NCBI GenBank assembly: GCA_026692725.1 | Contig: JAPMUG010000002.1 | Location: 186,001 to 250,000, forward strand | Source: Ecytonucleospora hepatopenaei | Taxonomy: Eukaryota; Microsporidia; Enterocytozoonidae | Direction: 5' to 3' | DNA: 64,000 nucleotides | Shown: piece after piece, positions 1 through 64,000 of the stretch | How the letters are laid out: each line of letters opens with the position of its first letter | Position numbering within the stretch: the stretch's first letter is position 1 | Program-made: the position numbers and the translations under genes | The notes under the pieces: model-generated | The model's database searches: none | Seen by the model: the letters and a program-made list of their open reading frames with translations, nothing else | What the model was told of the DNA's origin: nothing

Positions 1-52
1 TGTAATCATCATTTTTATTTTCTAAACTAAAAATATTCATGCAATAGGTGGG

Positions 53-87
53 TGATGTATTTATTTATAACGTATTTATTTATAAAC
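53..87. repeat. short direct repeat
   Basis: Two adjacent copies of a 14-16 bp AT-rich unit (gtatttatttataa) lie just 3' of the neighbouring minus-strand gene. It is simple sequence with no visible coding role. It may form part of the 3' untranslated region of that gene. Confidence 0.5.
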
Positions 88-95
88 AATCGTGA

Positions 96-2213
96 TTATA
101 TTTTACCACTTTCTATATCTTCTATTTTTGTCGAAAGCAATTCAAAGGGATACACTTTTCTTTTTATCAAGCTCATGTTTTCATTGTTGTCAACAAGGTG
201 GAAAAATCCAATAAATTCTGCATAATACTTTGCTTTATGGCTGTATTTTGTTTTTGAAATTGCGTCTAGAACTTTTTGCTCGGTGGAAATTGAATTCCAA
301 TTCAGTCCTAAAACTGCGCTAATAAACTGAATTTCTTTGTTTCCTTTGTCTTCCTGCAAGTCTCTTTTCATTAGCTCCTTGAAAAGGTCTTTGTCAAATG
401 ATTTGTCTCCATTTGTCGTTCTTTCGCTGTAATGAAACAAAATCACCTTTACGTTTTTGTTGCTATCGCGTGTTATTGGGTATAACAAACTTCCATCGAC
501 AAGTTTGTCTAGTTTATACGACCTGTTTCTCAAATCTTCTTCTATTACATCTTCAATTGAGCCTGTAGTAATGTCACTGTATTTGTCAAGATTAAACAGG
601 TAAAAGGTTACTGTTACCCTTCTAATAAATAAAATAAGCAGTACCAGGCATGTCAACAACAAACTAACTAAACAAATCTTTAAATAAAACCACTTGTCTT
701 TGTTTCTAAATGGAAACCATGGTATAAATGCAACAATGAGAAAAAATAAACATATATAGTTGAATCTTACAGTACAATCAAATATTATTTCAGTACAAAT
801 TAAAAATATCGCAATTAAAATGAGGTTTAAAATACCAAAAAATAAAAAAATTGATCTTTTGTCTACGTTTTCTAATTTTTCATTTGTTTTGGTATTTTCC
901 ACGTCTTTTTTCTGTTCTTTGTTTGTTGACTGTTCCAGTGTTTTTTCTTCTTGTTTTTGTCCAAAAACTGTACCTTCTTGTGTTTTGGAATTTTTAAGTG
1001 CATCATTTCCATTGTTTGTGTTATCTTTCTCTTTATCTTTTTCATTATTTGTTTTGTCATTGTCTGTATTTACATTATCTTTTTTGTTTTCTTTGTTTAA
1101 TTTATCATTTTCTTTATTTAAATTGTCTTTTTCCTTATTTAATTTATCATTTTCTTTTTCTTTTGCTTTTTCGTCATCCTTCTTTTTTTCACTCGCTAAT
1201 ATATTACTTTCCTTTTCAACTACCTGACTTTCTTTTTCTGCATTTTTTAATGCTTCTTCCTTTTTTTGTTCGGCACTTGCTTCCTCTTTTTTATTTTGAT
1301 CCTCTTCCTTTTTTGCTTCATTCTCTTCTTTCTTTTGCTTTTCAACATTTTCTTTAATACTTTTTGTTTTTTTAGGTTCTTCTTCTGTTTCTTTTTTTAT
1401 ATTTTCTAAATTATTGTTATTTTCTTTTTCTTCCTTATTGATATCTGATTCTTCCTTTTCTTTAGTCTTTAAATTTTGTTCTTTTTCTTTTAAAGTATTT
1501 TCTGCTTCCTTTTTATCATTTTCTGTCTTTTCTTTTTTGTCATTAGCAACTTTAACCTCTTTTTCCTTTTCTTTCTCTTTTTCTTTTAGTTTGTTTATTT
1601 TCTCTTTTTGTTCTTTACCTTGAGATTCTTTCTTTTCTGCATTTTCTCGCTCAATTTTTGCTTTTCTGTGTTCTTCTTCTTTTTGTTTGTGCTCTTTTTC
1701 TCTTTCTTTCAATTCTTTTTGTTTTTCTTCTGCAATTAACTTTGCCTTCTGATGTTCTTTTTCGGCCTTTTCTTTTTCTTCTTTAGCCTTAAGTCTTTTG
1801 TTGTATAGTGCTTTTCTTTTTTCTTCTAACTGTTTTCGTCTTTCTGCTCTTTTTTTCATATCTTCCTCGTGTTTTTTTAAATTTTGTTCGTGTCTTTTTC
1901 TCTCTTCTTCTGCTTTTTTTCTTCTCTCCTGGGCTCTCTTAACAGCTTCAGCATATTTTTTCCTTTGTTCTTCATGTTCTCTTGCCCGTTTTCTGTGTTC
2001 TTCTTCTCTTTTTCTAGCTGCTAGTGCATTATTGTATGCTGTTCTTCTTCTTTGTCCCCAAAAACTAGTTGGCTTTTCTTCTAAAACAGAAGCATGTTTG
2101 TCTGTATTTTTTGCTTTTGTTTCACCAACTTTTGAGTTTTTATTTTTTTGTTGTCTATTAGGTGTATTTTCTTCGTCACTTTCTTCCCAAAACCATTTAC
2201 TAGCCACTACCAT
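96..2213 (-). CDS. Lys/Glu-rich coiled-coil protein with C-terminal membrane segments
   Basis: A 705-residue protein I do not recognise as a named family. After a short N-terminus with an acidic WFWEESDEE patch, residues about 70-450 are an almost continuous run of K, E, N, Q and R with heptad-like spacing, predicted to be a long charged helix or coiled coil. Two or three hydrophobic segments follow at about 455-475, 485-500 and 512-535. The roughly 160-residue tail after them is more globular. This suggests a membrane-anchored protein with a long charged rod, but the side of the membrane is unknown. The low-complexity region makes homology searches unreliable. Long open frames on the opposite strand here are by-products of the biased composition. 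No CCC block precedes the start. Functional assignment is not supported. Confidence 0.8.
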   Translation of the reverse strand: MVVASKWFWEESDEENTPNRQQKNKNSKVGETKAKNTDKHASVLEEKPTSFWGQRRRTAYNNALAARKREEEHRKRAREHEEQRKKYAEAVKRAQERRKKAEEERKRHEQNLKKHEEDMKKRAERRKQLEEKRKALYNKRLKAKEEKEKAEKEHQKAKLIAEEKQKELKEREKEHKQKEEEHRKAKIERENAEKKESQGKEQKEKINKLKEKEKEKEKEVKVANDKKEKTENDKKEAENTLKEKEQNLKTKEKEESDINKEEKENNNNLENIKKETEEEPKKTKSIKENVEKQKKEENEAKKEEDQNKKEEASAEQKKEEALKNAEKESQVVEKESNILASEKKKDDEKAKEKENDKLNKEKDNLNKENDKLNKENKKDNVNTDNDKTNNEKDKEKDNTNNGNDALKNSKTQEGTVFGQKQEEKTLEQSTNKEQKKDVENTKTNEKLENVDKRSIFLFFGILNLILIAIFLICTEIIFDCTVRFNYICLFFLIVAFIPWFPFRNKDKWFYLKICLVSLLLTCLVLLILFIRRVTVTFYLFNLDKYSDITTGSIEDVIEEDLRNRSYKLDKLVDGSLLYPITRDSNKNVKVILFHYSERTTNGDKSFDKDLFKELMKRDLQEDKGNKEIQFISAVLGLNWNSISTEQKVLDAISKTKYSHKAKYYAEFIGFFHLVDNNENMSLIKRKVYPFELLSTKIEDIESGKI

Positions 2214-2485
2214 GTTTTAAAAAAATTGTTCTACTTTTAAAAATCATGAAACATAAAAATGTTTTAGAAATTCTAAAAAAATCTATTTTTAACTATAAAT
2301 TTTTATTTCAACATATTAAATAGCTCATTATAATGTTGTCTTTAATAGAATTTGTTTACCTTAAACTGTTTATTTAGCCTTAAAACACTAAACTAATATG
2401 GTTAACTTTAAAATTACTTGTTTAATATTTTTTAAATGTTAAAAAAACTTTAATTTTTTCAAACTTGTTTGTTGTTTTAACCCTT

Positions 2486-4602
2486 ATGAATTTTGACCAA
2501 ACACAGCAAATTTTTGAAAACAATCCACAAGAACAATATGATGTTCAAGACGAGTTTAAGGCAAATGAGGAGGCTGACGGAATAAGGTTTGCATGGAATA
2601 TCTGGAACACTTCGGCTGTCAAAAATGATAATGTTCCTATTTCTTGTTTATATAACATTAAACAACCTTGTTATCTTTTGGAACAAGATCCTATTTTATG
2701 CAGTAAATGTATGGCAGCTGCAAACACATGGACATTTTTTGACCCAAACACAAACACATGGACCTGTGGATTTTGTCAATCAAGAAACCAAACTCCAACA
2801 AATATCGACTTAAATAAGTTTATTGAGGCAAATACAAATTCGACCACAATTGAATATATTTCTCAAAAAACATCTGCATTTCCACCTGTTTTTATGTTTG
2901 TTATAGACACATCCACATATGATCAAGAAAGACACGAAATGATGATCAGAACAGTCTCACATGCATTGAAACTGCTACCAGATGATTCTCTTGTAGGTCT
3001 GATAACATTTGGAACAAACATAAATGTGCATTCTTTCTCCCCAGAACCTCTAAAAACAATTTATCAATTTTCAGGTGATTTTTCATACACAAAAAAGAAC
3101 ATCAGAGGGATGGAAGACTTGAGAGTTTTTTTGGTTAAGAAAAGTGAAAAAGTAGAAGAATTGCTCGAAACCATAAGAGAATTGAAAAAAGATCCATTTC
3201 CAGTTTTGGACGGTAAAAAACCAAACAGATGCATTGGGTCCGTCATTTCATTTGCTATAAGTTTTTTGGAGGGGCCTTTTATAGATAACCCAGTCAAGTT
3301 TTTGATGTTTACCCAAGGTCCATGCACATATGGTCCAGGAAAGACAAGTTCTATTGAAGTTTCAACAGAAGAAAAGCTAGATATGGATGGTGCATTTGCA
3401 TTTTATACAGAACAAGGCACAAGACTCAATGATCTTGGTCACAGCTTTGATATTTATGCAGAAACCATAGCAGACATAGGATTTGAGCAGATAAAGCCTG
3501 TGATAACTTTAAGCGGTGGTAACATCGTATTGGCACAGGATTTTGAAGAAAGACTGGTAATTAAATCGTTGGAAAAGTTATGTGAGATAAGCGAGGAGAC
3601 GGGAGTGCTATCTGCCGGTTTTAATGCAAAAATGGTGGTTAAAACCACTCCGAACGTGTCAGTAAAATCATTTATGGGGGATGGAAGGCACAAAGGAGTG
3701 AGATGGAGAGCTGGTTGCATTTATCCATCAAGTAATTTAACCATTTTATTTGATCCAAACGACAAAACAAAGCCAAATGAATACGCGTATGTACAGTTAA
3801 GAACAACTTACACCCGTTCAGACAGGAGAATAGTGACAAAAATCACAACATTTGCAAAGTTATTTTCAAATGACAAGACACAAGTGGCCGGGGATTTGAC
3901 GAGGAGGCTGCGTGTATCACCCAGGCAAGGATTTTTTGCCTTTTACCGTTTGAAAACGTGTTTGATTTGGAAACAGCAATAGACAAGCATCTGATACGTT
4001 TTGTTAAGAAGTTTGCGACATGGGAAAGAAACAGCATTGAAACGCTTACTTTGCCTGTTACCATGCAATTTTATTTAAACTACATGTTCTTTTTTAGACG
4101 GAGTTTCGTAATCCAAAAAGATGGCATTTCTCTGGATGAATCGGCGTATTTTAAGTGCTTGCTGTTTAAATTAAAACCATCAGATGCAATAAAACTGATA
4201 AAACCACAGCTATTTTCATATTCGTATGATGGTAACATTTCTTCAGTTGAACTAAGTACAGAAGCATTAAAAGACGATGTTATTCTTGTTTTGGATTCTT
4301 TCCACAATGTAGTGCAGTGGCAAGGTATAAACATAGTAAATTGGATTAAGGAAGGAGTACAAAACAATCCTGATTATATTTTTTTCAAACAAACGCTGGA
4401 TGCAGTAAAACGGGATTGTGAATTTTTGATGGAAAACAGGGTGCCTGTTCCACAGTACAAAGAAACGGCTGCGGGTAAAAGCCAGGAGCGTATTTTAATG
4501 ACGTATTTGTGTTCGGCAGGAGGAGTGACAAACAAGACGCAAAAAATTAATTATGAAAGGTTTTACAGTGCGTTATGCAAACATATAGTTTCAAGTGATT
4601 AA
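2486..4602 (+). CDS. SEC23: COPII coat GTPase-activating subunit Sec23 (frame broken once)
   Basis: Inner COPII coat subunit that activates the Sar1 GTPase during ER vesicle budding. The start at 2486 is directly preceded by ACCCTT. The Sec23 zinc finger (CSKC...CGFC) lies near residues 70-100 and is followed by the trunk (PPVFMFVIDTS) and beta-sandwich regions. The helical and gelsolin-like domains (FDLETAIDKHLIRF, YFKCLLFK, QARIF) are in another frame. The first frame is readable to the GTG GCC codons at 3884-3889. The conserved continuation GFDEEAA resumes if the base at 3889 is read twice, so one base is missing or a -1 shift occurs, beside a GGGG run. If joined, the product is about 705 residues, near the normal 750-770. 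Homology continues on both sides with no decay, so an assembly error, a real indel and frameshifting are all possible. The family assignment is firm. Confidence 0.9.
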
Positions 4603-4613
4603 TTAATAGTATT

Positions 4614-4706
4614 TTAGATGTATTATAATTAATTGATATTATGTTAGATGTATTATAATTAATTGATATTATGTTAGATGTATTATAATTAATTGATATT
4701 ATGTTA
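4614..4706. repeat. 30-bp tandem repeat, about three copies
   Basis: Between Sec23 and the eS7 gene a 30-bp unit beginning tattataattaattgatat occurs at 4621-4650 and 4651-4680. A third copy of about 26 bp follows from 4681, and a partial unit precedes the first. The full copies are identical. The array lies in the 3' region of Sec23 and about 70 bp upstream of the eS7 start. It may vary in copy number, but no function is evident. Confidence 0.9.
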
Positions 4707-4774
4707 AGAATAGTTAGGAAGTTTCAATAAATGCCATGGATTATTTTTTTATTTTTTCAAAATTTTAACCCACC

Positions 4775-5284
4775 ATGTCTAAATTAACTGAGAATGAGAG
4801 CAAAGTTTCTAAAATCATAGAAAATGTACTGGCAGAAGAAATTGCGGCAAAGCCAGAAATCAAAAATCTTTGTGCAGAAGTTAAATTAAAGCCTTACAGC
4901 GCAGGTGAAAAAATGCCAAAAATTTTGATTGTGAGTGTTAGCAAGGATGTTTTGAAATTTTTGAGAATGCATTACAAAAAATATTTGGAAGCTATGAACA
5001 GAGATTTTAATGGTAGTTTGATTTTAACTATCAGAAGCAGCAGTGTGCCTGATAAAAAGGGACTGTTTGTCAACAGGGAAAGAGAAGAATTTTTAAAAGA
5101 CCTGTGCTTTCCTGCTGCCATTGTCGGAAGAACACAGGAAGTAGAAGACAGAAAAGACATTACGCAGGTTGTTTACTTGGATTCAAAGCAAAGTTACTGG
5201 AACGAAGCCAGTCTGAAAGCTTTGACTTGTCTTTCAAATGAAATGTTAAAAGACAACTACCAATTTACTTTTTTTAGCAATTAA
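4775..5284 (+). CDS. RPS7: 40S ribosomal protein eS7
   Basis: Small-subunit ribosomal protein of the eS7 family, involved in 18S rRNA processing and 40S structure. At 169 residues it is slightly shorter than the usual 190 or so. The family signature KILIVSVSKDVLKFL is at about 49-63, and the conserved block DLCFPAAIVGRT at about 108-119 corresponds to LVFPAEIVGKR in other eukaryotes. The C-terminus ends in the family-typical beta strand (YQFTFF). The start is immediately preceded by CCCACC. The gene has no introns, although ribosomal protein genes are where the rare microsporidian introns usually sit. Confidence 0.9.
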   Translation: MSKLTENESKVSKIIENVLAEEIAAKPEIKNLCAEVKLKPYSAGEKMPKILIVSVSKDVLKFLRMHYKKYLEAMNRDFNGSLILTIRSSSVPDKKGLFVNREREEFLKDLCFPAAIVGRTQEVEDRKDITQVVYLDSKQSYWNEASLKALTCLSNEMLKDNYQFTFFSN

Positions 5285-5322
5285 ATTTTCTTTTTATTCG
5301 TTTAAAATTATTTTAGCCCTTA

Positions 5323-6759
5323 ATGACAGAGTTTAAAAGAAATGAAACTAACAACGCGCAAAAAGATCCCTCTGCTGATGAATTGCATGGAATAGACATG
5401 TCTTTTCAATCGATAAGTATAATTAGCAAAACTATCTTGCAAATGGAAAATATCACCACACTTATATTAAACAACAATGACATTAGGGAAATTCCCAGGG
5501 AAATCTATAAACTGCGTAAACTGGAAAAATTGGATTTGTCACATAATAAAATTGAAAAAATACCACCTGAAGTGGGAAAACTCATTAACTTAAAAGAACT
5601 GCTGCTTAACGACAATTATATTGTTGATGTTCCCATGGAAGTGGGTACGCTATATAAATTAGAAAACTTTGATATTTCAAACAATCCTCTTAAAAATCCA
5701 TACGGAACTATGGCTAAGGAAAAGAGCTTGATACGTTTTTGCCGTGAAAACAACACGAACTACCCGCCTCCCAACGATAGAGTTTGGACAGAAACTGTAT
5801 TTAAGCCAGAAGTTCACTGTTTAAGCTATACAATAGGCACATTCAACACATTATGCTCTCACTATGCTTCTAATCTCACATATGCTCCATCTTGGGTTAT
5901 AAATGGAGAATGCCGCAAAAATGTTCTATTACAATCTTTTTTGTCGGTTAACATGGATATTTTATGCTTACAAGAAGTTGACATAGGTGTATACAATTCA
6001 TATTATAAGGAAGCTTTGACCAATAAAATGGATTATGAAGGTATTTTATTACCAAAGAAGTCTTACGACCCGCAGAATGATCAGTTTAAAAAGCTGTATG
6101 GTATGGCCATTTTTTGGAAGAAAAAGAAGTTTACATTTATAGAGCAAATTAATGTAGATTTTTACAGCAAAATAATAAATGACAAACGATTTAAATACCT
6201 TTCAGATGTACATAATAGATTTATAAACAAGACAAATGTATCGCTGATAGTAATCTTGGAATCATCTAAGACTGTTTTTATAATTGTAAATGTCCACTTA
6301 TATTATCATCCTGACTATACTGATGTTAAGGGAATGCAAACATTAATTTTACTGGAAGAAGTTCAAAAGCTTAAGGAAAAATATGGGAAAGAAAGTATTG
6401 TTTTATTATCAGGTGATTTTAATTCTTTAAAAAATTCGGAAGTTTATGAGTTTATAACAAAACGTAAGTTAAATCCATCTATTTTTGGAGAGTTTGATTA
6501 TGGATCTGTAACTAATGGAGATTACGAACACAACATGGATTTTTATGATGCATATGCAGAACAAGAATTGCATTTTACCAATTTTACACCTTCATTTTGC
6601 GAGGTTATAGACTATATTTTTTATTCAGGTCCTATCAAGTTATTTGAAGTGATTTCTCCCGTTGAAAAAGAGTATACTTTAAAAACCATTGGGTTGCCAA
6701 ACATACATTTTCCATCTGACCATGTGTTGATTGGTGCTAAATTTTATATTGATAAATAA
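5323..6759 (+). CDS. CCR4: CCR4-type deadenylase (LRR plus EEP nuclease)
   Basis: Catalytic poly(A)-shortening nuclease of the CCR4-NOT complex. Leucine-rich repeats occupy about residues 25-125 (LILNNNDIREIP, LDLSHNKIEKIP, LLLNDNYIVDVP) and would dock onto the scaffold NOT1. The endonuclease/exonuclease/phosphatase domain follows from about 165. It begins YTIGTFNTLCSHYA and has the catalytic Glu in LCLQEVD, the SGDFNSL metal-binding motif and the terminal SDH. The long N-terminal region of yeast Ccr4 is absent, so the protein has 478 rather than about 830 residues. The start follows GCCCTTA. The C-terminal part of NOT1, its probable partner, lies at the other end of this window. Confidence 0.93.
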   Translation: MTEFKRNETNNAQKDPSADELHGIDMSFQSISIISKTILQMENITTLILNNNDIREIPREIYKLRKLEKLDLSHNKIEKIPPEVGKLINLKELLLNDNYIVDVPMEVGTLYKLENFDISNNPLKNPYGTMAKEKSLIRFCRENNTNYPPPNDRVWTETVFKPEVHCLSYTIGTFNTLCSHYASNLTYAPSWVINGECRKNVLLQSFLSVNMDILCLQEVDIGVYNSYYKEALTNKMDYEGILLPKKSYDPQNDQFKKLYGMAIFWKKKKFTFIEQINVDFYSKIINDKRFKYLSDVHNRFINKTNVSLIVILESSKTVFIIVNVHLYYHPDYTDVKGMQTLILLEEVQKLKEKYGKESIVLLSGDFNSLKNSEVYEFITKRKLNPSIFGEFDYGSVTNGDYEHNMDFYDAYAEQELHFTNFTPSFCEVIDYIFYSGPIKLFEVISPVEKEYTLKTIGLPNIHFPSDHVLIGAKFYIDK

Positions 6760-6836
6760 ATGTTGTTATTTTATGCTTAATTTTTTTAAAAATAAACAAA
6801 AAATATTTTTGTTTATAACGATTATTAGATTAAAAT

Positions 6837-7748
6837 ATGAAGAAAAATAATGTTTACAAAAAATTGATAAAAGACATAGAAAAAAGGATGTTGAAGCTTT
6901 CTTATGGTGTTTTTATAATAAAAACAGTTGTTTTAGCATTTTTAGTAGGAATTAACAGTGATTCACAAAATACAATGGCACGCCCAAATTCGTTTGAATC
7001 TCCATTTGTGTTTAATTTGTGCATGTTAAATGTTTTAGATTATTATTTGGTATTTGAATCATTTTTAAACAAAAATGTATTTGAGAGTTTTGTTTACATT
7101 TTTGTTGTTGCAAGTGAATTTATAGCTTCAATCCAACAAATTGTTCTTGAGACTACAAACATGTTTTTTGTTATAAGAGGAGCATTAGTGTTGTATTCAA
7201 TAGTATGCTTTTTTCATATATTTTTTGCTATTCATGTTTACAACACTTTAAAAAGATTTTATGCGGAAACAACCTTAAAAATCGTTGGTGCTAACACAAA
7301 AATATTCAAAGCATATAAATATAAGCAAAATTTATTTGTTTTAGGTAAGTTAGTATTTATTCAGACAGCAACAGGTCTATTAACCAGTTTTATCCAAGTC
7401 AATGTAGCAATAGGGTTTCAATTATTGTTTAGAATGATAAGACTAGTATTTATCTTTATTGAACTTATTAGTATTTATTACAAACCTTATGATGATATAA
7501 AAACACTCAAGTCCATTAATTTTATCGTGTTTACAGCAGATATTGGATTATTGCTTCTGGCTGTGGTTCTAGAATTTACCAAGGTGAATACTAGCAATGG
7601 ATTTGGACCAACATTTATTGTTTTGTTTTTATTGACCATATTATTTAACATTGTAGTGTTATATCATTCATTTAAAGACTACATGTGTTTTGGATCAGGC
7701 ATAAAAAATGCATTAAAAACAAAAAAATCTAAAATAAGTTTAAAATAA
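6837..7748 (+). CDS. multi-pass membrane protein, unknown
   Basis: A 303-residue protein with a basic N-terminus and about seven or eight hydrophobic segments (roughly 20-40, 55-77, 82-102, 108-135, 165-190, 192-213, 227-248 and 255-280). No transporter signature or conserved charged intramembrane motif is recognisable. The C-terminus is lysine-rich (KKSKIS). No CCC block is seen upstream. It could be a lineage-specific microsporidian membrane protein. I do not assign a function. Confidence 0.7.
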   Translation: MKKNNVYKKLIKDIEKRMLKLSYGVFIIKTVVLAFLVGINSDSQNTMARPNSFESPFVFNLCMLNVLDYYLVFESFLNKNVFESFVYIFVVASEFIASIQQIVLETTNMFFVIRGALVLYSIVCFFHIFFAIHVYNTLKRFYAETTLKIVGANTKIFKAYKYKQNLFVLGKLVFIQTATGLLTSFIQVNVAIGFQLLFRMIRLVFIFIELISIYYKPYDDIKTLKSINFIVFTADIGLLLLAVVLEFTKVNTSNGFGPTFIVLFLLTILFNIVVLYHSFKDYMCFGSGIKNALKTKKSKISLK

Positions 7749-8118
7749 AAAACTATTTTATTCGATAGTATTGCTGTAAATATACTAATCTTATTTTTTT
7801 AATTATTGTATTTATACAATACTATTTGTTTTAAAAACAATGTGTTTAAAACTAAACATTGAAAACTTGCTTAAATAAAATTGTAAAACACTCAAATAAG
7901 ACAAAAATACTGAAATTCAGGTTAATAAGATTTAAAGATTTTTAAAAAATTTACCCTTGTATATTTTATAGAAAAAAGCCTTTATAAAGGAAAATGATGT
8001 CAAGTTATCCCTGTCTGATGATGATGAAATAACTACTGATTCCACTTTTATTATCGGAAATGATGAAAAATATCCTCTCGTTTTGATACGTGATAATAAA
8101 TGTTTCTGATCCACTTTT
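7749..8118. other. intergenic gap between convergent genes
   Basis: This 370-bp AT-rich stretch lies between two converging genes. It contains an inverted repeat with 8-bp arms (tattgtat / atacaata) near 7804-7821 that could fold as a hairpin in either 3' untranslated region. The minus-strand frame at 7932-8114 has no family resemblance and no CCC signal, so I treat it as non-coding. Nothing else is seen. Confidence 0.6.
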
Positions 8119-9744
8119 TCATAAATTATATTTCTCTTCTTTATTTAAGAATATTTCTTTATATTTTTTTGTTGTTTGGTCTTCTGCATAAACCTTTAAA
8201 ATCCCATCATTATCCGTTGTAAATGAAACTTTAATTTTTGGGACATTTTTTGGAGCAGGTGGAATGTCTTTTAAAACAATTTCACCCAAATACTTGTTGT
8301 TTTTTACATTTTGATCTTCTCCCTGAAATATTTTTATAGCTACTTCTGTTTGGTTGTCTTTACTTGTTGTAAAAATTTCTTCTTGTTTGAATGGTATTGA
8401 TGTGTTTTTTCTAACAATTTGATTAAAAACACCGCCATATGTTTCTATTCCAAGTGACATGGGTATTACATCTAACAATACGGCATCTTTCACACTTCCA
8501 GATATTATTCCCCCTTGTATAGCCGCACCAATTGCCACAGCTTCGTCTGGATTCACAGAAGTGTCTGGCTTTTTTCCAAAAATGTCGCCTACTAGTTTTC
8601 GTATATAAGGCATACGCGTCATTCCTCCTACTAAAACAACTTTGTCCACATCTTTATTTGTTATCTGGGCATCTTTTAGAGCCTCATTACATTTTTCTAC
8701 TGTTCTATTTGCTATCTTCTTAATAACATTTTCAAGTTGTGTTCTTGAAACTTTTAAATCGAGATCTGTTATTTTTTTGTTTTTCAATAAAATATTTTCC
8801 ACGTAAACATTCGTGTGTGTTTTATCACTAAGTGTTTTTTTGGCTTCTTCTGCTGCTATTTTTATTTTATTTTTAGTGTTTATATCTTCCACGTCTATTT
8901 CAACACCTTCTTCTGTGGCAAAAATATCACACAAAAGTTTTAAAAATGCACCATCAAAATCTTCTCCACCTAAAAATGTGTCTCCATTTGTTGATTTAAC
9001 GTAAAAAAGACCATCTGATAGCTCTAAAATTGAAATGTCAAAGGTTCCTCCTCCTAAATCATACACGGCAATTATTTCACCGTCTTTATTTCCTTTGCCC
9101 TTGCCTTCTCCTTTATATTTATCTTTATACCCATATGCTAGTGCTGCTGCCGTTGGTTCGTTTATAACCCTAACAACATCTATGCCCGCTTGCTTTCCTG
9201 CATTTTTAGTTTCCTGTCTTTGTGAATCGTTAAAATACGCAGGAACTGTAATTACCGCCCTGTTTATTGCGGTAGAAGCTAGTTCACAATCTTCTTTTAT
9301 TTTATTGCTACCACTGCTTTTTCTAAACTTTTGTAAAAACCGAGTTGCATTTTCTTTAACACTTTCCAATATTTTGCTACCTATTTGGGCTGGTGAATAT
9401 TTTCCAAAATCTGTTTTTATCCACACGTCTCCATTGCATACTTCCGTTGTTTTATAAGGAAGGGATTTTACAAAATCCTTGATTTCATGCATCTTACGAC
9501 CAATTAGTCTCTTTGAAACATTTATTGTATTTGGTAAACTCTGTTTAAGTGCCTTCTTGGCTTCTTCACCGACCACAAAAACATCTTTGCTTTTTTGTTG
9601 TACAATGCTAGGAAGGAGATTTTTGTTACCGTGCGCAATAATCTTTGGCTTTCCATCAATAACCAATGAAGCTACTGTATTTGTTGTTCCAAGATCAATT
9701 CCAATAATATTTTTATCTTTAACTTTTGTGGTGATGAAACTCAT
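8119..9744 (-). CDS. HSP70: mitosomal-type Hsp70 (DnaK/Ssc1-like), lid missing
   Basis: ATP-dependent chaperone of the DnaK/mitochondrial Hsp70 branch, expected in the mitosome for protein import and Fe-S cluster assembly. Visible motifs are [10 protein letters not shown] near the N-terminus, [29 protein letters not shown], the [14 protein letters not shown] phosphate-binding loop and [12 protein letters not shown]. The organelle type is supported by [10 protein letters not shown] and [14 protein letters not shown]. The substrate-binding beta domain is present. The protein stops at residue 541 ([15 protein letters not shown]), where the helical lid would begin, and no lid-like sequence is found in any frame downstream. 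The N-terminal extension before GIDLG is only about 13 residues, with no classical targeting peptide. Confidence 0.93.
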
Positions 9745-9880
9745 AAAAAAACAGCATAAATTTTTTCAAAAATGTTTTTGCACAAAATTTAATAAATTGT
9801 TGCTTATCAGATTGAATTGTGTTTAAACAAGCATTTAATTATTATTTTTAGTTTTTAAATAAAATTTACTACCCTTTGCA

Positions 9881-11137
9881 ATGGGAATTACAGGTTTGCT
9901 ACCTATTTTTAAACAAATTATGAAGGTTAAGAATATTAAGGAGTATAAAAATAAAAGAATTGCAATAGATGCATTTGGTTGGATACACTCTATAGCAACG
10001 GTAGTAAGTTTTGAAATTTACAATGGAATAGAAACAACAGAACATTTGAAAATATTTAAAAACAAGGTAAATGAGCTGGTAAAAAACAAAATAATTCCCA
10101 TTTTTGTTTTCGATGGAGATTTTCTTGAGGCAAAAAAAGAAACATGTGAATATCGTAAGGCTAATAAATTAAAGGCAAAAAAAGAACTGCAGATTGCTAT
10201 AGAATCGGGTGATGAAAAAAGAGCTCGTGATTTAATGAAAAGATGTGTTGAAATAACACCGTCTTTTATTTATGATTTTATGATGTGTTTAAATGAAATG
10301 AAAATCGAGTTTTTTATCGCTCCATATGAAGCAGATGCACAGATGGCGTATTTATCTAAAATAAAATATGTTGATTATGTCATGACTGAGGATTCAGATC
10401 TTATTTTATACGGTTGTAAAAATATTTTGTTTAAGTATGGTAATGGTCAGGTCCAGGAATTTGATGCAGATGACATGGAAAAGGTTAAAAATTCATTTTA
10501 CATAAAAAACATTTTGAAAATCGCAGTTTTGAGTGGATGCGATTATTTATCTTCGATAAAAGGAGTTGGGCTATCAACTGCGGCTAAATATTTAGAAAAA
10601 GCAGATGGGTGTCTTAGAAAATGTATTCAAGAAATTAAAAGCATGAAAAATAAAACAGTACCACCTGATTATCTTGAAAGCGTGTATTTTGCAATAGACT
10701 CTTTTCGTCATCATATTGTATACGATCCTTTTTTGTGTAAAAGAGTTCATTTTGAGGCTCTTTCTGAAGAAAAGATAAATTTTGGATCTTTAGAAAATTC
10801 AAAATATTTGATAAATTTAGAAAGTGGAATGCAGTTGCATTTATCTAGACATTTTAAATATGGACAAGAAATTAAAGAGGGGATGTTTGGTATAGATTAC
10901 AATGAAATAGAATCACCTGAGATTTCAAAAAACTCAATGGATTCCATTGGGTTACATAAGAAAATAAACTGTGTATACAAAGGAAGAAAAAACACAAATA
11001 TAAATATAAATTCTTTAGAAGATTGTGAAAAAGAAAATAAAAAATATAAGAAAGATTTTGAATTGGAAACTAGTGACATCTCTGTTTTGTTGAATTTTGA
11101 TACAGAAAAAGACATATCTTTTATACATAAAAATTAA
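9881..11137 (+). CDS. EXO1: exonuclease 1 (XPG/Rad2 family)
   Basis: 5'-3' DNA exonuclease and flap nuclease used in mismatch repair and recombination. The N-terminal block MGITGLLPIFKQI and IAIDAFGWIHSIA, the VFDGDFLEAKK motif, the I-domain acidic cluster (FIAPYEADAQMAYL and TEDSDLILYG) and the helix-hairpin-helix region (SGCDYLSSIKGVGLSTAAKYL) are all present. PYEADAQMAYL and the tryptophan-histidine (WIH) block point to EXO1 rather than FEN1 or Rad2. The 418-residue protein lacks the long C-terminal partner-binding tail of yeast and human EXO1. The start at 9881 follows ACCCTTTGCA. Confidence 0.9.
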   Translation: MGITGLLPIFKQIMKVKNIKEYKNKRIAIDAFGWIHSIATVVSFEIYNGIETTEHLKIFKNKVNELVKNKIIPIFVFDGDFLEAKKETCEYRKANKLKAKKELQIAIESGDEKRARDLMKRCVEITPSFIYDFMMCLNEMKIEFFIAPYEADAQMAYLSKIKYVDYVMTEDSDLILYGCKNILFKYGNGQVQEFDADDMEKVKNSFYIKNILKIAVLSGCDYLSSIKGVGLSTAAKYLEKADGCLRKCIQEIKSMKNKTVPPDYLESVYFAIDSFRHHIVYDPFLCKRVHFEALSEEKINFGSLENSKYLINLESGMQLHLSRHFKYGQEIKEGMFGIDYNEIESPEISKNSMDSIGLHKKINCVYKGRKNTNININSLEDCEKENKKYKKDFELETSDISVLLNFDTEKDISFIHKN

Positions 11138-11349
11138 TTTTTTATATAAAAACATTTTTATTTTTATTCTCGTAATTTATTTGTTTTAGAATTCTAATTT
11201 GATAAGAAATAATCTTAATCATTTGTTGTATATAAGACTAGTAAAAAGTAAGAAAAAATATTAAAAGTAAGGGTGGATAACAAAAATTTACATGATTTAA
11301 TTTTACAATAACAAAATTTTATTTTGTTTGTTTGCATAAATTTACCCCT

Positions 11350-12222
11350 ATGGAAAATTTTATGAGTTTTGGTGCTAATTCCAATGGACCAGTTTATGAT
11401 ACGAGCGAGACAATCCACATATCTTCACTTGCATTATTAAAAATGATGAAACACGGACGTGCAGGTATTCCATTGGAGGTCATGGGATTGATGCTAGGTG
11501 AGTTTGTTGATGAATATAATGTTAAGGTTATTGATGTGTTTTCAATGCCACAATCGGGAACAAGCGTAACAATAGAAGCAGTGGATCCAGTTTTCCAAAC
11601 AAAAATGTTAGATGTACTCAGAGCAACGGGAAGAACAGAGACTGTTGTTGGATGGTATCACAGCCACCCTGGTTTTGGTTGTTGGCTCAGTTCCACAGAC
11701 GTGTCAACACAATCTGCATTTGAAACTATCTGTAAAAGAGCAGTTGCAGTAGTAGTTGATCCCATACAATCAGTAAAAGGAAAAGTCGTGATTGATGCAT
11801 TTAGAAACATTGAAGATTTTGTATTGGATGAACCTCGTTTAACAACAAGCAATCTTGGATATCTTAAAAAACCTACTTTTGTTTCAATTGTGCATGGTTT
11901 AAATCAGAAATATTATTCTTTTAACATTTCATTTGAAAAAAATGCACTTGAAGAAAGAATGTTATTGAATTTGAACAAGAAAACATGGGCAGATAATTTA
12001 AAAACAGTTCCAGATTTAAAACACTCCGTTTCTAAGCAACTAGAAAATTATTGTGATGATATGTTAGAGAGTTTTAAGAAAACAAAGGAAGAGGTTGAAA
12101 TGTCTAAAATAGGCAAGATCAATTACAAAAAAAGAATATTAGAAAATTATGCCGATGTGGTGGAAAACCAAGTAATTAACAGCCTAATAAAAGCTATTCA
12201 CAGGAATATTTTTGGTGTATAA
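11350..12222 (+). CDS. RPN11: 26S proteasome deubiquitinase Rpn11
   Basis: Zinc-dependent deubiquitinase of the proteasome lid that releases ubiquitin chains during degradation. The MPN+ domain is intact: the conserved Glu lies in [14 protein letters not shown], and the JAMM motif is complete as [14 protein letters not shown]. The C-terminal helical region used for lid assembly follows. The start at 11350 is directly preceded by ACCCCT. An in-frame upstream TTG is less likely. The length of about 290 residues compares with 306-310 in yeast and human. Confidence 0.95.
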
Positions 12223-12612
12223 ATTTAATTGCGTTTTGTGATTATAATACGTATTTATATCATAATGTGATTATAAATTGTTAAATATAAAAAAGTTGAT
12301 TTTAAAATATTACAAGTAGGTTTAATAAAGTTTTTTATAATTTTAAATTATTAGCATTAATTTTTTACAAAAATTTATGTAAAAAACATATATTAAAGAC
12401 TTCATAAAATTTAATTAGCTAAACAATTAAGTTACTTATGTTTTTGTAACATTTTTATTTTATATTATTTATGTAAAAACATATATATGTATATAAATTA
12501 TAAAATATTTTTAAAAACCTATAAACAAAATTTAAATTTAAAATAAATATTTAAATGGTTAACAGATTTTGAACACATAATAAATAAAAACAGCATAATA
12601 AATTGCAATTTA
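12223..12612. other. AT-rich intergenic gap
   Basis: About 390 bp between the convergent ends of the Rpn11 and Pno1 genes. The stretch is almost pure A+T with short repeated pieces of the type tttatgtaaaaaacatat. No tRNA-like fold, conserved RNA motif or open frame of note was seen. Confidence 0.6.
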
Positions 12613-13266
12613 CTAATTATCTGTTTCTCTTAAATCATCATATATTGTTTGCAAGCATCCATACTGATCTTTTTGCTTCGTTGCCTGTGTTTTGAGCTTG
12701 TTAAATACGCTGTTTGTTTCACTTCCCTGTATAAGCCTACAAATGGCTTCTTTTGCCATTTTAATTGCCCCAGTTGTTCCCAATAAAAAAACTTTATTAT
12801 TTATTAAATTAAATTTAACTTGACTAAAATTTTCTATTGTTTCTTTCGTTTTTCCCTGGCGGCCTATGACACGTCCAATTGCCCTTGTTAGGTGATTTGA
12901 TTTCATTTTTCTTACTTCTGTAATTTCAAACTTTTCACAAAATACATCTTTATATTTTAATAAAGCTGCTGCATCATCTGTTTTGAACCCATCTAATATA
13001 ATTTCTATAAATAAAATACACCTGTCTAAATACATTTTGTTTATGCTTATGTTCTTTTCACTGTTTGATTTTAAAGAAATTTTGCAATCATCTTCAGATA
13101 TATTGATTCTAAATTCTATTGCTCTTTTTATGACATTATATCTTAACTGTACTTTACCATGTTCAACAACAGCTGAATAAATCTTCATCCAATTTTCTTT
13201 TATTTTATGCAGTTTATTCTTTGGTATTTCCACCGATCGCACTTCAAAATCTTCTGAATCACTCAT
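12613..13266 (-). CDS. PNO1: ribosome assembly KH protein Pno1/Dim2
   Basis: RNA-binding factor of late 40S maturation that recruits the dimethyltransferase Dim1 and masks the 3' end of 18S rRNA. The C-terminal KH domain is clear: RAIGRVIGRQGKTKETIENFS carries the GxxG loop, followed by VFLLGTTGAIKMAKEAICRLIQGS, matching the family signature. The N-terminal half is a degenerate KH-like fold. I chose the ATG at 13266, which is preceded by ACCCTTCATATAAA. This leaves about 20 bp after the stop of the upstream ArfGAP gene, which lies on the same strand. Confidence 0.9.
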   Translation of the reverse strand: MSDSEDFEVRSVEIPKNKLHKIKENWMKIYSAVVEHGKVQLRYNVIKRAIEFRINISEDDCKISLKSNSEKNISINKMYLDRCILFIEIILDGFKTDDAAALLKYKDVFCEKFEITEVRKMKSNHLTRAIGRVIGRQGKTKETIENFSQVKFNLINNKVFLLGTTGAIKMAKEAICRLIQGSETNSVFNKLKTQATKQKDQYGCLQTIYDDLRETDN

Positions 13267-13286
13267 TTTATATGAAGGGTAAATTT

Positions 13287-14117
13287 TTAAGACCAATCCT
13301 TTGGGGATTTTTTAGATTGTTTTGTGGTCGTAAAAAACGAGCTATTGCCCTGTGAATTCACCGAGGAAAATTTGTTGTTGTCAGTAGAATTATACGACTT
13401 TACATATTTTGAGGCGGTTGAAAGCGTTTGGGATCCAATTTTTTTAGTCTGTTTAAATAATGAGGATGATAGGCTTCCTATTTTACTGCACGTCTTAGCA
13501 GAAATACTTGCAATAGCAGGAGAATATTCTGCAATTTTATTTTTTATGTTTGCACCGGCGCTTTTGAACTTTTCAAGAGATGTGCTTTGTCCGTTTGAAT
13601 GGTCATTTCTTGCCATTTGGCTACTGTATAAAGTTGAATAGTCTTGTTTATAAGAATTTTTGTTTGTAAAGCTTTTCTCTCTTACAAAATCTTCTTCCTT
13701 TATAGTTTTTGGTTTTGAATCAGTTGTTTCAAACATAACGCCTGTTATTTCAGATATTTCACTTCTAAGTAACTCTGCATATTTTAAAACTTTGCTGTTT
13801 TTGTATGTTTGTAATATGTTATTAGGATCTAATTCAATTTCATTATTGGCCAAGTATTTCTTAAATTTAGCATTTCCACCGTATTTAATGACGTACCACT
13901 GCTCTTTTGTCCAAAAATCAAGAGTGGCGGATTTTACAGAATCGTAATGCACACCTAGAGATCTGTGTGTGCCAGCACATTCCAAACAAATAAACACTCC
14001 ATATTTACAGCTTGTCCATCTTGGATTTTTTGCATTGCAATCTACACAAAACTTATTTTCTTCTAGCTTTAATTTGCTTTCAACATATTTTTTGTAATTT
14101 TTTTCGTTTTGAATCAT
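13287..14117 (-). CDS. Arf GTPase-activating protein (Gcs1/ArfGAP1-like)
   Basis: Stimulates GTP hydrolysis by Arf in COPI vesicle traffic. The zinc finger [24 protein letters not shown] (two CxxC pairs) is near residues 24-47, followed by [16 protein letters not shown] with the catalytic arginine. The [18 protein letters not shown] block is typical of ArfGAP1/Gcs1. The C-terminal half is Ser/Lys-rich and variable, as in other ArfGAPs, and may contain lipid-packing-sensor helices. The start at 14117 is preceded by ACACCCTTCAA, and an upstream in-frame codon is not favoured. Confidence 0.88.
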
Positions 14118-14167
14118 TTGAAGGGTGTTTTGTATAAACAATTAATGTAAAAAAATATTAAAAGTAT

Positions 14168-14518
14168 TTAATTTTCAAAAACAGTTTCTTGTTCGCATAT
14201 TTTAAACATTTCGCTTTTTGTAAATTCTGTTTTGTTGTTTTGGCTATTTTTTAAATTTTTTCCTGCTCTTTTTTTTGTTTTTTTCTGCGAAAGTGCACTT
14301 TCTGTGTGTTTTTGTGACTTTTTATGTTGATTACAAGAACTTTTAAACAAATTTATATCATTTTCATATTCAATTCCAATGCTATTGTGAAATTTATTTT
14401 GTGTTTTTTTGTTAAATTCCTCTAAAGTGGAATGTATTTTTTCTAAAAGTCTTTCATTTTTTTCCATCTGCTGTAAAATTTTAGCATAGGAATCTGTCAA
14501 ACACTGTATGAATTCCAT
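14168..14518 (-). CDS. small coiled-coil protein, unknown
   Basis: About 116 residues. Residues 1-40 (from MEFIQCLTDSYAKIL) form an amphipathic helix that is probably a coiled coil, followed by a polar, lysine-rich tail. It could be a small subunit of a kinetochore or other coiled-coil complex, but no family motif is visible. Its start lies about 50 bp from the start of the divergent condensin gene. The reading frame is coherent and without low-complexity bias, which supports a real gene. Confidence 0.55.
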   Translation of the reverse strand: MEFIQCLTDSYAKILQQMEKNERLLEKIHSTLEEFNKKTQNKFHNSIGIEYENDINLFKSSCNQHKKSQKHTESALSQKKTKKRAGKNLKNSQNNKTEFTKSEMFKICEQETVFEN

Positions 14519-14570
14519 TAGCACATAAACAAACAAAAATTTAAAAAAAAAACCTTAAAATAACCCAAAA

Positions 14571-16076
14571 ATGAAAGAGAAAAAAAATTCGCTGGACAAA
14601 TGGATTAAATCTGCTTTGGAAAACAAAATTAACACAAAAAACACATGGGAAGCACCTTTAATTAACTATTTTCATGAAATATCTTACAAAAACCAAACCA
14701 AAAACATAAATTTTACAAAAGCAACAACCATGTTGGATGGATGTGTTAAGATTTATTCTTCAAGGGTAGATGATGTTGCGGATAATGCATCAAAATTAGC
14801 AAATTCTCTTTTTACAAAAATACCAAAAAGCAATTTAGAAAATAATGACAATTCACATAATAATAAAAAAATAAAGAAAGCTGTATTATATGCAGTCAAA
14901 AACACAAAGAGCATTAATGCAAATCTTTTAAAAACATTTGTTTTTGAGGATGTATTTTTTAAATTTATACTACAGGCCAATATAAAATATTTTATACATC
15001 CATATTGCAAGGAAACAAAAAATGGAAGGACAATGTTCACAACAAATTACACAAACAAAATAGAAATAATATTAGACAATGTCCAGACCACCATATGTGC
15101 TGAAAAACGTCTAATCTGTCCAAGCATTTCTAATATGATTGTCAACCTTGAAAATAAAGAGATAGAAAATGCTGCACCAGTGCCTGAATTTGCAAATTTA
15201 ACAGCTTTAAAAGAATTAGAGAGCGAAGTCTCAAACGATAATTTAGAGGAACATGAAGAAAGTCATTTTGATGATAATGCCAATGACTTAGTCAACATGT
15301 CAGAGGCTTCTGATGATGTCGAGGTTCATAAGATCGACGACGGTGTTTTACAAAATGTTAGTGAAAAAGAAAAAAACATTTCTTTATTTACAGGCATAAA
15401 ATCATGGAAAATTTCACATGTTAATAAAAAAATTAAAAAACAAAGGAAAAATCAAACACCTTATAAAATTGATTTTTTCTCAAAAATAAACACGGAATTT
15501 TTATATCAAATAGGAAATACAATTCAGCCAAAGGAGACCATTAAAATGATTAGAAGCAAAAAACTCATTATGGACGGTCATGAAATTATTGACTCGTCTA
15601 ATCTTTACAGAAAGTGCATTAAAAAAGAAGAATTTTTTAAACCTGCTTTTTTACCAGAAGAACTTGAAAATAAAGAAAAAAGTATTATACAACACAGTGA
15701 ATTGGATTATGATGTATTCGACAATCATATACCAAATTGTGACATGATTTACAATGAAGTTGATTTACAAGAAAAAGCACAAAACATGGACGAAGAAATC
15801 AAACTTCAAAATGTTTTTAAAGACCAAGCAATTGCTTACACAAAAAAAGCAAAAAAGGTGGATCTTTTTGTTCTTAAAAGGAACATTCTTTCTAAATTAA
15901 GTCATGAAAAATCACTAAATAATGTTTACAAGTTGTTAAACGATTGTTATGAAAAGGAAGAATTTAAAGAAATTTCAAAACACTTTTGTTTTATAAGCTT
16001 GTTGCACGTTGCAACTGAAAATGAAATTTATCTTAAAGACGATTTACATACCGGGGACATAAAAATTATAAAATAG
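14571..16076 (+). CDS. BRN1: condensin kleisin subunit CAP-H/Barren/Brn1
   Basis: Kleisin that bridges the SMC2-SMC4 heads in condensin and is needed for mitotic chromosome compaction. The N-terminal signature is unmistakable: DKWIKSALENKINTKNTWEAPLINYF, then INFTKATTMLDGCVKIYSSRVDDVA, equivalent to CAP-H motif I. An acidic middle follows, and the C-terminus (from about 440) should form the winged helix for the partner SMC head. It has 501 residues against about 740 in yeast. The start follows AACCCAAAA. Confidence 0.9.
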   Translation: MKEKKNSLDKWIKSALENKINTKNTWEAPLINYFHEISYKNQTKNINFTKATTMLDGCVKIYSSRVDDVADNASKLANSLFTKIPKSNLENNDNSHNNKKIKKAVLYAVKNTKSINANLLKTFVFEDVFFKFILQANIKYFIHPYCKETKNGRTMFTTNYTNKIEIILDNVQTTICAEKRLICPSISNMIVNLENKEIENAAPVPEFANLTALKELESEVSNDNLEEHEESHFDDNANDLVNMSEASDDVEVHKIDDGVLQNVSEKEKNISLFTGIKSWKISHVNKKIKKQRKNQTPYKIDFFSKINTEFLYQIGNTIQPKETIKMIRSKKLIMDGHEIIDSSNLYRKCIKKEEFFKPAFLPEELENKEKSIIQHSELDYDVFDNHIPNCDMIYNEVDLQEKAQNMDEEIKLQNVFKDQAIAYTKKAKKVDLFVLKRNILSKLSHEKSLNNVYKLLNDCYEKEEFKEISKHFCFISLLHVATENEIYLKDDLHTGDIKIIK

Positions 16077-16090
16077 TAAATAATATTTTA

Positions 16091-16474
16091 TTAATTTTGT
16101 TTATTTATTTTAAAAGGACCTGTATAGAACTGACTGCATTCTGCTCCTGCTGGTGGTGCACGGTTTCTTCCCAATAGCATGCCATGAGCAAAAATTTCAT
16201 CAAGATCAATATCAACTTCCTCATGTTTAAATGCTTTTAATTGGTTGTTGTACTTTTCTATTGTGTTTATTTCTAACGTCATTTTAGTGAGCAATTCAGA
16301 AATTGAAACTTTAAGATTTTGCTCTATTTCCTCTTTTTTCTCAATATTTCTGCATAAAAATTCTTTAAAAGATATATCATACAGATCGGATAATTGTAAA
16401 TGATCACTCAAATATCCTTCAATGCCATTGCATAGTTCTACACAAATTTCTTCATAATAATCAACAACATTCAT
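16091..16474 (-). CDS. Mediator Med4-like protein (tentative)
   Basis: A 127-residue protein with helical segments up to about residue 85, then a conserved-looking tail: DEIFAHGMLLGRNRAPPAGAE, ending QFYTGPF. The pattern of a coiled coil followed by a helix and an APP-type segment resembles Mediator subunit 4 (typically YAHRISxTTSAPP), but the match is short. The neighbour 12 bp away is NC2-beta, also a Pol II regulator. It could instead be another small coiled-coil complex subunit. The start is preceded by AAGGGTTATAAA. Confidence 0.5.
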   Translation of the reverse strand: MNVVDYYEEICVELCNGIEGYLSDHLQLSDLYDISFKEFLCRNIEKKEEIEQNLKVSISELLTKMTLEINTIEKYNNQLKAFKHEEVDIDLDEIFAHGMLLGRNRAPPAGAECSQFYTGPFKINKQN

Positions 16475-16486
16475 TTTATAACCCTT
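16475..16486. promoter_or_regulatory. 12-bp spacer between divergent start codons
   Basis: Only 12 bp (ttataaccctta without its last base, approximately) separate the start codons of the Med4-like gene and NC2-beta. The NC2-beta side shows ACCCTT touching its ATG. The same bases read on the other strand give AAGGGTTATAAA before the other ATG. Any upstream promoter of one gene must therefore lie in the coding sequence of the other. Confidence 0.7.
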
Positions 16487-16948
16487 ATGTTTCTAGAAAA
16501 AAATAAAGAAGAAGATTCTTCTTTACCCAGAGCAACGGTGGATAAAATAATCCAAGGAGTAAATAAAAATTATATGGCCAAGGATGCGCGTGAATGCCTT
16601 AGAATGTTTTCAAAACAATTTTTGTTGCTGCTGGCAAGCAATGCCAATAAGCACTGCATAGAAGAAAAAAAGAAAACCATAAGCATAGATCATGTTTATA
16701 AAGCCATTGAATTGTTTAAAATGAACAATTTCTATGATTCAGTCAATACAGCAGTTGAGAATTATAATATTTATACAAAGCATAAACCATCAAAACAAGA
16801 CAAATTTAAGAAAAGTGGACTGACAATGGAGCAGCTTCACGAAGAGCAGCAGAAACTGTTTGCAGCAGCAAAGCAACAACAAAGTGAAGTATCAAACATA
16901 GATGACATGGAAATAATCATAGATGATGTGCAAGAAATAGAAGAATAA
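16487..16948 (+). CDS. NCB2: negative cofactor 2 beta subunit (Dr1/Ncb2)
   Basis: Histone-fold subunit that, with NC2-alpha, clamps TBP on DNA and represses or redistributes Pol II initiation. Residues about 12-95 form the histone fold (LPRATVDKIIQG, DARECLRMFSKQFLLLLASNAN, EEKKKTISIDHVYKAIEL). The conserved segment after it, LTMEQLHEEQQKLFAAAKQQQ, is the NC2-beta hallmark. The C-terminus is acidic. Its length of 153 residues is near the normal 146-176. The start is directly preceded by ACCCTT. Confidence 0.95.
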   Translation: MFLEKNKEEDSSLPRATVDKIIQGVNKNYMAKDARECLRMFSKQFLLLLASNANKHCIEEKKKTISIDHVYKAIELFKMNNFYDSVNTAVENYNIYTKHKPSKQDKFKKSGLTMEQLHEEQQKLFAAAKQQQSEVSNIDDMEIIIDDVQEIEE

Positions 16949-16964
16949 ATTTATTTCATATGAT

Positions 16965-17258
16965 TTATTTTAACTGCAACAGCATAGAATCACATATATT
17001 TTCAATGCAATCACATGCACTTACCAACGCAAGTTTAATGTTTTGTTCAGACTGTTCATCATTTTTTGTAAATTGTATGTTTATTAAAGCAGAAGGTTCA
17101 GAAGGGTGAGGAATGGTATACCCACAGAACTCAACAATAAGATCAGTATTTTTAGCATGCCAATTATTTGCCAAAACAGTCTTAAGAATATTCATAAAGG
17201 TGTGATTTTCATTAGCAATTTCAACTTGATAATCATTTAAAAAATTAAGTTTATTCAT
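16965..17258 (-). CDS. RPC19: RNA polymerase I/III subunit AC19
   Basis: Small alpha-like assembly subunit shared by RNA polymerases I and III, the partner of AC40. At 97 residues it contains the family block ENHTFMNILKTVLANN and FCGYTIPHPSEPSALINIQFT, equivalent to the EDHTLGN...GYxVPHPxE signature. The yeast protein is 142 residues, mostly because of an N-terminal extension that is absent here. The start is preceded by ACCCTATCT. Confidence 0.9.
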   Translation of the reverse strand: MNKLNFLNDYQVEIANENHTFMNILKTVLANNWHAKNTDLIVEFCGYTIPHPSEPSALINIQFTKNDEQSEQNIKLALVSACDCIENICDSMLLQLK

Positions 17259-17394
17259 AGATAGGGTAAAAATTTATAAAATATCAAAACATATTTTAAT
17301 ATGCCATACTCCCATTTTAAATACACACATCATCATAAGAATAAGTTAATACATTAAATACAAATTTATTAGTATATTCAATATACATCACTTT

Positions 17395-18663
17395 TTATTT
17401 CCAAATAGTAAAATCTAAAATTGTTTTTATAAAACACAACATACCACATATTGCACAAAATGCACTCATTACATAAAATACAATTCTTTTTTCTCCCTTC
17501 CAAAATAAATAATAGCAGCAAGGTAACACAAAAACCAAAATGGCACTAAATGTTTGACTAACTAACTTACTGGCAAATTTATAGTTTGCTATTTCTAAAA
17601 TGGCTAATATAAACATAATAAAAGAAACAAAAATACCGAGAAATCGTTTATGCCATATGTTTTTAAACCCAAAAATTTCAGACACTTGCATTTTTATAGG
17701 ATTAACGTGCAATGGAATGGTGACACACAAAAAAATGACATAAATTATCAAGGCTGTTGTTTTTATTTTTCCAGGCGTCCACGTGTAAAATATTGTAGAG
17801 TCTATGTTTTTATCTCTAAATGCATAATAATTTGAAATACCAAAACACACATAAATTAAAGTAGTGCAAGCGTATACGGCACCAATATTGCATATTAGAC
17901 TCCTAACAGACAACAACGCATTCTCGTTTTGCACGTCTACAATATTCTGGTGACAGGTAAATGAAAATACAAAAGCGTTTAAATTTCTAAACACATTTCC
18001 TTTAGTAAAAAATTGTATTTTTCTTATTTTTTCTGTGCTATCACATGCGTAATAAAAACCTATGCTTAAAAGCAGCAAAACACCTGCAAAACCCAAGAAC
18101 GATGTTTTTTTCAATGCCCCCAATTTTTCTACACAAATAAAAGGCAGTGTCACTAAATACACAAATGTAAAGATGTAGTTGGTTATTGCACGCAGACCTA
18201 AAGCAAAACTAGTTTTTTTATAAAAATCATTTTCTGACAAAATGCTTTTTATTGTCTCACAGATCAATGTAAAATAGCTTAAAGAAACAAAGAGACACTT
18301 AAAAACAATCACAATATCTATAGAAATTTTAAAAAGTGGGAAAATGCATAAACTCATACCACTCAGTGAAAGAGAATCTTTTTTTGGGTATTTTTGTTTG
18401 ATTTGTGCATTTACAATTAAGTAAAGAACACAACCAAAGTAAGATATACTTCCAAATAATATAGTGTATAAAATAGCACCTACAACACCATATTGCTGGA
18501 AAAGACTGGGATAGCTTAAAATACCAGATCCTATACAGGCCTTTAAAATATTAATAAAAGCGGCAAAATGTTGCTGTTTAGTAGTTATAGATGTTTTATA
18601 TTTTTCAATAGAACAGTCATTTTTTAAATAATCTGCATTTTCTTGTTTAATTTTTAAAACCAT
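17395..18663 (-). CDS. amino acid transporter, AAAP family
   Basis: A 422-residue multi-pass transporter of the amino acid/auxin permease family (Aa_trans). The first membrane segment carries the signature FINILKACIGSGILSYPSLFQQYG (about 35-58), followed by roughly ten further hydrophobic segments to the C-terminus. Microsporidia depend on host amino acids, so a plasma-membrane or vacuolar uptake role is likely. The substrate cannot be read from the sequence. The start follows CACCCTTTTA. Confidence 0.9.
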   Translation of the reverse strand: MVLKIKQENADYLKNDCSIEKYKTSITTKQQHFAAFINILKACIGSGILSYPSLFQQYGVVGAILYTILFGSISYFGCVLYLIVNAQIKQKYPKKDSLSLSGMSLCIFPLFKISIDIVIVFKCLFVSLSYFTLICETIKSILSENDFYKKTSFALGLRAITNYIFTFVYLVTLPFICVEKLGALKKTSFLGFAGVLLLLSIGFYYACDSTEKIRKIQFFTKGNVFRNLNAFVFSFTCHQNIVDVQNENALLSVRSLICNIGAVYACTTLIYVCFGISNYYAFRDKNIDSTIFYTWTPGKIKTTALIIYVIFLCVTIPLHVNPIKMQVSEIFGFKNIWHKRFLGIFVSFIMFILAILEIANYKFASKLVSQTFSAILVFVLPCCYYLFWKGEKRIVFYVMSAFCAICGMLCFIKTILDFTIWK

Positions 18664-18698
18664 TAAAAGGGTGAATTTTTAAATAAAATTTTATTTTT

Positions 18699-19061
18699 TC
18701 ATAACATCTGAATTTGCGCTCTTGCTGGAATTTCCTTTAAAAATGAAGTAATTTTAGTAATATTCTTGTCATGAATTTTCAACACAAACTTTCTTTGGTA
18801 AACTCTCATTGTGTGTCTTACAAATGTTGCAGTTCCATTTCCGCATGGACTTTTTCTGCATGTAAATACAGCCTCATCTGTAGGAACAATTTCAGGAACT
18901 GAAACTTCTTCCTTAAGTTCTTTAACATACTCATAAAATGACCTTGCAGATTCATTTATGTCTTTTTTATCCGTTGTTGACAAATTAACAACAATGTTTC
19001 TAACTTCTCCCAAATCTTCTACAATTAAGTCATCCTTCTTTTCGTCCAAAAGTGTATTCAT
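18699..19061 (-). CDS. RPS20: 40S ribosomal protein uS10
   Basis: Small-subunit head protein of the uS10 family (eukaryotic S20). At 120 residues it matches the normal size. The conserved core FTCRKSPCGNGTATFVRHTMRVYQRKFVLKI (about 66-96) corresponds to [26 protein letters not shown] in other eukaryotes. It ends in the short beta strand AQIQML. The start is preceded by ACCCCATTAGCAC. Confidence 0.93.
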   Translation of the reverse strand: MNTLLDEKKDDLIVEDLGEVRNIVVNLSTTDKKDINESARSFYEYVKELKEEVSVPEIVPTDEAVFTCRKSPCGNGTATFVRHTMRVYQRKFVLKIHDKNITKITSFLKEIPARAQIQML

Positions 19062-19089
19062 GTGCTAATGGGGTAAATTTTTTAAAAAC

Positions 19090-19320
19090 TCATTTTTGTT
19101 CCATTTCAGACATTAGCCTGTTATATTCACTTTCTATCTCTTTTCTTCTGGATATGGATTGTTCTAAATTGAGTTGAGAGCGAATTCTCTTTAATTCGTC
19201 AATTTCAGCAGAAAGTTCTTTAAGCTCTCTTTTTAGTTTTTTATATTCGTAAAAGACTCTTTTGTAATTAGACAAGCGTTCTACCTGTTCTTTAAGGTCT
19301 TCAAGAGATATGGTCGTCAT
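19090..19320 (-). CDS. small coiled-coil protein, unknown
   Basis: A 76-residue, fully helical protein (LSNYKRVFYEYKKLKRELKE and LSAEIDELKRIRSQLN) made almost entirely of heptads. The ACCCATT before its ATG supports real expression. It could be a small subunit of a coiled-coil complex (kinetochore, prefoldin-like or spliceosomal). No family can be assigned. Confidence 0.65.
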   Translation of the reverse strand: MTTISLEDLKEQVERLSNYKRVFYEYKKLKRELKELSAEIDELKRIRSQLNLEQSISRRKEIESEYNRLMSEMEQK

Positions 19321-19370
19321 AATGGGTTAAACATTTTATAAAGTAAAAAATACAAACAAACATTTTATTT

Positions 19371-19377
19371 AAAAAGG
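19371..19377 (-). terminator. Pol III-type T-run after the RNase P-like RNA
   Basis: Read on the minus strand, the structured RNA is followed at once by CCTTTTT, a standard RNA polymerase III stop. It lies directly after the closing P1 helix, which helps to define the 3' end. Confidence 0.7.
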
Positions 19378-19514
19378 TGACCAAGAGTAAGCCTCATTCA
19401 GTTGGTTGGATCGACAACTAACAGCATTAATCTACTTTTTAGAAAGTTACGCATTTTTTCAAAATATTTCCGAGGACTTTCCTTTAAGTAAAACTTAATG
19501 CTGTTCTTTGGTCA
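19378..19514 (-). ncRNA. RNase P RNA (minimal), MRP RNA as alternative
   Basis: Catalytic RNA of tRNA 5' processing, found by motif and pairing on the minus strand. The ends pair as P1 (TGACCAA with TTGGTCA). P2 is an 11-bp perfect helix (AACAGCATTAA with TTAATGCTGTT). The CR-I motif GGAAAGTCCTCGG is present. CR-V, ACTGAATGAGGCTTA, matches the bacterial ACxGAAxxxGGCUUA. CR-I and CR-V form P4: AAG-(bulged U)-CCTC with GAGGCTT, including the universally bulged uridine. CR-IV is AGATTAATGCTGT, like the AGAUGAAUG type. A tiny P3 and one or two small hairpins replace the whole region between CR-I and CR-IV, and no clear CR-II/III is seen. At about 137 nt it is less than half the usual eukaryotic size (about 300-370 nt). 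RNase MRP RNA shares CR-I and CR-V and is not excluded, but CR-IV favours RNase P. Confidence 0.82.
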
Positions 19515-19842
19515 AGGTTAAAAAGGATAAAATTTTTTAAAAAATACCCTCCATTTTTTAAACCTATTTAATTAGAACAAGACCATTTTATTTATTTAAT
19601 TATAAATATTATACTATACTATAACTATTATATAATATATAACAATATGTTTTGTATAATACAATTGTGATATTAAACATATATACTATTTCAATGATGA
19701 CATATGGACGTAAAGTTTCCTTTTTTACTTTTAACTTTTTTTACTTTTCTTTTTACTTGAAACAATTACGAATACACTAAAGAGTTTTGTGCTTGTCTGT
19801 GTTTTTTCCATGTCTGAGAAATTTATTTATCTTTAAATTTTT
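19515..19842. other. intergenic gap upstream of the RNA gene
   Basis: About 328 bp between the 5' end of the RNase P-like RNA and the 3' end of the pseudo-deacetylase gene. It is highly AT-rich, with long A and T runs just upstream of the RNA that could serve as a TATA-like Pol III promoter element. No open frame or further RNA motif is seen. Confidence 0.5.
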
Positions 19843-20589
19843 TTACATTAGGTGAAACAGTAAGTTTAATGCTGGGTTCAGTAAACTTGTTTTTGAAAAG
19901 CTGCTTTCTTTTGCCATGGTTGCTACATTTGTGTCTCCTGGCTTGAAATTCTTTAAACACTGCGTCATTGGAACAATTTTAAAGTTTTTTTGCATTTCTG
20001 TAATAATATCGTTTAATTCATCCTCGTCTTGTATGTTCATTTCATACAGTGCAATTATGAAAGTGTCATATTTTGGATTTTTATTTTTGAGGTAATCTGC
20101 AGTTGCTTCGGATGGACTTTTATTTGGCACGTCAAATGGATTAAATTTATATCCTAATTGAACAATATCATTTTTTGCTAAATACTGAAAAACTGTATTG
20201 TTTACTTTATTTCCGTCTAATGGTGCAGTCGCATATTTTACATCTTTTCCGGTGATTTCTTCCAACTGCGAAATTGAATATTTTACATCTTCTCCTACTT
20301 CTTTTTCATTCTCCATTTGATTGTAATCTCTAGATGGATTCAACCTTAGACCAACAACATGCCCGTCGTCTGCAACTTGTTTTATTGTATTTTCTGTATT
20401 AGCATCAATGCTGTTGGTAGCGAATATAAACGTGCATTTTACTTTTTTCTTGTTCAATGTATCTAAAATCATTTGTGTATTTTGGGAAGGTCCTTCTGTA
20501 AACATCAGTCCAATCTCACCACCATTCTCACATTTATCTGGTAATGCACATTTTATTTTTAAAAGACTGTATAATAAACTGCAAAACAT
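19843..20589 (-). CDS. NodB-fold polysaccharide deacetylase-like protein, catalytic residues lost
   Basis: A secreted NodB-homology protein related to the chitin deacetylase-like proteins of microsporidian spore walls. I chose the ATG at 20589, directly preceded by AAACCC, because it puts a signal peptide (MFCSLLYSLLKIKCALP) at the very N-terminus. The fold is recognisable (IGLMFTEGPSQNTQMILDTL, VKCTFIFATNS, VADDGHVVGL). Motif 1 TFDDGP has become MFTEGP, losing both Asp. The metal-binding His pair of motif 2 is replaced by LRLNPS. The RPPYG loop reads TAPLDG. It should therefore not be an active metal-dependent deacetylase. The C-terminus ends in a hydrophobic stretch (NPALNLLFHLM), perhaps a GPI signal. 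A structural or chitin-binding wall role is an inference. Confidence 0.8.
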   Translation of the reverse strand: MFCSLLYSLLKIKCALPDKCENGGEIGLMFTEGPSQNTQMILDTLNKKKVKCTFIFATNSIDANTENTIKQVADDGHVVGLRLNPSRDYNQMENEKEVGEDVKYSISQLEEITGKDVKYATAPLDGNKVNNTVFQYLAKNDIVQLGYKFNPFDVPNKSPSEATADYLKNKNPKYDTFIIALYEMNIQDEDELNDIITEMQKNFKIVPMTQCLKNFKPGDTNVATMAKESSFSKTSLLNPALNLLFHLM

Positions 20590-20716
20590 GGGTTTATGCA
20601 CATTTATTTGTTTATATTGCATAAAATAACCTTAAAAATTTTAAATCTTAAAATTTAAGTCTATCAAAAATTTTAATTTCAAAAGAAATGATAAAAAAAT
20701 TTTTTAGTTACCCTTA

Positions 20717-22288
20717 ATGAAGAGCAATAATAATGTTTTTATATTAAATTTAATAAAAGCTGGATATATAAATACAGGAGTTGTCGAAGCTTCAATTGGG
20801 AAGCTAATTAAAGCACATTTAAAAAGTGAGGAAAAGTGCACTTTATTAAAAATTTCAAATATTTTAAATTTAAATACAGGAAAATTATCAGCAGAATTTG
20901 TTAAGGAAATTTACGTATTGGACGACGGATATGAAACAACGGCAGATGTTGGGCTTTTTGAGCATTACAGTGGAATTAAGCTCAAAAAGGAAAATATTTT
21001 TACAGCAGGGCAGATTTTGTACACGTGTGTTTTAGAAGAGCAGCGAATACATTACGATGGGAAGCCAATTTATACCGCAGATGAATATACAAAGACATTT
21101 AATGAATTGTTTAAAAGGGCAACAAAAGGAATTAACAAAGCAATAATATCAATCGATATAGATGTCGTTGATGGTGAAAACAGTGCATTTTTAAATGCCA
21201 TCAACCAAATTATTCAGAAAGGCGATATTAAACTTTTGGTTAAGGAATTTTATTCTGATCCAATAGGCAAAGAACTTAAAATTTTAGGCTCGTCTTTAAA
21301 AAAGCTTAAAGGATTTGGTATTAAACCAGAATTTATTAGTTTTTTAACACAAAAAGACAGTTCTGTAGAACAGAAAATTAGAGAATTTTGTAAAAAAGAA
21401 AAATTTAGTGATAAAAAATATGAAATTAGTGAAAAATGTTCTTTTGTGTATGAAACATTAAAAAATTTTGAAAATGGCATTATATACGATTATATAAAAA
21501 ACAATTTAGAACTTAATTCAGAAGATGATACAAAATGTACATTAGATTGGTTATTTAAAAAATATGGCTCTAATGTATCCATAGGAATAATTACCAGATA
21601 CAAAGACACAAAAAATGTGTATTTTTCATTGGTAAATAATCTTTATTTCGCATGTAAAAAAGAAGGTGTAAATTTAGAGTTAGTTGAATTGAATCCTTCG
21701 AAATTTAAAGAATATAAAGAAAATGGCGTTCTAGAAAAATTAAACGGTATTGTTTGTCCAGGTGGATTTGGAAGCACAGAATATGATTTAAAGTGTAATG
21801 TAATAAAATTTGCGCGTGAAAATAACATTCCTTTCTTGGGAATATGCCTGGGCTTGCAGTTGTTTTTTATTGAATATGCAAGAAATGTTTTAGGTATAAA
21901 CAATGCAACATCTACAGAGTTTGACAGTTCAAATCCTGCTGTTGTTGTAAAAATTAAAAATGCATTATGCAAAAACACTGGTTCAGGATGTTATTTAGGA
22001 CAATATGATGTTTCTTTTGAGCAGATGGATATACCATTCTCTTTGTCTAAGTTAAATAAAACTTACAAATTTAGACATTCTTATGGTCTTTGTAATAAAA
22101 TTGTGGAACAATGTAAGTCAAAGGATTTGCTTGTTGGTGGAATAGTATCTGATGGTAGATTTGCTCTTCTTGCTAATAAAAACCATCCGTTTATGCTGGG
22201 CGTACAATTTCATCCTGAGCTAACGTCAACAATATACAGTATAGATCCCATATTTTTGGAATTTATTAAGGCAGCAATAAAAAAATAA
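20717..22288 (+). CDS. CTP synthase-like protein with degenerate synthetase domain
   Basis: Homologous end to end with CTP synthase (UTP + ATP + glutamine to CTP). The C-terminal glutaminase half looks intact: VCPGGFGSTEYDLK, the nucleophile Cys in FLGICLGLQLFF, and QFHPEL with the catalytic His and Glu. The N-terminal synthetase half has lost key features. The P-loop (usually GGVVSxxGKG) reads IKAGYINTGVV with no Lys. The KLDPYINVDPGTM stretch is KISNILNLNTGKL. The GGTVGDIES block reads DIDVVDGENS. The KTKPTQHS segment is missing. DDGYETTADVGLFEHY (metal-site Asp region) remains. The ORF is full length (523 residues) without stops. The start follows ACCCTTA. A regulatory or different amidotransferase role is possible, but CTP formation is doubtful. 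Confidence 0.9.
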   Translation: MKSNNNVFILNLIKAGYINTGVVEASIGKLIKAHLKSEEKCTLLKISNILNLNTGKLSAEFVKEIYVLDDGYETTADVGLFEHYSGIKLKKENIFTAGQILYTCVLEEQRIHYDGKPIYTADEYTKTFNELFKRATKGINKAIISIDIDVVDGENSAFLNAINQIIQKGDIKLLVKEFYSDPIGKELKILGSSLKKLKGFGIKPEFISFLTQKDSSVEQKIREFCKKEKFSDKKYEISEKCSFVYETLKNFENGIIYDYIKNNLELNSEDDTKCTLDWLFKKYGSNVSIGIITRYKDTKNVYFSLVNNLYFACKKEGVNLELVELNPSKFKEYKENGVLEKLNGIVCPGGFGSTEYDLKCNVIKFARENNIPFLGICLGLQLFFIEYARNVLGINNATSTEFDSSNPAVVVKIKNALCKNTGSGCYLGQYDVSFEQMDIPFSLSKLNKTYKFRHSYGLCNKIVEQCKSKDLLVGGIVSDGRFALLANKNHPFMLGVQFHPELTSTIYSIDPIFLEFIKAAIKK

Positions 22289-22309
22289 AATTTTGATTTT
22301 TAATCCTTC

Positions 22310-23473
22310 ATGACAAAATTTTGGTTTTCAAAAAATGTGTTTATAACCAAGAAAAAAGCAGCATTAGAGCTTAAAGTTAACGTCAATGAATTTAATAAAC
22401 TATGTGTTTATTGTTCTATCCTACCGATTATTCCAAAAAAAGAAAAACAAAAAATGGATTCTGGAGATGATTTTTATTATCGTATAGAAGATATCAAATT
22501 AATTGCAAAAAGTTCATTTTATAAAGTTTTTATGTCAAATAAAATTAAAGAGGAAAAACAGGAAAAATATGTTAGTGAAGGAATGTTAGAAAAGGCCAAA
22601 AAAATAAGACTAAACCCTGAAGAACTTATACCCCTCGTTAAAAACAGATTTAAAAGCTTTGGAGAAAGTTTATGCAATGTTGGGGAATCTTTATCTTTTA
22701 TGCATCTTGCAAAGTTATTTAAAATGGAGTTTGATTTTACAATTTTAGATGAATTTTATGATTTTGTGTTTAATAACAATTTGATAAAATATGTATTTTT
22801 GGGAAAAAAAGGAATTTTTTATCAAGTCAACATAGAGGATAAAATGGTTTTGTGGAAAAAGCCATATAATCTTAGTGATAATACAAAAGCAAAACTGAAA
22901 ACGTTAAGCAACACCAAACAAAACACAGTAAATAACAAAGAAAAACTAGAAGACACTAAATATTTTAATTGTTCAACTTTTACTCTAAAAAACCAAGCAG
23001 AACTAAAGGGATTTGATAAAAACAAGTCATATCTTGAATATGGCATTCCTGTTTTAAATATGCACGTAAAATTGGTTTTGTATAAATTAAAATCAATGGA
23101 TTTTAAAAAAGAAAAAAGCATTATTTTTGATAATCTTACATTTAAAATTGAATCAAAAAGTTTGGAGCATGATTTGTCGAATTTGATTGTGTTTTTAGGT
23201 GGTAAAATTGACTCAAAAACAAGCACCATTGTGCTTTGTGAGGATGTTATTGATTTTGATTCATCAAAAATGTACATACATCCACAGTTTGTATTTGATT
23301 GCCTTAATAAAAATGAATTATTGAACATTGATGATTATAAAATTGGTAAAAAAATACCACAGCATGTTTCACCATTTTCTAATATTTTTTGTAATATAAG
23401 TGATGATATAGTACAAACACTTTCAAACACCAAAAAAATGCGCTTACTGTCAAAAATAAAACGGATGGAATAA
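22310..23473 (+). CDS. NOP7: Pescadillo homolog Nop7
   Basis: 60S ribosome biogenesis factor of the PeBoW (Nop7-Erb1-Ytm1) complex, nucleolar. The N-terminal Pescadillo domain is visible: FITKKKAALELKVNVNEFNKLCVY, FYYRIEDIKLIAKS, LVKNRFKSFGESLCNVGESLSF. A BRCT domain follows at about 265-345 (IFDNLTFKI, LIVFLGGKIDSKTSTIVLCE, YIHPQFVFDCLNKNEL with the usual Trp replaced by Phe). The length of 387 residues compares with about 590-605 in yeast and human, because the acidic C-terminal tail is absent. The start is preceded by ATCCTTC. Confidence 0.9.
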   Translation: MTKFWFSKNVFITKKKAALELKVNVNEFNKLCVYCSILPIIPKKEKQKMDSGDDFYYRIEDIKLIAKSSFYKVFMSNKIKEEKQEKYVSEGMLEKAKKIRLNPEELIPLVKNRFKSFGESLCNVGESLSFMHLAKLFKMEFDFTILDEFYDFVFNNNLIKYVFLGKKGIFYQVNIEDKMVLWKKPYNLSDNTKAKLKTLSNTKQNTVNNKEKLEDTKYFNCSTFTLKNQAELKGFDKNKSYLEYGIPVLNMHVKLVLYKLKSMDFKKEKSIIFDNLTFKIESKSLEHDLSNLIVFLGGKIDSKTSTIVLCEDVIDFDSSKMYIHPQFVFDCLNKNELLNIDDYKIGKKIPQHVSPFSNIFCNISDDIVQTLSNTKKMRLLSKIKRME

Positions 23474-23474
23474 A

Positions 23475-24518
23475 TTATTTTTTATTAAAAAGTCTTTTGT
23501 AAATAAAAAAATCTATAAAATAACTGCCAGTTGTTTTTTGATTATTTAACCAGTGGTTAACAACATTTTCATCAATATCTCCTTTGTATTGTTTTGTAAA
23601 ATTTACGGCTGCTTCTTTAACAAAAATACTAAAATCTGTTTCTTTAATTTCCTGTAATTTCTTGTCTTCTCTTTCAAAAACATCTGCTTTAAGTTTTTTA
23701 TAGCCTTCTTTAAGGTCCTCGATTTTTCTTCTGCTTAAAAAATTTGTTCCTTTACTAAGAGGGTTGTGTTCATCACAATATATGACCTTATTTAAAATAT
23801 CAATGTATTTTGATCCGCATGCACATGGTATGTGGAATGCTTTTTGACATCCTTTAAAGCAACACTCTACTAGGGTATTGCTGCCTTCCTTACAACATTC
23901 ACAAATGCCTTCAATAGGCTCATATCTTGAAGTATCAATGGGTTCCTTTGACTTATTGTTTATAACACCAAGTGTTTTATTTGCAAATGCACATATTGCA
24001 TGTATCCATTCATTGCAATCTGTAAGCTTAAATATTCCGTTTTTATCACCACAAAATTCACATTTTGCATTAAATTCCATGTTTATGCATTTTGTACAAA
24101 GCCACTTTGTTGTTTTGTCATCTTCACCATAACAACTTTGGTGCACCACAACTCCACATCCTTGACATGTCACTTTCGAATCTGTTTCATTTTCGTCATC
24201 ATATCCACAAATGTCACAAAAAGTATCCGGTGGAATACCCTTAATGTTTTGAAAAAACTCCTCAATATACAAATAAAATTGGGTTTGAAGATTTTTTAAA
24301 GAAACTAAAAGTTCGTCTTCCTTTAAATTATTTTTTTCTGCAAACAAGATGTCATTCTCTGTTAAACAAAAATTTTCTTCTTCACTATGTTTTATATCTA
24401 AAAACGCTTCTTTTTTAGTTTCTTCATTATTTTCCCAGGATAAATTTAGACTTTTATCAAGTTTAAGTGGTCCAAATATTTTCTTGTAAGAAACTTCCTC
24501 TCTATAAAATTTTACCAT
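23475..24518 (-). CDS. PHD plus extended-PHD finger protein (Nto1/BRPF/JADE-like)
   Basis: Chromatin-reader scaffold of MYST histone acetyltransferase complexes. A PHD finger (CDICGYDDENETDSKVTCQGC, VVVHQSCYG, WLCTKC) is followed by a zinc knuckle and extended PHD (CEFCGDKNGIFKLTD, WIHAICAFANK, CECCKEG, CCFKGCQKAFHIPCA), the PZP arrangement of yeast Nto1 and animal BRPF/JADE. There is no bromodomain. I chose the ATG at 24518, preceded by ACCCT, instead of an upstream ATG at 24548 that would overlap the start codon of the divergent TFIIE gene. Confidence 0.85.
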   Translation of the reverse strand: MVKFYREEVSYKKIFGPLKLDKSLNLSWENNEETKKEAFLDIKHSEEENFCLTENDILFAEKNNLKEDELLVSLKNLQTQFYLYIEEFFQNIKGIPPDTFCDICGYDDENETDSKVTCQGCGVVVHQSCYGEDDKTTKWLCTKCINMEFNAKCEFCGDKNGIFKLTDCNEWIHAICAFANKTLGVINNKSKEPIDTSRYEPIEGICECCKEGSNTLVECCFKGCQKAFHIPCACGSKYIDILNKVIYCDEHNPLSKGTNFLSRRKIEDLKEGYKKLKADVFEREDKKLQEIKETDFSIFVKEAAVNFTKQYKGDIDENVVNHWLNNQKTTGSYFIDFFIYKRLFNKK

Positions 24519-24546
24519 AGGGTATTTTAACATTTTTCTTAAACCC

Positions 24547-25431
24547 ATGGATTATGAAAAACCAATGCGTGATTTGGTAAAGTACGTTATGTACATTTTC
24601 TATGAACCACAGCATATTGTTTTTATGAATGTTTTGCTTGAAAATATCGTACTAACTGAAGAGCAGGCGTGCATGAAAATGAAACTACTTAGTAGGGAAT
24701 TTAACAAAATAACAATGAGATTAAAAGATGACAAGCTGATAAAAGTGGAGCAAAAAATAAAATCGAAAGAGGAAGGAAAGGACACTTTGCAAAATGTATA
24801 TTTTATAAATTTTGCAGAAGTAAGAAATGTTATAAAGTATAAAGTTTCCAGAATGCTTGAAACCATTGAAAATGACAGTGATAAAAAAGACGATGTTTTT
24901 ATGTGTGTGAAATGCAACAAAACGTATACGCTTTTGGAAGCACAAAAGACTATGCAAAATTATGTTTTTCATTGTGCCATTTGTGATAGTGAGCTGGTGG
25001 AAAATACTAAAGAAGAAACACTCAAATGGGTTTCAAACAAAACGTTCATAGAAAAAATGAGTCATTTGATTGCACTTCTCAAAAAAGTTGACCAACTTGA
25101 AATTCCTCATTTAGACTATTTCCAATTAATAGAAAAGAAAGAGGTAAAACAAGAGAAAAATAAAATAGAGAAGGGACCTTATGATGTTAGAAATAATCTT
25201 AAATCAGACACTGCCTTTGACAAATTTATTGAAAAATATGATGAAGATTTTATAAATAAAGAGCATAAAGAAACAGGTGATACGGTTATCAAACACAATA
25301 AAGAAGAACCAAGAATTCTTTTAAATGGTGTTTATAAAACTCTAGATCAACTTACAGAATGTGATATAGAAAAAATGACGGAAGAAGAATATATTGAATA
25401 TTACAATTTGTTTGAACAGCAAAATAAATAA
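24547..25431 (+). CDS. TFA1: general transcription factor TFIIE alpha subunit
   Basis: Large subunit of TFIIE, which recruits and stimulates TFIIH at Pol II promoters. The N-terminal winged-helix domain covers about 5-95 (VLTEEQACMKMKLLSREFNKI, LKDDKLIKVEQK, YFINFAEVRNVIKYKV). A zinc ribbon follows (CVKCNKTYTLLEAQ, then FHCAICDSELVEN, about 118-155). The C-terminal part is charged and ends in an acidic segment, as in other homologs. It has 294 residues against about 480 in yeast. AAACCC touches the ATG. The PHD protein gene diverges 28 bp away. Confidence 0.92.
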   Translation: MDYEKPMRDLVKYVMYIFYEPQHIVFMNVLLENIVLTEEQACMKMKLLSREFNKITMRLKDDKLIKVEQKIKSKEEGKDTLQNVYFINFAEVRNVIKYKVSRMLETIENDSDKKDDVFMCVKCNKTYTLLEAQKTMQNYVFHCAICDSELVENTKEETLKWVSNKTFIEKMSHLIALLKKVDQLEIPHLDYFQLIEKKEVKQEKNKIEKGPYDVRNNLKSDTAFDKFIEKYDEDFINKEHKETGDTVIKHNKEEPRILLNGVYKTLDQLTECDIEKMTEEEYIEYYNLFEQQNK

Positions 25432-25435
25432 TTGT

Positions 25436-25795
25436 TTAAATTTTATTATCTTCTGATAAATATTCAGTCAATCCTGCATATGCACCAAAAACTACAGACC
25501 CAAACAACCTGTGGTTTTTGTTACAAAAAGCACCTGCGGTGCTTCCAGCAATAGCAGCAGTATAAGCATCTTTTGTTCCTTGAATATTTTCCAGTGCAAA
25601 TTCTGTGGTAGAATAAATTGCAGACATTTTTGCAAATGTTTTTCCTGTGCAATGCATATTGTCAAGAATAGACTTCTTTTCACCTACAAAAACACCAAAA
25701 ATAGATCCAAAAACGTACCCTTTTAATGCATCGGAAAATAGTTTTTTAGGAAAAGTCTTTAAATTTTTTATAAATTCTTTTTTATTGTCCTTCAT
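25436..25795 (-). CDS. Tim17/Tim22/Tim23-family inner-membrane translocase subunit
   Basis: A 119-residue protein with the layout of the family: glycine-rich hydrophobic segments beginning KGYVFGSIFGVFVG (about 25-38), a conserved middle segment (FAKMSAIYSTTEFALENIQGTKD), then YTAAIAGSTAGAFC and SVVFGAYAGLTEYL. The motif of an acidic D followed by TAAIAGSTAGA is typical. It most resembles Tim22, but the proteins are too short to separate the branches safely. It would act in protein import into the mitosome. The start is preceded by ACACCCTTAC. Confidence 0.8.
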   Translation of the reverse strand: MKDNKKEFIKNLKTFPKKLFSDALKGYVFGSIFGVFVGEKKSILDNMHCTGKTFAKMSAIYSTTEFALENIQGTKDAYTAAIAGSTAGAFCNKNHRLFGSVVFGAYAGLTEYLSEDNKI

Positions 25796-26067
25796 GTAAG
25801 GGTGTTTTAAATATAAATTGATAAAAGTATATTGCGTTAATCAAATAACGTTGTACATTAATATAAAACAATAAATTAAGTCTTTTAAACACTATCAAAA
25901 CTTATTGTTTTAATTCAAAAATTGTCAGGTATTTATCATATGTAAATTAAATGTTTATTTGCATATAAAAATTGTTGATATTTTACAATAAGAATATTTC
26001 TCAGTATATAAATATATTGTTATATATTTATAAAAAACAAAAACGACAATATTTATTTTTACCCTAA

Positions 26068-26619
26068 ATGCAAAGCATTGAAGAAAGTGAGGAATTTTTA
26101 TTTTACTTGGAACAAATAGATAATAAATTTAATAGCATCAAGACTATACTTAGAGAAATAAAACATAAAATAAAAAACGAGTCTGTTTTAAACAAAAAGA
26201 TTGTAGAAAACTGCAAACACTGGGTCAATTTTTTCCATTTGAACTCTAATGTTTTAATGCAAAAAGAGGGAAAATTACAGGAATCTTCAGGGGTAGAAAA
26301 TTTAAAAATTAATCTTAGTGAAACTGACACCGTATCTTCAACAAGCACAATAGATGACCAGTACAAAACATTTATCAACACAAGTAATTCTTTTTCTATA
26401 TTTGACATTACAAAAGTGCCTGTAACCTTGGCAAACGAGCCTGTGCTGACAGATCTTATGGAATATTTAAAAACACACAAAACAATTGCATTGGAAAAGC
26501 TATCTACTTTATTTCCAAATGTTTCTGATAAAAAAATAGAAATAATTATTAATTTTTTAGTAGGTCGCAATTATATAATAAAGAAAAATAACAAATTGTT
26601 TTATTCAGAGAGTAACTAA
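26068..26619 (+). CDS. coiled-coil protein with winged-helix-like C-terminus, unknown
   Basis: 183 residues. The N-terminus (about 1-75) is a helical coiled coil. A Ser/Thr-rich linker contains a conserved-looking FDITKVPVTLANEPVLTDLMEYL. The last 60 residues (IALEKLSTLFPNVSDKKIEIIINFLVGRNYIIKKNNKLFY) have the spacing of a winged helix. The arrangement resembles some kinetochore proteins such as Ska1/Ska3, but I see no diagnostic motif. ACCCTAA precedes the ATG, which supports expression. Confidence 0.65.
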   Translation: MQSIEESEEFLFYLEQIDNKFNSIKTILREIKHKIKNESVLNKKIVENCKHWVNFFHLNSNVLMQKEGKLQESSGVENLKINLSETDTVSSTSTIDDQYKTFINTSNSFSIFDITKVPVTLANEPVLTDLMEYLKTHKTIALEKLSTLFPNVSDKKIEIIINFLVGRNYIIKKNNKLFYSESN

Positions 26620-27182
26620 ACACCAAACTTTTTTTCTTGTTTGTTTTTGCTTGTGTCTTCGTATCCAAAATTTGGCCCAAAATTAACCATGCATTTTGCA
26701 GAATTAAAACATGAAATTGCTGGAAAACTCTCTTGGTTTACGTCTTCTTCTGACAAATTAAAGCTCTTTTGAACTTTTTGTCCGTTAATATAAAAAAATA
26801 TTTTTTTGAGATCTCTGTTAAATAAACAGCCTATTGTTTCCTCTTTATAAACTCTTCTGCCAAACACATTTATTTTTGAATTGTGTATGCCATACCCATT
26901 TGTAGTTTGGTAACACCATGAATAATTATCGTAACCTAATGGCGCTAATTTTTCTGCTTTTTTAGTTGCAAAACCAACCCTCAGCGTGGCTAAATTATCT
27001 GACTTAAGCGTTACTTCAAAATATTCGCAGTTTGTAAGTGCAATATGGTCAAATAAACACAGTTTGTAATGTGTATTCAATCCAATACATTCTATTTGAG
27101 TGTCTTTTTGTTCAAACTTGTAATTTTCTGTATTTTTAAAAAATATTTTTTTAGAAGCCAAAATCCTGCACCTTTCAGACAT
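26616..27182 (-). CDS. COMPASS SPRY subunit Ash2/Bre2
   Basis: Subunit of the Set1/COMPASS histone H3K4 methyltransferase. It is essentially one SPRY domain: the block LATLRVGFATKKAEKLAPLGYDNYSWCYQTTNGYGIHNSK corresponds to the RLGWS...APLGYDxxSYSWR part of Ash2, followed by YKEETIGCLFNRDLKKIFFYINGQ. At 188 residues it has no winged helix or PHD. The start at 27182 follows ACCCTA and lies inside the end of the upstream Nbp35 gene (8-bp overlap). The 3' end overlaps the converging neighbour by 4 bp. Confidence 0.82.
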   Translation of the reverse strand: MSERCRILASKKIFFKNTENYKFEQKDTQIECIGLNTHYKLCLFDHIALTNCEYFEVTLKSDNLATLRVGFATKKAEKLAPLGYDNYSWCYQTTNGYGIHNSKINVFGRRVYKEETIGCLFNRDLKKIFFYINGQKVQKSFNLSEEDVNQESFPAISCFNSAKCMVNFGPNFGYEDTSKNKQEKKFGV

Positions 27183-28041
27183 TAGGGTCTTTTTTAAGGC
27201 GAATAAAAATTTTCTTTTTTAAATCTACAAGTTCTTCTGCAAAAACAAAAGTACCCTTGTCTATTTGCGGCAATTCCTTTCTAAGAAGATCTAAACTTCC
27301 TAAAAAACACAATTTGTTTTCAATGCAAAAAGTTTGTATGTTTTTGGATTTGCTTAAACTATTTACAAAGTTGCATTTATTGCATTTAATACCTTTCATA
27401 TTTTCAACAACTCCTAATATTTGTATTTTTGCTTTTTTACAAAAACTCATTTGCCTAGTAAAATCAATAAAAGACAATGTTTGAGGAGTGGTTATTAGAA
27501 TTGATTGTACTTGCTCCATATAACTAAAAATAGCTAGATGTTCATCCGTAATATTAGGAGGAGTATCAACGACAAGTATATCATACTCCTCAGTTCTACA
27601 ATTTTTTAAAACAGCCTTTAATATTGCATTTTTATTAACTTCTTCAATATTGTCTTCTATCAAGGGCCAAAAGTATCCCGATGACACTATTCCTAATGAT
27701 CCTTGGGTTATTGGACTAAATTCTTCAAAAATATTTTCTATAACACGGTTTTGTGTATTTGTCAATTGTGGTATGGTCGGTCCTGTAATGTCCAAGTCCA
27801 ACAACAATACTTTGCTGCTCTCGGACAAGAATTTTGCAATCACAAAACTTAAAAAACTTTTTCCTACTCCACCTTTACCACACATTACAGAAATTTTATG
27901 CTTAAAACCATTGTATTTGTTTTTAAGAAACGGTATGTCACTGTCTGGTTTGGTATTTGCACAAATATTGGCGTTTGGACATCCTTTGCATGCGTCTGCC
28001 TTACCTGCATCTTTGCTTTCAGCGCCAGGACAAGATTTCAT
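27175..28041 (-). CDS. NBP35: cytosolic Fe-S assembly scaffold Nbp35
   Basis: P-loop ATPase that assembles and transfers Fe-S clusters for cytosolic and nuclear proteins. The N-terminal cluster motif is visible (CPGAESKDAGKADACKGCPNANIC, cysteines near positions 4, 18, 21 and 27), which separates Nbp35 from Cfd1. The deviant Walker A is VMCGKGGVGKSFLS, and a Walker B/switch element (VVDTPPNITDEHL) follows. The C-terminal CxxC that holds the bridging cluster is GIKCNKCNFVN. The CIA pathway receives sulfur compounds from the mitosome, linking this gene to the Hsp70 and Tim-type genes here. The length of 288 residues is near the usual 300-330. Confidence 0.93.
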   Translation of the reverse strand: MKSCPGAESKDAGKADACKGCPNANICANTKPDSDIPFLKNKYNGFKHKISVMCGKGGVGKSFLSFVIAKFLSESSKVLLLDLDITGPTIPQLTNTQNRVIENIFEEFSPITQGSLGIVSSGYFWPLIEDNIEEVNKNAILKAVLKNCRTEEYDILVVDTPPNITDEHLAIFSYMEQVQSILITTPQTLSFIDFTRQMSFCKKAKIQILGVVENMKGIKCNKCNFVNSLSKSKNIQTFCIENKLCFLGSLDLLRKELPQIDKGTFVFAEELVDLKKKIFIRLKKDPNV

Positions 28042-28083
28042 TGAAACGGTAAAATTTTAAACAATTTACAAAATAATCAAAAT

Positions 28084-29391
28084 TCAGTTTAATTCTTCTA
28101 AAAACGAATATGTTCTTATATTCAACTCTGAAAAAACAATTTCCTCATTAACAACATCTCTCAATAAAGATATTAAATCCAAAAAATTCCCGTTAATAAA
28201 CATGCTTTTATACATGGAAAATAAAACTGACAAAAATTCTATAAAAATTTGCTGAAATTCAATAATATAAAATGTATCAATTACAAAACACAAAAAATCT
28301 TCAATAAATTCATTTTCTTTGTGCGCAAAAAATGTTTTTATTCCATTTTTGTCTTTTGTAAAATTCAAAACCTTAAAAACATCTTCTAATGAATTGTTGT
28401 TTTTAGCTCTACAAAAAGCTTCATGATATTTGTGATGTTTCAAAAAAATATCCACCTCAGAAAAGACATGTTTTTTGTTTGTATGTTCTTCAAGATCCAA
28501 ACTATCTTCAAATTCGTAGCGCTTATTAAGCTTGAGTTTATTGCTTTTTTCATTTGGTTTAATCTTTAAAACACGTTCATATATTCCATCTTTTCCAAGA
28601 AAAAACATTTTTCCATTTACTACAAAAACATGTGACATTATGGTTGGGCATGTAACATTTGTAATTTGCTTTAAATTAAAATCGAATGTTTTTATGTGTA
28701 GATCATCGCTAATTGTGCAAATATGATTGTCTTTGACAAAAATATTGTTTATTTTTTTATAATGAACTATCTTTTCAACATATTTTGTGCCTTTCAGCAT
28801 TATTGTAGTGTTATGTACACCTAAAAAGCTAAAATCACCTTCTTGTTTAAATACACAAAAAAATTGAACATTTTTGTCGAAAGAAATTTTTAAATCTACC
28901 AAAATTTCATTTTCTAATAAAAAAATCGTGTTATTTGCCAAAACAAAAAGTTTGTCTTCAAACAAATATACAGCATCAATTTGAAATGAAGAAAGAACTT
29001 CAAATTTTTTAGTTTCAGTTTTTAAATCGTACAATTCTATTTTATCCTGTAAAATTATTGCAAAATAATTATTTATCACACAAAAATCTAGTACATAATG
29101 CTTTATATTAAATGTGCATATATGAACCTTTTTATATGTAAATAATTTAATTTCACCAGTATTTAGAGCAACAAAAAAGAAGTCATCATTGCACCCAAAT
29201 TTTAAAATTGTTGCTTTAAATTCCATGATTTTTTTGCTTTTATTTCCATCAAAACAAAATATTTCTGTTTTTGTTGAAAAGTATATTTTGTTTGAAATAA
29301 AATTAGCAAAAAATGGTGTGTTTTGCAAATCTAATACTCTGGGCAACTCAAACCCATTTATGTCACGTAAAACATACTTTGTTGTAAACAT
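28084..29391 (-). CDS. UTP15: U3 snoRNP (t-UTP) protein Utp15
   Basis: Small-subunit processome component acting in early 18S rRNA processing. The N-terminal 270 residues are beta-rich with weak WD40-type repeats (IKLFTYKKVHICTFNI, IELYDLKTETKKFEVL, HIKTFDFNLKQI). The C-terminal helical domain (EVDIFLKHHKYHEAFCRAKNN, LNFTKDKNGIKTFFAHKENEFIEDFLCFVI) matches the Utp15 C-terminal domain pattern. The repeats are very divergent, so the call rests on the C-terminal domain. The start is preceded by ACCGCTTT. Confidence 0.75.
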   Translation of the reverse strand: MFTTKYVLRDINGFELPRVLDLQNTPFFANFISNKIYFSTKTEIFCFDGNKSKKIMEFKATILKFGCNDDFFFVALNTGEIKLFTYKKVHICTFNIKHYVLDFCVINNYFAIILQDKIELYDLKTETKKFEVLSSFQIDAVYLFEDKLFVLANNTIFLLENEILVDLKISFDKNVQFFCVFKQEGDFSFLGVHNTTIMLKGTKYVEKIVHYKKINNIFVKDNHICTISDDLHIKTFDFNLKQITNVTCPTIMSHVFVVNGKMFFLGKDGIYERVLKIKPNEKSNKLKLNKRYEFEDSLDLEEHTNKKHVFSEVDIFLKHHKYHEAFCRAKNNNSLEDVFKVLNFTKDKNGIKTFFAHKENEFIEDFLCFVIDTFYIIEFQQIFIEFLSVLFSMYKSMFINGNFLDLISLLRDVVNEEIVFSELNIRTYSFLEELN

Positions 29392-29423
29392 AAAGCGGTA
29401 AAAATATTTTTATTATTCAACCC

Positions 29424-30758
29424 ATGGAGATTGAAAAAATTTTATTAGAAATTGAAGAGTGTGTAAAATTTAGAGAATATGAGACTGCTATTTTTTATAC
29501 TTTAGAAATTTCTAAAACAAATCCAGATTATTTGCTTTTGGCAGGTATATTGCTTTATATGCATGGAGAATACTCCAGGTGCATTGCTGTGTTGCACGAA
29601 ATAGACAGCAACACTTCTAAATATTACAAAACTTTGTCTTTTTACCACTTAAAGCAATATTCTTTAGCAAATAAAATGTTAAATACATGTAGTTTAAAAG
29701 ATGATGATTATACAGGATGCCTTTATTTAGACTCTTTTCTTTTAACAAACGCAAAACATTATTTTCTTCTTTTACAGGCAAAAATAAAAATACAGATGGG
29801 AAATGCAAAAGAAGCTGTTGAGTGTGCTTTGAAATCAACTGAACAACGTTTTTTATTACCGGCTGTCAATATTTTACTGGAAAATAAAATTTATTCTGAA
29901 GAAGAAAATGTTTTAGAATACGGAATTGGTAAATATTATAGTAAAATTAGTCAGATGTATTTAACAAACAAGGAAGATGAAATTTTACCTCTTACACATC
30001 ATTTTATAGATTCTTATTTTATCTCAAAATTAGTGGTTTTTTTGTTTCGGCGAGAAAAAGTTAAAAAAGCACTTGAATTTTATGCGTTTTTACGTGAAAA
30101 TGATTTTGCATTTATTCAGGAAATGGATTTAATAAGTACATTTTTGTGGAAACATAAGAAGGAAAATTTACTTGGTGTTTTGGCAAAAGACTTGCTTGAA
30201 ACTCACAGTCAAAGTGAAAAGACGTGGGTAGTGTTGGCGAACTATTATTCTTTTAACAATAAAATTGAAAAATCTGCAAAGTGTCTCGAGAAGTCTTTGC
30301 TTATAAAAGAAAGTGCAATAGCACTTTCTACCTTAGGATATGAGTATACTGCAAGAAACCAAACAACAAAGGCAAAGGCGTATTTTGAAGCTGCGCTAAA
30401 AATGCAGTTAAATAGTGGGAAAGCATATTTTGGATTAGGAGTGGCATTTGACACGGCCGGTAGATTAGAAGAAGCTGAAAAATGGTTTATAAAAGGCATT
30501 GAATTGGAGCCGTATGATAGTTTTATACAAACATACTTGGTCAGATTTTACGTATCTTTTAAAAAATACGATGAGGCGCTAAAAATTCTAAAGACATTTA
30601 TGAACATTGGATCATTGACAATTAAACAGGCAATAAATTACATGCAAAGTAAGATAAACGGATTTAAGGAAACAGAAGAACTTATGGCTCTAGAGTTCAT
30701 TGAAATTTTAGAAACAAAAGGATACCATAAGCAGGCACGTGCACTAATAAAAAGGTAA
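29424..30758 (+). CDS. CDC27: anaphase-promoting complex TPR subunit Cdc27/Apc3
   Basis: TPR scaffold of the APC/C ubiquitin ligase. The N-terminal TPRs are weak. From about residue 235 the pattern is strongly Cdc27-like: MDLISTFLWKHKKENLLGVLAKDL, TWVVLANYYSFNNKIEKSAKCLEKSL, ALSTLGYEYTARNQTTKAKAYFEAAL, AYFGLGVAFDTAGRLEEAEKWFIKGIELEP. The EYxSTxLWHL-type motif separates Cdc27 from Cdc16 and Cdc23. The 444 residues are fewer than in yeast (758), because the long disordered middle is gone. The start follows ACCC directly. Confidence 0.8.
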   Translation: MEIEKILLEIEECVKFREYETAIFYTLEISKTNPDYLLLAGILLYMHGEYSRCIAVLHEIDSNTSKYYKTLSFYHLKQYSLANKMLNTCSLKDDDYTGCLYLDSFLLTNAKHYFLLLQAKIKIQMGNAKEAVECALKSTEQRFLLPAVNILLENKIYSEEENVLEYGIGKYYSKISQMYLTNKEDEILPLTHHFIDSYFISKLVVFLFRREKVKKALEFYAFLRENDFAFIQEMDLISTFLWKHKKENLLGVLAKDLLETHSQSEKTWVVLANYYSFNNKIEKSAKCLEKSLLIKESAIALSTLGYEYTARNQTTKAKAYFEAALKMQLNSGKAYFGLGVAFDTAGRLEEAEKWFIKGIELEPYDSFIQTYLVRFYVSFKKYDEALKILKTFMNIGSLTIKQAINYMQSKINGFKETEELMALEFIEILETKGYHKQARALIKR

Positions 30759-31000
30759 AGGTGAGAACATCTTCATATTTTGATAAGAAAAATATGTTAG
30801 AAAGAGGGATGAACATTGCTAAATAAATGTTGTGTATAGAGTTTGATTTATCAATTTATAGTTGATACAGTAATAAATGTGTGCGATATTGATAAAACTT
30901 GTCTACTTTTATATCATATTTTGATAAATGTGTTTAGTTTATTTGAATTTTAAAATCACTCAAAAAATAAAACATAACATAAATAAATAAACCCCTTAAG

Positions 31001-32311
31001 ATGGAAACAAGAAAAAGAGGAATAAGTTTAATTAGAAATTTTAAATTTAATGATGCCTGGGCTTTTGTGTTTTTTGTGCTTATTTCTGGAAGTTTAATCG
31101 GAATTAGTCTATATAACTTATTTAAAAACAATGAATTTAAGAACTTTAGCCAAACATCATTGCCTAGAAAAACAACCATACTTTTTGCATACAATATTGT
31201 TTGCATGCTTTTTTTGAATCTACTATGGTTGCTTATGCTTACTGTAGCGACTAAATTTCTGATTTATGCTGGATTTTTTTGTGGTCCTGTTTTAAGCTTA
31301 ATCATATTTGTTTTGTCATTTTCACAGAATGGAATGGCTCCTAAAATATATGGTGGTATTAGCTTTTTACTGTCTTTGTTGGTTTCAATTTTAACATTTT
31401 ATGCAATTCGCAAACAAATTGATGCTATTTGTTTGTTAGTGTCTAAAGGAACAATAATTATTATACAAAATATTTTTAAGGTATTTTTATTGTATTTTTG
31501 TGCAATTGCTATGGTGAGTGTATCTACATTTAACATAACTTTAGGTGTAAATGAGGGAGAAAAGGCAAATACCATTTTGAATTATTTCAACACTTTTGTT
31601 GTTTTTTGGGTGATTATATTTTTTGCATATTTATACGATGTATTTGCAGCTGCGTTGGTAAAGAATCATGTTATAAAAGCAACAGGAAAGGATGATGAAG
31701 AAAAGGGCATCAATGTGGGTGTTAAATCTTTGGTTGTTGTTTTTTATAGTTTAGGAACAATAGCATTTTCTTCTTTCTTGATTGCCCTAATTCGAACATG
31801 TAGATATATTGTGGAAGCACCAAGAGAAAGAAGTGGAGCTGCTGATGTTATTTTAGCAATTTTATCATTTTTACTGGCTTTCATTTTAATTTTTTTAGAA
31901 ACTTTGGTAAATGCAATGAACAAGTTTGCACTTTGTTACACGGCAATGAAAAATACAGGGTTTAAGAAGTCAGTGGTTGAGTCTTGGGATTGTTTGGTTG
32001 AAACCAACTGTGTTGCTTTAAATGCGTATGTAGCGTGTGAATATGCTATTTATGTGCTTTATTTGCTCAATGTTCTAATGCAGTGTTCTTTAAACTTTGG
32101 TTATTTTTACTTTAAATTGGATAAAAATAAAAGCGAAGACATTGTTTTGGTTGTTCTTTCTTCTATATTTTTTAGCTTATTATCCATTGATTTTGTAAGG
32201 ATTGCTGTTATTGGTGCAAATGCATTGTCTTTTATTTATGCACTTGATCCAGAAAGAATTGCAGAATATTCACCACAATTATTTGCCAAAATACAAGAAA
32301 TTGCAAAATAA
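31001..32311 (+). CDS. choline transporter-like protein (PNS1/CTL family)
   Basis: A 436-residue protein with about ten membrane segments. The family signature is in the C-terminal half: YSLGTIAFSSFLIALIRTCRYI (GSIAFGSLIIAIVQxIR-like), followed by a long helix and FALCYTAMKNTGFKKSVVESWDCL with NCVALNAYVACEYAIYVLY. It would move choline or a related solute, or serve as a membrane protein of the family with unknown substrate. The start is preceded by ACCCCTTAAG. Confidence 0.78.
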   Translation: METRKRGISLIRNFKFNDAWAFVFFVLISGSLIGISLYNLFKNNEFKNFSQTSLPRKTTILFAYNIVCMLFLNLLWLLMLTVATKFLIYAGFFCGPVLSLIIFVLSFSQNGMAPKIYGGISFLLSLLVSILTFYAIRKQIDAICLLVSKGTIIIIQNIFKVFLLYFCAIAMVSVSTFNITLGVNEGEKANTILNYFNTFVVFWVIIFFAYLYDVFAAALVKNHVIKATGKDDEEKGINVGVKSLVVVFYSLGTIAFSSFLIALIRTCRYIVEAPRERSGAADVILAILSFLLAFILIFLETLVNAMNKFALCYTAMKNTGFKKSVVESWDCLVETNCVALNAYVACEYAIYVLYLLNVLMQCSLNFGYFYFKLDKNKSEDIVLVVLSSIFFSLLSIDFVRIAVIGANALSFIYALDPERIAEYSPQLFAKIQEIAK

Positions 32312-32434
32312 TTTTATTAAAAGATTTTTAACCTTGTTTTTAATAAAAATTTTAATAAAAACTTTTTTTATTTTTAAATGATAAAAAGCATTTACGTTTA
32401 AATTTCAGTTAAACTAAGATAAAATGTCAAAATT

Positions 32435-32623
32435 CTAATCATCACCTGAAACTATTTTATGAGATAGAGAGGAAGTTGAAACATGAAGTGTTAAAAATTT
32501 TGAATCTTCTATTAACTTTCTTATCTCTTTGTCTGTTTCTTGTACATTTTTACACAATAAATTTAAATTCTCTTCAAATATTTCAAGATTGTTTTGTTTA
32601 TTTGATTCTTTTTCTTGATTCAT
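32435..32623 (-). CDS. very small helical protein, unknown
   Basis: A 62-residue frame with one amphipathic helix (LEIFEENLNLLCKNVQETDKEIRKLIED) and a Ser-rich tail. AACCCTT lies about 19 bp upstream of its ATG. It has the size and shape of small subunits of coiled-coil complexes, such as kinetochore ring proteins, but no family motif is seen. Chance is possible at this length. Confidence 0.4.
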   Translation of the reverse strand: MNQEKESNKQNNLEIFEENLNLLCKNVQETDKEIRKLIEDSKFLTLHVSTSSLSHKIVSGDD

Positions 32624-32682
32624 GTAAAATAGTATATAATAAGGGTTAAAATGTTTATCTAATAATTTAATAATTAACAGGG

Positions 32683-35600
32683 TTAATTTTTATCCGCATT
32701 ATATTTTGTTACTTTAATGTGTGATGCAGGATTTAATAAATTGTAATACAACTTTTCAACGACTGCTATCATTCCTACAAAAAAGTTTATAATCATAATT
32801 TTATGCGTAAATTTTAGCAGCTGCCATAAGCCAATGTGGAATTCGCTAAAAAAATGTGCACATACACCAAACGCAAGTATAGAACCAATGATAACCAAAA
32901 TTGTTATTTTTTTGGGTTTCTTCTCAAAAAGCAGGATTGTGACATATTCGTTGATAACTGCAGATGTAAACACAAGGACTGAAAAAAAGTGCATTTCTTC
33001 CCTGTCTTTCAAGATGAACATGTACCCGATGGTCATGACAGTTGCTTGCAAATACGCAATCAAAGTAGCAAGTATAAATTCCTTTAAACTGCATAAATTA
33101 TTTAACCTTAATTCTTTATATAGTTCAGGGTATTTTAAAGTGATTTCTTTTTTGATATCGCTGTCGTGGTAAAGCGTTAATATTGGAAAACATGTGAAGA
33201 GAATAAAAAAAGAACCCATATAGCCTTGGAAAATACTCAAAGGCACGCAATTTACAAGGGCACTGAACACTGCCTGTATGATTGTAGTTAAAAAAGCACG
33301 TCTTAATGTTATTTTAGCCAACTCGGCTGATTTTACATAGCAATTACGTCCATGTGAAAACATTAGTTCAGTAACATGGCAAAATTTCTTTAACGAAAAA
33401 TCTGCAGATAGCGCAGCTTGATTTCCTTCTTTTCCTTCTATTCCAACACCTGCATCTGCTTCGGTTATCATGGAAACATCGTTACCTCCGTCACCTATAC
33501 ACATCACCGTCTCGCCTGCCATTGTTTTTAGTGCGGCAGCCATCATTGCTTTTTGGGTTGGCGTATATCTGCATCCTATTACAGCAGATAAGTCTTTTGT
33601 TTGCTCTATAAATGCCTCCAGTAAATAATTCTTCTTTTCACTTCTTTTTTTGTTTTGTACTACGTTTGTTGCATTCAAAACAACTGCTAAACTGATTCCA
33701 TCTATCACTAATGCATTGTACTTTCCTGTTTTTAACATTTCTATTTTCTCAATTATCTCTAGTTCTGTTGTTGCTCCGCTTATAATCAGATAGTTGTCGA
33801 GTTTATCCAATAAACGGGATGATTTAGCTATGGAAATTGCTGTTTCTATTTTGTCACCAGTAAGCATCCATACTTTTATGCCTGCATTTCTTAGACTTTC
33901 AAGTGTTTCTTTGACATTGTCCTGTAATTTATCCTCAACACCTGTTAGTCTCAACAAATCAAGTCCTCTCTCGAGTCTTTTTTGACTTTCCAGCATGTTA
34001 GTTTGCCTGTTGCTTAGTGATAATTTGGCTTCCGTATAATCTGCATGAAAAAATTCAAAACTTTCTTTGGTCAACTCCTTTTTGCCAACTACCAAAGTTC
34101 GCAGTCCCTCCCTTGCCATATCATCTGTTTCTTCCTCGGCCCAGTCATTTTCCTTGCATATTTTTTTCATTGCTGTATCTGCTCCTTTTTCAAAAAATAC
34201 ATAAGAACCATCGTCTCTCTCTAAAACAATGCCCATACGCTTGGTATCGGAATTAAAAGGAAAAATATGATGAATCTTATATTCCATATTGATTTTTTCA
34301 TAAACAAACTTGTTGTTTTTCTTTGTTTCTTTTATTTGACTAACACCTTCCATTGAACTATTTTCATCCAATTCACAAGGTTTGTATTCATAACAAATTT
34401 TCAATGTATTTCTGTCCCTGTATAAAATTTCAAATCCAAGCAGCCTAACAAACTCAACTAGCGCAATTTCATCAGGTGAAGATGCTTGAAGCAAAATTCC
34501 TTCTTCTGTTTCTACAGGTGTAACGTTATGGCAAAGTGAAAGACATTCAACAATGTCAAAAATCCTTGATCCAATTTCCTTAAAATTTTTTGTTGCTCTC
34601 TTCCCCTTGTAAATGTACTTTCTCAGTATTTCCTTCAACTCTTTAAATTCTGTTTTGTCGTATAAATTTACACCCAAATGCAGTTTTTTCATCAGCATTT
34701 CGTTTTGGGTGAGGGTTCCAGTCTTGTCTGTCAGAAAAAAAGAAATACGTGCCAAATCTTCCTGTATGGCCGTATTTCTAATGACTATTTTTTTATCTGC
34801 AGTATATGCGTATACAGTTCGACCTGTATCAAGAGTGACTTTTAATGAAATTGGTATCATGAAAGCTAAATAAAATAATGAATCTGATTATCGTAACAAA
34901 TGCTGCTCCATCCAATGTTGTAATTCTTAACGCAGAAAAACAGCACGCGCAAATCATGCACAAAAATCCCAAAATCAAAACAAAAGAATTAATTTCTCTG
35001 TCTAAAACTCCACTTTTGTTACGAGGCATGTAAGTATTCATCTTAGCACGTGTTTGAAACCCCGTGTATATAACAATACCAAGTGCATCAGATGTTGCAG
35101 CGACCGTGTCCGCCCATGCCGTATTTTCCAGATCCAAAGGTAGTTTTATTTTTGCTCCGTTTATTGTTTGATCCATTCTACCTGTAAATTTATAAATATC
35201 TTTGTCTGGACATTCAACTGTTGCATTTATTTCACTGCAAATGTCTGTGATTTCAATGCAGCACTGTCTTCTTTTCCAGTCGGTTTCACCATCCAACTGA
35301 TCTGTTCGAATAAACAGTTCTCCATTTTCATCATTACAAGATAGCAAAATACAGTCTGCAGGAAACTTTTGTCCTTTTTTAACCAATATAATATCTCCCA
35401 CCTTAATGTCCATTGCTTTTACACTTTCATATCTATTGTATTTTTTGTTATCTGCCAATATTTGCGAAACAAAAATACCTCCCTGGCATTCATTTGAAGA
35501 ATCTATAATTGGAGAATCAGGAACTGTCTTTTCAATTTCAGGCATTGCTTGTGTTATTTTTTTGTCTTGGTCTATTTTTATCTTTTTATAAAGGGCGCTG

Positions 35601-35974
35601 TTTACTTCTTTATCACGCTTATATCTTCTATAATCATCCATTCCTTCGTTCATCATACTCATAAAAAATACAAAAAGAAATGGAACCAAACTGCTTGAAA
35701 AACTTCCTATTGCAAGTGTTTTTGATGTTTGAAGCATCATAATCAAAAAGAACAGTAGTGAAGCAGGTTCTTTAATTTGCATGAAAAAAACATAAGGTAA
35801 AAAAGAAAATACATTGTATTTTGTATTTTTAATTCTATTGTCTGATTTAATATCTGGGCAATGTGTACTTATATCAATCCATTTGTGCTTATCGGTGTCT
35901 TTGTTTGTGTTTTTATTAAAAAAATTGCTTTCTTCTTTGAAAGTTTGTGATGAAGATTTATTTTTTATTTTCAT
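32683..35974 (-). CDS. P4-type ATPase (Neo1-like flippase), frame broken once
   Basis: Phospholipid-translocating ATPase of the Golgi/endosome. In the 5' part (to about 34860) are the first membrane segments and the actuator loop DQLDGETDWKRR. In the second part are the catalytic DKTGTLTQNEM, the nucleotide-binding domain, CIGDGGNDVSMITEADAGVGIEGKEGNQA and six further membrane segments. SADFSLKKFCHVTELMFSHGRN and LYHDSDIKKEITLKYPELY point to the Neo1/ATP9 branch. The first frame runs into IILFSFHDTNF, while the conserved text resumes as MIPISLKVTLD, one base later. One extra base (in CTTTC) or a +1 shift explains it. The joined length is about 1,095 residues, which is normal. AAACCCTTAATTG precedes the start. 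Confidence 0.88.
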
Positions 35975-36327
35975 CAATTAAGGGTTTAGTATTTTTTTAT
36001 TTTAAAAGGGTGAAACTATACAAAGTTGATTTTTTTGTAACAAAACTTTTTTGGTTTCATTAATCCTAAAAAAGTAGAAACATAATATTTTTAAAAATTT
36101 TTACATATTTAATACATTTTAGAATATTTTAGAATTTTTTAATTTTTAATTTTTTTAAATTATACAAATCTACTACTGTTTTCAATAATTAAAGCATACA
36201 TTTGAATTTAAATAAATTTAAAATGATTTTATTTATTTTTCTCAAGGTATAATAATTATATTTTATGCAAAATATTTTTGTTTTTTAGTTTTTATAAAAT
36301 ATAAAAGATTTAGCAACATACCCTTAA
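35975..36327. other. intergenic gap between divergent genes
   Basis: About 353 bp of strongly AT-rich sequence shared as the 5' region of the P4-ATPase and the E2F/DP gene. CCC blocks mark both ends next to the starts (AAACCCTT on the left strand, ACCCTTAA on the right). Between them are A/T runs only. Confidence 0.55.
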
Positions 36328-36876
36328 ATGTCAGATTCATCCTCTTCTACAAGCAACACTGGACTTAAATACATAACCAACAGAGTTTTTGAAATTTTAA
36401 AAGAAAAAGGTCCAATTACATACACTGAGATTCAAAGTCAACTTCACACTAAAACAGCAGAAACCAAAACAAGAAGAATATATGACGTGCTTAATGTATT
36501 AAGAGCCGTCAACATAATTGGAAAGAGAGGCAAAGAATATTATGTTTTAGATTCAAAGGACGATATTATAAAGAAAATAGAGGAAAGGGACAAGCTAAGA
36601 AAAATGATAGACTCTTTTGACTTTTTAACTTCAAAAAACAAAACATCTTTGCCTTCTCCAGAACAAGAAAAATTATACTTGCCTTTTATGGTCATCTCAG
36701 TAGATTCAGACTCTAAAGTGCATTGCGATACTAATGAAGAAAATGATTTTTACACGTTTCAAAGCGAAAAACCACTAACCATAATAGAAGATTTAGAAGT
36801 TCTAACCTATTTACAGGAAAGTGAAAATGAGAAAAAAATAAGGAAAATGGAATTTCTTAACAATTTTATACTTTAA
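36328..36876 (+). CDS. E2F/DP-type winged-helix transcription factor
   Basis: Cell-cycle transcription factor of the E2F/DP family. Residues about 10-75 form the winged helix: LKYITNRVFEILKEKGPITYTEI, then the DNA-recognition helix TRRIYDVLNVLRAVNIIGKRGKEYYVL (RRxYDxxNVL motif). The DVLNVLRAVNII version is closer to DP than to E2F. A short coiled-coil and beta-rich dimerisation region follows to residue 182. It would pair with another E2F/DP protein. The start is preceded by ACCCTTAA. Confidence 0.85.
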   Translation: MSDSSSSTSNTGLKYITNRVFEILKEKGPITYTEIQSQLHTKTAETKTRRIYDVLNVLRAVNIIGKRGKEYYVLDSKDDIIKKIEERDKLRKMIDSFDFLTSKNKTSLPSPEQEKLYLPFMVISVDSDSKVHCDTNEENDFYTFQSEKPLTIIEDLEVLTYLQESENEKKIRKMEFLNNFIL

Positions 36877-36923
36877 ACTTAGTAAAAATAAATTTTAATT
36901 TCTAATAGTTTTTACCCCATTTT

Positions 36924-38078
36924 ATGGCTAGATTTTTTAATGCTGAAAACAATGATAAGGACGAAAAAAAATCAACAAAATTCTTTGAAATAGAAGAAGA
37001 AAAAAACACACTTTTATCTAAAAAAGATAAAAAAATTACAGAATTTGAGCAAAAAATCAAGGAACTTCTAAAAGAAAAAAATCCTAAAGTTTTTGAAAAG
37101 TCTTTTAGAAAATTTATGAATGATTTAAAAAAGTTTGCTGTAAACCAAAAAAATACTGTTGAGTTAAGTGGATTAAGTGAGTTATTTAAAGTTGTAACGA
37201 ACAAGCAAAACATTAAATTAATTAATGAGTACAATCAATTGTTTGCTTCAAATACAGATCAAGAAGAAAATGTAGAAAACTATGAGAATGAAGTTGAAAC
37301 AAAAGAAAAAGAAAATACAATTGAAGACATCTTGGAAATTAGCGATGAAAATAAAAAAATCAGTGAATTAGAAAAAAATAGTGAAAATTTAGAAAGTTTT
37401 ATGCCTTTGTATTTTTTGTACAGTAAAAATAAAAAATACAACAAAATGTTAGATATGTTGGAAAGACTGGAAGGTTTAAATTGTGAAAAGGCTATTTTCA
37501 TTAAAAACAACATGGAAAAGTGCATAGAGCATTTGATTTTTGAAAAACAAGTTAATTTTAAAAGGCTTTTGAATATATGCGAGCAATATAACTTAAAAAA
37601 AGAAGTCGAATATATTAAGATTTTTAAGTTTGATAAGATTGATTGCATAGAGAGTGAATTGCTGGTTCCGGTTGTAGCTGTTAAGACCAAAAACTATCAA
37701 ATGGCAATTGACAAAATAAATCCCTCATTATTTAATAAAAACAAAAAATCCATCGAGTACAAAGCGTTTGAATTTATAGCCATCAGACTTTTAAAGGCTA
37801 ATTTTATAAAGGCAGCATATGAAATTTTTGTTTTGTTTGACAACGACAGATTTTTGTTTGAAAAGCAAGCATGTAGCATTCTCTTAGAGGATTTTTCTAG
37901 GGATTTTTTCAAAAAAGAATTTTTAGAGGAATTTAAGTGCTACGACACTAATTTATTTTTGTTAAAATCAGAGCAAAAGCAAATGGAATTGTGCAGAGCA
38001 TTTTTTTACTTAAACAGTGGATGTAAAGATATTTGTGTTGATATTATAAACAATATTTTTCGTATCTCTGCTCAGTAA
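36924..38078 (+). CDS. translation initiation factor eIF3c-like protein (short)
   Basis: The N-terminus MARFFNAENNDKDEKK resembles the MSRFF-acidic start of eIF3c/Nip1. The helical block KVFEKSFRKFMNDLKKFAVNQ fits the family region before its helical repeats. The middle is acidic and the rest is alpha-helical. It has 384 residues against 812 in yeast, and no clear PCI domain is visible at the C-terminus, so either it is strongly reduced or the call is wrong. An alternative is another helical scaffold protein. The start follows ACCCCATTTT. Confidence 0.5.
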   Translation: MARFFNAENNDKDEKKSTKFFEIEEEKNTLLSKKDKKITEFEQKIKELLKEKNPKVFEKSFRKFMNDLKKFAVNQKNTVELSGLSELFKVVTNKQNIKLINEYNQLFASNTDQEENVENYENEVETKEKENTIEDILEISDENKKISELEKNSENLESFMPLYFLYSKNKKYNKMLDMLERLEGLNCEKAIFIKNNMEKCIEHLIFEKQVNFKRLLNICEQYNLKKEVEYIKIFKFDKIDCIESELLVPVVAVKTKNYQMAIDKINPSLFNKNKKSIEYKAFEFIAIRLLKANFIKAAYEIFVLFDNDRFLFEKQACSILLEDFSRDFFKKEFLEEFKCYDTNLFLLKSEQKQMELCRAFFYLNSGCKDICVDIINNIFRISAQ

Positions 38079-38169
38079 AATGACACAAAAGCTTTATGGT
38101 TTTGTAGGAATGGCTATACAGGAGGGTCTTTTTAGTTTTTTAAGGATAATTTGTTTTTATTAAATTTAT

Positions 38170-39018
38170 TTAATTACCATTTAGTCTCTGTCTTTTACCA
38201 GCTATTCGTTCTTGAATCTCGCAAAGTGTTTGATTTTGTTCATTAAATTCGCATAAAAAGTCTTTACCATCTGCTAATTCTTCAGCTAACATGTTTACTC
38301 TATATTGGTTGTACAAATATTCTGTTTCTTCGATCAATTCCTTTGTTCCTTTTTCTAAGAGAAGCTCTCTTAATTTGTAAAAATCAAAATCTTCCCTATT
38401 TATTGTTCCCCAGTCGTATTCACGATATAAAAGACAATTCCTTTCGCATGAAATAAAATATAAATCTATTTCGGGGCATTTTAGTGTAAATTCATTTCTA
38501 ATCATTTCAATTTCCTGCTCATTAAGCATGTCTGCCTTTCCAACAACTGCAATTACATTTGTAAATTCAGACAATTCCTTTATAAGATTTATGTCATTTT
38601 CTTTTAAAACATCTATTGCTTCAATAAAATACAGACACGCATGTATTCTTTCATCCTCAACCATTCTGTTTATTTTACTTTCGCATTCGTTTGCATATTT
38701 TTTATGGCGTGTTTGTAGCATCCTGATTGCTGGTTCGCCACATCCTTGGTTATTTACGCTGTCACCAATACCTGATATTTCTACAACGTCCATTTTAGTT
38801 ATAAAATCATTTTCATTAACACAGAATCTATGTGAATTTATCTGGCAAAGGTCTCTTATGATTTCCATTTGATGCGAATCATTTAATACTTTTTTGTTAA
38901 AAAAATTGTTTAAGAATGTTGTTTTTCCAGTACCTTTGGATCCAATCAACATTAAATTGAATTTAAATGGTGTTTCTAAACACTTTTTATGGTATAGGTT
39001 TGGCAAATTTGAAATCAT
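38170..39018 (-). CDS. septin
   Basis: GTP-binding filament protein used in division-site and cortical organisation. The G1 loop is LIGSKGTGKTTFLNN (about 25-39), the switch region is VVEISGIGDSVNN and the G4 motif is VVGKADMLNEQE. The preceding patch of basic residues and the septin-unique element near the C-terminus are partly visible. The protein has 282 residues without the long C-terminal coiled coil of many septins. The SNARE-like gene diverges 51 bp away. Confidence 0.85.
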   Translation of the reverse strand: MISNLPNLYHKKCLETPFKFNLMLIGSKGTGKTTFLNNFFNKKVLNDSHQMEIIRDLCQINSHRFCVNENDFITKMDVVEISGIGDSVNNQGCGEPAIRMLQTRHKKYANECESKINRMVEDERIHACLYFIEAIDVLKENDINLIKELSEFTNVIAVVGKADMLNEQEIEMIRNEFTLKCPEIDLYFISCERNCLLYREYDWGTINREDFDFYKLRELLLEKGTKELIEETEYLYNQYRVNMLAEELADGKDFLCEFNEQNQTLCEIQERIAGKRQRLNGN

Positions 39019-39069
39019 GTTTATTTAAAATATGTTACATTTAAATATTTTTGAAACGATAAATAAACA

Positions 39070-39303
39070 ATGGAAAATGAATTGTTTAATATTGCGTTAA
39101 CACACTGTGAGACAATAAAAGAAGATTTAGACAGTCAAAATGAAAAATTGAGTAAAGTTCAGGAAAAGGTCGAAGGACTAAATTCAAAAATAAGCAAAAG
39201 CAAAAAAATTATAGAAGAGTGCAAAAAACAATGTTATAAACATAGGTGGATATATTTGGTGATTATTATTCTGTGTGGAAGTGTTTTTATATTAAAAAAA
39301 TAG
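39070..39303 (+). CDS. tail-anchored SNARE-like protein
   Basis: A 77-residue protein consisting of one heptad-repeat helix and a C-terminal membrane anchor (WIYLVIIILCGSVFILKK) with almost no lumenal tail. The helix ETIKEDLDSQNEKLSKVQEKV contains an LxxQxExL element resembling the zero layer of Qb/Qc SNAREs such as Vti1, and KISKSKKIIEECKK resembles the end of the motif. It would act in vesicle fusion. A non-SNARE tail-anchored coiled coil is the alternative. Confidence 0.65.
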   Translation: MENELFNIALTHCETIKEDLDSQNEKLSKVQEKVEGLNSKISKSKKIIEECKKQCYKHRWIYLVIIILCGSVFILKK

Positions 39304-39319
39304 AATTTTATCCCCGGAG

Positions 39320-39976
39320 ATGTTAATTCAGATTGCAATTGACGGTCCTTGTGCATCTGGAAAAAGCACGATAACAGCATTGATCGCAGAAAAGTATGGA
39401 TTTTGCAGAGTGGACAGTGGATTATTTTATAGAGGAATAACGGTCGTCATGTTAGAGAATAATTGTGTAAAAAGAGAAGAAATTATTTTGTTTTTACCAA
39501 AATTACGGTTTAAATTATTTAAAAACAGACTATTTAATAATGGAAAGGATATTTCAGAAGCATGCAGGAACAAAATCGTTGACAAGAATGTAAGTTTTTA
39601 TGCTTCTATTTTAGAAGTTAGGAAATATGTTAATAAAGTCATAGAAGATCATGCGAGAATGTCTGAAAAATCATTAATTATTGATGGTAGAGATATTGGT
39701 TCTGTTGTATTACCAAATGCAGATCTTAAGTTTTATCTTACAGCATCCTCCAAAACCAGGGCTGAAAGAAGAGTAAGGGAGAGGGAGGGTTGTTCTCTGG
39801 AAGAAACTTTAAAATTTATTGAAGACAGAGATTTTAAAGATATAAACAGAAAATATGATCCATTGGTTTGTGTAAAAGATGCAATAATTATTAAAAATGA
39901 TTTTCTTAGTTTAGAAGAAACTCTAAAGGAATTTTGCAAACACATTGATAACTTCATAAAGAAAAAAAGTGTTTAA
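39320..39976 (+). CDS. bacterial-type CMP kinase (Cmk)
   Basis: Phosphorylates CMP/dCMP to the diphosphate. The P-loop IAIDGPCASGKSTI starts at residue 5. VDSGLFYRG, the IIDGRDIGSVVLPNADLKFYLTAS block and RAERRVREREGC, with IEDRDFKDINRKYDPLVCVKDAIII, are the complete bacterial Cmk signature. Eukaryotes normally use an adenylate-kinase-like UMP/CMP kinase instead, so this copy was probably acquired from bacteria at some point. The size of 218 residues is typical of Cmk. The start is preceded by CCCCGGAG. It may complement nucleotide uptake from the host and relates to the degenerate CTP synthase in this window. Confidence 0.92.
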   Translation: MLIQIAIDGPCASGKSTITALIAEKYGFCRVDSGLFYRGITVVMLENNCVKREEIILFLPKLRFKLFKNRLFNNGKDISEACRNKIVDKNVSFYASILEVRKYVNKVIEDHARMSEKSLIIDGRDIGSVVLPNADLKFYLTASSKTRAERRVREREGCSLEETLKFIEDRDFKDINRKYDPLVCVKDAIIIKNDFLSLEETLKEFCKHIDNFIKKKSV

Positions 39977-40058
39977 TTTCTTTTTTCTTTTTAACTTATA
40001 TCAAACTTAATTAAATCACTTTAATTTCATATAAAGATTTTTAAATATTCCTCCTTTT

Positions 40059-40333
40059 ATGGCAAGTAACACGGTTGTTTTAAACTACAAAACAAAAAAA
40101 GTAAGGGAAGACTTAAAAGTTTTTTTAGAAAATGAAATGGCGCAATTTGATAAAGAATCCATACCTATGAAGGCAAACACACTGAAGACAAAATTGGACG
40201 AAACTTTTGGAAAGGCTGGAATGTGTGGATAGGTGGTCACTTTTCAGGAGCATGTCCCTGTATTGCCAATACAATGGTGGAATTCTCATATGGTTCAGAA
40301 AATTATATTGTTTACCAATCTTATATGGGTTAA
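40059..40333 (+). CDS. dynein light chain LC8-like, frame broken once
   Basis: LC8-family light chain, a hub protein and dynein subunit. The first frame (40059-40232) encodes an N-terminal helical half ending KLDETFGKA. The rest of the fold is in the next frame: NVWIGGHFSGACPCIANTM and VEFSYGSENYIVYQSYMG, equivalent to WHCIVGRNFGSYVTHE...FIYFYLGQ. The frames join near 40217-40220. One base is missing, and adding a T would restore the family Trp before NVW. The joined length is about 91 residues, the normal LC8 size. CTCC lies before the ATG. A short intron beginning GTAAGG in the 5' part was considered and does not restore the frame. Confidence 0.75.
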
Positions 40334-40392
40334 TAAATAAATTATACATTCGCCAATTATTTTTTTAAATAAAAAACACCTCCTATTTTCAT

Positions 40393-41127
40393 ATGGAAGC
40401 ACCTAAAAAGATTTCAACAACTAAAATCAGAGAAACACTCAAAAACACACAAAAGAAAATAGCGCAAAAATTTAAAACTATAGATTACGTAAATACTGAC
40501 TTAAATCCAGGGTTTTTGGAATTAGAGGAAGAATTTAAGAATATAAGAAACACAGCCAAAATGCTTAAAGACTGTCTCTTAACGTTTAAAAACTACGAAT
40601 ATGGGCATAGCATTTTAAAAAATGTTTATAACGGATTTGAGTGGGTTGAAAAAAAGTTAAACACAGAAATAGTTTCAAAAAAAGAATTATATGGTTCTTT
40701 GGCAGAAGCAGGTACTAACATTGCAAAATTTACACACGACAAAAACAGGAAAGAACTTGCAATAGCTTTTCAAAATTCTTATTTGGCAATTAGTGATTAT
40801 AAAAAATCTTTTAACAGCGAAGTAAAACAACTCATTCTAAACATTGATGTTTTGTTAAGTAAAGCAGAAGAGATTTCCTCTAAAAGAAAGCAAATAAGAA
40901 CAATCAGGTATGATTTAGAAATGGCTATTTTAGATGACAATTATGACAACGACTTGGTAAAGTCAGAGCGTAAAAAACTCAGTGGAGAGTGCAAGCAATG
41001 CATGTCTGAAATGAATGAGTTTATTAAAGACAAAAGCATAGGAAAAATAATAAAAAAATTTCAAAAGCTCCACTGTAAATTTTATCGACAAATTTATGAT
41101 GAATTGGATGTTATTGAACATTTTTAA
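40393..41127 (+). CDS. BAR-domain-like protein
   Basis: A 244-residue, entirely helical protein. Its features fit a BAR domain: an N-terminal basic amphipathic stretch, a first helix (ELEEEFKNIRNTAKMLKDCLL), a middle segment with repeated YKKSFNSEVKQLILNIDVLL, and a third helix with KFYRQIYDELDVI near the end. BAR proteins shape or sense curved membranes in endocytosis. The match is by helix layout only, so this is a moderate assignment. Confidence 0.5.
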   Translation: MEAPKKISTTKIRETLKNTQKKIAQKFKTIDYVNTDLNPGFLELEEEFKNIRNTAKMLKDCLLTFKNYEYGHSILKNVYNGFEWVEKKLNTEIVSKKELYGSLAEAGTNIAKFTHDKNRKELAIAFQNSYLAISDYKKSFNSEVKQLILNIDVLLSKAEEISSKRKQIRTIRYDLEMAILDDNYDNDLVKSERKKLSGECKQCMSEMNEFIKDKSIGKIIKKFQKLHCKFYRQIYDELDVIEHF

Positions 41128-41299
41128 GTAAATTTTAAGCCAGTTTTTACTAGGATTTGCGTCAAAAGAGAAATTTTAACTTTCTGTTTAAAATCACTAA
41201 GCTCACCTTAATTTACAACGTTTTAATATAAAAAAATAAAATTAAGCATATTTTAAAAATACCTAAGTAAAGTTTGTTTAAAAATATTTTAACCCTTAT

Positions 41300-43831
41300 A
41301 TGGTCAAAATAAACAAAAACACAATTTCTGACTTTGCTGATTCAGTTCCATTAGTTGCATTAGCAACCAAGTCTAAATTATTTGATACATCTTTTTCTAG
41401 TACAAGCGAGTTAATTCTTTTTCATCTAAAAACAAAGGAACAAACAATAACAAAAAGTGAGCATAAATTTTGTAAGGTAAAATGGTGTGAAATGGATGAA
41501 GACATTTTTTTGGCCGCTGGACACGAAGATGGTTTTATAAGTATTTATAAAGTTGTAAACAACAACTTTGAGTTGATTGTTTGCAAACAATATATGCGTA
41601 ATAATGATGATATTATTGGCATTGACTTTTTCCCGGCGAAGAAAATGATATGTGTCATTTCAAATACAGGAAAGATTCTCTTTTTAAATTTAACTGACTT
41701 AAAGGAATACTTCCTAGAGATTAACATAGATTCACCAACTTGTATTTCGTGGAACAAAAAAGTTAGCAAAATACTTGCGATAGGAACAAACAAAGGAGGA
41801 GTCAAACTTGTTGATATTAAGAAGAACAGTGTTATAATTTCATCTGATGGTTTCCAAACAATCAAAAATGTTGTATGGGATTCAAACACACCAACAAAAT
41901 TATTGATTCAGAGTGAAAAACAAAGCATTACTGAGCACGAACTTAGCAATGATTTAAAACTAGAAAAAGAAAATTATGGTAGTGAGATAATTTCTTTTAA
42001 TAATGAAAAAATTGTGACAAGTGAGTTTATTATCGATGTTAATACAAATGCAAAATTTCCTATCCCTCTTTCTACAAGTGTAAGTTTAGGCAAAAACCAT
42101 GCATGTTTACATTTAAAAGACGGAACAACTGAAATTTTGTCAATTCCAAAGTTACCTGTAAGAAAAGGTTTTTTTAGGATTGAAAACAAAATATTTACAG
42201 GGAAAAACGTGTTTGTGGTAGGGTCTGAGCATGTTGTCGATGAGGAAAATACAGGTAATGAAGATATTGATGGTTCTTTTTATGACAATTTGAAGGATCA
42301 GAAGGGAACAGAAATTTATAAGTTTTTGATTGAAAATGCGTCTTCCATTCCCCCATGTTTTCAAGGTAAACACACAGAAAATAAAATTTCCGTTGATCTT
42401 AACAACAAAGAACATTTAGCTTTAGTTACAGGTGATTTTTCTGTTCTTAAAAACTGTAAAGAAAAGGTTGAAATTGGATTTTTAGTTTCTTTGTTAAATA
42501 ATGACACAAGTGCAGTTTCAAAAGCAACTTCTTTCCCTCAATTGATGATTATGAGCAAGTTACTGAATAATTACTCCATGTTGACAAAGATAAGTAATTC
42601 AAGAGTATTGGCTGCAATTATTTTATGTAATAATTTGGACATAAACATATTAAACGAAACAGACAGGGAAGGAAAAATCATTAAAGGTATTTTAACAAAT
42701 GATAATTCGATTATTAGTGACAGGATAGTGTTAAATGACAATTTTTATCAAAATTTAGGAAAGATAAAGAAATATTTGGGTGGACTGAGTTCTCCAATAG
42801 AATCAGATTATTTATCAGAATATTTTTGGTTTATGGTAGCACAAGGCAAATATGAAGAAGTAAAAAATTTGTGTGTTAATGACATTTTGATTAACAATTA
42901 CAAGGAAAGTAAAAACGTAGTGTGTGCTTTTAAAAATGTTCATGTAAGCAGAAACAGCAACAATTTACTAAATTCACAACAAGGAAATTTTATCAGTCAA
43001 AAATCTGCGGTAAAAAGTTTTTCTCCCGCTACAGGAAGAATCCAACAACCATCAGGTGCATCACCAAAAGTACCATTTGGAATGCAATCTCAACAACCTA
43101 CATTTCCAAGAACACCCCAAATATCAGCGTCCCCTAAGCCTTTGAATGCTCCTGTGAATCAAACTCCTCAGTCTGCGGCTCGTAGTTTTCCACCTTGTAC
43201 AGGAAAACCCCCGGGTAATAGTTTTGTAAAACCACCAGGCACTCCACTTATGGGCAGACCGCCTATGCAAAGGGCCACACCAATGATGGCTTCTTCAAAA
43301 CCTATGGGCGTGAACAACGTTCCTCCTATGAACAAACAGTATCCACCTGTACAAAATTCTGCTGCCATGGGCGCATTTCAACAAAAACCACCTTTAAATT
43401 TAAATGGAAATAGCGCAATGCGTGGTGAACCTGGTAACATGAACAAAAGCCATCAGTATTCCCAAACAAACACGTCTTATGGTAACACTCCAATGCACCC
43501 AGGTGCACAATCTTCTGCATACACGCAACACATGGATGTTCCGCGTATTTTAAATGAATTTGATGCTTTAGTTAGGGATGTCAAGCAAAAGGTTTCAATG
43601 GTAAATTCTGTTCTTTTAAATCAAAAAAAGAATCGCTTTTTAATGGGATTGGAAAGTTACAACAATGTGGATAAGCGATCCTTGAGCACAGATATTTTAC
43701 AACGCATGGATGAGTTGATTCAAAGAATGAAGAATATTGATTCAAGGTTAAAGTATGACATTGATTCTATGAACTTATCTATGACAAGTTGGCTTCAATC
43801 TCTTGCTGAGCTTATAAAAATTGGATACTAA
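41300..43831 (+). CDS. SEC31: COPII outer coat protein Sec31
   Basis: Outer-cage subunit of COPII that pairs with Sec13 and stimulates Sar1-GTP hydrolysis with Sec23. A WD40 propeller covers about residues 1-310 (ILFHLKTKE, KWCEMDEDIFLAAGHEDGFISIYKV, CISWNKKVSKILAIGTNKGGVKLVDI). A helical region follows to about 560. A Pro/Gln/Met-rich linker (about 575-745) would hold the Sec23-binding active fragment. A C-terminal helical domain with DALVRDVKQKVSMVNSVLL ends the protein. It has 843 residues against 1,273 in yeast. The start follows AACCCTTAT. Confidence 0.88.
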   Translation: MVKINKNTISDFADSVPLVALATKSKLFDTSFSSTSELILFHLKTKEQTITKSEHKFCKVKWCEMDEDIFLAAGHEDGFISIYKVVNNNFELIVCKQYMRNNDDIIGIDFFPAKKMICVISNTGKILFLNLTDLKEYFLEINIDSPTCISWNKKVSKILAIGTNKGGVKLVDIKKNSVIISSDGFQTIKNVVWDSNTPTKLLIQSEKQSITEHELSNDLKLEKENYGSEIISFNNEKIVTSEFIIDVNTNAKFPIPLSTSVSLGKNHACLHLKDGTTEILSIPKLPVRKGFFRIENKIFTGKNVFVVGSEHVVDEENTGNEDIDGSFYDNLKDQKGTEIYKFLIENASSIPPCFQGKHTENKISVDLNNKEHLALVTGDFSVLKNCKEKVEIGFLVSLLNNDTSAVSKATSFPQLMIMSKLLNNYSMLTKISNSRVLAAIILCNNLDINILNETDREGKIIKGILTNDNSIISDRIVLNDNFYQNLGKIKKYLGGLSSPIESDYLSEYFWFMVAQGKYEEVKNLCVNDILINNYKESKNVVCAFKNVHVSRNSNNLLNSQQGNFISQKSAVKSFSPATGRIQQPSGASPKVPFGMQSQQPTFPRTPQISASPKPLNAPVNQTPQSAARSFPPCTGKPPGNSFVKPPGTPLMGRPPMQRATPMMASSKPMGVNNVPPMNKQYPPVQNSAAMGAFQQKPPLNLNGNSAMRGEPGNMNKSHQYSQTNTSYGNTPMHPGAQSSAYTQHMDVPRILNEFDALVRDVKQKVSMVNSVLLNQKKNRFLMGLESYNNVDKRSLSTDILQRMDELIQRMKNIDSRLKYDIDSMNLSMTSWLQSLAELIKIGY

Positions 43832-44061
43832 TGGAATTTTCTTTTTAGTAAATTTGTTTTACTTTTTTATTTTACTTTAACCCCTTGTTTATATTTTGTT
43901 ATAGTTTTTGTTATAGTTTTTGTTTATACTTTTTATAGTTTTGTTTATACTTTGACAATACTTTTCAATACTTTATTAGATAATTTAGATTTAGACTTTT
44001 TAGACATTGATTATACTTATTATCTAATTACTATATACAGACTTTTTGCATATATCTGAAA
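43832..44061. repeat. imperfect low-complexity repeats upstream of the CCCH gene
   Basis: A 230-bp gap containing several imperfect copies of a ttttatagttttgtttatact-like piece between about 43890 and 43960, then tattatctaatta-type sequence. No CCC block is adjacent to the following ATG at 44062. No RNA gene is seen. Confidence 0.5.
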
Positions 44062-44730
44062 ATGGCTAAACGTTTTGTTAAAAAATATAATCCACTAGAT
44101 AAAATTGAAGATTGCTATTATTTTTTGTATTCTACTTGTAAAAGAGGTAAAAACTGTGGATTTAGACACAATATTTTATGCAAACAATGCAACATTTTAT
44201 GCGATGAATGGGATTCGACCAAAATGTGTAGGGAAGATTGTCCACTACGCCACAGTAGATATCACCTTATGAAGCAACGAGAAGAATTGCCATGTTTTTG
44301 GGAAAATAACGGTGGGTGCAAAAAGGAGTTTTGTGAGTTTAAGCATGAAGATGCAAGTAAGGATGAGTGGAAAAAGGGAACGATCAGGGACAACACAAAA
44401 CAAGAGTCTAAAAATACAATAGTTAATGAAGTTGAGATGGACCCTTTTGTTTTTGAAAATCAAAGACGGGAGGCAGTTGCTCGAAAAAAACACTTGGCAA
44501 CAAAAAGACATATAAAAAGAAAGGTTGTGCATGATTTAAAAAATGTGGTAGAGGCTATGGATGAAGAACAGCGTAAAGAATTTCAAAGGGTTCTTAATTT
44601 AATGGAAAGTGGAAAAAATGCACGTGCTGAAAATTCAAGAAATGCAGAAGCATTGAATCAAAACATACAGCAAAATAAAGAACAGGATGATTTAGATGCG
44701 GAACTTAAGGAATTGGAAAATTTATTTTGA
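44062..44730 (+). CDS. CCCH zinc-finger protein (ZC3H11A-like)
   Basis: A 222-residue protein with three cysteine/histidine-rich units in the first 95 residues: DCYYFLYSTCKRGKNCGFRH, a divergent unit ending CREDCPLRH, and LPCFWENNGGCKKEFCEFKH. The order, YF/FYSTC start and PCxWEN third unit match the N-terminus of animal ZC3H11A, an RNA-binding mRNA export factor. A basic helical middle follows, and an acidic tail (DDLDAELKELENLF) ends the protein, also as in that family. The TREX-type export role is inferred from the family. Confidence 0.78.
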   Translation: MAKRFVKKYNPLDKIEDCYYFLYSTCKRGKNCGFRHNILCKQCNILCDEWDSTKMCREDCPLRHSRYHLMKQREELPCFWENNGGCKKEFCEFKHEDASKDEWKKGTIRDNTKQESKNTIVNEVEMDPFVFENQRREAVARKKHLATKRHIKRKVVHDLKNVVEAMDEEQRKEFQRVLNLMESGKNARAENSRNAEALNQNIQQNKEQDDLDAELKELENLF

Positions 44731-44768
44731 CCTTTAAATAAACTTATGCTAATTTTTAACCCTATCTT

Positions 44769-47321
44769 ATGGATACTTTAATGAATACATTTAGTAACAA
44801 TAAAATTGTTAAAGAGCTACAAGAACTTTCTAAAAAAGTTTTTGAGGAAAAAGAAGAGTTTGGTCCAGATGGATTGAGTTTGTTAAAAAGGGTATTAGAG
44901 ACTGTAAATATCGAGGACATGAGAATTAAAAATTTTTCAAAAAGTGATTCCAACATAATTTCAACGTTGATTTTTAAGCAAAACACACTAAATTTTGTAA
45001 AGTACGCAGTGGAAAACAGAGAAACAGTCACAAACGATCTGCTAGACAGTGTCATTGATGTTTTATATGATATTAAAGATTGTAGCAAAAACCTAGCAGT
45101 AATTTTGGAAAAGCAGCGCTTGGAAAGGGAGATTTTTTATTTGGTTGTTGACATTTGCTATTTAACAAAATATACAAATGAAAAGTTACAGCTAAGCGTC
45201 AGAGAAAAAACTATGCCTGATGAATTGTCTGTCAATTTTGCGTTGCTTTCAACTGGTCCGTTTAAATCATATGAACTGAGTGTTTTAAACGAGTTAAAAA
45301 TAAACAATGTTTTGGTAAATTTTTTAACTGGATATAAAAATAAATTAAGAAAAATAGTTAAAGAAACAATTATTGATGAAGTATGTAAGAAAATAACCAC
45401 TAATAATTTAGAAAGTGTATACTCTATTTTCTTTATTTTAAACGAAAGAACTAAAAAAGAATTTTTTGAAATTGAGGAAAAGCAGTGTGATGAATATATT
45501 GCATTTATGTCTTCTTTGATAGGTGATTTAGACTCTGCAGAATATGTTTATGAGAAACTAAGTTCCAGTTTTGATAGGATGGAAGAAGCTTTAAAGCAAT
45601 TTATTTTTTATTCAAAAGAGAAAACACTAAAGATGAGCACACGTGACGAAGCATTGATTTTTTATATTTTAAACACGGTGGAAAAAATCAGTGCATATAA
45701 AACAAGTGGGTTTTACAAGTTTTTAGGGGTTTTTCAGGATGTTTTGCCACTAAATATTAGCATAAGAAATAAAGCAAAAATTTATGAAATTTTGGTTCAT
45801 TTTATTAACGACAAAGACGTGTTTATAAAGAAGAATGTGGACTGTAAGGATGAGGTTATGGAGGAAATAAAGAAAAACGAGTTTTTATTGTTACCCAAGC
45901 TCATATCGTTTATAAATGAGCATGAAAAGAGAAGGGATTACGAGGAGAATTTGGTTAGTGCTGGTAAAAGCATAGGTAGTCCATATTTGTCGTTGGATGA
46001 AGGATGTGACAATTACAAGGTGCTTGGTTTGAAGTCAGAAGATCCAGAGACTATTATTGAATGTTTTGAAGGGAAATTACCTTTAGACATAATAAAATTG
46101 AATTTGGTCCATATAAGAAATGCAATTTTAAAAAATGAAAATTTGGTAGATCGTATTGTACAGTACCAGATAAAAAACAACGTGGTTATTCTGGATGTGT
46201 TACTTATTAATCTGATTCAAAGTAATGTGTCAACGCATTTTTTCGGGTACATTTCTTTGTTTAAAGATTTTTCAACATACATAAATTCTGATTTTTTAGA
46301 TCGCTTATCGGACAGCATACATGAAGGTTTAGGGTGGATGATAAATAATTATAATAAAAAGCTAGGAAAGTTCATAATAAATAATTGCAATTGGTTTAAT
46401 GATTTGATCAAAAAATTAACATATTTACAGCCAAAATTGTTAAAGCTGTATGGCAAAGTCATAGATGATTATATAGGCGAATTAAAAATAACAGCAAAGG
46501 ATTTTAAAGATGAAAATTTGAATGTTGAAGTGGATGTGCTATACGTTTCGAATAAAGAAGAATTTACAAACAGTGACTTTTTTGCAATTTTTTCAAAACA
46601 ACTTGTTTATCAGCATTTTTACAGCGGAGAAACAGTAAGCGAAAAAGATTTGTTCGGGTTCTATAAAAAGGAAGGATATGTTGAGTATGTAAAGGCTAAA
46701 ATAGTGGTGGGTTGTAATATTTCTGCAGACATAGGCTTTTTACAACAAAATTTAATAAATGTTGAAGGTTTAATAGGATTTTACAATGTAGTGGGGAATA
46801 CACCAATTGAGTGCCAGGGCCAGGGTGGCAAAAATATATTGGGAAATTTTGGTAAGAAAAATACTGAATTTTTTGTAAAGCAATTTTATGAAGCTACGCA
46901 GTTTGAAAGATTTCTGCTGTTTTTTGGAATTAAAGAAATGAATGCGACAGTTGAAACTATTATAAAGGAAGAGACATATGCTTGTTTGAAGGAAAACAAC
47001 AAGCTTTATTTGGATATGTGTGTAGTTAATTTATTCCGTTGCAATAACTTGGATCATTTACTGTCTGCTCTTGAAAAAGGATATGAAAATTCCCAGTTGT
47101 TAGTTAGTTTGTCCCTGTTAAATTTATCAAGAGGAGGAAAGTATTTTTCAAACAATTTATACAATATGCTTTCTAAAAATCAGGCAATAAAAGCATTATT
47201 CTTTCTTTACTTTAATAATGTTTGGGATAAAGAGCGTGTATATGATTTGGTTTCTAAAATGGATTATACAACAAATAATGAGTTAAAAATGATTGTGGAT
47301 AATTACAACAGATTTAATTAA
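44769..47321 (+). CDS. large alpha-helical repeat protein, unknown
   Basis: An 850-residue protein with no low-complexity region, composed almost wholly of alternating hydrophobic and charged helices. This is consistent with an alpha-solenoid such as a nucleoporin, karyopherin or CCR4-NOT/ubiquitin ligase scaffold. I see no diagnostic motif. The AACCCTATCTT before the ATG supports the start. Large solenoids diverge quickly in microsporidia, so structure comparison would be more telling than sequence. Confidence 0.75.
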   Translation: MDTLMNTFSNNKIVKELQELSKKVFEEKEEFGPDGLSLLKRVLETVNIEDMRIKNFSKSDSNIISTLIFKQNTLNFVKYAVENRETVTNDLLDSVIDVLYDIKDCSKNLAVILEKQRLEREIFYLVVDICYLTKYTNEKLQLSVREKTMPDELSVNFALLSTGPFKSYELSVLNELKINNVLVNFLTGYKNKLRKIVKETIIDEVCKKITTNNLESVYSIFFILNERTKKEFFEIEEKQCDEYIAFMSSLIGDLDSAEYVYEKLSSSFDRMEEALKQFIFYSKEKTLKMSTRDEALIFYILNTVEKISAYKTSGFYKFLGVFQDVLPLNISIRNKAKIYEILVHFINDKDVFIKKNVDCKDEVMEEIKKNEFLLLPKLISFINEHEKRRDYEENLVSAGKSIGSPYLSLDEGCDNYKVLGLKSEDPETIIECFEGKLPLDIIKLNLVHIRNAILKNENLVDRIVQYQIKNNVVILDVLLINLIQSNVSTHFFGYISLFKDFSTYINSDFLDRLSDSIHEGLGWMINNYNKKLGKFIINNCNWFNDLIKKLTYLQPKLLKLYGKVIDDYIGELKITAKDFKDENLNVEVDVLYVSNKEEFTNSDFFAIFSKQLVYQHFYSGETVSEKDLFGFYKKEGYVEYVKAKIVVGCNISADIGFLQQNLINVEGLIGFYNVVGNTPIECQGQGGKNILGNFGKKNTEFFVKQFYEATQFERFLLFFGIKEMNATVETIIKEETYACLKENNKLYLDMCVVNLFRCNNLDHLLSALEKGYENSQLLVSLSLLNLSRGGKYFSNNLYNMLSKNQAIKALFFLYFNNVWDKERVYDLVSKMDYTTNNELKMIVDNYNRFN

Positions 47322-47328
47322 AAGTTTA

Positions 47329-48981
47329 TTAATTGCGTATTTTTTGTTTAACTCCATTTACTTCTATATAAATGGGTTCATCTGTTGACAATATTTTGAA
47401 ACAATTTTCATCATTTTGTTTTAATTCATTGTCTCCTTCAAAAACCTTACAGCCATTTTTTATTTTTATAAAATCTTCTGTTAAAAAATATGTTATAATC
47501 TCACCATTTAAAAACAAACATTTTTCCTGTAACACATTGTTAAATAAAAGAATGCCTGGAATTACCAGCGCATTATTTTTTCGTTTAATTAACACATTTC
47601 TGTTCATTTCAATGTCTCCGTTTGTACACGAAAAATAAAATAAATCATATAAAATTGATATAAAATCAGCGTTGTTCCTTTGTTCATATAACTTTTTTAA
47701 CAAAATCGTAATGTGATTTTCAATCATGGTGGTAACTTCAATATTTGTTAAGTTACGTGCATTGTTGTATAAAATTGGGAAATGATAAATATTTTCACTC
47801 AATAGTATATTTTCTACGTTTATCTTGGAAGTTGATTTTTCTAGTAATTTAAATATTTTAGGATTTTCATGTAATATTTTCTCTTTAAAAAAATCATCGC
47901 TAGTAGTTTTGTAAATCTTAAAAATCAGATCAATCTCTGCATGTTTTTTATTTTTTTCATAGATTTCTATTAAATTGTTTTCGTCTATACTTTTTAGCAA
48001 CAATTTGCGATAAAATGCATCTTTTTTATAAAAAACGGTGCATATTTTACATACATTTTTTTGTAAAAGGCCATGTTTTGCACAAAATCTAAGCGCGCAA
48101 ACCTTCAAATTGTCATTTTGTGATTCTAAAAGACGTAGCATGAATACTTGGATGTCTTCACAAAACATTCCTAATAACATGAGAATGTTACATGCCTTAA
48201 TTGACAGATTTAAATTTACTTGTTTTTTTCTATGCTCGTTAGGTCTAATAATGCATGATTTTAGAAAAACTATAAATTTTGTGTCTGCGCTTATGATTTC
48301 ATGATAATTTAAAGATATCATTTTTTCAACAACATTTAAATACATTGTCAATGAAAAAAGATCCTCTTCAAGATAAATCTTGGATAATAAAAATAAAACT
48401 TCTTTTTCCCCAACCGTAAAATCATATTTTAAAAATAATTGTGACCAAATAAAAAAATCTAGCTTAGAATTGTTAAGTGGTATTTCTTTTAAATTATTGT
48501 GTTTAAAGTTTGCAATGGTAATCTTAGAATTATATTTTAATTTGTTATAATTTATGGTTTCATTATCTATTTTCACTACTTTATCTAATAATTCTCTAAA
48601 ACAATTGTTACTTTTTGAAAAATTACCTATTAAATTTATGTATTTTACAAAAATATACCCTTTTTTAATATTTTTTTCAATAATTGAATTCAAAAGAACG
48701 CCTTTATCTTGATATTGTTCAAACATTACCCCATAGCACGCGTATTTTTGTACTGTTGTATTGTTACTTGCAAATGCTTTAGCCAAGTCAATAAATTCAA
48801 TGTTAAACCCAAGATTTATTATAAATATTTTTTTATAAATATCCAAAACTTCATTTTCAAATTCTGTGGCTTCTGTTTTTTTAATTCTTTTTAGCTCATT
48901 AAAACACAGCTGTCTTTTTTCCAAAAAATTAACTGTGCATGCTATTTTTTCTATAATTTCATCATTAAGGTTATTTTTCAT
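47329..48981 (-). CDS. adaptin-like helical repeat protein (AP complex large subunit, tentative)
   Basis: A 550-residue helical repeat protein. The region with VLDIYKKIFIINLGFNIEFIDLAKAFASNNTTVQKYACYG, then LLNSIIEKNIKKGYIFVKYINLIGNF, follows the adaptin N-terminal pattern (K.IYI.MLG..F....V..ASS....KRIGYL..LL......LL.NSIKNDL). The family would be AP-1 gamma or AP-2 alpha type, without the hinge and ear. The C-terminus is beta-rich (CLFLNGEIITYFLTEDFIKI). The call is moderate because divergence is high. Confidence 0.5.
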   Translation of the reverse strand: MKNNLNDEIIEKIACTVNFLEKRQLCFNELKRIKKTEATEFENEVLDIYKKIFIINLGFNIEFIDLAKAFASNNTTVQKYACYGVMFEQYQDKGVLLNSIIEKNIKKGYIFVKYINLIGNFSKSNNCFRELLDKVVKIDNETINYNKLKYNSKITIANFKHNNLKEIPLNNSKLDFFIWSQLFLKYDFTVGEKEVLFLLSKIYLEEDLFSLTMYLNVVEKMISLNYHEIISADTKFIVFLKSCIIRPNEHRKKQVNLNLSIKACNILMLLGMFCEDIQVFMLRLLESQNDNLKVCALRFCAKHGLLQKNVCKICTVFYKKDAFYRKLLLKSIDENNLIEIYEKNKKHAEIDLIFKIYKTTSDDFFKEKILHENPKIFKLLEKSTSKINVENILLSENIYHFPILYNNARNLTNIEVTTMIENHITILLKKLYEQRNNADFISILYDLFYFSCTNGDIEMNRNVLIKRKNNALVIPGILLFNNVLQEKCLFLNGEIITYFLTEDFIKIKNGCKVFEGDNELKQNDENCFKILSTDEPIYIEVNGVKQKIRN

Positions 48982-49235
48982 AAAAACAAAATAAAATATT
49001 TTAAAACATAATAAACAAGAAATAACATTAAGTTATATTTCATTTAATTAATTAAAATGAATTTATTGAAATTTAATTGTAATTTTATTATTTGTTGCAA
49101 TGTTTTTAAATATTATAAGTATAATAAGATTTAATAATAAAAATAAAAGTAAGCATCTACATTAATATAAAAACAGTTCATTATAGAAAATAAACAGCAA
49201 TATACTTGATAAACAAACAAAAATATTTTATACCC

Positions 49236-51308
49236 ATGGAACTGGAAACCTTAATTAAAGAGCTTAAGGTAGATTGGGACACAGTACTAACAGATGAATT
49301 TAATCCACTTTATCTTTCTTTATTAATAAACAAAGGAACAATATCATCTGCTAAGTTCAGAGACATGTACCACAAATTGGAAAATGCCATGGAAAAAATT
49401 ATATCTCAAAATTACAAAGGATTCAGTGATTCTGTTTTAGCCTATAATAAATTTTATAACCAAAACAAGGAGCTACTTAATGTGCTATCAGAAACAGAAC
49501 AGATTGTCAATGAAAAAGAATATGATTTTGAAATTGACCAAATAACTAATGATTTTACAAAAACTGAATATTTTAGTGCAAAATATGAAATTTGTAGAAG
49601 GCTTATGGACATAAAATTAACTTATGAGGAATACGAAAGTTGTGAACAAACACTGAAACGTTGTTATCAGTTGGTAAAGTGTTTAGATTTGGTGGATAAC
49701 AAAGAGTATGTGAATATAAAAGGTGTTTTTGAGTACAGAAAGTTAATTTATAAGTCATACATGGAGTTAACAGAGAGCATAAACATGGAAATTTTTGATT
49801 TTGTCTTTTTTAACAAAATAAACAATTCTTTTAAAGGACTTCTTATATTAGGCAGTCTTTATGAACTTGAAGTTTTTGTAAAAACGTATTTTCGTATTTT
49901 TCTTTACAATGCAATCGAGGAAATTATTTTAAAAATGTATCAAGAAAAAGTTGTACTAGAAAAATTATGCAAATTGATTATGAAAAAAGTAGAAAACATT
50001 ATTAAAAATTATGAGACAATAATTGAATTAACGTTAAAAAACTTCAAATTGAAAAAGACAGAATCCGATTTTTTTGGTAATCAAAACGAACCATATCACT
50101 ATGTGACAAAATTAGAATGCATTTTGGATATTGTAAAGGATGAGCTAGGAAGGTTTATAAACAAATATTCGGTATCAACAGAATTTGACAATAAGTTTTC
50201 ACTTGAAAGTATTATTGATAATGTTGATTACAACAAGATTTATCCTGAAGATTACAATATTTTTAAAAACAAGAAAAATGAGGATGACCAAAGTTTTTTA
50301 CAGACAATAAATTCTTCTATGGAATACACATTAATAATTACGCCAAAAATTGATATTGCAGCATTTTTGCTAAAAAACACAACAAACTCCGTATTGAGAA
50401 TTTTCTTAAACAAAAAAGTAGAGACAGAATACACAAAGTTTAAACTAGAAAAAAGCAAAAAGAAACTAGATTTTATTTTTGAAGAAGAAATAAAATGTGA
50501 TCCAAACAATAAAACTCTTAGCATTTACAAGGACATTCAAGATATTTTACAACAACAAAAATTTAATGATGATCAAAAAAGTTATGACAAACATCTGGTC
50601 AGTCATTTGAACAAAAAAATAATAAAACTGTTTGAAAATATTTTTGATGAAATTTTTGTTTCTAAAATTGTGGTACCTGACAGAAAGAAAATTTTTATGT
50701 ACGACGGCGAGAAAGGGGGTTTTGGAATTGGTTTCGAGGAAGAATTTAAAGAATCACTGTATAAAAAATATATTAACAAAAGTTCTTTACTGCTAAAAAA
50801 ATCAAAGTACCAGAAGGCAATTTATTCTTTAAATATGTTTAAAGACCTGGATCATGAATTAAACACACGTGAAACATTAAGGTGTTATGAAGTATTTTAC
50901 AATTCTTTTAAAAAGCAACTTAATTTAGAATTTTTTTATTATTTTGACTTATTTTTTAGGGAAGGCAATTTTACACAGAATTTTTACTTAAGAAAAATAG
51001 TGTCTGTTTTTGAGTTTATTTATAGTGAGACACAAAACACATCGTTGTTTGAGGGGTTATATGATAATTTGATTTACTATTGTAAAAATAACCTTAATGT
51101 TTTAAATGTCAAGACAAAAGAAGATGTAAAGCTATTTATTGAACAAGTGAGAATATTTGACGAAATTATGGGAGAAATAGAGTTTCATGAAAATCTTGAT
51201 GATTTATATGTATTTTTTGATGAAATTTTAGAAAATAAATCAAACGATGAAAATGGAAAGATTCTTCAAGCTAAACTAAGGGCAAATGAAGCTAGAATAA
51301 AAAAATAA
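49236..51308 (+). CDS. exocyst subunit Sec8-like protein
   Basis: About 690 residues, start chosen at 49236 because ACCC touches that ATG. The N-terminal block FNPLYLSLLINKGTISSAKFRDMYHKLENAMEKIISQNYKGFSDSVLAYNKF resembles the Sec8 (EXOC4) N-terminal domain, with the FDP..SL...L and F..S.. elements. The rest is helical and consistent with the rod-like exocyst fold. It would tether secretory vesicles at the plasma membrane. An alternative is another CATCHR-family tether (e.g. Vps53-type). Confidence 0.55.
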   Translation: MELETLIKELKVDWDTVLTDEFNPLYLSLLINKGTISSAKFRDMYHKLENAMEKIISQNYKGFSDSVLAYNKFYNQNKELLNVLSETEQIVNEKEYDFEIDQITNDFTKTEYFSAKYEICRRLMDIKLTYEEYESCEQTLKRCYQLVKCLDLVDNKEYVNIKGVFEYRKLIYKSYMELTESINMEIFDFVFFNKINNSFKGLLILGSLYELEVFVKTYFRIFLYNAIEEIILKMYQEKVVLEKLCKLIMKKVENIIKNYETIIELTLKNFKLKKTESDFFGNQNEPYHYVTKLECILDIVKDELGRFINKYSVSTEFDNKFSLESIIDNVDYNKIYPEDYNIFKNKKNEDDQSFLQTINSSMEYTLIITPKIDIAAFLLKNTTNSVLRIFLNKKVETEYTKFKLEKSKKKLDFIFEEEIKCDPNNKTLSIYKDIQDILQQQKFNDDQKSYDKHLVSHLNKKIIKLFENIFDEIFVSKIVVPDRKKIFMYDGEKGGFGIGFEEEFKESLYKKYINKSSLLLKKSKYQKAIYSLNMFKDLDHELNTRETLRCYEVFYNSFKKQLNLEFFYYFDLFFREGNFTQNFYLRKIVSVFEFIYSETQNTSLFEGLYDNLIYYCKNNLNVLNVKTKEDVKLFIEQVRIFDEIMGEIEFHENLDDLYVFFDEILENKSNDENGKILQAKLRANEARIKK

Positions 51309-51324
51309 ACACACAATATTTTAG

Positions 51325-51774
51325 TCAATCATATCTTTTTACCCCGAAAAGCCTTTTCATATGCATAAAAGATAGTTTTGGAACGGTAATTAAAATGAGA
51401 GTTACCAAAGAAATAAAATATAATTTTAAATTCCACTTAACAAACCTGGAAACAATCATAAATAACCCTATGGGGTATAAGGACATAAAAATTAACGTAG
51501 AATTTGCTTCCATTTGTTCGGACAATTGTTCCCAGAATGTAAATTCTCTGTAATTTTTGTCAAAAGGATCTCCAACAATCCAATGAAAAAATATAAAAGT
51601 TAATACATTATCTGAAATAAGAGTCAACTGTAGGCTTAAATTGTAATTAAATAACTGCTCAAATATCGTGTAGATTATAAATGTTAGTATAAAATGCAGT
51701 ATCCAACTTCCTTTTTGTAGCGCCCATGATATATTTTCAGAAAAATAAATGTTTCTATTTTTGTTTTTCTTCAT
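51325..51774 (-). CDS. ORM/ORMDL-family protein
   Basis: ER membrane regulator of serine palmitoyltransferase. The 149 residues contain the family pattern: ISWALQKGSWILHFILTFIIYTIF, LISDNVLTFIFFHWIVGDPFD (the H..G.PFD motif), FTFWEQLSEQMEANSTLIFMSLYPIGLFMI (WEQ.D.G.Q.T...F....PI.LF), and the terminal VPKLSFMHMKRLFGVKRYD (IPKLP..H..R.FGIN). Four membrane segments are predicted. Its presence suggests that sphingolipid synthesis is retained and regulated. Confidence 0.88.
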   Translation of the reverse strand: MKKNKNRNIYFSENISWALQKGSWILHFILTFIIYTIFEQLFNYNLSLQLTLISDNVLTFIFFHWIVGDPFDKNYREFTFWEQLSEQMEANSTLIFMSLYPIGLFMIVSRFVKWNLKLYFISLVTLILITVPKLSFMHMKRLFGVKRYD

Positions 51775-51798
51775 CTTATTTTATGCATATTTTTAAAT

Positions 51799-52995
51799 TT
51801 ATTCTTCAACATCTGAAATTTCAAATGTGCTTTCACAGGATGTTTTGTCTTTTTCTAAAATTCCAAATTTTTTCCCTCTTGTTATTTCCTCAGGTATTTC
51901 GTAATCATTTTCAATTTTGTTTTTCAATCTTTTTATACTAAATTCTTTTTGTTTACTATTTAAAATTGTTAAAAAATCAGTCATATACGGTCTAATTTCG
52001 GCGGATAATCTAGGCAAACACACATCAACATCTGCCATTGTTTTTGGGCATGATTGTAAAAAAATTAAAATCTGTTCATCACTCAGTATGTATTCTACAG
52101 ATTCGTTGCACATACGTGCATAATAAGCTCTGGTTTCTAATATTTCACTTAATGCTTCATAATGTTCTTGCAAGCAATTTTGAGCTTTAAAAACCTCTAA
52201 GAAATCTTCCTCTTCTGTTTCCATGTATTTCTCAAATGGAATGTTTTCTTTTAATTTTTCAACTGTGTTTTTAAGACTTTTTACAATAACATCAATCATT
52301 ATTGGGATAATTGGTCTTATTCTCCAATCAACATATATAGATTTTTCAGTCTGTGGAAAATTTATGTAGCACCCAATATCTCCAAATTCCTGTGTCAGTA
52401 ATCTGGCACATTCTTCACAATGTAAAATTTTAGGTATTCCACATCTTAATAATTTGGATTCCCTTAAAACACTTTTAAAACGTAACATATCTACAATATA
52501 TATTTCAGCATTAATTAAATAAATCCCAATATAACAAATGAATGGCTTAAATGTTCTGTATTTATGTTCAAAAACTTCAATTGTGCATGTTTTTAAATTT
52601 TCTTCTAACTTCTTTAAATCTTCTAATTTATCAATAACCAATATTTGCTTGTAATTGCTCTCAAAAGAAAATCTTTCTATTTCTACTTCGCAGTTACACA
52701 TTTCTTTGACTTTTTCAACATGTATAATGTTTGGCTTAGAAATTCTTTTTGCCACAATAGCTTTTATACCTTCATTTTCCCATATTTGTAAAATTTCTTC
52801 TCCATTTTTATTTGAGAGACTTTTCCTTGTTTGTATTGTATCCAGCTGTTGTTCTGCATTACAAAAAATTCTTCTAGTTTTTTCCAATTTATTTAAGAAC
52901 TTTGACAAATCCAAATTTATTCCATGTTCATTTTGTTTTTGTATAAATTGAATAAATACTCTGTACAAATTATTTATCCGGTTTCTTAAAACCAT
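51799..52995 (-). CDS. RRP6: exosome subunit Rrp6 homolog, catalytic residues missing
   Basis: Nuclear-exosome-associated RNase D-family protein. The N-terminal helical region (about 1-75) fits the domain that binds Rrp47. The exonuclease fold is recognisable by EHKYRTFKPFICYI (equivalent to HHDYRTYYGIVCLM) and YVDWRIRPIIPIMID (equivalent to LADWRIRPLSKPM), and an HRDC domain follows (ETRAYYARMCNESVEYILSDEQILIFLQSCPK). The four DEDD positions and the Tyr are lost: the D-x-E pair reads E-x-F, the D of HGAxxDI is in HCEECARL without it, and YARxDTH reads VIVKSLK. A stretch of roughly 30 residues between motifs 2 and 3 is deleted. It is likely structural only. GGGTAATAAA precedes the start. Confidence 0.85.
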   Translation of the reverse strand: MVLRNRINNLYRVFIQFIQKQNEHGINLDLSKFLNKLEKTRRIFCNAEQQLDTIQTRKSLSNKNGEEILQIWENEGIKAIVAKRISKPNIIHVEKVKEMCNCEVEIERFSFESNYKQILVIDKLEDLKKLEENLKTCTIEVFEHKYRTFKPFICYIGIYLINAEIYIVDMLRFKSVLRESKLLRCGIPKILHCEECARLLTQEFGDIGCYINFPQTEKSIYVDWRIRPIIPIMIDVIVKSLKNTVEKLKENIPFEKYMETEEEDFLEVFKAQNCLQEHYEALSEILETRAYYARMCNESVEYILSDEQILIFLQSCPKTMADVDVCLPRLSAEIRPYMTDFLTILNSKQKEFSIKRLKNKIENDYEIPEEITRGKKFGILEKDKTSCESTFEISDVEE

Positions 52996-54079
52996 TTTAT
53001 TACCCTTTGTTTAAAATTTTATTTAAATAAATAACACCAAGGTGTTTAAAATAAAATTATAAATTTGTTGAATGATGTTTTATAAATGGTTAATAATTTA
53101 AATTGGTTTATTAATTTAAAAAAACATGACAAATGCGTTGTTAAATATTCAACAAGTGCAGTCAAATTTTATTAAAAAGTATACGTAATTATTTATGAAA
53201 TTTAAGATTTTTGTGTTTTATAACCTCGAAGTTAAAAAATCTTAAAATTTAAGTTTAAATAAAAAAGATTGATACCGCAATTAATTGTTGCAATATTAAA
53301 AGAAGTGTTCTTATAATATTTTGTAAAATTAAATATGGACACGATATTTCTAATAAATCAAAAATTTTTGTTTGATACAAAAATTGCCGTTTTCAATGTC
53401 AAAATGCTATCACCAGAGGTGTATTTTTAAACAATAGATTCAAGTTTGTAAAAAGAGAAAGTAATTTATAGTGAGGGATTTTTAATCAAATTTAGTGAAA
53501 TGCATAATCATGCCATTTTTCACATAATAAACTATATTCAAATGCATTCATATTTAATATAAACTTTTATACGATTTTAAAACACATAATGACGAGAAAA
53601 AACAACAAAGCTTAAAAACATGGAATTCTTAAAACACATGGTGTTTTTTATACAATAAAACTATGTTATCAAGGATATTTGTATAAATATAGATATTTAT
53701 AAATTTTTTCAGTTCTTTATTAACCTTACATAATTTAACTTTTTTAGAAATACACACCGTTCATGAAGTTATTTATAGCTGTTGTATTCCAAAAATTGTG
53801 CAACACGGGTTGTTTGTAAAGAAAATAAATGTTATAGCATCATTTTACATACAAAGAGAATTTTTTACTTTTTTAAAATAGAAAATCATGATATACACAT
53901 TTTGTGATTTTTAATATGTATGTTCAAACCTACGTAAGATCTTAAAAATAAATATAGAAGAAAAAACATTTTAAAAATACACCAAAAAATTAGAATCACT
54001 TAATGTACAAAAGCTTTAAAGATACTAATCACAAATAGCATGGAAAAACCAACAGTGGCATGTTTGGACAAGTGGCTAT
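52996..54079. other. gene-poor 1.1-kb region
   Basis: The longest stretch without a gene in the window. It has no frame above about 60 codons with a start. A 31-codon frame begins ATGGACACGATA near 53335. A frame without an ATG near 53725-53880 encodes IHTVHEVIYSCCIPKIVQHG and similar text, and may be a relic. Several homopolymer runs and TTTTTAG-type pyrimidine tracts are present. No tRNA, snRNA or CRISPR-type repeat was recognised. It is the 5' side of the Rrp6 gene and the 3' side of Efl1. Confidence 0.55.
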
Positions 54080-55978
54080 TTATTTTTTTCTTGTCCTTTG
54101 TTTTGTTCCTTCTTTTACAACAAAATTACACGTAACAATTCCTTTTTCTTTCTGAATTTTATGTATAAATTCAGATAAATCATCAGAAGTTTCTACAAAA
54201 CCTTTGTCTATCAGCGTAATATACGCATTTCCTTTGGTTGAACGATTTATTTTTTCGGTTACCGAAAACAATGCATGCATGGGAACAGTGCATTTAATAA
54301 AAACAAAGTCATTTTTATCATCATATAGTTCTTCATTCACTTCTATGGAAAACTCAGAAAGTATGTTAAAAACGTTGTTAATGTGTTTAGCCGCCACATA
54401 GATATGTGCATCATAAACGTATGGTATTATCTTTATCCCTGCTTTTTGAATGCATAAAATTAGATCGGATTTGAAATTTTCTAGAATGGCATTTTCATAA
54501 ACAGATACGTGTATTTTAGTAAATAAAAAATGTTCTTTAATCAAAAGACCCATCTTTAAAATATGTGCGATTAAACTTTTTAAAAACAAATCGTGTTTTT
54601 TGCCTGATATTTCTATATAATTTTTTTCTTCATCATGTCTTTTTGCAACAATCTTATAACCAACACCTTCTACGGTTCCAAATTTATCCACTTTTTCTGC
54701 AAACCAACACTTAAAATCTTCAACAAAATAAGAAACCTGTTCGTTTTTTAAATCATTACAAATTTTTTCAAATTGAATTTCTCCGTAACATGTTATTTCA
54801 TATTCTCCATATTTATTTCTCATTACATTTAGCCCCTGTTCTGTCAAAGAAAGCACTTTAAATACACTTTCTATTTTTTTATAAGTATTATAATCTTCTA
54901 AAATTATTTTTTTCTTGAAAAATGCATTTTTTGCAATTGGAAAAGACTTTTCTTGTTCTTTTACAGCATTTGACAATGTAGGATTTTTATTAAAATTTCC
55001 ATTTAATAAAACTAACATACCTTTTTCTGCATGATTGATGTTATCAACAGAATCCCCAATAAAACCAACAATTTTTTCTATTTTAATCTCTTCTTCTTGG
55101 TAATATAAAATATCCCCCTTTTTTAATTCTCCATTAATTACTTTAAATAAAAAATATGGACTATTAGACTTTTGAAAATTGATTGAATTGATTGCAAATG
55201 GAGATTTAAGCAATACAAAATTGTCATCAAACATCAATTCCTCGCTTTTTGTAAACTCTTTAACGATTTCAATGATTGTTTTTGCTAAATTAAAAATAGT
55301 TCTATAAATTTCCTTTTTACTTGGTATTTTAATATTATATTTTAATTTTAAGTCTTCAATATCATTTTCCCTTATTTTATCAGAAAGTTTTTTAAAGCAT
55401 TTATAACCAAACTTTAAAGAATTTTTAAAGCTGTCTTTGTTTTTAAAAAATCTTTCTTTTATTGTTAGATGACTTATTCCTGTACAAAAAATAGCAGAAC
55501 CCAAAACAACATTATTTTTTTCCCATGAAAAAACATCTTTACCGATTACACTGTTCATTTTCTCAACAGTTTGAATAATATCAATATACTCAATATCATA
55601 GTCAATTTTATTAATAAATAAAATCGATCTCTCTGGATTTATAAACTTAACTAAACTATACATCCTTGGTGCTATTCCTGACAAAATATCAACAATAATG
55701 ATAAAGTTGTCACTTATTTGACTTGCTGAAAATGCATATTGCTCAAAATCAACGTGTCCAGGCGTATCGATAAAATAACATCCATCAATATATATAACAC
55801 TGTTTTTCATTGTAATTCCACGAGCTTGTTCATCATCACGATTATCCAAAATTCTTGCTTCTCCAGCAATACTTTTGTTTAAAAAACCACCATAAGCCAA
55901 CAAACAATCTATGAAAGTTGTTTTCCCATGATCAATATGGGCTAATACTGTTGTTGTAGAATATTTTTTGCTATACAT
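54080..55978 (-). CDS. EFL1: elongation factor-like GTPase Efl1/Ria1 (shortened)
   Basis: EF-2-like GTPase that, with Sdo1, releases the anti-association factor eIF6 from pre-60S subunits. The G motifs are AHIDHGKTTFID (G1), EQARGITMKN (G2), FIDTPGHVDF (G3) and FINKID (G4). The text DILSGIAPRMYSLVKF and the C-terminal ending CNFVVKEGTKQRTRKK fit the EFL1 branch rather than EF-2. EF-2's diphthamide-loop histidine motif is absent. The protein has 632 residues against about 1,110 in yeast, mostly through loss of insertions in domains II-IV. No CCC block precedes the ATG. Confidence 0.85.
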   Translation of the reverse strand: MYSKKYSTTTVLAHIDHGKTTFIDCLLAYGGFLNKSIAGEARILDNRDDEQARGITMKNSVIYIDGCYFIDTPGHVDFEQYAFSASQISDNFIIIVDILSGIAPRMYSLVKFINPERSILFINKIDYDIEYIDIIQTVEKMNSVIGKDVFSWEKNNVVLGSAIFCTGISHLTIKERFFKNKDSFKNSLKFGYKCFKKLSDKIRENDIEDLKLKYNIKIPSKKEIYRTIFNLAKTIIEIVKEFTKSEELMFDDNFVLLKSPFAINSINFQKSNSPYFLFKVINGELKKGDILYYQEEEIKIEKIVGFIGDSVDNINHAEKGMLVLLNGNFNKNPTLSNAVKEQEKSFPIAKNAFFKKKIILEDYNTYKKIESVFKVLSLTEQGLNVMRNKYGEYEITCYGEIQFEKICNDLKNEQVSYFVEDFKCWFAEKVDKFGTVEGVGYKIVAKRHDEEKNYIEISGKKHDLFLKSLIAHILKMGLLIKEHFLFTKIHVSVYENAILENFKSDLILCIQKAGIKIIPYVYDAHIYVAAKHINNVFNILSEFSIEVNEELYDDKNDFVFIKCTVPMHALFSVTEKINRSTKGNAYITLIDKGFVETSDDLSEFIHKIQKEKGIVTCNFVVKEGTKQRTRKK

Positions 55979-56047
55979 AACATAAACAGATAAAGCATAA
56001 AAATTTATTGGTAATTCTTTATATATACCTGTTTTTAATTTAAAACA

Positions 56048-56128
56048 GACAATGTAGCAAAGTGGTTAACGCGGTAGATTGCTAATCTATTCTCTTTAGA
56101 GTCGCGGGTTCGAATCCCGTCATTGTCG
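56048..56128 (+). tRNA. tRNA-Ser(GCT)
   Basis: An 81-nt class II tRNA. The acceptor stem GACAATG pairs with CATTGTC (discriminator G). The D arm is GCAAAGTGGTTAACGC. The anticodon arm TAGA-TTGCTAA-TCTA gives anticodon GCT. A long variable arm TTCTCTTTAGAG precedes the T arm GCGGGTTCGAATCCCGT. There is no intron. A run of five T (56129-56133) follows directly as the Pol III stop and overlaps the stop codon of the converging Smr-domain gene. Confidence 0.95.
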
Positions 56129-56133
56129 TTTTT
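56129..56133 (+). terminator. Pol III T5 terminator of tRNA-Ser
   Basis: Five T directly follow the tRNA discriminator base. The run shares two bases with the stop codon of the opposite-strand gene that ends at 56132, an example of the compaction here. Confidence 0.75.
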
Positions 56134-56866
56134 ATTTTTTCTTACCTTTTATAATTGCTCCTAAATCATAGTGAACAAATCCATTTTTTTCAAACCATTC
56201 TTCTAGAACTGGTCTTAAAGTTCTATTTTTTGTCTTTTGTCCTGTAACAAAATTTATTTCTGTAAAATTATAAACTGTGTATAAATCTTCTACAAACATC
56301 AGGGCTTCATTTTTATATAATCCATGTAAATCAATTAGACTCATATTTTGAGTTTTTGATTTGTGTTTTCTGTAGAAAACACATTCTTTTTCAGTCTTCC
56401 GATTTCTTAGTGACAATTTCATTATCAAAATTGCAGCTTCTCTATTTAATCTGTTCGCTTCTTCTTTTAATGTATCTGCTTTTATAAGGTATTCTGTTGT
56501 AAATTCCCGATTTTTATGTCCCTTTTCTATACATTCTATCGCTTCTTGATTTATACTTTTTGCCTGGTTTCTGATATCAACTATGATATTGTCATCTATT
56601 TTATCAATTAATCCGTTTGTAAATGTGCTTTTGTAACATTTATCAAAAACCTCAGGATAATGAAGTTCTTTTTTATATTGGATGGGTTCTTTTTTAACAA
56701 TCTCAATATCTTTTATATCGAGTGTTATGGGTTTATAATTATTATCTAAAACTCTTGTAATCAAAGTATTGATTTCTTCTCCAGAATTTGATAAAAAATC
56801 AAGATCTTCCTGTGTAAGCCAATTGAACATTTCTTTTAAAATATTTCTAATTTCCTCTGGTGTCAT
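56132..56866 (-). CDS. CUE-DUF1771-Smr protein (Cue2/N4BP2-like)
   Basis: A likely no-go-decay endonuclease-type protein. A CUE-like helix set is at the N-terminus (MTPEEIRNILKEMFNWLTQEDLDFL). The DUF1771 region follows (RNQAKSINQEAIECIEKGHKNREFTTEYLIKADTLKEEANRLNREAA). The C-terminal Smr domain contains SLIDLHGLYKNEALMFVEDL, with the DLHG motif. The usual TGxGxHS loop reads VTGQKTKNRT here, so nuclease activity is uncertain. The start at 56866 is the first ATG. A GGG block lies in the 24-bp spacer to the divergent coiled-coil gene. Confidence 0.78.
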   Translation of the reverse strand: MTPEEIRNILKEMFNWLTQEDLDFLSNSGEEINTLITRVLDNNYKPITLDIKDIEIVKKEPIQYKKELHYPEVFDKCYKSTFTNGLIDKIDDNIIVDIRNQAKSINQEAIECIEKGHKNREFTTEYLIKADTLKEEANRLNREAAILIMKLSLRNRKTEKECVFYRKHKSKTQNMSLIDLHGLYKNEALMFVEDLYTVYNFTEINFVTGQKTKNRTLRPVLEEWFEKNGFVHYDLGAIIKGKKK

Positions 56867-56890
56867 AAAAACCAAAAAATAGCCCTTTTT

Positions 56891-58429
56891 ATGGGTAAAA
56901 AGTCAAGTAATAAAAGAAAAAACATTGTTAACAAATTTGTGAGGTTAGATAATACAAAAGAAGACAAATTGAATGTAGAAAACGAAAATGAAGTAATTGA
57001 GATTCAAACACAAAATATTTTTGAAAATGAAGGTTTCCCAAACAATAATTCTGTATTTGAATGTATTGCAAGTGATTATAAAGAAAAAGATGAAGAAACT
57101 AAACATAAGTTAAAGAATTTTAAAAGTGATGATGATTGTAATGAAATAGATTTGTGTATTTCTAAAAATTTTAATAGTGAAGTTGAAGAGATAAAACACG
57201 AAAAGGAAGACCATTTAAGCGATTTTATTGACACGACAATTTTGATTAATAAGGAAAATATGCTTAAAATAGACGATACATTTTTAAACATGACGGTAAA
57301 AGAGGAAAGGGATTTGCAAAAAACAAAAACAGAAATGTTTGAAAATAGAGAAGTAAACACTGATCCTAAAACATTTGGGTTGGATGGAAATACAAGCGAT
57401 GATGCGTCTGCAATATACGTAAGATCCATATTTGAACTTTTTAAAGACATAAATGCTAAATTGAGAGATATTTCCCTATATAAATCAAATGAATACGCCG
57501 CATTAGAAGAATGCTCAAAAATGATTTATTTAAATGATATAAACGGAGTTAAAAAGGTCATCGAAAAACATGTTGGAAGCTTAAATAATCACGAAAAACT
57601 TGTGCTTTTTATGAAAGATAAACTGCCAAAGGAACTTTATGATTTACAGGTACGTAAAGTAAATTTATATAAAAAGTTCATCCAGTATAAATCAAATGTT
57701 CAAGCATTAAATAATTTGACCAATGACATGATAATTAAAGAAAAAGAGTATAAAGAAGAAATCGAAAGAATTGAACAGGAACATAAAAAAACATGCCAAA
57801 ATTTAATCGATGACGAAAACAAACATAAAGAAAGTTTATTTAAAATTTTAAATGAAGAAAACACACACTCAAATAAGAAAAATAAAGAGTTTTTAAAAAA
57901 TAACATAATTGACAGTATAAAAGAATGTTTTGAATGTAAAAACAAAGAAATTGAAAATAAAGCAAAGGAAATTCTCTCTTTGAAAAAAACAAATGAAAAT
58001 TTAAAATTAAAGGTTTCTGAATTTACAGACCAGCAGGCAGTCATTTCCGATTACAGTACAAGACTGAATAAGATACAGAATGAAAATATTTTTTTAGTTC
58101 AAAAACTAAATAAAATAACTGAAAAGACAATAAAATACCAAAAGGACCTTGTTGTTTTTAATAATGAAATTAAAAAACTGATTTCAAGCGATAAAATCAA
58201 AACAGAAACAATTTTAAGACAGAGAAAATTGATTGAAATGTATCAAAAACAATTGTGTGAATCAAGCAGTTTAACAAATGCTTTTTCTAAAATTGAAACA
58301 CTTAAAGCACTTAAAGTTGATTTGGAATCAAAAATTAAAAAAGAAAGCGATAGCAACAAACTTGCCTCATTGCATCGTCAAAAAGAAAGTTGTGAAAAAA
58401 GACTTTCTGATTTATTGAATTATAAATAA
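56891..58429 (+). CDS. coiled-coil protein, unknown
   Basis: 512 residues with a basic N-terminus, an acidic, asparagine-rich first 170 residues, and a helical coiled-coil from about 250 to the end (KEKEYKEEIERIEQEHKKTCQ, LKKTNENLKLKVSEFTDQQA, DLESKIKKESDSNKLASLHR). There are no membrane segments or catalytic motifs. AGCCCTTTTT precedes the ATG. The family is not recognised. Taxilin- or spindle-type roles are only guesses. Confidence 0.75.
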   Translation: MGKKSSNKRKNIVNKFVRLDNTKEDKLNVENENEVIEIQTQNIFENEGFPNNNSVFECIASDYKEKDEETKHKLKNFKSDDDCNEIDLCISKNFNSEVEEIKHEKEDHLSDFIDTTILINKENMLKIDDTFLNMTVKEERDLQKTKTEMFENREVNTDPKTFGLDGNTSDDASAIYVRSIFELFKDINAKLRDISLYKSNEYAALEECSKMIYLNDINGVKKVIEKHVGSLNNHEKLVLFMKDKLPKELYDLQVRKVNLYKKFIQYKSNVQALNNLTNDMIIKEKEYKEEIERIEQEHKKTCQNLIDDENKHKESLFKILNEENTHSNKKNKEFLKNNIIDSIKECFECKNKEIENKAKEILSLKKTNENLKLKVSEFTDQQAVISDYSTRLNKIQNENIFLVQKLNKITEKTIKYQKDLVVFNNEIKKLISSDKIKTETILRQRKLIEMYQKQLCESSSLTNAFSKIETLKALKVDLESKIKKESDSNKLASLHRQKESCEKRLSDLLNYK

Positions 58430-58513
58430 ATCTATATAATTTTCTTCAATATAATATTTTATATATAAGTATTACCTAAATAAAAAAAGATTCAAAACTT
58501 TAAAAAAATAAAT

Positions 58514-61500
58514 TTATTGCTTATATAAAGAAACATTAATTTTACGTCCATTATAATCATAATCACTTTTACCAATAATATCACCTGATTTACCAAAAAC
58601 CATACCTCCGCTATTATATTCTTGACAAGAAGAAATTATATCTTCCTCTTCAACTTTTACAAGCACATTGTTTTTAATTGACAAACCAAGTTCTTTTCTC
58701 ATTTTATTGACAAAACTAGAAAAATCCCTTGCAAGACTCATTCTTTTTGTTTCTTCTGTTTCCTCAACATCAAGAACAACACCAACTCCATTAAATAAAT
58801 CACCATGTTTTTCACTAACAAAATCATATGAAATAATCATTTCATCTTTAGGCAAAAAAGTACAATCATTTTCTAATTTAAGCTGTTCAATTATTTCCTT
58901 TTTATGCTTATTTAGTATCGCACACTTTGACTTAATTTCATCTTTTTTAATTGCAGAATAATTTGGTTTAACATCTATTTTAACATCAAAATTCTCCATT
59001 AATTCTAATTCGATTTTTAATAAATTACACTCACGCAAAATAACGCTTTCAAATTTCATAAACAATTCCTTGTATTCTTTCTCATTTACCTTTGGAACTA
59101 CTACACTTGCTTTTTTTAAAACGCGCTTTAATTTAATTCCATACTTTTCCCTCAAATGTCTAATACCCTCAACAACCACCTTTATTTTATTAAAATCATT
59201 GCATTTTAATTCTGTATCAGGTATTAATTCATGATGGACACTCTGTTTAGATTTATTTTCTTTTTTAATGTCTTTTATGCAATCACATAAAACTTTCTGG
59301 TAAGAAAATTCTGCGAAAAATGGTGTAAATGGAGCCATTACAATGCTAAAATCATAAATTAATCTACCTAGCTTTAACTTATTTTTTCTTAATCCCTTTC
59401 TATTAATTCTTATAAACCAATTGCTTAATGAATCAATAAATCGCAAACAATACCCACTAATAACATTAAGCTTATATTCCTTCATTGCTTTGTTTACATT
59501 AAAAACAAAATTATTTAGCTCACAATCGATCCAATCAGACAGTTCAATTTTACTTTCACTTTCAAAGTCATCACCTTCTACCGACAGACTGTCATAAAAA
59601 ACAAGAATGTTATACCATGGTATAATAACGGTTTTAATAATTTCACTCACTCCCTTCTCAGAGAACTTCAAATTTTCTGCTTCTACAACAGGGGAACTAA
59701 TAAGATAAAACCTTAAAGCATCTGCTCCGTATTTATCAAAAACTTCCTTTGGATCCGGATAATTTTTTAATCGCTTGCTCATTTTTTTACCATCTTCTGC
59801 CAATACTATGCCGTTAACAATCACATTTTTAAACGCAGGTAAATCAAACAACATTGTTGATATTACATGCAATGTATAAAACCACCCCCTTGTTTGGTCA
59901 ATTCCTTCTCCTATAAAATCAGCTGGAAAATTTTCTTTTTTAAGAAAATCTTCACCTGAAATTTGTGAAATTCCAGAAAGATTGTCCTGTGCATACGGCA
60001 TTGATCCACTTTCAAACCAACAATCAAGTACCTCTTCAATTCTTTTGTATGTTTTCCCCTCTTTATGTATAAACAAATGGTCAATAAAATGCCTATGAAT
60101 GTCTGTTATATTTGTTTCTGTTAATGCTTCTAACTCCTTAACGCTTCCTATACATATCAAATCTTCAAAATCATATTTTTCATTTTCATATCTTGCCCAT
60201 ATTGGCAAAGGTGTGCCCCAAAACCTTTGACGAGAAACTGCCCAATCTGACGCATTTGCCAACCAATTATAAAACCTCTTTGTTTTAACATCATTTGGCG
60301 TCCAGTTTGTTGTCTCGAGTGTTTTTAACAAATTTTCTCTCAAATCCTCAACCTTTATGTGCCAATTAGGGACTAAACGATAAATCAATGGAGTGTCTGA
60401 TCTCCAACAGAAGGGATACGAATGGACCATTTTCGAATTAAAGAGCAATTTATCCTTTAAAACAGACAAAATGATTTTATCTGCATCTTTTATGTAAAAG
60501 CCTAGTAAAGATTTCTCAAGCACATGTTCTTTTCTAAAAAAATTTTCTAAAGGAATTGTAAATTTTCCATTTTCATCAATATGGCAAGGTGGTTCTTCAT
60601 TTTTTCCTATCAACTTTTGTCTTAAAAATACTTTATAGTCTTCTTCACCAAAAGAAGGTGCACAATGCACAATAGCTGTTCCACTATCTCTCGTTACAAA
60701 TTCACCTGAAAGTATTCTAAAAAATCCTTTCTTCCTATACTCTTCATAACATGTAAAAGGCTGTTCATATTCAAGACCCACCAAATCAACTCCCTTTATT
60801 TCTTGCTTTACAATTGCATTTTTCAAATATATAGAAACCCTTTCTTTTTCCATAACATATCCCTTTTCTGGTTCTTTTTCTAAAACAAACAACACGTACG
60901 TAAACGATGGATTAATACACAATGCACAATTTGCTGGCAATGTCCATGGTGTAGTAGTCCACGCTACAAAATTGACCTCTTTGTATTTTTCAAACATTGT
61001 TGCATTTAATGCAGGAAAACAGACAAGAACGGATGGATCCGACACGTCTTTATAATTTTGAGTCGCTTCAAAATTACTCATTGCTGTTTTACAAGCTGTG
61101 CTGAAAGGCATAATCTTAAATCCCCTGTAAACCCTGTTTCTATCAAAAATTTTCTTAAAAATAAACCATACCGATTCCATAAAACTTACATCCATGGTTT
61201 TATATCCACCTTTAAAATCTACCCATCTGCCCATTCTTTCTACTATTTCCTCCCATTCGTTTGTGTATTTATCTACAATATTTCTACACTCTTCATTATA
61301 CTTAGCAACACCCATGTTCAAAATTTGATTCCTATCCACGATCTTTAATTTCTTGTCTATTTCATACTCAACCGGAAGACCGTGACAATCCCAACCAAAC
61401 CTTCTTTCCACGTAAAAACCTTTTTGATTGTAAAACCTACCGATTGTATCTTTTATGGTTCCTGATAGAATGTGGCCATAGTGAGGCAAACCTGTTGCAA

Positions 61501-61639
61501 AAGGTGGTCCATCATAAAATACAAATTTTTTGTTGTTCTTGTTTTTCGCATTGCTTACTTCAAAACACTTGTTTTCTTTCCAAAATTTTAAAATTTCAGT
61601 TTCGTTTTCTGGAATGCTAAACATTTTGTTTTTACTCAT
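58514..61639 (-). CDS. ILS1: isoleucyl-tRNA synthetase, cytosolic
   Basis: Class I synthetase that charges tRNA-Ile. The HIGH motif is PPFATGLPHYGHILSG (HYGH at residues 53-56). WDCHGLPVEYEID, the editing domain (WTTTPWTLPANCALCI), FIGEGIDQTRGWFYTLHV and KMSKR at 619-623 are all in place. The anticodon-binding domain and a eukaryote-type C-terminal region (GGMVFGKSGDIIGKSDYDYNG) follow. At 1,041 residues it is near the yeast length (1,072). TGCCCTAAT precedes the start. Confidence 0.97.
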   Translation of the reverse strand: MSKNKMFSIPENETEILKFWKENKCFEVSNAKNKNNKKFVFYDGPPFATGLPHYGHILSGTIKDTIGRFYNQKGFYVERRFGWDCHGLPVEYEIDKKLKIVDRNQILNMGVAKYNEECRNIVDKYTNEWEEIVERMGRWVDFKGGYKTMDVSFMESVWFIFKKIFDRNRVYRGFKIMPFSTACKTAMSNFEATQNYKDVSDPSVLVCFPALNATMFEKYKEVNFVAWTTTPWTLPANCALCINPSFTYVLFVLEKEPEKGYVMEKERVSIYLKNAIVKQEIKGVDLVGLEYEQPFTCYEEYRKKGFFRILSGEFVTRDSGTAIVHCAPSFGEEDYKVFLRQKLIGKNEEPPCHIDENGKFTIPLENFFRKEHVLEKSLLGFYIKDADKIILSVLKDKLLFNSKMVHSYPFCWRSDTPLIYRLVPNWHIKVEDLRENLLKTLETTNWTPNDVKTKRFYNWLANASDWAVSRQRFWGTPLPIWARYENEKYDFEDLICIGSVKELEALTETNITDIHRHFIDHLFIHKEGKTYKRIEEVLDCWFESGSMPYAQDNLSGISQISGEDFLKKENFPADFIGEGIDQTRGWFYTLHVISTMLFDLPAFKNVIVNGIVLAEDGKKMSKRLKNYPDPKEVFDKYGADALRFYLISSPVVEAENLKFSEKGVSEIIKTVIIPWYNILVFYDSLSVEGDDFESESKIELSDWIDCELNNFVFNVNKAMKEYKLNVISGYCLRFIDSLSNWFIRINRKGLRKNKLKLGRLIYDFSIVMAPFTPFFAEFSYQKVLCDCIKDIKKENKSKQSVHHELIPDTELKCNDFNKIKVVVEGIRHLREKYGIKLKRVLKKASVVVPKVNEKEYKELFMKFESVILRECNLLKIELELMENFDVKIDVKPNYSAIKKDEIKSKCAILNKHKKEIIEQLKLENDCTFLPKDEMIISYDFVSEKHGDLFNGVGVVLDVEETEETKRMSLARDFSSFVNKMRKELGLSIKNNVLVKVEEEDIISSCQEYNSGGMVFGKSGDIIGKSDYDYNGRKINVSLYKQ

Positions 61640-61997
61640 ATTAGGGCAAATTTTTGTTTATTTTTTTAAAAAATGTGATAGATATATTAGTGATGCATTA
61701 GTTTAATAATTTAAATGTATACAAAAAGTGTTTGTATTAAAACATTCCATTTTAATTATTGTTTTTTGTTATATACACAAATTTATTCATAAGTTTTGGT
61801 TTTTTGTTTTTCAAATCAAAAATTTAAAACCAAAATATTTTTAAAAAAGCTATAACATACTAATGTTTTATAGGATTTAAATTATAATTTGTGTACTTAT
61901 TATTTGTTTTCCAAATTATATATCACACTTTAAAATTCAATATGCTGAATATTTTTTTCAGAATAAAAAATTATATTGTATTTTATTACCCTTTTAA
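61640..61997. other. intergenic gap between divergent genes
   Basis: About 358 bp upstream of both IleRS and PDCD5. Runs of A and T dominate, and CCC blocks occur only beside the two starts. No RNA gene or open frame was seen. Confidence 0.55.
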
Positions 61998-62300
61998 ATG
62001 TCTAATAATATGTCTAATTTGAACAATTCCAGCGATAAAGAAGAGGCTTTTTTGAAAAAAATTTTAGAAAAACAGTCGTACGATGCTTTAAAAACAATGG
62101 AAATTATCAATCCATCCTTTCATTCAAAAATCAAACAAGAATTATACCTTACATTTAAAAATAAAAATGAAAAAATCAACCACTCTGAATATTCTGCAAT
62201 TGCACAAAAAATAGCAAGAAATTCCGACATTACTATAGAAAAAAGACAGAAGAAAACATGTTACGATTTTGATGAATTGCATGATATTGAAGATTCATGA
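61998..62300 (+). CDS. PDCD5/TFAR19-family protein
   Basis: A 100-residue helical DNA-binding protein of the PDCD5 family, conserved from archaea to man. The core FLKKILEKQSYDALKTMEIINPSFHSKIKQELYLTF corresponds to the ILSPEARERLSNIALVKPEKAxxVENYLI pattern, and IAQKIARNSDITIEKRQKK corresponds to the last helix with its basic end. The acidic C-terminus (FDELHDIEDS) is typical. The cellular role is unsettled; nascent-chain/tubulin folding and apoptosis links come from other organisms. ACCCTTTTAA precedes the ATG. Confidence 0.8.
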   Translation: MSNNMSNLNNSSDKEEAFLKKILEKQSYDALKTMEIINPSFHSKIKQELYLTFKNKNEKINHSEYSAIAQKIARNSDITIEKRQKKTCYDFDELHDIEDS

Positions 62301-62325
62301 TAATAAATTATTCTTATAAAATTTA

Positions 62326-64000
62326 TTAATGTACATTAAAATATGTATTTTCCAAATTAACTATTGTCTGTTCATCTGTTTTTTTCAACTTTTCATACGC
62401 AAAAGAAACTGCTTCTGTGGCATTTTTTGCATGATACCTTGCCACTACTTTTTTTATAAAAACAAGTTTGCCTTCATAATCATCAGGTATGTGCAAAAAT
62501 TCTTCCCCGTTTTTGTCTAGATAATTTTTTAAAGAAACACAATAGTCTGGACACATGTTATACAATTCTTTTCTAAATTTACATACAAAACCTTCTTTTT
62601 TACATAAAAAATCATAAACTAACTTTTCATATTTTTCATTTACCTGCAATAAATTCATAATTTCTTTAATAATGTCCATGTTTTCATTGTCTAAGAAATC
62701 GTCAAAGTAAGGAGAACTTGTAACTTCAATATAATAGCTTGAAAAACTAGGAAAATTAGATGGGCTAAGTACATCAATTATTTTCAAAATTGCAGCCTTA
62801 AAAGTTTTCTTTTTAACATCTAAATCAAGCCACAGCGTAAAAAACTTACAATAAAATTCATAAAATAAAAACATCTTCTTTTCGTATGCCTGCACTAACA
62901 ACTCAAGTCCCCTCAAAATAAATTCTAAACCGTTGTTTTGCAAAAGATGCACTAAAATGTTGACCTTGAAAAATCTAAAAGAACCGTTGTAAATCACAAA
63001 ATGTGCCCAACAACTTTTAAATGCTGCATCAAAATTCAATTCTTTTCCATTGCTAAAAATTATAAACTTTTCATAAATATTTTCTGTGGTTTGAAGAAAG
63101 CCCAAATTTGACACAAAATCATCAAAAACCTTTTCACTGCCATCCACATCAAAATCTAACATTTTATTTTCTATTTTCTTTAAAAAGGCATAGCTAGCAG
63201 TGTCAAACTCGCTTTTCTTGCTTATCGCTTCTATTGTGTGAATAAAATTATAAATTGAACAAAATACGCTTTGAGAAAGGATGAGTTTTTCAAGCAAACA
63301 TAGTGCAAATTCTAAATGAATATTTGATTGACTGTTGTTGACTAAGTTTGCTAATGCTTGATCGTATTCCTCTGCAAATATAAAATTATATTCAATAAAC
63401 TTTGATATCAAACTTACGCTTCTTGACTCTCCATCACTATATATCAGCCAATTTACTGTTTCTTTTTGTGTCTTTTTTGAAATCATAAATATTTTGTATA
63501 AAAAATCAAATATAAAATCTTCCTTACAGTCCGTTTTAAGTGCATATCCCACTAAATATTTTGAAAGATTCAAACAGTCTTCATCCTTGTTACTGCTTTT
63601 AGTGTTTAAAAACATCACCACTTTTTCAAAATTATTGTACTTCTTCTCTCCTAATAAACTTGAAAAACTATCAAAAATAAAGTCATGTTTTTCAAAGGGC
63701 ACTTTGTTTCCTAATAACAACAAAAATGATTTGATGTCCTGATATTCTGCATTTTCTATTTTTCTAAGTGATTTTTTCTCTAGAAATTTAAATGGTAAAA
63801 ACATCAAGATTTCATTTATAAAATTAACCTGCTGCTCCTTAATCCTTAAGTAATTGTCGTTTTCTGTCATTATTTGATACCTCACTATTTTAGACGTAAT
63901 TGGATTGCTTTCCACTCCTGCAAAAATAGAATCTGTTTCAAACAAATCTAAACGATCCTGTAGCTTTGTAATCGCTACCTTTTCTAATAAATTCAAACAA
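62326..64000 (-). CDS. NOT1: CCR4-NOT scaffold NOT1, C-terminal part (runs off the window)
   Basis: Scaffold that holds CCR4, Caf1 and the NOT2-NOT3/5 module. Visible homology includes TVNWLIYSDGESRSVSLISKFIEYNFIFAEEYDQALANLV, equivalent to VTxWLLYADDERKxNxxVTxxLIRxGLxxxxxFDxQLAK, and the NOT1 superfamily core later (FSSYYIEVTSSPYFDDFL). The frame is open to position 64000 with no start, so the N-terminus lies outside. About 557 residues are present. The CCR4 nuclease is encoded near the other end of the window. Confidence 0.85.
   Translation of the reverse strand, partial: CLNLLEKVAITKLQDRLDLFETDSIFAGVESNPITSKIVRYQIMTENDNYLRIKEQQVNFINEILMFLPFKFLEKKSLRKIENAEYQDIKSFLLLLGNKVPFEKHDFIFDSFSSLLGEKKYNNFEKVVMFLNTKSSNKDEDCLNLSKYLVGYALKTDCKEDFIFDFLYKIFMISKKTQKETVNWLIYSDGESRSVSLISKFIEYNFIFAEEYDQALANLVNNSQSNIHLEFALCLLEKLILSQSVFCSIYNFIHTIEAISKKSEFDTASYAFLKKIENKMLDFDVDGSEKVFDDFVSNLGFLQTTENIYEKFIIFSNGKELNFDAAFKSCWAHFVIYNGSFRFFKVNILVHLLQNNGLEFILRGLELLVQAYEKKMFLFYEFYCKFFTLWLDLDVKKKTFKAAILKIIDVLSPSNFPSFSSYYIEVTSSPYFDDFLDNENMDIIKEIMNLLQVNEKYEKLVYDFLCKKEGFVCKFRKELYNMCPDYCVSLKNYLDKNGEEFLHIPDDYEGKLVFIKKVVARYHAKNATEAVSFAYEKLKKTDEQTIVNLENTYFNVH

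Follow-up and report, generated by a model that had tools for sequence, protein, structure and literature searches.

Ecytonucleospora hepatopenaei, a member of the family Enterocytozoonidae in the Microsporidia, infects shrimp. We analyzed a stretch of 64,000 nucleotides of its genome (hereafter the window) in which a short locus on the minus strand appears to encode the RNA of RNase MRP, which helps to make ribosomes. Measured from P1 to P1, the candidate gene is 137 nt long (19378..19514, minus strand). It was delimited by a match to the Rfam covariance model of RNase MRP RNA (RF00030), whose alignment spans 19375-19518, and by the elements that we located within it. Read along the minus strand, P1 is followed by P2, a short P3a, CR-I, GARAR, a 5-bp hairpin and CR-IV; next come a P19-like hairpin and CR-V, and the 3' strand of P1 is last. 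An initial annotation of this DNA had proposed a minus-strand RNA of about 137 nt with P1, an 11-bp P2, CR-I, CR-IV, CR-V and a P4 helix with a bulged U in this order, followed by CCTTTTT. All of these elements were found in place, including the CCTTTTT, a possible Pol III terminator that directly adjoins P1 (19371..19377, minus strand). The longest ATG/GTG/TTG reading frame overlapping the gene encodes 30 aa.

The two outer helices were located by sequence. P1 consists of 7 bp between UGACCAA (19508..19514) and UUGGUCA (19378..19384). P2 pairs AACAGCAUUAA (19495..19505) with UUAAUGCUGUU (19420..19430), the latter overlapping CR-IV. The last pairs of P2 compete with P3, so that P2 has 11 bp, or 9 if P3a takes two of them. 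For the P3a hairpin AAGUUUUACUU (19486..19496; 4 bp, without P3b), CR-I GGAAAGUCC (19474..19482), the P8 region UAUUUUGAAAAAAUG (19452..19466), CR-IV AGAUUAAUG (19425..19433) and CR-V GAAUGAGGCUUA (19388..19399), the Rfam alignment was used together with the sequence location. The 5' strand of P4, AAGUCCUCG (19471-19479), pairs with the 3' strand UGAGGCUU (19389-19396) with one bulged U. An eP19-like hairpin, AGUUGUCGAUCCAACCAACU (19400..19419), was placed from the fold and its location. All of these elements lie on the minus strand.

The whole of domain 2 is confined to the 37 nt between the 5' strand of P4 and AGAUUAAUG. The P8 region contains GAAAA (19456-19460, minus strand), which aligns with the GAGAG of RF00030 and corresponds to the GARAR element. 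Drawn by hand, the stem of P8 is very weak, with about three A-U pairs, and no stem is predicted when the P8 piece is folded alone. The rest of domain 2 is a 5-bp hairpin, ACUUUCUAAAAAGU (19434..19447, minus strand; placed from fold and location), which is P9- or P10-like and could be P9 or what is left of P10. A polysaccharide deacetylase gene and a gene of the Ribosomal_S10 family adjoin the intergenic region that holds the locus. Between the candidate gene and the Ribosomal_S10-family gene lies a charged reading frame of 76 aa (19090-19320, minus strand) that looks coiled-coil-like by eye and has a weak Bap31/Bap29 match, below the cut-off.

Assignment to RNase MRP or RNase P

The best Rfam match at the locus is RF00030, with 38.6 bits and E = 2e-9 (901 bases searched, E-value threshold). 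It covers model positions 1-266 of 266 and is the best of its clan at the locus. Over the 3.09-Mb genome the same match has E = 1.7e-9 and, with all 8 candidates scored, is the only one listed at E <= 10. The score falls short of the gathering score of 50, which is a database threshold, and the alignment deletes long stretches of the model in P3 and domain 2, where the candidate RNA is short. Because the match lies below the gathering score, the default Rfam scan of the whole window missed the locus and listed only one tRNA. As a control, we searched 14 bacterial and archaeal genomes with RF00030. Matches at E <= 10 were obtained in 13 of them, above the cut-off in none. The model therefore also responds to related P-type RNAs, and a sub-threshold match alone cannot separate MRP from P.

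The genome also contains a canonical RNase P RNA of the nuclear type, found where RF00009 matches over 395 nt on the plus strand of contig C3 (G000:C3:28751-29145, equivalent to L001:1501-1895). The genome-wide search gave it 52.9 bits, the gathering score being 28; the same model matched 4 of the 14 control genomes, above the cut-off in none. In its alignment to the P model, CR-I of this RNA falls on GGAAGGUCUGAGAC and CR-V on AAUUCAGACUACUCU, and the distal P3 is short. The window locus is not listed in the genome-wide RF00009 search at E <= 10, for which 15 of the 52 candidates were scored. We rejected an RNase P identity for the locus because a separate RF00009 gene exists on C3 and because MRP is the best clan match at the locus.

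These results bear on the initial annotation, which had described an RNase P-like RNA and had staked this reading on there being neither a longer, canonical RNase P RNA nor a separate MRP RNA elsewhere in the genome. The former does exist, on C3; for the latter, the locus itself is the only RF00030 match listed genome-wide. The covariance search with P and MRP models that the annotation had proposed bore out its claim of a P/MRP-family RNA with a conserved catalytic core and moved the assignment from P to MRP.

Individual motifs were then compared between the two families. GARAR is described as unique to MRP and as the sole element of MRP domain 2 with high conservation (PMC3737539), and as MRP-specific though absent from the MRP RNAs of some species (PMC1796607). 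The candidate CR-V is of the MRP kind, AAUGAGGCUUA, as against AAUUCAGACUACUCU in the C3 RNA. P4 reads CCUC/GAGG, which, relative to the published MRP consensus CCCC/GGGG (PMC1796607), amounts to one compensatory change from C-G to U-A, a comparison of one pair with a consensus only. P8 and P10 occur in all MRP RNAs characterized by 2007 (PMC1796607). No CR-II/CR-III specificity element was seen in the 37 nt between the 5' strand of P4 and AGAUUAAUG. We attribute this to the different S-domain of MRP RNAs, not to loss from a P RNA; the region between CR-I and CR-IV is much reduced, as first proposed, but not by shrinkage of CR-II/CR-III.

The putative CR-IV is no clean MRP motif. The MRP motif is AnAGUnA, located 0-3 nt before the 3' strand of P2 (PMC1796607). 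An alternative MRP-type reading of the candidate, AAAGUAG (19432-19438, minus strand), fits it at 6 of 7 positions and lies 1 nt before P2, and the Rfam alignment places AGAUUAA at CR-IV, with the G of the motif replaced. The candidate CR-IV also fits the P-type motif AGANNNATG exactly.

This last fit of AGAUUAAUG would favor a different reading, in which the RNA belongs to RNase P, or to P and MRP alike, and has lost its tRNA-binding specificity domain as in archaeal Pyrobaculum. The C-domain elements are common to P and MRP, and RF00030 matches weakly in 13 of the 14 control prokaryotes. Moreover, the P RNAs of Pyrobaculum lack nearly the whole specificity domain (PMC4919922), and T-type P RNAs measure 195-215 nt by their listed coordinates (PMC7191817). 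Against this reading stand the canonical RNase P RNA on C3, the MRP model as the best clan match at the locus, the presence of GARAR, the MRP-type AAUGAGGCUUA where the C3 RNA has AAUUCAGACUACUCU, and the RF00009 search that does not list the locus among the candidates scored. We consider it improbable. The locus is, with high confidence from these sequence comparisons, the RNase MRP RNA gene of E. hepatopenaei, the only one found, with an S-domain that appears cut down to GARAR and one hairpin.

Folding, pattern searches and expression signals

We assessed the folding of the RNA as a naked single strand. It folds better than 200 out of 200 shuffles (z = -4.03). In the unconstrained minimum-energy fold (-36.4 kcal/mol) P1, P2 and P19 form, P4 is absent and CR-I pairs with ACUUUCU. 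When the P4 strands are kept single, the fold has -25.7 kcal/mol, and P4 would contribute about -7 to -8 kcal/mol, pseudoknot cost aside. Because the naked fold hides CR-I, the core fold, if it forms, must have help from proteins or metal.

Within the window, the paired CR-I/CR-V pattern (gap 50-80) has a single occurrence, against none in 100 window shuffles. With a gap of 60-90 it has two matches in the genome_contigs collection, both on bacterial contigs. An Rfam scan of 8 kb at each of them gave nothing at E <= 0.01, and thus we take both as chance. Viral contigs, searched at two spacings, gave no match. The collections scanned with these patterns, viral contigs and genome_contigs, yielded no DNA of a microsporidian relative.

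Just upstream of the gene is a sequence element, TTTTTAAAAAATTTTATCCTT (19523..19543, minus strand), which also precedes the RNase P RNA gene, a C/D snoRNA-like gene and four genes for ribosomal proteins. We searched the genome with the pattern TTTTTAAAAAATTT(N0-2)AYCCTT, which was derived from the MRP and P copies themselves. There are 8 exact sites genome-wide, and the reversed control gives 0. The sites precede the MRP RNA, the RNase P RNA, the C/D snoRNA-like gene, the four ribosomal protein genes and, in one case, no clear gene. Three of the ribosomal proteins were identified by Pfam (S10e, S21e and an L7Ae-family protein) and L3 by eye. In microsporidia, a signal of AAATTT plus CCC is described upstream of ribosomal protein genes (PMC2803860). 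The T-run after P1 fits termination by Pol III, and the locus is probably transcribed. Belkorchia et al. 2017 are said to have found CCC motifs upstream of microsporidian non-coding RNAs as well.

Some neighbors of the shared element are themselves candidate non-coding RNAs. An snR38-like C/D snoRNA lies at about 7986-8046 on the plus strand, behind the element at 7939-7958 (RF00213, 35.3 bits against a gathering score of 45, E 0.016). Its 13-nt guide has no exact target in the LSU, but a stretch of 12 nt directly preceding CTGA, AGTTATCCCTGT, is the complement of ACAGGGATAACT in the LSU rDNA (C6:287175-287186). Just downstream of another copy of the element, at L017 (G000:C5:559284, minus strand), AATTGG pairs with CCAATT around an inner stem TCACA..TGTGA, and this hairpin, with ACACA after it, resembles a single-hairpin H/ACA RNA. 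It had no Rfam match at E <= 0.5 and its folding is modest, being equaled by 15 of 500 mononucleotide shuffles. A search for U6 gave no match in this genome and none in the control genomes either, and is thus uninformative.

Two further readings concern whether the locus is functional or an RNA of this family at all. It might be a decayed MRP RNA gene, a pseudogene whose function is lost or carried by a copy that was missed. The low family score and the hairpin that hides CR-I in the naked fold would agree with decay. However, the genome-wide search listed no other MRP match, P1, P2 and P4 are intact (P4 with its compensatory change), neither the upstream element nor the T-run is missing, and CR-I and CR-V persist in AT-rich surroundings; decay is therefore very improbable. 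That the locus encodes some other structured RNA, or that P/MRP-like motifs came together there by chance, is hardly credible given the genome-wide E = 1.7e-9 for RF00030 and a CR-I/CR-V pair unmatched in 100 window shuffles. P2 alone is unremarkable, since this AT-rich window has 12 start positions of perfect 11-bp inverted repeats at 40-120 nt spacing, P2 included, and such repeats would favor a chance origin.

Protein partners, substrate and comparison with known RNAs

To return to the RNase MRP RNA reading, we searched the genome for six Pfam families of P/MRP proteins. One, Pop1, matched above the cut-off and one, p29/Pop4, below it (E 1.3e-4). Rpp20, Rpr2 (Rpr2/Snm1), Rpp30 and Rpp14/Pop5 had no Pfam match in the genome at E <= 1, yet this does not imply their absence because microsporidia are fast-evolving. 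The Pop4 of Encephalitozoon cuniculi was found only by feature architecture (PMC3919561). Among the 14 control genomes, matches were obtained in 4 for Rpr2/Snm1, 3 for Rpp30, 4 for Rpp14/Pop5 and 1 for Rpp20. A 177-aa protein (L023:1486-2019, minus strand) is a candidate P/MRP subunit, with a p29/Pop4 score of 21.5 bits against a cut-off of 27.

A protein search with Pop1 found 6 proteins, its own entry included, with 100% identity to E. hepatopenaei EHP00_649, and R43-R44-R45 near the N-terminus are invariant in all six aligned proteins (own included). Compared with solved structures, Pop1 gave two weak matches, to an unrelated GTPase (E 0.015) and to a POP1 chain (6ahr; E 0.052). The initial annotation had held that proteins have taken over substrate binding. 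This view finds no backing here: of the six families only Pop1 passes its cut-off, and no added protein was seen.

We also looked at the ribosomal RNA genes. The microsporidian SSU rRNA model matches in at least 4 places in the genome, with 1186.6 bits, and is the best of its clan on the rescanned piece; the score, and not the pass, is telling because 9 of the 14 control genomes also pass the cut-off of this model. On contig C6 (G000:C6), an SSU match ends at L010:100 and an LSU match starts at L010:525, leaving about 425 nt between them. This SSU-LSU spacer (L010:101-524) is AT-rich and lies beside one of the at least 4 SSU genes. A short ITS1 has been described in E. cuniculi (PMC1796607).

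In yeast MRP, stem P8 is capped by the GARAR element, which forms a GNRA tetraloop plus a bulged purine at the fifth position; this loop is in contact with Pop1, makes up part of the lining of the substrate pocket and can be crosslinked to substrate (PMC7351766, PMC3737539). Pop4 and Snm1 hold L5, and Rmp1 lies by P15 and P9 (PMC7351766, PMC3737539). The yeast structure assigns roles in the substrate pocket to P8/GARAR, P5/L5 and J6/7 (PMC7351766), of which only P8/GARAR seems to be left here.

We propose that the E. hepatopenaei RNA would assemble with its proteins into a ribonucleoprotein with the C-domain shared by P and MRP, comprising P1, P2, a short P3 and P4, with CR-I, CR-IV and CR-V around the bulged U, where catalysis would take place. 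Of the S-domain, the GARAR hairpin (P8) and a single short connector hairpin would be left; P5/L5, P6, P7 and the distal P3 would have been lost and the GARAR piece retained, most likely, judging from yeast, because it meets the single-stranded substrate. Given a C-domain, the GARAR loop and a domain 2 of 37 nt, we infer a working MRP in which the catalytic core forms the pocket together with the GARAR loop and Pop1. Its substrate is likely to be the spacer of about 425 nt between the SSU rRNA and the 5.8S-like 5' end of the LSU rRNA, within which the cleavage site would fall. MRP is described as preferring a C at the fourth nucleotide 3' of its cut (PMC3737539).

With the assignment of the locus corrected from P to MRP, an MRP RNA is now placed in the genome of a shrimp parasite where the default Rfam cut-off misses MRP. 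It offers a compact natural experiment on what RNase MRP RNA can do without. The RNA is possibly a size record, in a ranking that covers Giardia and the archaeal T-type. That it is the smallest nuclear RNA of the RNase P/MRP family, a bare catalytic domain plus GARAR loop in which this loop and one connector would be all of the S-domain that pre-rRNA processing needs, is a tentative proposal that we would sooner doubt than accept. A mitochondrial P RNA of about 140 nt occurs in a yeast.

The description of the RNA as far smaller than known eukaryotic ones was too strong, since the Giardia MRP RNA measures 189 nt and microsporidian MRP RNAs had already been described as the shortest known (PMC3228867). 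The MRP RNAs of the microsporidia E. cuniculi and Nosema/Antonospora locustae are reported as the shortest and, like the candidate, as lacking P3b and P6 (PMC3228867, PMC1796607). The passages of the literature drawn on here give no length for a microsporidian MRP RNA, and those of PMC12819141, PMC2607024, PMC3919561, PMC6461891 and PMC10815200 add no microsporidian MRP RNA. In a literature search by the name hepatopenaei, the name was absent among the matches listed.

The MRP RNA of Giardia intestinalis, also among the shortest, has a short P3 without an internal loop (PMC3228867). It measures 189 nt in assemblages A and B by the coordinates of Table 2 of that source, which prints two different ends for the assemblage E entry, and the 137-nt candidate is thus 52 nt shorter (PMC3228867). 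With S. cerevisiae NME1, as resolved by cryo-EM, the candidate has P1, P2, P4, P19 and the GARAR loop in common; NME1 additionally has P5/L5, P6, P7 and P15, whereas domain 2 of the candidate comprises 37 nt (PMC7351766). The archaeal T-type RNase P RNAs of Pyrobaculum, Thermoproteus and Caldivirga likewise consist of a catalytic domain nearly without a specificity domain (PMC4919922). They differ in being RNase P RNAs and in measuring 195-215 nt according to nine coordinate pairs (PMC7191817), whereas the candidate, very probably an MRP RNA, is shorter at 137 nt.
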